Part shown: positions 1-42,818 of the stretch, piece after piece
How the letters are laid out: each line of letters starts with the position of its first letter
Numbering within the stretch: position 1 is the stretch's first letter
Source of the DNA: Lachnospiraceae bacterium
Lineage (GTDB): Bacteria; Bacillota; Clostridia; Lachnospirales; Lachnospiraceae
Direction: 5' to 3'
DNA length: 42,818 nt
Assembly (NCBI GenBank): GCA_029226225.1
Contig: JAQXXU010000040.1
Location: 1 to 42,818 of the forward strand
The notes under the pieces: generated by a model
Databases searched by the model: none
Seen by the model: only the letters and a program-made list of their open reading frames with translations
What the model was told of the DNA's origin: nothing
Program-made: the position numbers and the translations under genes

Positions 1-3000
1 TTATTTTCTGACTACAGACGTCATTTTGCAAATATCAGAGAGACACTTTACGGACTGGTGACCGATGCGATAAAGACAGCCGGTGACCATCAGGTGGCTC
101 CGGTCATCACAGGTTCCGGCGGACTCACACTCGCAAAGCATTTGGGAATCCCATTCTGCCAGGAGGTAGTCGCAGTGGCCACGGCACTTACTCACTACGC
201 ACCGCAGACAGATGTAGCAATCGAGCTTGGCGGTGAGGACGCGAAGATCATCTACTTCGAGAATGGAAACGTAGAGGAGCGAATGAACGGAGTATGTGCC
301 GGAGGTACAGGTTCATTTATCGACCAGATGGCATCACTGATACAGACAGATGCATCAGGCCTTAATGAGTATGCGAAAAATTATCAGTCTATATATCCTA
401 TAGCTGCCCGCTGCGGTGTTTTTGCCAAGACAGATATCCAGCCGCTGATAAATGAAGGCGCTACGAGGGAAGACTTAGCAGCATCTATTTTTCAGGCGGT
501 AGTAAACCAGACTATCTCAGGACTTGCCTGTGGTAAACCGATCAGAGGGCACGTGGCTTTCCTTGGAGGTCCGCTGCATTTCTTAGACCAGCTGAGGCAG
601 AGATTTATCGAGACTCTAAAGCTCGATGATGAGCATACTATAGTTCCGGATAACTCACATCTGTTTGCAGCCATCGGTTCAGCCCTTAATTATAAGGAAG
701 AGACTCAGATGTCACTTTCTTCCATCGAAGAAAAATTATCGAAGCCTCTTAAAATGGAATTCGAAGTCGCACGTATGGAGCCGCTTTTTAAAGATCAGGC
801 CGAATACGACGAATTTTTAAAGAAGCATGGAAATAATCACGTAGAGACAGCAGATATATCGAAAGCTAAAGGAAATGTCTTCCTCGGGATCGACGCTGGA
901 TCTACGACTACGAAGGTAGCCCTTATCGATGATGATGGCCGTCTTCTGTATTCCTTCTATGATAATAACAATGGCTCGCCACTAAAGACAGCCATCCGTG
1001 CTATGGGCGAGATCAAAAAGCAGCTTCCGCCTGAGGCACATATCGTACATTCCTGCTCTACAGGATACGGCGAGGCACTCCTTAAATCAGCATTCAAGCT
1101 CGATGACGGAGAAGTAGAGACTGTAGCTCATTACTATGCGGCAGCCTTCTTCGATCCGGACGTCGACTGTATCCTAGATATCGGTGGACAGGACATGAAG
1201 TGCATCCGTATCAAGGATCACACTATAGATTCAGTCCAGCTGAACGAGGCCTGCTCATCAGGCTGCGGTTCTTTCATCGAGACATTCGCTAAGTCATTGA
1301 ATTATAATGTCATCGATTTTGCCAAGGAAGCGCTTTTCGCAAAGCATCCTATCGACCTCGGAACCCGCTGTACCGTATTCATGAACTCAAAGGTAAAGCA
1401 GGCTCAGAAAGAGGGTGCTTCAGTCGCTGATATCTCGGCCGGACTAGCGTACTCTGTCATAAAGAACGCACTTTTTAAAGTCATAAAGCTTTCAGACCCT
1501 AAGCAGCTCGGACAGAATGTCGTCGTACAGGGCGGTACTTTCTACAATGACGCAGTGCTCCGTGCCTTCGAAAAAATCGGCGGACTCCATGTGACGCGCC
1601 CTGATATCGCAGGAATCATGGGAGCCTTCGGTTCAGCACTCATCGCCCGTGAGAGATACGAGGACGAGCAGTCTACGACGATGCTTCCGATAGACGATAT
1701 CTTAAAGCTTACCTACACGACGAACATGACACACTGCCAGAGATGCACGAACAAGTGCATGCTGACTATAAATAAATTCTCCGACGGTCGTCGTTTCACG
1801 ACTGGAAACCGCTGCGAGAGAGGACTAGGAAAACCGAAGAACCCGGATAATATCCCGAACCTCTATGACTACAAGTACAAGAGGATCTTCGGATATGAAC
1901 CGCTTAAGCCTGAAGAGGCAAAGCGTGGAGTCATCGGAATCCCGAGAGTTCTCAATATGTACGAAGACTATCCGTTCTGGGCTGCATTTTTTAAAGAACT
2001 GGGCTTCTCGGTAGTGCTTTCCCCTGATTCTTCAAGAAAGATCTATGAGCTTGGAATCGAGTCGATTCCGTCAGAGTCTGAGTGCTACCCGGCAAAGCTT
2101 AGCCACGGTCATGTGCAGTGGCTTATAAATAACGGGATAAAGACTATTTTCTACCCATGCGTTCCATATGAGAGAAATGAGTTCCCGGATTCGAACAACC
2201 ATTATAACTGTCCTATAGTTACGTCATACGCTGAGAATATCAAGAATAACGTCGAGGACATCACCGATGGAAAAGTCCGCTTCTTAAATCCGTTCATGGC
2301 TTTTACGAATGAGGAGGTACTCTCTGATCAGCTTGTAAAAGTATTCAGGAAGGAGTTCGACATCGATGAGAGCGAGGTAAAGGACGCTGCTCACAAGGCG
2401 TGGTTCGAGCTCCAGAGGACCAGAAAAGACATCGAGAATAAGGGCGAGGAGACAATCGAGTACTTAAAGAAGACGGGACGCCACGGTATCGTTCTCTGCG
2501 GCAGACCTTACCATGTGGACCCTGAGATAAATCACGGAATTCCGGATCTGATCACAAGCTACGGAATGGCAGTGCTCACAGAGGATTCGGTCTCCCACCT
2601 CGGAAAACTCGAGCGTCCTCTTATCGTAATGGATCAGTGGACCTACCACACTAGAATGTACTCAGCCGCAAACTTCGTAAAGAAGACAGACTACCTCGAT
2701 GTGATCCAGCTGAATTCATTCGGCTGCGGACTCGACGCCGTAACTACAGACTGTGTATCTGACATCTTAACCCACAGCGGAAAGATATACACCTGTCTTA
2801 AGATCGATGAGGTAAATAACCTGGGAGCTGCCCGTATCCGTGTACGCTCTCTGCTTGCTGCTATTCGTGTCAGACAGAGAAAGCAGCAGAAGGAAGAGGA
2901 GTCTAAGAGAAAAGTAGTACCTTCATCCTATAAGAGAAAAGTCTTCACAAAGGAGATGAAGAAGAACTACACTATCCTCGCTCCGCAGATGTCGCCTATC

Positions 3001-4242
3001 CACTTCGACATCATAGCTCCGGCCATGTCGTCTGCAGGCTTTACGGTCGTGGTGCCTGAAGTTCCGGCAAAGGACTGCGTTGATAACGGACTCCGCTTCG
3101 TAAATAACGATGCCTGCTACCCTTCACTCCTTGTCGTAGGCCAGTTTATAGCAGCCCTGAAGTCGGGAAAGTATGATATCGACAGGACAGCGCTTCTTAT
3201 CACCCAGACAGGTGGTGGCTGCCGTGCTTCGAACTACATCAGCTTCATCAGACGTGCGCTGGCAAAGGCAGGCTTCGGGAAGGTTCCGGTCATTTCTCTT
3301 AACCTCGTGGGACTCGAGAAGAACCCTGGATTCAAGCTCGGACCGAAGGTCATACAGCACGGCCTCTATGGCCTTGAGTTCGGAGACATCTTCCTGAAGT
3401 GTCTCTATCGGATGAGACCTTACGAGAAGGTAAAGGGTTCTGCAAATGAGCTCTATGAGAAGTGGAAGAAGAAAGTTATCGACTTCCTGTCACAGCCGAA
3501 GATGCTTTCTCACAGAAAGTACAAGCAGATGTGCCGTGACATCATAAGGGATTTCGATAACCTTCCTATCACCGATCAGAAGAAGCCAAGGGTCGGGATC
3601 GTCGGTGAGATCATGGTAAAGTACTCAGTCGTAGCGAATAACCACCTGGCTGACCTTCTCGAGTCAGAGGGGGCAGAGGCAGTGGTTCCTGACCTTACAG
3701 ACTTCCTGCTTTACTGCTTCATAAACGAGAGATTCAAGCACGAGAACCTCGGAACTCCGAAGAAATCGATGGTGATCTCCAACCTCGGAATAAAGTTCTT
3801 CGAATGGATGAGAGGAGCCGCGAGAAAGGCTTTCGATGAATCAAAGCACTTCACTGCACCGGCTTACATTGATGAGACCGCAGAGAGAGCAAAGAGCGTC
3901 GTTTCACTTGGAAACCAGACAGGTGAAGGCTGGTTCCTTACAGGTGAGATGCTTGAGCTGATAGCTGATGGCGTAAAGAACATCGTCTGTATTCAGCCGT
4001 TCGGTTGCCTGCCGAACCACATCGTAGGAAAGGGTGTCATCAAGAAGATCCGTGCCTTAAACCCTAGCGCGAATATCGCCGCTATCGACTACGATCCGGG
4101 CGCTTCGGAAGTAAACCAGCTGAACCGTATCAAACTGATGCTTTCATCCGCCTTCAAGAACCTGAAGAAGGAAGAGGCTGAGAAAGCAGAATTCACAGAT
4201 AAAAAGTCAGATGAGGCCGAAGAAGTCTCAAAGGCATCATGA
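1..4242 (+). CDS. 2-hydroxyacyl-CoA dehydratase activase, large fusion (two BadF/BadG/BcrA/BcrD-type ATPase domains plus DUF2229/dehydratase-like region); 5' end truncated by the window
   Basis: Frame 1 is open from base 1 ([30 protein letters not shown]...), upstream of the ATG at 58 used in the ORF track. Motifs [56 protein letters not shown]. Confidence 0.9.
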
Positions 4243-4248
4243 CATAAG

Positions 4249-4277
4249 GCCTGGCGGAGTGCTCCGCCGGGCTTTTT
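4249..4277 (+). terminator. Rho-independent terminator after the activase
   Basis: GCCTGGCGGAG tg CTCCGCCGGGC followed by TTTTT. Confidence 0.85.
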
Positions 4278-4357
4278 AAAATTCGGGACTGTCCCATTTT
4301 ATATCTTTGTGGTAAAATAATTATAGCTTTTGTTTTTTACAGTGAGGGCATAAAGAT

Positions 4358-5497
4358 ATGAAGGCATATAAGAAAAACGGGAAGATCGAGCTGCTCAGGT
4401 TTATTTTCTGCATCACGATCATACTTTTTCACTGCAGCAGGACATTTGGATTTCATCATCTCGACGTCGGAGGTCTGCACATACCGGTATTAAGGCGCGG
4501 CTACTACGGAGTCGAGTTCTTTTTTATCACATCGGGATTTCTGATGGCACGTTCCATCCATAAGAGAAGGAAGGACTTAAAGCTTGGCCTCGTGAAGTCA
4601 GTCGAACTCGGCAGGACCACAGTCAGGTACATGCTGAAAAAATACATCGGCATTTTTTCATACCATGTATTCCCGTTCATAGCCCTGATGGCGCTAAAGA
4701 TCATCGTAAAGGACGTCTACGACGGCGGAGCTAAGGATGTGGCGCAGTATATATTTAACGCCATACCGGAGTTTTTCTTCCTGCAGAAATTCGGTTTTAC
4801 GAATACGAATGTGGACGTCATAGAATGGTATATATCAGCGATGTTCATCGCGATGCTGCTGTTATATCCGATCATCTCGAAGTTCTACTATATGTATACG
4901 AGAGCGGTGGGACCGCTGGTCTCACTCTGGATCCTCGGAGTCTTACAGCGTAACTATGACACCTTTGCCGATCAGAACAGGTGGCTTGGATTCGGCTATG
5001 CATGTGTATTCAGAGCGATAGCTGAAATCTCACTTGGAGCAAGCGCGTTTGAGCTCTGCCGTACCTTAAGTCACAGGTATTTCAGCAGAAAATCGCGGGT
5101 CATTTTTACGATAACCGAGGCAGCAGGCTTCTGCCTTACGATCTTTTACTCACTGTCATCATATACGACGAAGTACGAGACGCATGTACTGATCTTCATG
5201 ACGCTTGCCATAGTGTTCGCTTTTTCAGGACAGACCATGGGGAGAGATATCTTCCAGAATGGACTGGTGATGTGGCTGGGCAAAATCTCGATGCCTATGT
5301 ACCTGTGCCAGCTTTTGGGGATTAACATCGTGGCCGGTTTCCTTGATTTCCTGCCTCTGGCGGCACAGACAGCCCTGGCAATGGTATTTACCTTTGTACT
5401 TTCGCTCGTTTCGATACCTATAGGAGACAGAATTAAGAAATCTATAATTGACAAGCGTAATTCGACTAAATATAATGAAGTAAGTATGCTCAGATAA
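4358..5497 (+). CDS. Acyltransferase family 3 membrane protein
   Basis: N-terminal LLRFIFCITIILFHC and FFITSGFLMARS pattern, multiple hydrophobic helices. Confidence 0.8.
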   Translation: MKAYKKNGKIELLRFIFCITIILFHCSRTFGFHHLDVGGLHIPVLRRGYYGVEFFFITSGFLMARSIHKRRKDLKLGLVKSVELGRTTVRYMLKKYIGIFSYHVFPFIALMALKIIVKDVYDGGAKDVAQYIFNAIPEFFFLQKFGFTNTNVDVIEWYISAMFIAMLLLYPIISKFYYMYTRAVGPLVSLWILGVLQRNYDTFADQNRWLGFGYACVFRAIAEISLGASAFELCRTLSHRYFSRKSRVIFTITEAAGFCLTIFYSLSSYTTKYETHVLIFMTLAIVFAFSGQTMGRDIFQNGLVMWLGKISMPMYLCQLLGINIVAGFLDFLPLAAQTALAMVFTFVLSLVSIPIGDRIKKSIIDKRNSTKYNEVSMLR

Positions 5498-5507
5498 GGA
5501 CTAGCAC

Positions 5508-6422
5508 ATGATAGATAAGTTAGAAAGAAAACTCGGGAAGTACGCTATCCCGCGCCTGATGAACTATTTCATCGGTGGATACGTGATAGGATACATCCTT
5601 TATGCTATACAGGCGGTAACGGGTGCGCAGATACTCTCGTTGATGGAGCTGGAGCCGTACTATATCTGCCACGGACAGATCTGGAGGCTCATCACCTGGG
5701 TCATGATCCCGCCTGACCAGAATATCATATTTGCGATCATCATGATCATTTTCTACTGGCAGCTTGGAACCGCGCTCGAGAGAGTCTGGGGTACCTTCCG
5801 GTTTAATGTCTACATGTTCGGCGGAGTGCTGTTTACGCTGATAGGTGCATTTGCGCTCTATGTAGTCGGAGGACTCGTCAGTGGACACTGGAATTATATC
5901 GGGCTTGGCAGCTATTTTTCCACCAACTACATAAACTTAAGTATATTCCTGGCATTCGCGCTGACCTTCCCGGAGGAGCAGGTGCTTCTGTACTTCTTCA
6001 TCCCTGTAAAAATGAAGTGGATGGCAGTTCTCTATGCCGTATTCTTACTGATCGACATCGTAAATGCTTTGAGCGCCGGAACAGCCGGAATCCCGTTAGT
6101 AGTTGCCATAGCAGCTTCACTTCTGAACTTCCTGATCTACTACCTGCAGACAAGGAACTGGAAGAATCCACGGCAGACGAAGCGACAGCGTGACTTCCGT
6201 CGCGCATATGATCACACATCATGGCATTCGTACACAGGCGGACAACAGAGCCAGCCGCATGACCGCACTGCCAGGAGCAAACAGGTCGCAAAGCACAAGT
6301 GCTGCATCTGCGGCCGTACCGAACTTACCAACCCGGAGCTCGACTTCCGTTACTGCACGAAGTGCAACGGCAACTACGAGTACTGCAGTGACCATCTGTT
6401 CACTCACACACATGTAAAGTGA
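5508..6422 (+). CDS. Rhomboid-like multi-pass membrane protein with C-terminal zinc-ribbon-like tail
   Basis: Hydrophobic segments; HGQIWRLITWVMIPP and RVWGTFRFNVYMFGG resemble rhomboid-like proteins; Cys-rich tail CCICGRTELTNPELDFRYCTKCNGNYEYCSDH. Confidence 0.7.
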   Translation: MIDKLERKLGKYAIPRLMNYFIGGYVIGYILYAIQAVTGAQILSLMELEPYYICHGQIWRLITWVMIPPDQNIIFAIIMIIFYWQLGTALERVWGTFRFNVYMFGGVLFTLIGAFALYVVGGLVSGHWNYIGLGSYFSTNYINLSIFLAFALTFPEEQVLLYFFIPVKMKWMAVLYAVFLLIDIVNALSAGTAGIPLVVAIAASLLNFLIYYLQTRNWKNPRQTKRQRDFRRAYDHTSWHSYTGGQQSQPHDRTARSKQVAKHKCCICGRTELTNPELDFRYCTKCNGNYEYCSDHLFTHTHVK

Positions 6423-6567
6423 GCTGTACGGGCGTCCGGCCACATAAGCGACAGTAAATCCATCTGGGTCCTTCGCGATATCTATGTCGACGCCCGATGG
6501 AATATCGAAACTCACAGTCCAGAGTCATACTTTTTTTGTGTGATGCAAGGACTTTTCAATAACCCAA

Positions 6568-6601
6568 GTCACACCTTGAGAAAGCTTTTCTTTGGTGTGA
6601 C
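6568..6601. repeat. Inverted repeat GTCACACC-N18-GGTGTGAC
   Basis: GTCACACC (6568-6575) and GGTGTGAC (6594-6601), loop contains palindromic AGAAAGCTTTTCT. Confidence 0.6.
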
Positions 6602-6617
6602 ACAGGATTCTAAAAAA

Positions 6618-6760
6618 GGGTATGGTTGGCACACAGGTATGGACGAGGGGACCTTATGAGACGCCGGTGTTTGGGCTGCGTATTTTGCAGCCCTATGCAC
6701 CGCTGCGTCTCATACGGAGCGAGAGCGGGCCCCGAGCCGTACCTGTGTGCCAACCTACCC
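6618..6760 (+). promoter_or_regulatory. Highly structured RNA leader upstream of glnS (candidate cis-regulatory RNA)
   Basis: GGGTA-t-GGTTGGCACACAGGTA (6618-6639) pairs with TACCTGTGTGCCAACC-TACCC (6740-6760); GGGG 6647-6650/CCCC 6730-6733; TATGAGACGC 6655-6664/GCGTCTCATA 6705-6714; CGGTG 6665-6669/CACCG 6698-6702; GGGCTGC 6673-6679/GCAGCCC 6687-6693. Confidence 0.6.
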
Positions 6761-6787
6761 GTCTACAGAAAACACAGGAGGCACATC

Positions 6788-8434
6788 TTGAAAAATTTTA
6801 TCGAAGAAGAAATAGATAAGGATCTGGCCAGCGGCCGTTACGACCACGTAGTAACGCGATTCCCGCCGGAACCAAACGGATTTTTACATATAGGACACGC
6901 AAAGAGCATCCTTTTGAACTATGGTCTCGCCCAGGAATACAACGGCGAGTTCCACATGAGATTTGACGACACGAACCCTACAAAGGAGAAGTCAGAGTTC
7001 GTAGACGCCATCCAGGAGGATATCCGCTGGCTTGGCGCAAAGTGGGAGAAGACGATGTACGCATCCGACTACTTTGACCAGATGTATGAGCTGGCAGTAA
7101 AGCTGATAAAAAAGGGCAAGGCATACGCTTCAGACCTTACAGCAGACCAGATCAGAGAGTACCGTGGAACACTTACAGAACCAGGCAAACAGGATCCGAA
7201 TTCAGACAGACCGATAGAGGAATCTCTTCAGATTTTTTCAGATATGAAGGCAGGGAAGTACGCAGATGGTGAAATGGTACTGCGTGCGAAGATAGATATG
7301 TCATCGCCGAATATCAACATGCGAGACCCTATCATCTACAGAGTAGCCCATCTCTCACATCAGAGACAGGGAGACAAGTGGTGCATCTACCCGATGTATG
7401 ATTTTGCTCATCCTATCGAGGACGCTATAGAGGGAGTTACCCACTCCATCTGTACTCTCGAGTTTGAGGATCACAGACCGCTCTATGACTGGGTAGTCCG
7501 TGAGTGCGAGTTCCCTGATCCACCGAGACAGATAGAGTTTGCTAAGCTCTACCTCAAGAATGTCGTCACAGGAAAGCGCTACATCAAAAAGCTCGTAGAG
7601 GATGGCATAGTAGACGGGTGGGATGACCCGAGGCTTGTATCTATAGCTGGACTCCGTCGCAGGGGTTACACACCTGAATCCATAAAGAAATTCGTAGAGC
7701 TTGCCGGTGTCAGCAAGGCAAACTCGACAGCAGAGTATCCGATGCTTGAGTACTGCATCAGAGAAGACTTAAAGACAAAGGTTCCTCGCGTCATGGCAGT
7801 TCTTGACCCGATAGAGCTCGTGATAGATAACTACCCTGAAGGACAGTCAGAAAAGCTTCCGGTAGTAAATAACGTCGAGAATGAGGCACTTGGAAGCCGT
7901 GAGGTTAATTTTTCAAAGCATCTGTATATAGAGAGAAGCGACTTCATGGAAGTGCCGGTAAAGAAGTATTTCCGTATGTTCCCGGGGAACGAAGTCAGAC
8001 TCATGAATGCCTATTTCGTGACCTGTACCGGGGTCGACAAAGATGAAAATGGTGATATAATAAGAGTACATGCTATTTACGATCCGGCTTCAAAGGGCGG
8101 TAATTCTCCTGATGGAAGAAAAGTCAAGGGAACTATCCACTGGGTCGATCAGGCAACAGCATTTAAGGCCCCTGTCAGACTCTATGAGAATGTCATAGAT
8201 GAAGAGAAAGGTGTCTATAACGAAGACGGCAGCCTGAACTTAAATCCTCATTCGCTGACCGTAAAGGATGCCTACATCGAGGCATCGGTAAAGGATGCAA
8301 AGCCGTATGACAGCTTCCAGTTTGTAAGAAACGGATTTTTTACAACGGACAGCAAGGACTCTAAGGAAGGCGAGCCAGTGTTTAACAGGATAGTTTCGCT
8401 GAAGAGTTCGTTTAAGTTACCGGCATCCAAATAA
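6788..8434 (+). CDS. glnS: Glutaminyl-tRNA synthetase
   Basis: [40 protein letters not shown] matches GlnRS. Start corrected to TTG 6788 with AGGAGG at 6776-6781; the ORF-track start at 6626 is inside the hairpin. Confidence 0.93.
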
Positions 8435-8447
8435 GGAGGGAACATAC

Positions 8448-9290
8448 ATGAACCTGTTATCAGGACTCGAGAAGTTCGGCATCAAGGCAGATGGGAACCT
8501 TGATATCACTGATGATGGCACAGCAAAAAAAGAAAATGGACAGCAGGTAGCAAAGAAGAGCATAGAGGACTTAGAGGAGAAGGACATGGTTCTTCAGAAG
8601 TCAGTACAGTGCCCTATCTGCGACCACAAGTTCAAAGTGCTCCAGGTCAAGAGCGCGAAGGTAAAGCGTATCGGAACAGATCCTGATACCCGTCCTCATT
8701 TCCATAATATCGACACCCTAAAGTACGAAGTCATCGTCTGTCCTCACTGTGGATACGCAGCCATGAACAAATACTTCGAGCATGTGTCTGCTACCCAGAT
8801 GAAGTGGATCAAAGAGGCCGTATGCAGCAAATTCACTCCGCTTTCAGATGACGTGCCTGAGATCTACACTGCTGATGAGGCAGTCGACAGATATAAGCTC
8901 GCTCTGGTTTCGGCCATGGCAAAGCACGCCAGACTTTCGGAGAAGTCTCTTATCTGCCTTCGCATCGCATGGATCAGACGTGACCAGATAAAGGAGATGT
9001 CAGAGTCTAACGTCGAGGAAGTCGGACGGAAGAAGCAGTACATCGAAGAATACGAGGGCTTTTACAGACAGGCATACGAGGGCTATACAAAGGCCTACAG
9101 TACAGAGACAGGCCTGAATTCGATAGCCATTGAGTATATATTAGCAAACATGGCGATCCACTTTAAGGAGTACGGAACTGCTTCGAAGCTGGTTTCAAAT
9201 CTCCTGGGGAACCCTAACACAAATCCAAGAGTCAAGGATCGCTGCCTTGACCTTAAGGATAAAATAGTCGCAGCCCAGAAAAAGGGTTAA
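8448..9290 (+). CDS. DUF2225 family protein
   Basis: Paired Cys motifs CPICDHKF and CPHCGYAAM; RBS AAGGAGGG upstream. Confidence 0.8.
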   Translation: MNLLSGLEKFGIKADGNLDITDDGTAKKENGQQVAKKSIEDLEEKDMVLQKSVQCPICDHKFKVLQVKSAKVKRIGTDPDTRPHFHNIDTLKYEVIVCPHCGYAAMNKYFEHVSATQMKWIKEAVCSKFTPLSDDVPEIYTADEAVDRYKLALVSAMAKHARLSEKSLICLRIAWIRRDQIKEMSESNVEEVGRKKQYIEEYEGFYRQAYEGYTKAYSTETGLNSIAIEYILANMAIHFKEYGTASKLVSNLLGNPNTNPRVKDRCLDLKDKIVAAQKKG

Positions 9291-9330
9291 GCCAAAGAAC
9301 TTTATAAACGGAAAAAGAAAGGATTACAAA

Positions 9331-10416
9331 ATGAGTGACAAGCTGAAGGTTGGTATCTTAGGCGGTACTGGAATGGTAGGACAGCGTTTTATCGCTATCC
9401 TCGAGAACCATCCATGGTTCGAGGTAAAGGAGATCGCAGCATCTCCGAGAAGTGCCGGAAAGACATATGAGGAGTGCGTTAAAGACCGCTGGAAGATGGA
9501 TACGCCTATTCCTGAAGCTGTGAAAAATATCGTCGTAAAGAACGTAAATGAGGTCGAAGAAGTATCTAAGGACGTGGACTTCTGTTTCTCAGCCGTAGAC
9601 ATGAAAAAGGATGAGATCAGAGCCATCGAGGAAGCTTACGCAAAGACAGAGACACCGGTCGTATCGAATAACTCAGCACACCGCTGGACACCGGATGTAC
9701 CTATGGTAGTTCCTGAGATAAACCCGGAGCACTTCGATGTCATACAGTACCAGAAGAAGAGACTCGGAACAAAGCGTGGATTTATCGCTGTTAAGCCGAA
9801 CTGCTCTATCCAGTCATATGCGCCGGTACTTACGTCATGGCTTCCGTTCCACCCGACAGAGGCAGTAGTATCTACATACCAGGCTATCTCTGGAGCTGGA
9901 AAGACCTTTAAGGACTGGCCTGAGATGGAAGGGAATATCATCCCGTTCATCAGTGGTGAGGAAGAGAAGTCAGAGAAGGAGCCACTCCGTCTCTGGGGTA
10001 AGGTCGAGAACGGACAGATTGTGCCATCAGACTGCATGAAGATCACATCACAGTGTATCAGAGTGCCTATCCTCTATGGTCACACAGCCACAGTCTTCGT
10101 CAATCTGAAAGATAAGTCTTCAAAGCAGGAACTTATCGATGCGATGACCTCATTCTCAGGTCTTCCGCAGAAGCTGAACCTGCCATCAGCACCAAAGCAG
10201 TTTATCCGCTATATGGAAGAAGATGACAGACCGCAGGTAAAGCTCGATGTAAACTACGAGAACGGCATGGGCATCACTATCGGACGTCTTCGCGAAGATT
10301 CCATCTTCGACTGGAAGTTCGTAGGTCTCTCACACAATACCATGCGTGGTGCTGCAGGCGGAGCAGTCCTCTGCGCCGAACTCCTGAAAGCCCAGGGCTA
10401 CATCGAAGCAAAGTAA
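9331..10416 (+). CDS. asd: Aspartate-semialdehyde dehydrogenase
   Basis: KVGILGGTGMVGQRFIAILENHPWFEV; KPNCSIQSYAPVL active-site cysteine; STYQAISGAGK. Confidence 0.95.
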   Translation: MSDKLKVGILGGTGMVGQRFIAILENHPWFEVKEIAASPRSAGKTYEECVKDRWKMDTPIPEAVKNIVVKNVNEVEEVSKDVDFCFSAVDMKKDEIRAIEEAYAKTETPVVSNNSAHRWTPDVPMVVPEINPEHFDVIQYQKKRLGTKRGFIAVKPNCSIQSYAPVLTSWLPFHPTEAVVSTYQAISGAGKTFKDWPEMEGNIIPFISGEEEKSEKEPLRLWGKVENGQIVPSDCMKITSQCIRVPILYGHTATVFVNLKDKSSKQELIDAMTSFSGLPQKLNLPSAPKQFIRYMEEDDRPQVKLDVNYENGMGITIGRLREDSIFDWKFVGLSHNTMRGAAGGAVLCAELLKAQGYIEAK

Positions 10417-10456
10417 TGGATAGATGGGTGAGCCTGTTACCTGATAAAGGAGAAGA

Positions 10457-12562
10457 ATGGGGAAGAGCCTTTTTATAGCAGAAAAACCTATGGTCGCGAG
10501 AGCTTTCGCGGCCGTTTTTAATGACAACTTAAAAAGCTACGACGGCTACCAGGAGGGTAACAGCATCATCGTGACCTGGTGTGTAGGACACTTAGTCACG
10601 ATGAGCTACCCGGAAGCCTATGATCCTGCCCTGAAAAAATGGTCGATGAGCACACTGCCGTTTATCCCGACAGAGTTCAAATACGAAGTCATCCCGGGTG
10701 TAAAGAAGCAGTATGACGTCGTATCAAAGCTTTTAAACAGGGATGATGTCGACCGTATTTACGTCTGCACCGATAGCGGACGAGAAGGAGAGTACATCTA
10801 CCGTCTCGTCAGAAATCAGGCAGGCGTCCATGGTAAGGACGAGCGCCGTGTCTGGATCGATTCTCAGACTGACGAAGAGATAAAGCGCGGCATAAAAGAG
10901 GCAAAGCCGGAAAGTGACTACGACAGTCTCTCAGACGCTGCCTACCTTCGCGCAAAGGAAGACTACCTGATGGGAATTAATTTTTCAAGGCTCCTGACCT
11001 TGAAGTACGGAAACCAGATGGCATCATTCCTGCATTCGAGGCGGCAGGTGATCGCGGTCGGACGAGTCATGACCTGTGTGCTTGGCATGGTCGTGAGGCG
11101 TGAGATCGAGATCAGACAGTTTGTAAAGACACCGTTCTACAGGCTTCTGGCATATACAGGAGCAGGCGACGCAGATGGACTGTCATTCGAGTGGAGAAGC
11201 CAGAAGGATTCGAAGTACTTCAATTCACCGCTTTTATATAAAGAAAATGGATTTAAACAGCGCCAGAGCGCCGCAGAACTGGCACAGCTTCTGACAGGTA
11301 CAGATATATTTAAAAATGCACCTGTCGAAACAGGAGATAAAAACAGGCCTAAGGATATGGCTTCAGCTGATCTGGAGCTTACAGTGGTCTCTGTCCAGAA
11401 AAAGGATGAAAAAAAGAATCCGCCGCTCCTCTATAATCTCGCAGAGATACAGAATGACGCGTCAAAGTTTTTTAAGATATCGCCTGATCAGACACTGACT
11501 ATCATCCAGTCTCTGTATGAGAAAAAGCTCGTGACTTATCCGCGTACCGACGCCAGGGTGCTTTCATCCGCGATAGCAAAAGAGATCGATAAAAATATCC
11601 GAGGACTTCAGACTCTTCCGATTTTTAAACCATTCTGTGACGAGATTTTTGAAAGTGGGACATATAAGAATATCGGAAAGACCAGATACACCGATGATAA
11701 AAAGATCACCGACCACTATGCCATCATACCTACAGGACAGGGGCTTTCGGCACTTAAAGGCTTAAACCCCACTGAGCAGAGAGTATACGAGACGATAGCC
11801 CGCAGGTTCTTAGCTATATTTTACCCACAGGCTGTGTATAAGAAAACGGCAGTAGAGGTGACGGCACCGCTACATGACGCAGGACAGAGCTTTACCGAGC
11901 ATTTTTACGCGAATGATAAGTACCTGGCAAAAGAAGGATACTTAAAGGTCATGAAGTATTCTTTTTTCAAGGATAAAAAGCAGGATTCCACCTCTGCGAA
12001 CGAGCTTCTGGCCAGTATAAAAAAAGGCGATAAAATAAATGCACATTCGCTTGAGATCAAAGAGGGCGAGACCTCGCCTCCGAAGAGATATACCTCAGGT
12101 TCCATGATCCTTGCGATGGAAAATGCCGGCTCGCTGATAGAAGACGATGAGCTGAGAGAACAGATAAAGTCAAACGGTATCGGGACTTCTGCCACGCGTG
12201 CCGGTATTCTCGAAAAACTCGTGAAGAACCGCTATCTGTCTCTGAATAAAAAGACCCAGGTCATCACTCCGACACTTACAGGCGAGATGATCTACTACGT
12301 GGTAGGTTATTCTATCCGACCTATGCTTGACCCCGTGCTTACAGCCAGCTGGGAAAAGGGGCTGTCGCAGGTGGCTGACGCTGAGATAGAGGAAGACGAG
12401 TATATGACTAAGCTCTCAGCCTTCATCACGAAGTACACAGACCGGGTAAAAGGCGAGAACAACGGAGAGATACTATCTAAATGCTTTAACTACGCCGCAC
12501 AGTTTTACAAGAAAGGCTCATATGGCGGGATAGCAAAGGAGAAGAAAGGAAGCACCAAATGA
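10457..12562 (+). CDS. topB: DNA topoisomerase III
   Basis: SLFIAEKPMVARAFA, TDSGREGEYIYRLV, LVTYPRTDARVL (catalytic Tyr), GIGTSATRAGILEKL. Confidence 0.93.
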   Translation: MGKSLFIAEKPMVARAFAAVFNDNLKSYDGYQEGNSIIVTWCVGHLVTMSYPEAYDPALKKWSMSTLPFIPTEFKYEVIPGVKKQYDVVSKLLNRDDVDRIYVCTDSGREGEYIYRLVRNQAGVHGKDERRVWIDSQTDEEIKRGIKEAKPESDYDSLSDAAYLRAKEDYLMGINFSRLLTLKYGNQMASFLHSRRQVIAVGRVMTCVLGMVVRREIEIRQFVKTPFYRLLAYTGAGDADGLSFEWRSQKDSKYFNSPLLYKENGFKQRQSAAELAQLLTGTDIFKNAPVETGDKNRPKDMASADLELTVVSVQKKDEKKNPPLLYNLAEIQNDASKFFKISPDQTLTIIQSLYEKKLVTYPRTDARVLSSAIAKEIDKNIRGLQTLPIFKPFCDEIFESGTYKNIGKTRYTDDKKITDHYAIIPTGQGLSALKGLNPTEQRVYETIARRFLAIFYPQAVYKKTAVEVTAPLHDAGQSFTEHFYANDKYLAKEGYLKVMKYSFFKDKKQDSTSANELLASIKKGDKINAHSLEIKEGETSPPKRYTSGSMILAMENAGSLIEDDELREQIKSNGIGTSATRAGILEKLVKNRYLSLNKKTQVITPTLTGEMIYYVVGYSIRPMLDPVLTASWEKGLSQVADAEIEEDEYMTKLSAFITKYTDRVKGENNGEILSKCFNYAAQFYKKGSYGGIAKEKKGSTK

Positions 12563-13239
12563 ACTGCAAGATAAAGGATATGTACGACCTGAGCCACTCG
12601 ATCGCGGCTCCGTTACTGGAAAAATACGAGTACCCATGGGAGGTACTTCCTGCTATAGGAGACTTCATAAGAGAAGTCGGACCAAAGCTCGATACTTCTG
12701 TCTATGAGGACAGAGGTGACTTCATCTACATCGCAAAGTCAGTGAAATTCGTAAATGAAGTGACTAACACTATAATCGGGCCATGCATCATAGGACCTGA
12801 CACCGAAGTCCGCCCAGGAGCTTTTATCCGCGGAAACGCCATCATCGGAGCAGACTGTGTGGTCGGCAATTCCACCGAGATAAAGAATGACATCATCTTT
12901 GATAATGTCGAAGTCCCGCACTACAACTACGTCGGCGATTCAGTTCTTGGATTTCACGCTCACATGGGCGCAGGCTCTATCACGAGTAATATCAAAAGTG
13001 ACCGTACAAATGTAGTCATAAAGGACTTTTCTACCGGAGAGAAAATAGAGACAGGCCTACGTAAAATAGGCGCTCTCCTTGGCGATTATGTAGAAGTAGG
13101 CTGTAATACAGTCTTAAATCCGGGAAGCGTAGTAGGCTCTCATACCACAATCTACCCGGTATCGATGATCCGCGGAATCATACCTGCGAACTCAGTGGTA
13201 AAAAATCGTGCCAAACAGGAGATAATAAGTAAAAAATAA
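12559..13239 (+). CDS. Left-handed beta-helix (hexapeptide repeat) acyltransferase, GlmU-C-terminus-like
   Basis: Hexapeptide repeats IIGPCIIGPDTEVRPGAFIRGNAIIGADCVVGNSTEIKN; ATGA overlap with topB. Confidence 0.8.
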   Translation: MNCKIKDMYDLSHSIAAPLLEKYEYPWEVLPAIGDFIREVGPKLDTSVYEDRGDFIYIAKSVKFVNEVTNTIIGPCIIGPDTEVRPGAFIRGNAIIGADCVVGNSTEIKNDIIFDNVEVPHYNYVGDSVLGFHAHMGAGSITSNIKSDRTNVVIKDFSTGEKIETGLRKIGALLGDYVEVGCNTVLNPGSVVGSHTTIYPVSMIRGIIPANSVVKNRAKQEIISKK

Positions 13240-13243
13240 TAGC

Positions 13244-13275
13244 AAAAGCGCCGCGGCATCGCCGCGGCGCTTTTA
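13244..13275 (+). terminator. Rho-independent terminator
   Basis: AAAAGCGCCGCGGC atc GCCGCGGCGCTTTT, 14-bp perfect stem, potentially bidirectional. Confidence 0.9.
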
Positions 13276-13317
13276 GTTGGAAAAAGAAAAAAGATTACTT
13301 AACATTGACTGTTCGAT

Positions 13318-13342
13318 AGTATTGTACTAAAATAACAATACT
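13318..13342. promoter_or_regulatory. Candidate operator overlapping the LysR gene promoter
   Basis: AGTATTGT-N9-ACAATACT perfect inverted repeat spanning a candidate -10 (TAAAAT); upstream TTGACT with 17-nt spacing. Confidence 0.45.
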
Positions 13343-13440
13343 AAGTAAAGTTCTATTTTTTCATGATACATTGAATAGAATTCATTACGAGAAAGTGCCA
13401 AATGGCATTGTTAAATAAAATGAAAAGGAAACTAGCATAA

Positions 13441-14316
13441 GTGACTCTACTATCATATGAGATATTCCAGACGATCCTCGAACAGGGATCATTCGCAAAG
13501 GCGGCCCAGGTACTTCACCTGACTCCGTCGGCCATAAGCCATTCCATATCATCTATGGAAGAAGAAATCGGTTTTGCGCTTTTTATAAGAGGCAAGAACG
13601 GAGTAAAGCTTTCAAGCGCTGGAGAGGAGATCAACCCTTATATACAGAGGATAGTTTCGGCGGAGCAGAACTTAAAGCAGGCAGTCTCACAGATGAAGGG
13701 ATTGGGCGCCGGCAAGGTGAACATCGGCACGATAAACTCTGTCTGTCTGGCCTGGATACCGGATATCATAAGGACCTTCGTCGAAGAGCACCCACAAATC
13801 GCTGTAGAGCTGTATCAGGGCTCCTACAATGACGTCGTGGAGTGGGTCAGGAATGGCACCATAGACATAGGGATCATCTCGGAGGCGGCTTCAGATGGAC
13901 TTCCATTTATACCTTTAGCAGAGGATGATCTCGTAGCTGTAGTGCCTAAGGGATATATGCCGGCAGACACGAAGTACATCACACCTGAAGATCTTAAAGA
14001 CCAGCCTTTTGTCATCCAGCAGGACAGCTGTGATATCGATATCATAAAGTATTTGGGCGAGTACAATCTTCAAGTTCGTGCCAATTGTCACATTCTCGAC
14101 GATCAGTCAGCCATAGCGATGGTAGAATGCCGGACGGGTATTTTACTTATGCCAAAGCTCGGACTCATAAATCCCCCAGATGATGTAGTCATCTATCCGC
14201 TTTACCCGAGACACTACAGACAGCTCGGCGTAGTCTGCCTGTCAAAGGATTTCCTATCACCGGCTGCAAAGGTCATGACCCAGCATATAAGAAAGCTGGT
14301 GGGAGAGGAAAGATAA
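13441..14316 (+). CDS. LysR family transcriptional regulator
   Basis: N-terminal HTH FQTILEQGSFAKAAQVLHLTPSAISHSISSMEEEIGFALFIR; GTG start. Confidence 0.92.
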   Translation: MTLLSYEIFQTILEQGSFAKAAQVLHLTPSAISHSISSMEEEIGFALFIRGKNGVKLSSAGEEINPYIQRIVSAEQNLKQAVSQMKGLGAGKVNIGTINSVCLAWIPDIIRTFVEEHPQIAVELYQGSYNDVVEWVRNGTIDIGIISEAASDGLPFIPLAEDDLVAVVPKGYMPADTKYITPEDLKDQPFVIQQDSCDIDIIKYLGEYNLQVRANCHILDDQSAIAMVECRTGILLMPKLGLINPPDDVVIYPLYPRHYRQLGVVCLSKDFLSPAAKVMTQHIRKLVGEER

Positions 14317-14346
14317 GACACCTGACTCCGCTCTGTATTATAATAA

Positions 14347-15486
14347 ATGGATACCTATATCATTCAATTCGAAAAACACTACTCCTGTCTGACAGGAAGC
14401 TGTCCCCAGCACTGCTGTAATGGCTGGACTATCCCTGTGGATGGCAATACCTGGAGCCGCATAGAAAAAGAGCGGGGAAAGACAGGAGTTATGCTTAGGC
14501 AGCATATCACAGGAAAAACTGACGATGACCGCCAGATAAAGAAGATCTTTGGGAAATGCCCGTTTCTCGATAAAAATAAACTCTGTGAACTTCATAAAAA
14601 CGGAAGGCAGGAATTAGAACCGCTCGTGTGCCGGCAGTTTCCTCATCAGGTCTTAGACCTCGGTGACAGGCGGGAAGTCACGATGCTTTTATCCTGCTAT
14701 TCAGCGGCAAAGGCATTCTGTGAGCATCCTGATGAGATCAGATTTGAAAATGGCGGAGAAGACTTTGAATCGTATTATGTGATCGAAAACAGGGATGAGC
14801 CTTTTCTTGAACTTCTCCTTTCAGAAAGAAAAAAATTACTGGACGTGATAGCGGACACTTCGCGTGGGCTGCCGATCATTTTTTCAAGTGTATATGCTTA
14901 TGCGGCGGCGACAAATGCCAGGTATTTAAGTAACGAGTCGAGGCAGAGCACCTGGGAGGTAGAGTTGAGCTTCAATCCGGATGACTGGGGGGAATTCGCG
15001 GTAGGAGACGGAAGTGACTACGCTTTTTTCCCGATAGAGCTTATGGACAAATGCATCCTCGGACTTATAGACTACAGCTTTCTATTTAAGAGAAACCGCA
15101 GGTTGTGGCATCTGATAAGAAAATACGAAAGGCTTTTCGGAAAACTGTACCAGGGAGAGGCCGAGAAATGGCTGAATGAGCAGCTTACACGTCTTTACAG
15201 TGAGGAACCTGCTTTTGAGAAAAGACACCGGAACTATTTTTATTATACGATGCTGCAGCTGTATCCGCTGGCCTATGAGAGCTATTTCTGGCAGAGGCAG
15301 ACGCTGCTTGCGATATTCTACACGGAGCTTCTTATGATACTCGATGTGACAGAATATGTCACAGAAAAAAAAGTGCCGGATGAGGAAACACAGATACTTA
15401 CACTCAGCTGCTTCGAACGCGGTACCAGACATAATCCGCCTATGACTGAAAATATATACAATGTCATCAGGAACGAATTTATATAA
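14347..15486 (+). CDS. FliB-like (flagellin lysine-N-methylase family) Cys-rich protein
   Basis: CLTGSCPQHCCNGWTIPVD, CPFLDKNKLCELHK, LVCRQFPHQ cysteine motifs. Confidence 0.7.
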   Translation: MDTYIIQFEKHYSCLTGSCPQHCCNGWTIPVDGNTWSRIEKERGKTGVMLRQHITGKTDDDRQIKKIFGKCPFLDKNKLCELHKNGRQELEPLVCRQFPHQVLDLGDRREVTMLLSCYSAAKAFCEHPDEIRFENGGEDFESYYVIENRDEPFLELLLSERKKLLDVIADTSRGLPIIFSSVYAYAAATNARYLSNESRQSTWEVELSFNPDDWGEFAVGDGSDYAFFPIELMDKCILGLIDYSFLFKRNRRLWHLIRKYERLFGKLYQGEAEKWLNEQLTRLYSEEPAFEKRHRNYFYYTMLQLYPLAYESYFWQRQTLLAIFYTELLMILDVTEYVTEKKVPDEETQILTLSCFERGTRHNPPMTENIYNVIRNEFI

Positions 15487-15532
15487 TGCACAAATTTTAT
15501 CGTGACAAGCGATAAAATTTGTGCATTTTTTA
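15487..15532 (+). terminator. Rho-independent terminator
   Basis: TGCACAAATTTTATCG tgacaag CGATAAAATTTGTGCA then TTTTTTAT; 16-bp perfect stem. Confidence 0.88.
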
Positions 15533-15542
15533 TATATTTCAC

Positions 15543-15571
15543 TTGTATAAAAGCACTTAATAGGGTACAAT
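15543..15571 (+). promoter_or_regulatory. Candidate sigma-A-type promoter of the V-ATPase operon
   Basis: TTGTAT-N17-TACAAT. Confidence 0.55.
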
Positions 15572-15658
15572 ATTCGTGTTGTTAATTATTTCTTAATTTT
15601 CAGCCACGAATGTACATGACAAGAGGGGCTTGAAAAAGGGAAGGACAGGTGATGTTAT

Positions 15659-15970
15659 TTGGCGAAGGAAGTTATCGACCGCATCAGAAAGGCTGAAAAT
15701 GATCTCGATGACAGCTTGCAGGCAGCGAAGAAAAAGGCTGCAGAGCTGATAGATCAGGCTAAGGCTGATGCGAAGGAGTCCAGGAACGCAAGACTTTCTG
15801 AGGCCAGACAGAAGGCTGATGCGGCCATTAAGGCTGCTCAGGAGGAATCGGATCAGGCACTCGAGAGAGCCCGCCTCGATGGGGCAGGCGTGAAGGAAGA
15901 ACTCCTGAAGAACTCCGGACAGAAGATGGATGAGGCCGTCACGAAGGTGATCGCGGCGCTGACGTCCTAG
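15659..15970 (+). CDS. V/A-type ATP synthase peripheral stalk subunit (G/H)
   Basis: Short charged Ala/Lys/Glu-rich coiled coil; first gene of ATPase operon; TTG start. Confidence 0.7.
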   Translation: MAKEVIDRIRKAENDLDDSLQAAKKKAAELIDQAKADAKESRNARLSEARQKADAAIKAAQEESDQALERARLDGAGVKEELLKNSGQKMDEAVTKVIAALTS

Positions 15971-15985
15971 GAAGGAGGAGTATAA

Positions 15986-18046
15986 ATGGCTGTAATGCCT
16001 ATGAAACGCATGACGCTCATAGCCATGCGGCGGGACAGAAAAGAGTTACTCCAGTTCCTGCAGAGGCAGGGCACCACAGAGATAGACACGGATGTAGCAG
16101 ATGACGGCATCTATAAAAAAATCGATGTATCATTACAGAAGCAGATATTTTTAAAAAATATCAAGCAGGCCGAGGATGCACTTGACATCTTAAACAGGAT
16201 AGCACCTGAAAAAAAGTCACTCCTTTCGTCACTGGCGGGACGTGAGATCATAAGCCTTAAGGACTTCGAGAAGGACTTAGGCAGAAGAAATGAGATCATG
16301 TCAGTCATCACGAAGATAAACTCCCTGTACAAGGAAAATCTCGAGCTGATAGCGCAGATCCCGAAAGATGAGATGGACAGGGAAGCCTTAGTTCCATGGG
16401 AGGGCTTTGACTTACCGCTTGATTTCTCTGGGACCGAAAAGACAAAGGCTTTCATCGGAACCCTTCCGGGTGAGCTTTCGGCAGAGGATATCTACCTGAC
16501 GCTCGGGATGCTCTTTAGGGAAGCTGACAGAGTAGATGTGGAGATCATCTCGAAGTCTGAGCAGTACACGGCGGTCATGTTCGTGACAGGGAATGAAAAT
16601 GCCGAAGAACTGAAGGATGTCCTTCACAGGATGAACTTCACGAAGGCTCCTTCACAGGCAGTGACTGATTCAGATGGTACTTCACTTACTCCGGCAAAGG
16701 CTATCGAGAGGATAGACGCCCAGACCGCGAGAAAAGCTGCGAGAAGAAAGCAGATAGAATCGGAGATCACCGATCTGGCCGCAAGCAGGCATGATATCGA
16801 GCTTATCAGAGACTATTTCACGATGAGAAAAGATAAGTACGATGTCATCGGAAGCATAAATCAGTCGGATCATGTGGTCATCATCACGGGCTATGTGGCA
16901 GCCGAGGATGTGCCGAAGCTCGAAGCCGCATTAAATGAGCGGTTTGATCTGGCCTGTGATTTTTCTGATCCATCAGAGGACGCAGACGTCCCGGTAAAGC
17001 TTAAGAACAACGCTTTTGCTTCTCCGGTAGAGGGAGTTATCGCTAGCTACTCGCTTCCTGGAAAGGGTGAAGTGGATCCGTCAATGGCTGTGTCATTGTT
17101 CTATTATTTCTTCTTCGGACTGATGCTTTCTGATGCCGCCTACGGTATCATCATTGCATTAGCCTGCGGGATAATCCTGAAGAAGTTCAAGAACATGGAG
17201 CCGGGGACGAGAAAGACATTCCAGATGTTTTTCTTCTGCGGAGTTGCTACTACGATAGTTGGTTTTATTTTTGGAAGCTTCTTCGGAGACATGTTTTCCT
17301 CAGTGGCACAGACCTTTGGACATATGCCAAAGGCACAGGCTGATAAGCTTCTGCCGGCTATCTGGTTCAATCCACTCGATGACCCGATCAAGATGCTTAC
17401 CTTCTGCTTTGCAGTCGGACTCATCCATCTGTTTACTGGACTTGGCATCCTGATGTATCAGGACATAAAGAACGGACATGTGCTTGATGCCATCTATGAT
17501 GGACTCTTCTGGTATATGTTCGTCGGAGGCTGCGTGCTTCTGCTTTTATGCCTGCCTATGATCACGGGAATGCTCGGGCTTAGCTTCACACTCGGTCCTA
17601 CAGTAAAGACTGTAAGTATCTGGATAGCGCTTATCGGATTTGCAGGAGTCGTACTTTTCTCAGGAAGAGAATCGAGAAACTGGGGAAAGAGACTGGCAAA
17701 GGGTCTCTACGGCGCATACGGAATTACATCTTATTTATCCGATGTGCTCTCGTATTCGAGACTTCTAGCATTAGGACTGGCTACATCAGTTATCTCATCG
17801 GTATTTAACACGATGGCAGGAATGGTCGGAGGAGCAGTACCGATAGTTATCGGAGTAGTGCTCTACGCGGTGATATTTATCATCGGACACATTCTGAATA
17901 TGGCAATAAATGCGCTTGGCGCATATGTTCACACCAACAGACTCCAGTACGTGGAGTTCTTTGGAAAATTCTACAACGGCGGCGGACGTCCGTTTGAGGC
18001 GTTCGACCAGAAAACAAAGTACATAAGAATTAAGGAGGATATCTGA
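15986..18046 (+). CDS. atpI: V-type ATP synthase subunit I
   Basis: N-terminal MKRMTLIAMRRDRKELLQFLQRQGTTEI and C-terminal membrane domain; GxxxFGSFFGD, LSDVLSYSRLLALGLATSVI. Confidence 0.92.
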   Translation: MAVMPMKRMTLIAMRRDRKELLQFLQRQGTTEIDTDVADDGIYKKIDVSLQKQIFLKNIKQAEDALDILNRIAPEKKSLLSSLAGREIISLKDFEKDLGRRNEIMSVITKINSLYKENLELIAQIPKDEMDREALVPWEGFDLPLDFSGTEKTKAFIGTLPGELSAEDIYLTLGMLFREADRVDVEIISKSEQYTAVMFVTGNENAEELKDVLHRMNFTKAPSQAVTDSDGTSLTPAKAIERIDAQTARKAARRKQIESEITDLAASRHDIELIRDYFTMRKDKYDVIGSINQSDHVVIITGYVAAEDVPKLEAALNERFDLACDFSDPSEDADVPVKLKNNAFASPVEGVIASYSLPGKGEVDPSMAVSLFYYFFFGLMLSDAAYGIIIALACGIILKKFKNMEPGTRKTFQMFFFCGVATTIVGFIFGSFFGDMFSSVAQTFGHMPKAQADKLLPAIWFNPLDDPIKMLTFCFAVGLIHLFTGLGILMYQDIKNGHVLDAIYDGLFWYMFVGGCVLLLLCLPMITGMLGLSFTLGPTVKTVSIWIALIGFAGVVLFSGRESRNWGKRLAKGLYGAYGITSYLSDVLSYSRLLALGLATSVISSVFNTMAGMVGGAVPIVIGVVLYAVIFIIGHILNMAINALGAYVHTNRLQYVEFFGKFYNGGGRPFEAFDQKTKYIRIKEDI

Positions 18047-18524
<478 letters not shown>

Positions 18525-18526
<2 letters not shown>

Positions 18527-18660
18527 CCGAAAGCTTGTAGATGAGAACGAGCTGAAAGCTAAGTTCGAATCACAAGCGAGGTCGTTCTTTGAGATTAGCG
18601 AGGACAAGCCTGGGCGTAAGTCCGAGCTTACCGACAAGAACTTCCTTTTTATTTATTAGA
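18525..18660. repeat. Intercistronic spacer K|E with a short repeat shared with the F|A spacer
   Basis: GACCGAAAGCTTGTAGATGAGAACGAG here versus GACCGCAAGTCAGTAGATGAGAACGAG at 20566-20592. Confidence 0.55.
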
Positions 18661-18678
18661 AAGGAGAACAGTACAGAT

Positions 18679-19266
18679 ATGACCGGATTAGACAAGATCA
18701 TAAATGAGATAAAAGAAGAGTCGGATCAGACTACTGCGGATATCTTAAAAAATGGCCGTGATAAGGCAGCTGAGATCACGGCCGCTGCCGAAAAAGATAC
18801 AGCCGCTGCCGAGAAAGAGATCACAGATAAAGCCGAAGCGACCGTAAAGCAGATACGACAGAGAGCCGCAGACGGGGCAGACCTGATAAAGAAGCGTGCA
18901 GTTCTTGCTGCAAAGCAGGAGATCATCTCTGAGACTTTAGAGGCAGCAAAGCAGAGGCTATATCAGCTTTCGAACAGTGATTACGCTGATTTTTTAAAGA
19001 AGCTTATCGTAAAAAATGCTGACACAGGCGAAGGGATCATCGCGATAGGAAGCCTCGATTCAGACAGGCTTCCATCGGATTTCATAAGCCAGGTAAACGC
19101 GGTGCTTTCTGATGGAAAGACAGTTAAGGCTGCTGAAAAGCCTGCTGACATAGGACACGGAGTCATCCTGTCATATGAAGGCGCAGCCGAGAACCTGTCG
19201 ATCGACGAACTTTTTGCAGCAAAGAAGGACGAGCTTACGGACATAGTAAAAGGCATTTTATTTTAA
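18679..19266 (+). CDS. atpE: V-type ATP synthase subunit E
   Basis: MTGLDKIINEIKEESDQTTADILKNGRDKAAEITAAAEKD. Start corrected to ATG 18679 (AGAAAGGAG upstream); the ORF-track start 18589 lies in the spacer. Confidence 0.88.
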   Translation: MTGLDKIINEIKEESDQTTADILKNGRDKAAEITAAAEKDTAAAEKEITDKAEATVKQIRQRAADGADLIKKRAVLAAKQEIISETLEAAKQRLYQLSNSDYADFLKKLIVKNADTGEGIIAIGSLDSDRLPSDFISQVNAVLSDGKTVKAAEKPADIGHGVILSYEGAAENLSIDELFAAKKDELTDIVKGILF

Positions 19267-19284
19267 CCGCGAAAGGAGGTACTT

Positions 19285-20262
19285 ATGTCAGAAAAGCAGT
19301 ACACCTATGCGGTTGCACGTATCAGAGCCAAGGAGCTTTCACTTCTAAATGACGCCTTTTTAGAGCAGCTTATCACAGCGAAGTCCGTATCAGAGGATAT
19401 GGCCCTCCTTTCGGAAAAAGGCTGGAAAGGCCGTGATAATGCCGATAAGCAGGATCCTTTAGACGTTCTTTCCTACGAAGAGGAAAAGACCTACGATACA
19501 GTCCTTTCTATGGTCGATGATCCGCACGCCTTTGATGCCTTCCTTCTGAAAAAGGATTTTCATAACCTGAAGGCTGCGGTAAAAGAGACATACGCTGGAA
19601 AGGCTTTTGCGGATATCTACGTAGAGGGCGGGACCATAGAGCCTGAACGGATAAAAGAGGCAGCTAAGTCGGGTGATTTTTCAATGCTTCCTGATTCGAT
19701 GAAGGAGGCCGGAAAGAAAGCTCTCGATACGCTTCTTCACTATCACGACGGACAGCTCTGCGACATCATCATAGACCGTGCCTGCCTTGACGAGATAAAA
19801 AAGGCTTCAGATAAAAACAAAAATGACCTGATAAAGCGCTACGGCGAGCTTACAGTGGCTCTTGCGGATATAAAGACAGCTGTAAGAGGATCGAAAGCGA
19901 AAAAGGACATTGCATTTTTTAAAGAGGCATTAGCAGAGTGCGATACGCTTGATGTCACGAGACTCGGAGAGGCAGCTTCACTAGGAACTGATGACATCTA
20001 CGACTATCTCGAGAATACTAAGTATAAGGACGCAGTAGAAGCGCTCAAGAAATCATTTTTCGCATTTGAAAAGTGGTGCAACGACGCTCTGATGGATTCG
20101 ATCAGACCTGAGAAGGCACACCCGTTTACGATAGGGCCTCTGGCAGCTTACATCCTCGCGAGAGAGAGCGAGATCAGTTCAGTCAGGATGATACTTACCG
20201 GAAAGGAAAATGATCTTCCGGATCAGATGATAAGGGAAAGGATAAGCAGGACTTATGTATAA
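19285..20262 (+). CDS. atpC: V-type ATP synthase subunit C
   Basis: YAVARIRAKELSLLNDAFLEQLITA; position in operon. Confidence 0.88.
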   Translation: MSEKQYTYAVARIRAKELSLLNDAFLEQLITAKSVSEDMALLSEKGWKGRDNADKQDPLDVLSYEEEKTYDTVLSMVDDPHAFDAFLLKKDFHNLKAAVKETYAGKAFADIYVEGGTIEPERIKEAAKSGDFSMLPDSMKEAGKKALDTLLHYHDGQLCDIIIDRACLDEIKKASDKNKNDLIKRYGELTVALADIKTAVRGSKAKKDIAFFKEALAECDTLDVTRLGEAASLGTDDIYDYLENTKYKDAVEALKKSFFAFEKWCNDALMDSIRPEKAHPFTIGPLAAYILARESEISSVRMILTGKENDLPDQMIRERISRTYV

Positions 20263-20581
20263 GATCGCAGTTATGGGTGACTGGGACTCGATATACGGCT
20301 TTAAAGCATTAGGCCTTGATACATATCCTGTCACGGACCCCGAAGAGGCGGAGAAAACGCTTCACACATTAGCAGAAGATCAGACCGCGGTGATCTATAT
20401 CACAGAGGCTCTGGCGGCACAGATAGAAAAAGCTATCGCAAGCTACTCTGAGTCGCCGCTTCCGGCTATAATCCTTATACCGGGAGCCTCCGGAAATACT
20501 GGAGAGGGCTTAGCCCTCGTGAAGAAGAGCGTAGAGCAGGCGGTTGGGTCTGATATTATTTTTGGGACCGCAAGTCAGTAG
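20255..20581 (+). CDS. atpF: V-type ATP synthase subunit F
   Basis: MYKIAVMGDWDSIYGFKALGLDTYPV; overlaps subunit C by 8 nt. Confidence 0.88.
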   Translation: MYKIAVMGDWDSIYGFKALGLDTYPVTDPEEAEKTLHTLAEDQTAVIYITEALAAQIEKAIASYSESPLPAIILIPGASGNTGEGLALVKKSVEQAVGSDIIFGTASQ

Positions 20582-20650
20582 ATGAGAACGAGTCATAGAC
20601 GAGGTTCGAACTTAGCGAAAAGAACCTCATTATTATTTTATTTATAGGAG
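20566..20650. repeat. Intercistronic spacer F|A, second copy of the K|E repeat block plus a hairpin
   Basis: Shared GTAGATGAGAACGAG block; GAGGTTC gaacttagcgaaaa GAACCTC hairpin. Confidence 0.5.
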
Positions 20651-20655
20651 AAGAC

Positions 20656-22428
20656 ATGAGTTTAGGTACGATAAAAAAAGTGGCCGGGCCTCTTGTCATA
20701 GCAGAGGGGATGCGCGAAGCGAATATGTTCGATGTGGTGCGTGTGTCAAAGCAGCGACTCATCGGCGAGATCATCGAAATGCACGGTGATCAGGCTTCCA
20801 TCCAGGTATATGAGGAGACTTCAGGACTCGGACCGGGAGAGCCGGTCGAGTCGACCGGTGAGCCGATGAGCGTTGAGCTCGGACCCGGCCTTATCGGCAA
20901 TATCTATGATGGAATCGAGCGACCGCTCGAGGAGATCATGGAGGTAACACACAGCAACAACCTTCAGCGAGGCGTCGAGGTTCCGGCACTTCCGAGAGAT
21001 AAGGTCTGGCACTTCGTTCCGACCGCAAAGGCCGGAGATGAGGTAAAAGCCGGAGACATCATCGGGACTGTAGAGGAGACACCGGTAGTCACACAGAAGA
21101 TCATGGTGCCATACGGCGTTTCCGGAAAAATAAAATCCATAGCCGAGGGTGACTACAAGGTCACAGATACTATAGCTACTATAACGACAGAGAACGGAGA
21201 TAAGACAGTCTCTATGCTTCAGAAGTGGCCTGTTCGAAAAGAAAGACCATATAAGCAGAAGTTATCACCAGACAGGCCGCTTATCACCGGACAGCGTGTC
21301 ATTGATACACTTTTCCCGATAGCAAAGGGCGGCGTAGCAGCAGTTCCGGGACCTTTCGGTTCAGGAAAGACTGTCGTTCAGCATCAGCTGGCTAAGTGGG
21401 CTGACGCAGACATCGTGGTCTACATCGGCTGCGGTGAGCGTGGAAACGAGATGACCGATGTATTAAACGAGTTCCCGACCCTAAAGGACCCGAAGACAGG
21501 ACACTCCCTGATGGAGAGAACAGTCCTTATCGCAAATACTTCTGATATGCCGGTTGCAGCCCGTGAGGCTTCTATCTACACCGGTATCACTATAGCAGAG
21601 TATTTCCGTGATATGGGCTACTCAGTAGCTCTGATGGCAGATTCTACGAGCCGTTGGGCCGAAGCTCTCCGTGAGATGTCAGGAAGACTCGAAGAGATGC
21701 CAGGTGAGGAAGGTTACCCGGCATACCTGGGAAGCCGTCTGGCACAGTTCTACGAGAGAGCAGGACACGTAAAGTGCCTGGGAAGTGATGACAGAGAAGG
21801 TGCCCTTTCAGTTATCGGAGCCGTATCCCCTGCCGGAGGTGATATATCGGAGCCTGTCACACAGGCTACCCTTCGTATAGTAAAGGTATTCTGGTCACTT
21901 GACGCAGATCTCGCATACCAGAGACACTTCCCGGCTATCAACTGGCTGACTTCGTATTCACTTTACCTGGACAGCCTTGGCAAGTGGTTCGACGCGAATG
22001 TAGATGAAGACTGGATGACTCTTCGCGGCCGCATGATGAGTATCTTATCAGACGAGAGCAAACTGAACGAAATGGTACAGCTTGTCGGAATGGATGCTCT
22101 CTCAGCACCGGACCGTCTGAAGATGGAAGCAGCACGCTCTATCCGTGAGGATTTCCTGCATCAGGACGCTTTCCACGAGATAGATACATTCTCATCACTT
22201 AAGAAGCAGTTTATGATGATGGATCTTGTGCTTTCATACTACGACAAGTCTGTAGAAGCTTTAGATCAGGGTGCTTCGCTTAACAGCCTCATAACTCTTC
22301 AGGTACGTGAGGAGATCGGACGTTTCAAGTACACGCCTGAGAAGGACTTAAAAGAAAAATTCGATGCTGTCTCAAAGGAACTCGACAAAGAGATCGCAGA
22401 GGCAGAATCAGCAAAGGAGGACTTCTAA
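20656..22428 (+). CDS. atpA: V-type ATP synthase catalytic subunit A
   Basis: Walker [14 protein letters not shown]; long insert region typical of subunit A. Confidence 0.96.
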
Positions 22429-23802
22429 ATGCCAAGAGAATACAGAACCATACAGGAAGTCTCCGGTCCTCTGATGCTCGTAAGGGGCGTCAGTGATGTC
22501 ACCTACGATGAACTTGGAGAATTAGAGCTAGAAAACGGTGAGAAGCGTCGTTGCAAGGTTCTTGAGATTGATGGTGGAAATGCACTAGTTCAGCTTTTTG
22601 AGCCTTCTACAGGAATTAACCTCGATACTTCAAAGGTCCGCTTCCTTGGACGTCCGATGGAGCTGGGTGTATCTGAAGACATGCTCGGCCGTGTATTTGA
22701 CGGACTCGGCAGACCTATAGACGGAGGCCCTGAGATCCTTCCGGATGAGAGGCGCGACATAAACGGTCTGCCTATGAATCCGGCAGCCAGAGCCTACCCG
22801 GAGGAGTTCATCGAGACAGGAATCTCTGCTATCGACGGACTGAACACCCTTGTCCGTGGACAGAAGCTTCCTATTTTCTCAGCATCTGGACTTCCACACT
22901 CACAGCTGGCAGCCCAGATCGCGCGTCAGGCAAAGGTTCGTGGAACAGATGAGCCATTCGCCGTAGTATTTGCGGCTATGGGTATCACCTTCGAGGAAGC
23001 ACACTTTTTCCAGGAGTCGTTTAAGGAGACAGGAGCTATCGACAGAACAGTGCTCTTCGTAAACCTCGCGAACGATCCGGCAGTAGAGCGTATAGCTACA
23101 CCTAGAATGGCGCTTACCGCAGCTGAGTACTTAGCTTTCGAGAAAAATATGCACGTGCTTGTCATCATGACAGACATCACGAACTACGCAGATGCCCTTC
23201 GTGAGATCTCGGCAGCACGAAAAGAGGTTCCGGGACGCCGCGGATATCCTGGCTACATGTATACCGACCTCGCTTCGCTCTACGAAAGAGCAGGACGTCA
23301 GAAGGGAAAGAAGGGCTCCATCACTATGATCCCTATCCTTACGATGCCAGAGGATGATAAGACTCATCCTATCCCTGACCTTACAGGATATATCACTGAG
23401 GGACAGATCATCCTTTCCCGTGAGCTCTACCAGAAGGGAATCCAGCCGCCAATAGACGTGCTCCCGTCACTTTCGAGACTTAAGGATAAAGGTATCGGAG
23501 AAGGAAAGACCAGAGCCGACCACGCGAATACGATGAACCAGCTATTTGCCGCCTATGCCCGTGGTAAGGATGCAAAAGAGCTGATGATGATCCTTGGAGA
23601 GGCAGCCCTTACCGACATCGATAAGCTCTATGCGAAGTTCGCAGATGAGTTCGAGGAGAAGTACATAAATCAGGGTTACAACTCCGACCGCTCGATCGAG
23701 GAAACCCTCGACATCGGCTGGGACTTACTCCGTATCCTGCCTCGTTCAGAGTTGAAGCGAATCAAGGACGAATTCTTGGATAAATATTACGACAAAAAAT
23801 AA
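22429..23802 (+). CDS. atpB: V-type ATP synthase subunit B
   Basis: [40 protein letters not shown]. Confidence 0.96.
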
Positions 23803-23826
23803 TCAAATAGTCCAGTTGGGCAGTCA

Positions 23827-24041
23827 GACAAATGATGTCAACCCGACACGCTTGCTCGCTGTTCATTCGCACTCGTCTATTTGTGGCGTCTGCGGAAACT
23901 CGCAAAAACGCTTCCCATTCCCTTGCGGTTGCGCCCTTAACGGGCGCAAAGAAGCGTTTTTGCTCAGACAGGTCCTCGACGCCACGACATCGTGCTCATT
24001 CGCCACGTTCGCTGCGCTAAGGTCGTCTTGACATCTTTGTC
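23827..24041. repeat. Long nested imperfect hairpin between atpB and atpD
   Basis: Outer arms GACAAATGATGTCAACCCGAC (23827-23847)/GTCGTCTTGACATCTTTGTC (24022-24041); GTGGCGTC 23883-23890/GACGCCAC 23978-23985; GCAAAAACGCTTC 23902-23914/GAAGCGTTTTTGC 23951-23963; TTGCGCCC 23929-23936/GGGCGCAA 23942-23949. Confidence 0.75.
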
Positions 24042-24079
24042 TTCCTGCCTTTCGGAAACTTTGATTTTAAGGAGGTAAT

Positions 24080-24769
24080 ATGGCAGCTTCACATGTAAAT
24101 CCTACTCGAATGGAACTCACCCGCCAGAAGAAAAAACTCCAGACGGCCCTCAAGGGTCACAAGCTCTTAAAGGATAAAAGAGACGAGCTGATGCGAAGCT
24201 TCTTAGACCTAGTAAGGGAGGACAAAGTCCTCCGTGAAGAGGTCGAGGCAGAGATAAAAAAGGCAAACAAGAGCTTTGTCTTAGCCGGAAGCCAGATGTC
24301 AAAGGAAGCAGTGTCAGTCGCCTTCATGGCTCCAAAGCAGGAAGTATCGGTAGATGTCTCTACAAAGAACGTCATGAGCGTCGAGATACCTGTATTTAAG
24401 ACGCAGTTCCGCGGAAGCGACGAAGGTGATTTTTATCCTTATGGATATGCTTTCACATCGGCAGACTTAGACGAAGGAGTGGGCACTTTATCAAAGCTTC
24501 TGCCAAAGCTTCTAAAGCTTGCGGAGAGCGAGAAGTCCTGTCAGCTGATGGCGGCCGAGATAGAGAAGACCAGGCGCCGTGTAAACGCCTTAGAGCATGT
24601 GCTGATCCCGCAGACGCAGGAGAACATCCGCTACATCACGATGAAGCTCGATGAGAATGAGCGTTCATCACAGGTTCGACTGATGAAGGTCAAGGACATG
24701 ATGCTCGAGGATGCTCACCACTACAAGGAGAGACGGGATGCAGAACCATTAAAAGAGGATGTATCTTAA
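24080..24769 (+). CDS. atpD: V-type ATP synthase subunit D
   Basis: VNPTRMELTRQKKKLQTALKGHKLLKDKRDELMRSF; RRVNALEHVLIPQTQENIRYI. Confidence 0.94.
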   Translation: MAASHVNPTRMELTRQKKKLQTALKGHKLLKDKRDELMRSFLDLVREDKVLREEVEAEIKKANKSFVLAGSQMSKEAVSVAFMAPKQEVSVDVSTKNVMSVEIPVFKTQFRGSDEGDFYPYGYAFTSADLDEGVGTLSKLLPKLLKLAESEKSCQLMAAEIEKTRRRVNALEHVLIPQTQENIRYITMKLDENERSSQVRLMKVKDMMLEDAHHYKERRDAEPLKEDVS

Positions 24770-24778
24770 AAAATACAA

Positions 24779-24812
24779 GGCACGAAACCGTTTCGGTTTC
24801 GTGCCGTTTTTT
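24779..24812 (+). terminator. Rho-independent terminator of the ATPase operon
   Basis: GGCACGAAACCG ttt CGGTTTCGTGCC then GTTTTTTAG. Confidence 0.9.
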
Positions 24813-24825
24813 AGGCAAAAAGTGC

Positions 24826-24854
24826 TTGCATTTACATATCAAGTGTGGTAAACT
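24826..24854 (+). promoter_or_regulatory. Candidate promoter of carD
   Basis: TTGCAT-N17-TAAACT. Confidence 0.4.
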
Positions 24855-24932
24855 AATCGATTTTCACTCTTACAATTTTTACAAAATTATGATATAATTG
24901 TTGCAGTTGGACAGTTAGGAACAGGAGGATAC

Positions 24933-25436
24933 ATGTACAAAGTCGGCGATTATATCATGCATGAGACATCTGGCGTGTGCCAGGTAAAGGAGATTTCTGA
25001 GAAGGCGCTTCACGGAAAAGGCTCTGAGAGGATGTATTACAGTCTTGAGCCAGTATTTGATAAGGGTGCGTCAGTTATCACCCCAGTCGACTCGAAGACG
25101 AGAATCCGTGATGTGAAGAGTCCGGATGAGTTCAAGGAGCTTCTCTCTGAAGTACCACAGATCGACGTGGTAAAGGAAGAAGGGAATCGTGCCCGCACTG
25201 AGAAGTTCAAAGAGAAGATAGCGCTGTTCGACCCGAAGCAGCTCGCCTCGGTAGTGAAGAGCATCTATCTGCACCAGAAGAGGAGAATCGCAGCCGGGAA
25301 GAAGGCCATGAGCTCGGATGAGAGAGTCATGGACGTGGCAGCTCAGAGACTTTTCGAAGAGATGGCATTTGCCATGAAGACAGATATCGAGACTGTAAAG
25401 CATGCCTTCTTTAAAAAGCTGGACGGAGAAGATTAA
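24933..25436 (+). CDS. CarD family transcriptional regulator
   Basis: MYKVGDYIMHETSGVCQVKEISEKALHGKGSERMYYSLEPV; strong AGGAGG RBS. Confidence 0.88.
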   Translation: MYKVGDYIMHETSGVCQVKEISEKALHGKGSERMYYSLEPVFDKGASVITPVDSKTRIRDVKSPDEFKELLSEVPQIDVVKEEGNRARTEKFKEKIALFDPKQLASVVKSIYLHQKRRIAAGKKAMSSDERVMDVAAQRLFEEMAFAMKTDIETVKHAFFKKLDGED

Positions 25437-25748
25437 ATGATACCATTACTCGCCAGACAGAGCATTGACAGAAAGGTATCAGATCACATCTCAGTCATAG
25501 TAGGAAACTACGAGTATTATTACGCCTGCGGGCTTTTAAACCGCAGGCTTTCTTTAGGTCTGCCGTCAGATATAAAGCCTCAGGAGCTTTTTGAAAAAAT
25601 GCAGGATACACTTAAGGATACTCCTATAGAGGCTCCTGCAGGTGACGGCGTGACAGATGAGGACTATCTGAAGTACCTGATAAGACGATACGAACCGGAT
25701 GAGAAGTATGACGATCAGATGAAAGAACTCTTTACTTTTAACGGATGA
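25437..25748 (+). CDS. Hypothetical protein, starts immediately after the carD stop
   Basis: TAAATG junction; 103 aa, non-repetitive acidic sequence. Confidence 0.6.
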   Translation: MIPLLARQSIDRKVSDHISVIVGNYEYYYACGLLNRRLSLGLPSDIKPQELFEKMQDTLKDTPIEAPAGDGVTDEDYLKYLIRRYEPDEKYDDQMKELFTFNG

Positions 25749-25766
25749 AGCTATACTATAATTCAC

Positions 25767-26471
25767 ATGAGCAGGCTGGTTTCCAGAAGAAAAAGAAAGA
25801 AAAAGACAGATTATAAGAAGATCATATTAGTTTTTGCGGCTATTATAGTAGTTCTAATAGTCGCAGTCTGCGTGCATAGCGCTCAGAAGAAAAAGGCAGC
25901 CGAGGCTGCGGAAGCGGCAAGACTTGAGGCGATAAAAAACGCAGAGCCAGCGACAAGTATCGACGTCGATCTACTGACTCCGAATAAATACTCCAGACCT
26001 GAGATACCTCTTAAAAAAATAAACGGGATAGTAGTCCATTACACAGCAAATCCAGGCTCTACGGCCATGGAGAACCGTAATTACTTCGAGGGCTTAAAGG
26101 ATAGCCACAGGACATCGGCGAGCAGCCATTTCGTCGTAGGACTGGATGGTGAGATCATCCAGTGCATTCCTACGAAGGAGGAGGCTTACGCGTCGAATCA
26201 GAGAAATTCAGACACTCTTTCGATAGAGTGCTGCCACTATGCCGAGAACGGCCAGTTTGAGCCGAAGACCTACGCCTCACTGGTCAGGCTCTGCGCCTAC
26301 TTATGTCACAGATTCAGCCTTACAGAAAAGGATATCATAAGGCATTACGATGTGACAGGAAAGGACTGCCCAAAGTATTTTGTCGAGCATCCTAAAGCCT
26401 GGAAGCAGTTCAGAAGCGATGTAAAGGACGCGCTGGACGCCAAAGACTGGGATCTGACGATCAACTCCTAA
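25767..26471 (+). CDS. N-acetylmuramoyl-L-alanine amidase (Amidase_2/PGRP type) with N-terminal TM anchor
   Basis: INGIVVHYTANPGSTAMENRNYF, ASSHFVVGLDGEIIQCIP, IIRHYDVTGKDCPKYF. Confidence 0.88.
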   Translation: MSRLVSRRKRKKKTDYKKIILVFAAIIVVLIVAVCVHSAQKKKAAEAAEAARLEAIKNAEPATSIDVDLLTPNKYSRPEIPLKKINGIVVHYTANPGSTAMENRNYFEGLKDSHRTSASSHFVVGLDGEIIQCIPTKEEAYASNQRNSDTLSIECCHYAENGQFEPKTYASLVRLCAYLCHRFSLTEKDIIRHYDVTGKDCPKYFVEHPKAWKQFRSDVKDALDAKDWDLTINS

Positions 26472-26472
26472 A

Positions 26473-26501
26473 TGTGACAGCGGGGACGCGTCCACAGCTG
26501 T
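26473..26501 (+). repeat. REP-like hairpin, divergent copy
   Basis: TGTGACAGCGGGGACGCGTCCACAGCTGT; contains the GGGGACGCG core; ACAGC/GCTGT stem. Confidence 0.6.
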
Positions 26502-26593
26502 TCCGGTATTCGGCCGGTGTGATACCGCTCTATTCGCGGAAAAAGCCGTTGATCCGCTGGAAAGACGAATGGAGATAGTATATACTTGTCTGC

Positions 26594-27043
26594 ATGAAGA
26601 AATTTCTTATTTACTCAGACAAGATACTGACCGCAATCACTTATGCGGCATATGTGGCGCTACTGATATACATCATAGTGAGGTTCGGCTTTGGAGCCGA
26701 CATCCTGAAAGCACTTCTGATACCGGCGACAGGATTTATCCTTGAGACTGTGATCCGTGACAGGCTGAACTTTCCTAGACCTTACGAGAAGACAGGTGTC
26801 CCTCCGATCATCCCGAAGAAGACTAAGGGTCACAGTTTTCCGAGCCGCCACGCGTTTTCAGTTACGATGATAGTCATGATGTATGTATTCTACCTGCCTT
26901 ACTTAGGCGTGGTAATGCTTGTTATAGCCGTCTGTCTCTGCATCATCCGTGTAAAGGGCGGAGTGCATTCGGCACTGGATGTGACAGCGGGCGCGGTGCT
27001 GGCGGCAGCCTACGCAGCATTTTTTATGTGGCTTTTCAAATGA
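26594..27043 (+). CDS. PAP2-family phosphatase
   Basis: RDRLNFPRPYE, GHSFPSRHAFSVTMI, RVKGGVHSALDVTAG. Confidence 0.87.
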   Translation: MKKFLIYSDKILTAITYAAYVALLIYIIVRFGFGADILKALLIPATGFILETVIRDRLNFPRPYEKTGVPPIIPKKTKGHSFPSRHAFSVTMIVMMYVFYLPYLGVVMLVIAVCLCIIRVKGGVHSALDVTAGAVLAAAYAAFFMWLFK

Positions 27044-27055
27044 CGTCAATGCCAC

Positions 27056-27084
27056 TTGACACCATAAAGCCTTTTTGCTAGACT
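27056..27084 (+). promoter_or_regulatory. Candidate promoter of guaB
   Basis: TTGACA-N17-TAGACT. Confidence 0.55.
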
Positions 27085-27118
27085 TTATCTAATTACCCAT
27101 TAGTAGAAGTATATATAG

Positions 27119-28591
<1,473 letters not shown>

Positions 28592-28622
28592 TGTGTCACC
28601 GGGGACGCGTTCAGCTGACACA
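28592..28622 (+). repeat. REP-like hairpin
   Basis: TGTGTCACCGGGGACGCGTTCAGCTGACACA; TGTGTCA/TGACACA arms. Confidence 0.8.
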
Positions 28623-28633
28623 TTTTATACAGG

Positions 28634-28658
28634 GTCCGGCCATCTGGCCGGGCTTTTT
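28634..28658 (+). terminator. Rho-independent terminator downstream of guaB
   Basis: GTCCGGCC atct GGCCGGGC then TTTTT. Confidence 0.8.
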
Positions 28659-29616
28659 ATTTACATAAGCGCATATCCCTCGGGCTCATCCCATACGTCT
28701 TTTTAAAGAGCCTGTAAAAATAGCTGGTATTTTCATATCCGACTGAAAATGAAATATCGGTGATGGGGAGTGAGGTGTTTTTTAAAAGCCAGAGAGCCTG
28801 GCTCATGCGCTTTTCAGAGAGCAGCACTGTAAAGCTCTTCCCGGTATTTTTCTTAATGATGCGCCCCATCGAATAGATGTCGGTATGGTTTGAATCACAG
28901 AATTCAGTAAATGATGCGTCCCTGTAACTCGTATCTATGTAATCGAGCAGGGTCAGCATCATTTTTTTATCATAAGAGTCATCTGACATATGCAGATGCT
29001 CAGTCTCATTCATCAGATGAAGGAAGAGGAGAGCCATCGTCTGCTGGCTTAAGATCCTGTTACCATCATGAGAGTCAAGCATCAGGATGATCAGGTTTTC
29101 CATCAGATTCTGTACAGGTGTGATATCAGAGACATCAAAATACAGGTAGTTTCCGACTATATCCTTTTCCGTAAGACAGCTGATAAGGAAGTTACGGAGC
29201 GCCGACTTCGTATCACCTATGCGTTTAAGCACCTCATCGAAAAATTCCGGAAGGATGATGAAATTCACCGCTATGTCTTTTCCTCCTGCGGGTTCTATCT
29301 CCTGCTTCGCGTGCTGATTCATAAACAGCAGGTCGCCACTGCGAAGTGTGATCATATTCCCATCGATGATGTGCGTCGTCTGTCCCTCGACCATATACAC
29401 GAATTCCACGAAGTTATGCGTATGTTCAGGAAAATGGATAAATCGCGTGTTAGGACGGATATCTATTAGACGTCCTTTTTTTAGCAGGAGAGACGCATCG
29501 ATCTCATTCTGCTTTGACAGGTAGTAGAGTCTTCTGTCCACATCCTTTTTACCGTTCAGGATTTTCTTTTCCTCGTCAGTTATCTGTGAGAGTTTTTTTA
29601 TCAGATCTTTTTTCAT
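28657..29616 (-). CDS. AraC family transcriptional regulator (cupin sensor domain plus HTH), probably controlling the adjacent rhamnose genes
   Basis: FIHFPEHTHNFVEFVYMVEG; C-terminal ISFSVGYENTSYFYRLFKKTYGMSPRDMR. Start placed at ATG 29616 (MKKDLIKKL); the ORF-track TTG at 29634 overlaps a -10-like box. Confidence 0.88.
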   Translation of the reverse strand: MKKDLIKKLSQITDEEKKILNGKKDVDRRLYYLSKQNEIDASLLLKKGRLIDIRPNTRFIHFPEHTHNFVEFVYMVEGQTTHIIDGNMITLRSGDLLFMNQHAKQEIEPAGGKDIAVNFIILPEFFDEVLKRIGDTKSALRNFLISCLTEKDIVGNYLYFDVSDITPVQNLMENLIILMLDSHDGNRILSQQTMALLFLHLMNETEHLHMSDDSYDKKMMLTLLDYIDTSYRDASFTEFCDSNHTDIYSMGRIIKKNTGKSFTVLLSEKRMSQALWLLKNTSLPITDISFSVGYENTSYFYRLFKKTYGMSPRDMRLCK

Positions 29617-29737
29617 AAAAAAAGTATAACACAAAATCGCAAATAAGGACGCGCTTTTTTACAAACAGTGTTCTTACTCTGATAAGCTTTCGAGTGTATT
29701 ATAGGAGCATAGACAAAAGCTCAAGGAGGTTATAAAA

Positions 29738-30619
29738 GTGAAAGTAATAGATTCAGAACTTATGAAAGCATACGCCAGGATGGCCATGGACGGATTCAAC
29801 CAGGGATGGCATGAGAGAAACGGCGGGAACCTGACATATAGACTTAAGGATTCAGATGTAGAAGAATTAAAGGATGACTTCAAGGAAGACGGCATCTGGG
29901 AGGATTTCGGCTGGCAGGCAGGTCACGAATCAGACAGTAGCTTCTCAGGACTTGCCGGTGAGTACTTTATGGTAAGCGGCTCGGGAAAATACTTCAGAAA
30001 TATCCAGCCTGATCCGGAGGACAATGTAGCTATCATAAAGCTAAACGATACTGGCACAAAGTTCATGAAAGTATGGGGCTTAAAGAAGGGCGGAAGACCT
30101 ACATCAGAGCTCCCGACACATCTCGCAAATCTGGACGTACTTAAAAAGCGTGATGAGGATATCAGGATAGTCTACCACTGTCATCCGACGAACCTTATAG
30201 CCCTGACATACGTACTGCCTCTTGATGAGAGAGTCTTCACAAGAGAGATATATGAGATGGCGACCGAGTGCCCTATCGTATTCCCCGAGGGAATAGGCAT
30301 CGTGCCGTGGATGCTCTGCGGTGGCAAAGAGATAGGAGATTATACTTCAGAACTTATGAAGACACACGACATCTGTGTCTGGGCTCACCACGGGACTTTT
30401 GTCTGCGGGCGTGATTTCGATGAGACATTCGGGCTCATCCATACGGCTGAGAAGGCAGCTGAAGTGCTTGTAAAAGTCATGTCTATAACGAACGTAAAGA
30501 GGCAGACTATCACTCCGGACCAGTTCAGGGAACTGAATAAACCATTCGGAGTACATATAAACGAGAAGTTCCTCTATGAGAAAAAAGATGGGACTATAGG
30601 GCAGATGCCGGAGGAGTAA
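29738..30619 (+). CDS. rhaD: Rhamnulose-1-phosphate aldolase
   Basis: MDGFNQGWHERNGGNLTYRL; YHCHPTNLIALTYVL; AHHGTFVCGRDFDETFGLIHT. Confidence 0.92.
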   Translation: MKVIDSELMKAYARMAMDGFNQGWHERNGGNLTYRLKDSDVEELKDDFKEDGIWEDFGWQAGHESDSSFSGLAGEYFMVSGSGKYFRNIQPDPEDNVAIIKLNDTGTKFMKVWGLKKGGRPTSELPTHLANLDVLKKRDEDIRIVYHCHPTNLIALTYVLPLDERVFTREIYEMATECPIVFPEGIGIVPWMLCGGKEIGDYTSELMKTHDICVWAHHGTFVCGRDFDETFGLIHTAEKAAEVLVKVMSITNVKRQTITPDQFRELNKPFGVHINEKFLYEKKDGTIGQMPEE

Positions 30620-30622
30620 GTT

Positions 30623-32041
30623 ATGTTAGTAGATACAAAAGCAAAGATCGGAGTTTTTTCAATAGCGTTAGGAGCATATCTGCCGCAGTTCCCGCAGCTC
30701 GTGCCGGAGTTTAAGGGTCAGTATGAGACTTTTAAAAAAATGCTTCCGGGTACAGTGGAACTGATAGACGGCGGGCTTGTGACGACCAAAGAAGAAGCGC
30801 AGGCAGTAGGAGATAAATTCAGGGCAGCTGATGTGGATCTCGTATTTTTACAGTTACTCACCTATGCTACTTCGTATAATATGCTGCCGGCGGTAAAGGA
30901 CTTAGACGTTCCGGTAGTTCTGGTAAATCTGCAGAAGAAAAGGGTTCCGGACTATGCTCATGCCGAGATCCCTGACTGGCTCGGCGAATACTATGCCTGC
31001 GGGGCAGTAGGTGAAATGGTCGCTGACTTAAATCGCTATGGCAAGAGACATGCGGTGATCACAGGTGTAGTCGAAGGCGGAGACGCGGAGGCACAGTATG
31101 AGATAGATGACTGGTGCAAGGCTGCGCAGGTCAGACGTCGCTTCCGTGATACGAATGTAGCTCAGATAGGAAGACCTTATCCAGGCATGATGGATCTCTA
31201 TATCGACGAGAGCAATCTATACCGCAGGCTTGGTCTCTACACGAAGCAGTTCGACTGGGAGAAGATGTGGGCTATAGCCGATGATATCACAGATGAATCT
31301 GCCATCGATGAAAAAATAGCCGATATCCACGATACTTTCGATGTGACAGGGGAATACGAGGAGAGTGACATCAGGATGATGGCCAAGTATGTGGTAGCTT
31401 TCGAAAAGTGGGTTTGCGACGAGAAACTGGGGCTGATCGCGTCACATTATGACGGTTTTGCGCAGGGCAAGGCAGGAGTCCTTGACTCGATGCTGATACC
31501 AGCATTTTCTATGCTTATAAAGCAGGGGACAGCCTGTGCCGTAGAAGGTGACATGAAGGTCGCCATGGCGATGAGCATCATGAAGACTATATGCGGAAGC
31601 GGGCAGTTATCAGAAATGTACTCTATCGATTTCGATTCTGATGTCTGCATTATCGGTCATTCCGGTTCAGGTGACTATGACATATCAAAGGCAAAGAAGC
31701 CTACAATGAAGATAGTTCCTGTCTTCCACGGAAAGACAGGCGGAGGTTATCTGACCCAGTTCTATCCTCCGGCGGGTGATATCACTTATCTCGCGATCAC
31801 GCAGGACGGAGACGGACATTTTAAATTCATAGCCGCAGAGGGTGTAAATGAAGAAGGCCCGATCTACGGATTCGGGGATACGAATATGCGCACCAGATTC
31901 GAATGCGGCGCTAAAGAATTCGTGACCCGCTGGAGCGAAGCAGGACCTACCCATCACATGGCAGCAGGCATAGGTCACAATGTCGGCACGATCCGTAAGG
32001 TTGCCGAGATCCTGAATGTGCCGCTGGAGGTTATAGCATGA
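30623..32041 (+). CDS. L-fucose/L-arabinose isomerase superfamily protein (AraA/FucI-like) in a rhamnose operon
   Basis: GVFSIALGAYLPQFPQLVPEF, DVDLVFLQLLTYATSYNML, RHAVITGVVEG; sits between rhaD and rhaB. Confidence 0.75.
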   Translation: MLVDTKAKIGVFSIALGAYLPQFPQLVPEFKGQYETFKKMLPGTVELIDGGLVTTKEEAQAVGDKFRAADVDLVFLQLLTYATSYNMLPAVKDLDVPVVLVNLQKKRVPDYAHAEIPDWLGEYYACGAVGEMVADLNRYGKRHAVITGVVEGGDAEAQYEIDDWCKAAQVRRRFRDTNVAQIGRPYPGMMDLYIDESNLYRRLGLYTKQFDWEKMWAIADDITDESAIDEKIADIHDTFDVTGEYEESDIRMMAKYVVAFEKWVCDEKLGLIASHYDGFAQGKAGVLDSMLIPAFSMLIKQGTACAVEGDMKVAMAMSIMKTICGSGQLSEMYSIDFDSDVCIIGHSGSGDYDISKAKKPTMKIVPVFHGKTGGGYLTQFYPPAGDITYLAITQDGDGHFKFIAAEGVNEEGPIYGFGDTNMRTRFECGAKEFVTRWSEAGPTHHMAAGIGHNVGTIRKVAEILNVPLEVIA

Positions 32042-33387
32042 AAGATACATACTTAGCTGTTGACATCGGCGCCTCGAGTGGCAGGTGCATTGTCGGTTCA
32101 GCTGAAAATAAAGACATAAAGATTCAGGAGACCTACAGGTTTGAGAACGGTCTCATAGAAAAAAATGGACACAAATGCTGGGATATAGAGCGCCTAAGAG
32201 ACAGCGTTATAGCTGGGATTGCCGAGACCGTAAAGAAAGGTTTCTCTCCAAGGAGCATCGGAGTAGATACCTGGGCCGTTGATTTCGTTCTCCTCGATAA
32301 AAATGACCAGATCATAGGTGATGCAGTTTCATACCGAGACTCGCGTACAGACGGGATAAAGGATGAACTTGAAGAGAATGGAATTCTGACCTTTGAAGAG
32401 CTTTACAGAAGAAACGGCATCCAGTACCAGAAGTTCAACACGATATATCAGTTGATGGCACTTAAAAAAGAGCATCCGGATTATTTAAATAAAGCTGAGA
32501 CTTTTCTTATGATACCAGATTATCTGAACTTCGTGCTGACAGGGGTGAAGGTAAATGAGTATACGAATGCCACGACGACTGCTTTAGTTAATGCAGAAAC
32601 CAAAGACTGGGACTGGGAGATTATAGATAGACTAGGACTTCCGAAGAAAATTTTCCAGAAGATAAAAATGCCAGGTACTTCGATTGGAAAGATTCGCACG
32701 GATATTGCAGAAAAGACAGGCGCAGAAATAGAAGTGATACTTCCGGCTACTCACGATACAGGTTCAGCTTTTTTAGCAGCTCCGGTAAAAAACGATACAT
32801 CAGTGATTTTAAGTTCAGGCACCTGGTCGCTGATGGGAGTGATAAATAAGAAGGCTATAACGACAGATGAGAGTCGTGAAGCTAATTTTACCAATGAAGG
32901 CGGTTATAATTACAGTTACCGTTACTTAAAAAATATCATGGGCCTCTGGATGAACCAGAATATCAGAAAAGAATTAAATCCGAGGCCGTCGTTCCCGGAG
33001 CTTATAGCAGAGGCAGAGAAGTATTCTGATATAAAGACAACGGTAGACGTAGACGACCAGAGATTTTTAGCTCCTGATTCCATGATGGACGAGATAAAAA
33101 AAGCCTGCGCTGAAAAAGGTGAGCCGATACCTGACGAGGTCGGAGCAGTGATGCAGGTCGTCTATAATTCTCTTTCGGATGATTACGCCAGGACACTTCG
33201 TGAGCTCGAGCGCCTGACCGGTAAAAAATACACCGACCTATATATAGTCGGCGGCGGGTGTCAGGACAGCTACTTAAATAAACTGACCGGAGAAAAGACT
33301 GGCCTCAAGGTCCACGCAGGACCGGTCGAGGCCACAGCCCTCGGCAACCTGATGGCACAGTGTGTCACCGGGGACGCGCCCCACTGA
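32038..33387 (+). CDS. rhaB: Rhamnulokinase
   Basis: YLAVDIGASSGRCIVG, SIGVDTWAVDFVLLD, LSSGTWSLMGVI; ATGA overlap with upstream gene. Confidence 0.92.
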   Translation: MKDTYLAVDIGASSGRCIVGSAENKDIKIQETYRFENGLIEKNGHKCWDIERLRDSVIAGIAETVKKGFSPRSIGVDTWAVDFVLLDKNDQIIGDAVSYRDSRTDGIKDELEENGILTFEELYRRNGIQYQKFNTIYQLMALKKEHPDYLNKAETFLMIPDYLNFVLTGVKVNEYTNATTTALVNAETKDWDWEIIDRLGLPKKIFQKIKMPGTSIGKIRTDIAEKTGAEIEVILPATHDTGSAFLAAPVKNDTSVILSSGTWSLMGVINKKAITTDESREANFTNEGGYNYSYRYLKNIMGLWMNQNIRKELNPRPSFPELIAEAEKYSDIKTTVDVDDQRFLAPDSMMDEIKKACAEKGEPIPDEVGAVMQVVYNSLSDDYARTLRELERLTGKKYTDLYIVGGGCQDSYLNKLTGEKTGLKVHAGPVEATALGNLMAQCVTGDAPH

Positions 33388-33391
33388 CACA
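33361..33391 (+). repeat. REP-like hairpin overlapping the 3' end of rhaB
   Basis: TGTGTCACCGGGGACGCGCCCCACTGACACA. Confidence 0.8.
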
Positions 33392-33392
33392 T

Positions 33393-34619
33393 TTAGCGGC
33401 TCATTTTTTTAGCGAAAGCCTTTGCCTCCTCGAGCTGGGCGCTTGTGGCATTTTTCCTCCTGATAAGGAAATCGTCAAATTTCGGCACTGTAAAGTCTAT
33501 TTCTCCGTATTTGGCAGCGTAGATCAGTCCTTTGTTGATGAGCTGCGCGCGAATCGGGGAGATTTGCGTTACCTGTTTTTTCATGTTCTTAGCGACATTT
33601 GAGATGGTGCATGGAAGCTTACCACAATCGACCATGGCATACATGAATTTCTTCTCACGGTCGGTGCATCGTTCAAACCTGACCATAAAAAAGCCATTGT
33701 CGAGAGTTTCGATATACTGCTTTTCTGAATTCTTTACATCCTTAAGAGTGATCTTATCTTTGTCAGAGTTGTTCCAGACCTGATAACAGAACTCCTGGAT
33801 GAAGTATGGATATGAGCCGGTTGCTCTGATGATCTCATCAACAGCAGATGGCTCGTATTTTTTGCCTTCTTCTTCGGCGGGTACAGTTATCGCGTCGCGG
33901 GCTTCATCATCAGTTAGTGAATCTATCTCTTCATATCTGAAAATTCTTTCAGCATAAGTCCGTGCATTCCCTATGAACTGGAATACCTTTGGCAGGCCTG
34001 CACCTATAAGCATCAGAGGGTAGCCCTTCTGACTGACACGGTGGAGTGCGCAGATAAGTGCTGAGATATCTTCTTTTCTCATGTACTGGATCTCATCAAT
34101 GAAAAAACAGATAGGCTGGCAGGATTCTTTTGCTATACTTCCCAAAGATTCGAAAAGCTCTGTAAATGACTGCTCATAATCAGTGGAATAGTACATCTCT
34201 TTTTCTTCGGCAGATATCTGAAAAGTGATATCTCCTGGAGAAAAGGAAATAGTCAAGGATTTTATGGCATCGAGAACTTTGTTGATATAGTTTTTAAGCT
34301 TTTCTTTAGATGACAGATTCCTTAAAAAACGGTTAGCAGCCGTAGTGATAGCAGGTATGAAACGGAGGCTGTCTGTTATCTCTATATGCTGATAGTAGAT
34401 GCCCTTCTGATCACATATATTCTCAAACTCATTTAGCAGTACTGTCTTTCCGACACCTCTGAGACCATAGAAAATGACAGAACGCTGGCTGATACCTCGC
34501 TTAAGAGCCTCAAACATGACTGATACAGATTCGATTTCTTTTTCTCTCCCTGCTAGGTACTTTGGAGAAGAGCCGGCACCAGGGTTGTAGGGATTTGTAA
34601 AAATATTATTTTCTGACAT
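33393..34619 (-). CDS. AAA-type ATP-binding protein (ATPase_2/Orc1-like) with C-terminal winged-helix-like region
   Basis: AGREKEIESVSVMFEALKRGISQRSVIFYGLRGVGKTVLLNEF (Walker A), ICFFIDEIQYM (Walker B); RBS AGGAGGTC upstream. Confidence 0.8.
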   Translation of the reverse strand: MSENNIFTNPYNPGAGSSPKYLAGREKEIESVSVMFEALKRGISQRSVIFYGLRGVGKTVLLNEFENICDQKGIYYQHIEITDSLRFIPAITTAANRFLRNLSSKEKLKNYINKVLDAIKSLTISFSPGDITFQISAEEKEMYYSTDYEQSFTELFESLGSIAKESCQPICFFIDEIQYMRKEDISALICALHRVSQKGYPLMLIGAGLPKVFQFIGNARTYAERIFRYEEIDSLTDDEARDAITVPAEEEGKKYEPSAVDEIIRATGSYPYFIQEFCYQVWNNSDKDKITLKDVKNSEKQYIETLDNGFFMVRFERCTDREKKFMYAMVDCGKLPCTISNVAKNMKKQVTQISPIRAQLINKGLIYAAKYGEIDFTVPKFDDFLIRRKNATSAQLEEAKAFAKKMSR

Positions 34620-34759
34620 CTGACGACCTCCTTCGTATTACACAAGTGTATCACGATATTTTATGTAAATCAACATGATATAACGGGATGCAAGGGGATA
34701 ATATATCGTATAATTTTTTTGAGTAGAAATCACTCGCCTGCCTTCCAGAAAAGGTTTCG

Positions 34760-34846
34760 ATGTATGAGAAATTCGGCTTTACAGATGATGGTATCTGCGT
34801 ATCGACCTGGGGCGGTGAGCAGTGGCACGAGATGATAATGATATAG
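34760..34846 (+). pseudogene. C-terminal remnant of a GNAT-family acetyltransferase
   Basis: MYEKFGFTDDGICVSTWGGEQWHEMIMI* resembles the C-terminal end of GNAT proteins; no upstream catalytic region in frame. Confidence 0.5.
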
Positions 34847-34859
34847 TACAGGTCAAGAG

Positions 34860-34893
34860 AAAAAGGCAGAAATCCGCTTTTCTGTCTTTTTTC
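34860..34893 (+). terminator. Terminator after the GNAT remnant
   Basis: AAAAGGCAGAAA tccgc TTTTCTGTCTTTTTT stem (one G-U) with U-tract. Confidence 0.55.
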
Positions 34894-34924
34894 ATATACA
34901 ACCGGAAAAATGTTGGATTTGTCG

Positions 34925-34954
34925 TTGACTAATGAATGTCTTATAAGTTATGAT
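34925..34954 (+). promoter_or_regulatory. Candidate promoter of pflB
   Basis: TTGACT-N18-TATGAT. Confidence 0.55.
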
Positions 34955-35049
34955 TATTGACGCAAGGTTAGGAAAAACTAACAAATCAGTCTTGCCTAAC
35001 ACCTGCATTCCAATTTAACCCACAGATACAACCACATTTGGAGGTCGTA

Positions 35050-37323
35050 ATGACAAATTTTGAAGCATGGGAAGGCTTCACGCCTGGTCACTGGAACGAT
35101 GATGTCAACGTTCGTGACTTTATCCAGAAAAACTACACCCCGTATGACGGAGACGAGAGTTTCCTTGAGGGACCGACAGAGCGCACGAACAAGCTCTGGG
35201 GCAAACTCCAGGAACTTCAGAAGGAAGAGAGAAAAAAGGGCGGAGTTCTCGATATGGAGACAGATGTTGTCTCTGATATCGATGCATATGGCCCGGCCTA
35301 TATTGACGACTCCATGAAGGATGATGAGCAGATAGTCGGACTGCAGACTGATAAGCCGTTAAAGAGAGCCTTCATGCCTTACGGCGGCATAAGAATGGCT
35401 GAAGAGGCGCTGACGACTTATGGATACACACCGAATCCGCAGTTACATGAGATCTTTACCAAGTATCATAAGACTCATAATGAGGCAGTTTTCGATGCCT
35501 ATACCCCTGAGATGATCACGGCCCGTCACTGCCATATAGTTACAGGTCTTCCTGATACCTACGGCAGAGGCCGTATCGTAGGCGACTACAGAAGAGTAGC
35601 TCTCTACGGTATCGACTACCTGATCGAGAAGAAGGAAGAGGATAAGGCAGCAACCGGTCATAACGATATGATGACTGGTAAGGTTGTCCGTTTAAGAGAA
35701 GAGATCGCTGAGCAGATCAAGGCTCTGAAAAAAATGAAGAAGCTAGCCGAGTCCTATGGATTTGATATTTCAAAGCCGGCAAAGACTGCAAAGGAGGCTG
35801 TTCAGTGGCTCTACTTCGGTTATCTGTCAGCTATAAAGCAGCAGAACGGCGCAGCCATGTCAGTAGGCCGTATCTCTACCTTCCTTGATATCTATATCAC
35901 AAGAGACCTGAACAAGGGACTTATCACAGAGAAGGAGGCTCAGGAGCTTATAGACCATCTTACTATGAAGTTCCGTATGGTTAAGTTCGCACGTATTCCG
36001 TCATACAACGAGCTCTTCTCAGGTGACCCGGTATGGGCTACACTCGAGGTAGCAGGCATCGGAATGGACGGAAGAAGCATGGTCACAAAGAACGACTACC
36101 GTTTCCTTCATACGCTTGAGAACATGGGACCGGCACCTGAGCCGAACCTTACAGTTCTCTACAGCAGCGATCTTCCTGAGAACTTCAAGGAGTACGCGGC
36201 AAAGATTTCTGTTGATACCTCATCTATCCAGTATGAGAATGATGACGTTATGAAGCCTGTTTGGGGCGATGACTACAGTATCTGCTGCTGCGTATCCGCG
36301 ACACAGACTGGTAAGGAGATGCAGTTCTTCGGTGCCAGGGCTAACCTCGCGAAGGCTCTTCTTTACTCTATTAACGGCGGTAAGGACGAAAAGTTCAAGG
36401 ACAAGCAGGGACACCATATTCAGGTGGGTCCGGAGATCGCTCCGATGACTTCTGATGTACTCGACTATGATGAAGTAGTCCACAAGTATGATCTGACTCT
36501 TGACTGGCTCGCTGGTCTCTATGTCAATATCCTCGACCTGATCCACTATATGCATGACAAGTATTACTATGAGTCAGCCGAGATGTCTCTTATCGACACG
36601 AACGTACGCCGTACATTTGCAACCGGTATTGCTGGCTTCTCACACGTGGTTGATTCACTTTCTGCTATAAAGTATGCCAAGGTCACAGCTATCCGTGATG
36701 AAGAGGGCGTTACTACTGACTTTAAGATCGAGGGAGACTTCCCTAAGTATGGTAATGATGATCCGAGAGCCGACGAGATCGCTGTAAAGCTTTTAAAGAC
36801 CTTCATGGGTAAGCTCAGGAAGTTCCATACCTACAGGGATTCAGACGCTACGACATCTATCCTTACCATCACTTCAAACGTAGTTTATGGTGAGGCTACA
36901 GGTGCTACACCTGATGGACGTAAGGCATTCACACCGTTTGCTCCTGGTGCAAACCCTGCTTACGGCGCTGAACAGAATGGTCTTCTGGCATCACTTAACT
37001 CTGTTGCCAAGCTGCCTTATGAGTATGCTCTCGACGGTATTTCAAACACCCAGACCATGACTCCGGATTCTCTTGGCCACGATGAGGAAGAGAGAGAGGA
37101 CAAGCTCGTAAATGTTCTCGACGGTTACTTCAATCAGGGCGCTCATCATCTGAATGTCAACGTCTTCGGCAAGGAGAAGCTTGTTGATGCTATGGAGCAT
37201 CCTGAGAAGCCTGAGTATGCGAACTTTACGATCCGTGTATCCGGCTATGCTGTCAAGTTCATTGATCTGACCAGAAAGCAGCAGCTCGATGTACTTAATC
37301 GTACATTCCATGATCACATGTAA
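35050..37323 (+). CDS. pflB: Formate C-acetyltransferase (pyruvate formate-lyase)
   Basis: Active-site CCVS region DDYSICCCVSATQTGKEMQFFGARANLAKALLYSINGG and glycyl-radical RVSGYAVKFIDLTRKQQLDVLNRTFH. Start corrected to ATG 35050 (GGAGG 35040-35044). Confidence 0.95.
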   Translation: MTNFEAWEGFTPGHWNDDVNVRDFIQKNYTPYDGDESFLEGPTERTNKLWGKLQELQKEERKKGGVLDMETDVVSDIDAYGPAYIDDSMKDDEQIVGLQTDKPLKRAFMPYGGIRMAEEALTTYGYTPNPQLHEIFTKYHKTHNEAVFDAYTPEMITARHCHIVTGLPDTYGRGRIVGDYRRVALYGIDYLIEKKEEDKAATGHNDMMTGKVVRLREEIAEQIKALKKMKKLAESYGFDISKPAKTAKEAVQWLYFGYLSAIKQQNGAAMSVGRISTFLDIYITRDLNKGLITEKEAQELIDHLTMKFRMVKFARIPSYNELFSGDPVWATLEVAGIGMDGRSMVTKNDYRFLHTLENMGPAPEPNLTVLYSSDLPENFKEYAAKISVDTSSIQYENDDVMKPVWGDDYSICCCVSATQTGKEMQFFGARANLAKALLYSINGGKDEKFKDKQGHHIQVGPEIAPMTSDVLDYDEVVHKYDLTLDWLAGLYVNILDLIHYMHDKYYYESAEMSLIDTNVRRTFATGIAGFSHVVDSLSAIKYAKVTAIRDEEGVTTDFKIEGDFPKYGNDDPRADEIAVKLLKTFMGKLRKFHTYRDSDATTSILTITSNVVYGEATGATPDGRKAFTPFAPGANPAYGAEQNGLLASLNSVAKLPYEYALDGISNTQTMTPDSLGHDEEEREDKLVNVLDGYFNQGAHHLNVNVFGKEKLVDAMEHPEKPEYANFTIRVSGYAVKFIDLTRKQQLDVLNRTFHDHM

Positions 37324-37360
37324 AAAATACTGTAGTTTTTACTAATCAATACACCGTTCA

Positions 37361-37440
37361 AGAGCAGGAGCGGTGATGACAATCCAACACGCTTGTTCGC
37401 TGCGCTAAAGTCGGAATTGTCATCACTCGCTCCTTGCTCT
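37361..37440. repeat. Long imperfect hairpin between pflB and pflA
   Basis: AGAGCAGGAGCGGTGATGACAATCC (37361-37385)/GGAATTGTCATCACTCGCTCCTTGCTCT (37413-37440). Confidence 0.8.
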
Positions 37441-37591
37441 TTCTATGGAAAAATTAAAAAATACGATATGAAAGACAAGAGAAATATTTCTCTGTATTTA
37501 AATAGAGATGAGTATATTAACAGATGCGAAGCAGCTGATAACATACTCACTCGTATTTATCAAAATATTCTATAAGGAGAACATAATCTGT

Positions 37592-38341
37592 ATGGAAAGC
37601 AATTTAGCTAGAGTCCACTCGCTCGAAAGTTTCGGATCTGTTGATGGTCCAGGAATACGATATGTGATTTTTCTTCAGGGATGCAATTTCAGATGCAGAT
37701 ACTGCCACAACCCGGATACGTGGAATCCGGATGGAACGAAAAAAAGTAAGCCCACTCTGATGAGTGCTGATGAACTGATCGAAAAAGCCTTGAGGTACAA
37801 GCCTTACTGGGGCAAGGAGGGTGGTATCACTGTAAGCGGTGGAGAAGCGCTTCTGCAGATCGATTTTTTAAATGAGCTGTTCAGAAAATGCCATGAGAAG
37901 GGGATAAACACCTGTCTTGATACTTCTGCCGGGCCGTTTACGAGAGAAGAGCCGTTTTTCTCTAAGTTCAATGAACTGATGAAAAACACTGATCTGGTTA
38001 TGCTCGATATAAAGCAGATTTTCGATGAGGAGCACAAGAAGCTTACGGGTCACACAAATAAAAATGTTCTCGATTGTGCCACCTATTTGTCTGAGTGTGG
38101 TGTGCCGATGTGGATAAGACACGTGCTGGTCCCGGGCATCACGACTGATGAAAAGGAACTCAGGGAGCTTCGAAAGTTCATCGATACCTTAAAGACTGTA
38201 AAGAGAGTCGAAGTGCTTCCGTACCACACGCTCGGCATTTACAAATACGAGGAGCTTGGCATACCGTATTCTCTTAAGGATACAAACCCGCCGAGCGAAG
38301 ATCAGGTAAATACCGCCCGTGAGATCCTGGGTGCCATATGA
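37592..38341 (+). CDS. pflA: Pyruvate formate-lyase activating enzyme (radical SAM)
   Basis: SFGSVDGPGIRYVIFLQGCNFRCRYCHNPDTW (CxxxCxxC). Start corrected to ATG 37592. Confidence 0.93.
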   Translation: MESNLARVHSLESFGSVDGPGIRYVIFLQGCNFRCRYCHNPDTWNPDGTKKSKPTLMSADELIEKALRYKPYWGKEGGITVSGGEALLQIDFLNELFRKCHEKGINTCLDTSAGPFTREEPFFSKFNELMKNTDLVMLDIKQIFDEEHKKLTGHTNKNVLDCATYLSECGVPMWIRHVLVPGITTDEKELRELRKFIDTLKTVKRVEVLPYHTLGIYKYEELGIPYSLKDTNPPSEDQVNTAREILGAI

Positions 38342-38394
38342 AGGCTGTCCACGCGCTAGGTGACAGTTTTTTCTTTGTTTTTGGAGGTTAGTCT

Positions 38395-39246
38395 ATGGAT
38401 ATTTATGATAAAACTAAAAAATGGTGGGTGAGCTTCTTCATTTTTCTGGTGATGTTTTTCTGGGGCGCATCAAAGGAATTCAGCGGTATGTACCTGGAAA
38501 AAATAAATCCGGTCAGCGAGACTCTGGGCAGATACCAGATGATGCTTTTCTGCTTTCTTCTGTTACTGCTGTATTTTATTCCGTTTGTGGTATTTATACG
38601 ATACACCTGCAGGAAGCTTGAGGTGTCACGGAAGCTTCCGGTCATAGCATTTTTTGCAGGATGGTTCATTCCCGGCTGGATAGCTGGCCAGCTGAATGAC
38701 GCATCTGAAAAGCTGATAAGGCACCTCACTTCAAAGACCTTTACAGAGGACTGGGGAGACGCGATAGAGACTCCGATAGTCGAAGAATCGCTTAAGGTGA
38801 TCGTGGTAGTGTGGCTTATTTGTCTCGTCGGAAAACACCTGAGAAAACACTATCTGATAGCAGGTATGTCTGTGGGAATGGGATTTCAGATATCTGAAGA
38901 TCTGAGCTATATCGAGAAGCAGCTAAGTGGAAGTCATTCAGATTTTGTAAACGTCATTCCATTTACTCTTGGAGAAAGGGTCGCAGGCGGTCTGGTGTCT
39001 CACTGGTGCTATACGGCTCTGATGGCTGTAGGCATTTACCTGTTCTTCAGAGAAAAAAACAGAAAGACCGGTATTCTGCTGATTCTTGCAGTCCTATTAG
39101 ACCACGGACTATGGGATTCATTCCTGTCGGATTCGGATTTAGGCACAGCCATTCTGTCCGCTGTATTATTCATACTATTTGTGGTAGTCTATGTGCGGAC
39201 ACTTAATAGTTCAGAGGAATGTATCACTGGGGACGCGTACCGCTGA
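38395..39246 (+). CDS. PrsW-like intramembrane protease (CPBP/M82-type)
   Basis: TPIVEESLKVIVVVWLICLVG, GMSVGMGFQISEDLSYIEKQL, multi-pass membrane profile. Confidence 0.75.
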   Translation: MDIYDKTKKWWVSFFIFLVMFFWGASKEFSGMYLEKINPVSETLGRYQMMLFCFLLLLLYFIPFVVFIRYTCRKLEVSRKLPVIAFFAGWFIPGWIAGQLNDASEKLIRHLTSKTFTEDWGDAIETPIVEESLKVIVVVWLICLVGKHLRKHYLIAGMSVGMGFQISEDLSYIEKQLSGSHSDFVNVIPFTLGERVAGGLVSHWCYTALMAVGIYLFFREKNRKTGILLILAVLLDHGLWDSFLSDSDLGTAILSAVLFILFVVVYVRTLNSSEECITGDAYR

Positions 39247-39250
39247 CACA
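39220..39250 (+). repeat. REP-like hairpin overlapping the 3' end of the PrsW-like gene
   Basis: TGTATCACTGGGGACGCGTACCGCTGACACA. Confidence 0.75.
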
Positions 39251-39318
39251 CTTTACGAATGAAAAGAAGTCGCTGGATGTGGCACTGGGCTAATTGACAT
39301 ATATAGAGATCATCATTC

Positions 39319-40161
39319 TCATGAGAGCATTATAAAAGCGCCCTGCACCCCGCGTTTTCCATGGCTGGCGCGGTGGGAAAAGAGCAGGTCGGGGTTTTCA
39401 CAGGTGCAGATATCAGTCGTGTGGATATGCGAGGAGGAAACTCCGGCTTCTTCGAGAGTTATCCGGATAGACTTCCAGAGGTCTAGCTGAAAGTGTCCGT
39501 TGTGTTTGTCTAAAAGTATCTGTGCTGTATGTTCAGGAAACTCTTTTTTGAATTCATTGGCGACATCTGTGCTTACTTCATAGCAGTCCATGCAGATGGA
39601 AGGCCCGATGGCACAGATCACATCGGCAGGAGAAGAGCCGTAGTATGAAGTCATGGCACCGAGCACATTGCGGCTGATTCTCCCGACAGTGCCGCGCCAA
39701 CCGGAGTGGCAGGCTCCGATGCATTTTTTTACTGGGTCGATGAAGAGGACAGGAACGCAGTCGGCGGCAAAAATCGAGAGCATCAGTCCCGGCACGTCTG
39801 TGACTAGCCCGTCGACATCTGTATAATCGCGAGGACGAACGACACCTTTTCCGGCATCAGTCACGGTCACTTTTCTTACATTTGCAGTGTGGGTCTGCTG
39901 GGAGAGAACGAACCTGTCAGGCGTTATGGCAAAAGTCTCTGCGACCCGCCTGTAATTTTCCGATACATTTTCTTCAGTATCTCCCAGTTCTTTTTTGAAG
40001 TTTAAGCTCTTGAAAATCCCGGTACTTACTCCGCCGAGCCTTGTTGTAAATCCGTGCTTTATCAGACCCAGTTCAGATAAAGCATCGAAAGTCAGGAGCG
40101 GAACGGTATTTTTATCATCAAATCTCATATGCTCTGAAGCATTTTTTCTTTTTATATCCAT
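39319..40161 (-). CDS. pgeF: Peptidoglycan editing factor / YfiH family multicopper-like protein
   Basis: HGFTTRLGGVSTGIFKSLNF, FVLSQQTHTANV, CIGACHSGWRGTVGRI, IGPSICMDCYEV. Confidence 0.92.
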   Translation of the reverse strand: MDIKRKNASEHMRFDDKNTVPLLTFDALSELGLIKHGFTTRLGGVSTGIFKSLNFKKELGDTEENVSENYRRVAETFAITPDRFVLSQQTHTANVRKVTVTDAGKGVVRPRDYTDVDGLVTDVPGLMLSIFAADCVPVLFIDPVKKCIGACHSGWRGTVGRISRNVLGAMTSYYGSSPADVICAIGPSICMDCYEVSTDVANEFKKEFPEHTAQILLDKHNGHFQLDLWKSIRITLEEAGVSSSHIHTTDICTCENPDLLFSHRASHGKRGVQGAFIMLS

Positions 40162-40228
40162 GATCCAAAGGATAACACAGCAGGGAAGGGGATTGCAACC
40201 GCCATATGCTGGAGATTTTTCTACTGCG

Positions 40229-40257
40229 TTGATTTTAGCGCCAGAGATTTGTATAAT
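40229..40257 (+). promoter_or_regulatory. Candidate promoter of queH
   Basis: TTGATT-N17-TATAAT ending 7 nt before the ATG. Confidence 0.6.
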
Positions 40258-40264
40258 AAAAGTT

Positions 40265-40924
40265 ATGGAATCTAAGAAAAAAATAAACTATCAGAAACTC
40301 TGTGAAGAGGAGATAAAAAGAGTGACTGCGGACGGCAGGATTCCGACTCTTCTTCTGCACAGCTGCTGCGCGCCATGCAGCTCGTACTGTATAGAGTTCA
40401 TGTCACAGTATTTTTATGTGACTGTGTTTTACTACAACCCGAATATCTATCCGGACAGCGAGTACTATCACAGGGTAAAGGAGCAGCAGGAGTTTATACG
40501 GCGTTTTCCTACTAAGAACCCAGTGGGATTTATCGAAGGAGACTTTGATCCGGGGGAGTTCTACAGTGCAGCGAAAGGACTTGAAAAAGAACCCGAGAGA
40601 GGCGCGAGATGTACGGAATGCTTCAAGCTACGGCTTGGGAGAACTGCTGAAGTGGCGGCGGAGAGAGGATTTGATTTTTTTACATCGACTCTTACGATAT
40701 CACCGATGAAGGACGCTGCTCTTCTAAACAGGATAGGCCAGGAATCCGGCAAAAAGTACGGCGTCGAATGGCTGCCGTCTGATTTTAAAAAGAAAAACGG
40801 GTATCTGCGCAGCTGCCAGATAAGTCACGAGTACGGGATTTATAGGCAGGATTACTGCGGCTGCGTTTTTTCATATAATGAGAGACAGAAGGAAAAAGAA
40901 GAAAGAACACTTAAGGAGGCATAG
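40265..40924 (+). CDS. queH: Epoxyqueuosine reductase QueH (DUF208)
   Basis: LLLHSCCAPCSSYCIEFMSQYFYVTVFYYNPNIYPDSEYYHR; CTECFKLRLGRTAEVA. Start corrected to ATG 40265. Confidence 0.9.
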   Translation: MESKKKINYQKLCEEEIKRVTADGRIPTLLLHSCCAPCSSYCIEFMSQYFYVTVFYYNPNIYPDSEYYHRVKEQQEFIRRFPTKNPVGFIEGDFDPGEFYSAAKGLEKEPERGARCTECFKLRLGRTAEVAAERGFDFFTSTLTISPMKDAALLNRIGQESGKKYGVEWLPSDFKKKNGYLRSCQISHEYGIYRQDYCGCVFSYNERQKEKEERTLKEA

Positions 40925-40927
40925 CAA

Positions 40928-42328
40928 ATGGCACAGCTCTGGGGCGGAAGATTTACAAAGGATACGGACAAACTGGTTTACGCGTTTAACGCATCCATCG
41001 GTTTTGACCAGAGATTTTTTCACGAGGATGTAGCAGGCTCGCGCGCTCATGTAAAAATGCTCGCGAAGCAGGGAATCATCTCACAGGAAGACAGGGATAC
41101 GATCCTCGGAGGACTCGATTCGATAGAGGCTGACGTAGACAACGGAAGGCTTGAGATAACTGACGAGTACGAAGATATTCACAGTTTTGTAGAGGCAAAC
41201 CTGATAAACAGGGTCGGCGAGGCTGGGAAGAAACTTCACACCGGACGAAGCAGAAACGATCAGGTGGCTCTTGATATGAGGCTCTACACGAGAAAGCAGG
41301 TCCGTGAGACAGATGACCTGTTAAAGCACTTCTTAGGGACCATCCTCTCCATCATGCAGAAAAATGTCGATACGATAATGCCTGGATTTACTCATCTGCA
41401 GAAGGCACAGCCGGTTACACTGGCGCATCACCTCGGGGCATACTTTGAGATGTTCAGACGTGACAGGGAGCGCCTCGCAGATATCTACGACAGAATGAAT
41501 TACTGCCCGCTGGGAAGCGGAGCTCTTGCCGGAACCACCTATCCTCTGGACCGAGATATGACAGCACAGGCCTTAGGGTTCTACGGACCTACGATAAACT
41601 CGATGGACGGAGTAAGTGACCGTGACTACCTGATCGAATTCCTGTCAGCTCTTTCTATGATCATGATGCACCTGTCGAGATTTTCAGAGGAGATGATCAT
41701 CTGGAACTCAAACGAATACAGGTTTGTAGAGATTGATGACGGATTTTCTACAGGAAGTTCCATCATGCCTCAGAAGAAAAATCCAGATATCGCCGAGCTC
41801 GTCAGAGGAAAGACAGGAAGAGTCTACGGCGCCTTAGTACAGCTGCTTACGACCATGAAAGGTCTTCCGCTCGCCTATAATAAAGACATGCAGGAGGACA
41901 AAGAGTTCTCATTTGATGCTATGGATACGGCAAAGGGCTGCATCCACCTGTTTGACGGAATGCTCGAGACTCTGAAGTTTAACAAGGACATCATGGAAAA
42001 GTCAGCCCGTCACGGATTTACCAATGCTACAGACGCCGCAGACTATCTGGTAGGAAAGGGAGTTGCTTTCCGCGACGCTCATAGTATAGTAGGGAAGATC
42101 GTTCTCTACTGCATCGACAAAAAGTGCGGTATAGACGACCTGTCACTCGATGAGCTGAAGCAGTTCTCACCTTCGTTCGACGAGGATGTCTACGATGCCA
42201 TTTCTCTTAAGACCTGTGTGGACAAGCGGCTTACGACAGGAGCACCTGGAAAGCCGGCCATGGAAAACGAGATCGCCAGCTGCATTGAGTACCTGAAAAA
42301 TTCAGACAGCCTTATAGAAAGAGCATAA
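40928..42328 (+). CDS. argH: Argininosuccinate lyase
   Basis: MAQLWGGRFTKDTDKLVYAFNASI; GSSIMPQKKNPDIAELVRGKTGRVYG. Confidence 0.97.
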   Translation: MAQLWGGRFTKDTDKLVYAFNASIGFDQRFFHEDVAGSRAHVKMLAKQGIISQEDRDTILGGLDSIEADVDNGRLEITDEYEDIHSFVEANLINRVGEAGKKLHTGRSRNDQVALDMRLYTRKQVRETDDLLKHFLGTILSIMQKNVDTIMPGFTHLQKAQPVTLAHHLGAYFEMFRRDRERLADIYDRMNYCPLGSGALAGTTYPLDRDMTAQALGFYGPTINSMDGVSDRDYLIEFLSALSMIMMHLSRFSEEMIIWNSNEYRFVEIDDGFSTGSSIMPQKKNPDIAELVRGKTGRVYGALVQLLTTMKGLPLAYNKDMQEDKEFSFDAMDTAKGCIHLFDGMLETLKFNKDIMEKSARHGFTNATDAADYLVGKGVAFRDAHSIVGKIVLYCIDKKCGIDDLSLDELKQFSPSFDEDVYDAISLKTCVDKRLTTGAPGKPAMENEIASCIEYLKNSDSLIERA

Positions 42329-42335
42329 TAAGTCT

Positions 42336-42364
42336 TTGACGTAGGAGAATATGGGGAGTATAAT
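42336..42364 (+). promoter_or_regulatory. Candidate promoter of alaS
   Basis: TTGACG-N17-TATAAT. Confidence 0.65.
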
Positions 42365-42404
42365 ATTAAGTTGCAAAATTATTTTTTAAAGGAGAAATTT
42401 CACA

Positions 42405-42818
42405 ATGAAATACGGTGTAAATGAGCTCAGAAGAATGTACCTGAATTTCTTCGAGAGCAAGGGTCACCTGGTAATGAAGAGCTTTTCGCTGGTACCACAT
42501 AACGACGATTCACTTCTTCTGATAAACGCTGGTATGGCACCGCTTAAGCCATACTTTACGGGACAGGAGATTCCGCCGAGACGCAGGGTTACTACCTGCC
42601 AGAAATGTGTCAGGACAGGAGATATAGAGAACGTCGGAAAGACCGCAAGGCACCTGACATTTTTCGAAATGCTCGGGAATTTCTCCTTTGGTGATTACTT
42701 CAAGAAAGAAGCTATTCACTGGTCATGGGAGTTTTTGACAGAGGTCTTAAAGCTTGATCCAGAAAGACTCTATGTGACTATTTTTGAAAACGATGATGAG
42801 GCCTTCAATATCTGGAAC
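42405..42818 (+). CDS. alaS: Alanyl-tRNA synthetase, N-terminal part (runs off the window)
   Basis: [110 protein letters not shown] upstream. Confidence 0.95.

Follow-up and report, generated by a model that had tools for sequence, protein, structure and literature searches.

The structured hairpin upstream of glnS very probably belongs to a mobile (MITE-like) family of intergenic stem-loop repeats, non-autonomous and about 145 nt long, that is spread through the Lachnospiraceae; its effect on glnS would be exerted post-transcriptionally. The best reading is of a new family of mobile stem-loop repeats, ERIC- or NEMIS-like in kind and under unusually strict structural constraint, and not of a leader class belonging to glnS. 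Across genomes the repeat is dispersed and patchily present, its structure is constrained, and in one relative it carries a signature of transposition. The window, which is the whole stretch of 42,818 nucleotides analysed from one Lachnospiraceae genome (G000), holds the following features at and around glnS.

6430 to 6495 (approximate limits), minus strand: decayed and reversed copy of the repeat, outer arms kept and core lost, recognised by sequence comparison
6568 to 6601, plus strand: GTCACACC...GGTGTGAC, a small hairpin in the interval that separates the two copies, with counterparts in G008 and G001
6618 to 6764, plus strand: complete structured copy of the repeat, matching positions 1-144 of covariance model R1 (129.4 bits, E = 3.0e-36)
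6618 to 6643, plus strand: 5' arm of P1, the hypervariable outer stem, pairing with 6736-6760
6644 to 6748, plus strand: conserved core with P2, a three-way junction, the long arm P3 with its conserved internal loop, the apical loop GUNUUU and a GNRA-capped mini-hairpin, from BLAST coverage and consensus
6718 to 6727, plus strand: mini-hairpin GC-GAGA-GC with a GNRA-type loop, loops being read by pattern
6736 to 6760, plus strand: 3' arm of P1, from the minimum free energy (MFE) fold, the 19-copy consensus and covariation
6776 to 6781, plus strand: AGGAGG ribosome binding site (RBS) of glnS, outside the hairpin
6788 to 8434, plus strand: glnS, glutaminyl-tRNA synthetase, with a TTG start at 6788 (Pfam PF00749, PF03950 and PF20974)

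The sequence-only reading had described an outer stem, an internal loop, a GGGG/CCCC pairing, three stacked helices in a second arm and the GC-GAGA-GC element, and a check of the sequence finds the stems in place, with all of these parts present both in the MFE fold and in the consensus of 19 copies. Folding of 6600-6790 gives -108.3 kcal/mol, whereas dinucleotide-shuffled sequences average -61.3 +/- 4.3 (z = -10.9), and none of the 200 shuffled sequences was as stable. The AGGAGG does lie about 15 nt 3' of the element end, and the earlier remark that no U-tract follows is upheld, there being no terminator-like site 3' of the hairpin. Equally, no T-box or glutamine riboswitch core had been recognised, and across the whole window every Rfam family stays below its gathering score; the best sub-threshold match, to U3 snoRNA (25 bits with a cut-off of 34), is regarded as chance. 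A T-box leader was rejected on the lack of both a match to the Rfam T-box model and a terminator, and a glutamine riboswitch or other Rfam class on the lack of a covariance model match above the gathering score. The counterparts of the small 6568-6601 hairpin in G008 and G001 differ in sequence and still look paired. The gene 5' of glnS (5508-6422) encodes a membrane protein that is rhomboid-like by eye and gives no Pfam match at E 0.001, and a truncated copy of the repeat elsewhere in G000 (L025, C85:13753-13889) adjoins sequence like the 3' end of that gene, perhaps as a duplication or as a contig of a close relative in the incomplete G000 assembly.

When the window's own genome is searched by BLAST with 6610-6770, 29 matches are returned, including the palindrome's own complement and several short fragments, and these span the core and mostly end in the outer stem. 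A covariance model built from 19 copies scores at least 22 copies of this genome at more than 100 bits, and also picks up weaker and partly decayed ones. They adjoin glnS, cmk, lysC, pstB, parC, purH, serS, rpsJ, leuS, prfA, hslO and others (names read from the protein sequences, with only GlnS confirmed by Pfam), and occur in both orientations relative to the neighbouring genes. Two copies, the one before glnS in G001 (L133) and one at C8:3464-3605 in G000 (L050), contain an extra branched insert of about 90 nt, the further arms of which repeat the conserved CUURG...UAYG internal-loop motif, as if the arms were modular.

Copy number across 13 genomes of the genus is patchy, at 26, 4, 0, 27, 0, 16, 0, 12, 3, 12, 0, 0 and 1. 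The gap upstream of glnS holds the element in G000, G008, G001 (there together with a further, nested hairpin), G005 and G007, one half of it in G009, and a divergent reversed subtype in G003. Just a short gap without the element lies 5' of glnS in G002, G004, G006, G010, G011 and G012 (six of the 13 genus genomes, and six of the 12 sister species). The idea of a new regulatory RNA of an aminoacyl-tRNA synthetase, with a constant placement before glnS as its hallmark, is not supported by this: because copies occur at many unrelated loci and relatives lack the element at this position, it is not a glnS-specific leader. Since the decayed reversed copy accompanies that at 6618-6764, the glnS locus is seen as a divergent pair; G009 retains the right half of the reversed copy at the position matching 6430-6495, and close pairs of copies are almost always divergent. 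The glnS copy would have reached this gap in a common ancestor of some of the genus genomes, most likely as half of a divergent pair, and have been retained since. G009 also lacks copies at parC, hslO and cmk, and because remnants of the outer arms persist at its parC and hslO sites the absence there looks like loss. Turnover is uneven between G000 and G009: at pstB the two genomes have identical copies, and after valS 18 of the 47 pairs differ, most of them with pairing intact (L031/L063 and L040/L080).

Beyond the genus, a covariance model search of one genome per genus finds the repeat in at least 109 of 299 Lachnospiraceae genomes, a lower bound because only ten candidates were scored per genome, and the highest copy number is 82 (G582). 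Within a phylum sample of 399 genomes the carriers are four of the same family and one of another family, and this last genome (G974) has five copies (L215, L219, L223, L227 and L231), which suggests horizontal transfer or misbinned contigs. Among the matches listed for a pattern describing one subtype, the named carriers are nearly all Lachnospiraceae, and from this the family sampled above is taken to be the Lachnospiraceae. Cultured organisms with copies include Anaerobium acetethylicum, Mobilitalea sibirica and Butyrivibrio sp. NC3005. Two viral contigs match such a one-subtype pattern. With one copy as query no match was found among the PLSDB plasmids. The literature searched holds no description of such a Lachnospiraceae repeat; the supplementary model lists of PMC8040213, a possible source, lay outside that search.

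The transposition signature comes from G178, where the hairpin lies in the middle of an element of 260 bp that is bounded by terminal inverted repeats (GGTGTCAAAAGCCCTTA). In each of the seven copies examined there, the longest direct repeat in the flanks measures 8-9 bp, with a mean of 8.4; mismatched flanks give a mean of 4.3. In G049 two divergent hairpins sit between the inverted ends of a unit of about 500 bp, G582 has near-identical copies in different surroundings, and tandem copies are seen in G122. Within the window's genus no target-site duplication rises above chance (4.92 against 4.94 expected) and the termini are not conserved, the outer arms being inverted but free in sequence, and so mobility there rests on dispersal and patchiness; the copies of this genus have probably been in place for a long time, or else spread by a different route. 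Movement would need an enzyme supplied in trans. No transposase with the G178 terminal repeats and no parent transposon with the same ends was found among 12 terminal-repeat regions of one genome inspected; MITEs need not all have an autonomous parent. Beside the copies there is no recurring mobility protein, and no transposase or reverse transcriptase was seen by eye in the flanking DNA, where the largest recurrent ORF cluster is of ABC ATPase-type proteins (31 loci), followed by transporters and other ordinary proteins. Y1 transposases were found neither in G000 (26 copies) nor in G009 (12 copies), assemblies that are 83% and 90% complete, and a REP/RAYT system was rejected since Y1 transposases do not track the element. 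A MITE-like insertion had been the second suggestion made from the sequence, and this is largely supported by the dispersed copies, the patchy copy number and, in one relative, the target-site duplications and terminal inverted repeats; the copies are non-coding and small (100-200 bp, about 500 at most), and pairing of their 5' and 3' ends makes the long stem-loop. What goes beyond a plain MITE is that all pairs covary and that the outer stem is hypervariable yet paired.

Compensatory changes, proposed earlier as something to check for, are present at every one of the 47 pairs as two-sided changes across 105 copies. Of all cells 95.6% are paired, and the covariation score is 0.849 as against 0.216 when shuffled and at most 0.13 when slid, figures from an alignment fitted to the structure being tested, which favours that structure. 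The architecture is fixed: the outer stem is variable, and with it go a three-way junction, a long arm whose internal loop is conserved, and the GNRA mini-hairpin. The sequence of P1 differs in almost every copy and its pairing is kept in 92-97% of cells, and the mini-hairpin loop is GNRA in 96 of the 103 loops read (GAGA 49, GAAA 22, GGGA 14, GCAA 6, GCGA 4, GGAA 1). A tandem GA/GA internal loop in every copy was considered and dropped, since only about half of the copies have one. Where species share a site, 50 changes are two-sided and keep the pair and 20 are one-sided, with some comparisons reusing a sequence. Slow compensation would predict less concerted change than this, for which palindrome-templated mutation, gene conversion or copy replacement could be responsible. 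Such constraint at shared sites exceeds what an inert insertion would need, and together with the sense bias seen in the genus it counts against the reading as a mobile repeat.

The balance of G-U and A-C differs between the stems. In P1 and P2, G-U outnumbers A-C by 94 to 15 (22 to 6 in an ungapped recount of part of P1), which suggests that it is one particular strand that folds; the ratio is 22 to 5 among copies that are antisense to the genes on both sides, where a recently moved antisense copy could have inherited the bias from a sense parent. The long arm has no strand preference, with about 21 G-U and about 28 A-C (summed without the two end pairs), and its pairs alternate between U-A and C-G with almost no G-U. 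Quite unlikely, on balance, is the alternative that these features invite, namely that a structure-specific recombinase or transposase recognises the hairpin in single-stranded DNA, much as integron attC sites are recognised. On that account only the shape and a few extrahelical bases would matter, so that stems could drift while staying paired, which suits an outer stem that is hypervariable but paired, bulges and internal loops that are conserved, and a strand preference independent of gene orientation; a long arm lacking both G-U intermediates and strand preference is easier to explain for DNA than for RNA. In DNA, too, GC-GNNA-GC makes a mini-hairpin of very high stability, a further point in favour. 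In attC sites the stem sequence is free, structure and extrahelical bases are conserved and one strand is preferred, all of which the repeat shares, but its conserved part is the apical core and not the base of the stem. Against recognition as single-stranded DNA, the analysis gave no candidate recombinase, two genomes rich in the element have no Y1 transposase, and the target duplications indicate a cut-and-paste transposase for the G178 version.

Gene context bears on a second alternative, that of a cis-regulatory leader RNA (a riboswitch or a protein-binding RNA) for a housekeeping regulon that includes glnS. By crude ORF calls on the context set A3 of 105 copies, the repeat is sense to both flanking genes in 55 cases and antisense to both in 25, the rest being mixed or open, and for many copies the 3' end lies near a gene, either a gene start or a gene end. 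A leader would fit the genus sample without G003, where sense copies number 33 and antisense copies 6 (orthologous copies included) and often lie 2-40 nt before a gene start, and it would fit the glnS copy being common to five genomes, the excess of G-U over A-C in P1 and P2, and the GNRA loops of the mini-hairpin. Outside that part of the genus the sense bias is gone (14:10 and 8:9), and the copies antisense to both neighbours, close relatives without the element at the same genes, the tandem and nested copies, the want of a shared pathway and the lack of a terminator or RBS switch at glnS all speak against it. Promoter-like sequence, judged by eye, follows the copies before leuS and rpsJ, and so the element is not in the leader there. 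T-box and glutamine riboswitches are likewise structured RNAs before an aminoacyl-tRNA synthetase or a glutamine-related gene, but the repeat has no Rfam match and has copies before unrelated genes and in antisense. A regulon leader is accordingly judged improbable. An independent multi-copy small RNA gene family, which the strong fold, the covariation and a strand preference independent of neighbouring genes might recall, is highly improbable given little promoter enrichment 5' of the copies, no terminator after the glnS copy, and many copies that leave only 10-40 nt to both neighbouring ORFs. Promoters occur 5' of 3 of the 105 copies as against about 1% in shuffles, which does not exceed the other strand or the 3' side, and a promoter of the element's own was rejected on that basis. 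Orientation relative to replication looks mixed, by eye, along the near-complete genome G190.

For the mobile repeat at glnS, the element is likely to be transcribed together with glnS, and its main effect on the gene would be post-transcriptional, through processing or stability of that segment of the mRNA as with ERIC and NEMIS, rather than through sensing of a ligand or tRNA. Because the likely transcript includes an outer stem of more than 20 bp, lacks a terminator and leaves the RBS free 15 nt 3' of the element, the hairpin would be read through, and would be cut or act protectively, influencing glnS modestly at most. Small mobile repeats of similar size do act on co-transcribed genes via RNase III or RNase E: the transcript of NEMIS/Correia elements of Neisseria forms a long stem-loop cut by RNase III, and ERIC can expose an RNase E site and so alter mRNA stability according to orientation (PMC2229807, PMC10969869). 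Compared by description, ERIC/IRU (127-bp enterobacterial repeats) are likewise non-coding, intergenic, co-transcribed stem-loops of variable copy number with tens of copies; they have a consensus sequence and TA termini and belong to a different phylum, whereas the outer stem of the Lachnospiraceae repeat is nearly free and only its pairing is kept. Correia elements are also small repeats with a long stem-loop, but have 24-bp terminal inverted repeats and a target duplication, and conserved ends and duplications are found only in the G178 version of the repeat and not in the window's genus. REP/BIME sequences with their RAYT (Y1) proteins share the palindromic, intergenic character and the frequent inverted pairs, but REPs are of 20-40 bp (PMC3733652) and the repeat is about 145 nt with a three-way junction and does not co-occur with Y1 transposases.

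A tentative and rather doubtful extension of the mobile repeat reading is that of a clade-specific family in which the folded strand, as RNA or as single-stranded DNA, would be the functional unit. The core would be recognised by a host or element protein, the outer stem would be selected for pairing only, and the core may have been picked up by different Lachnospiraceae transposon backbones. The strand preference raises the question of what recognises the repeat, and the fast and concerted evolution of its stems makes it a test bed for distinguishing selection on RNA structure from palindrome-templated mutation. A structured repeat that reaches 82 copies per genome and is present in at least one third of sampled Lachnospiraceae genomes has no Rfam match, and wherever it stands before a gene, as at glnS, it will be misread as a synthetase leader or a riboswitch.
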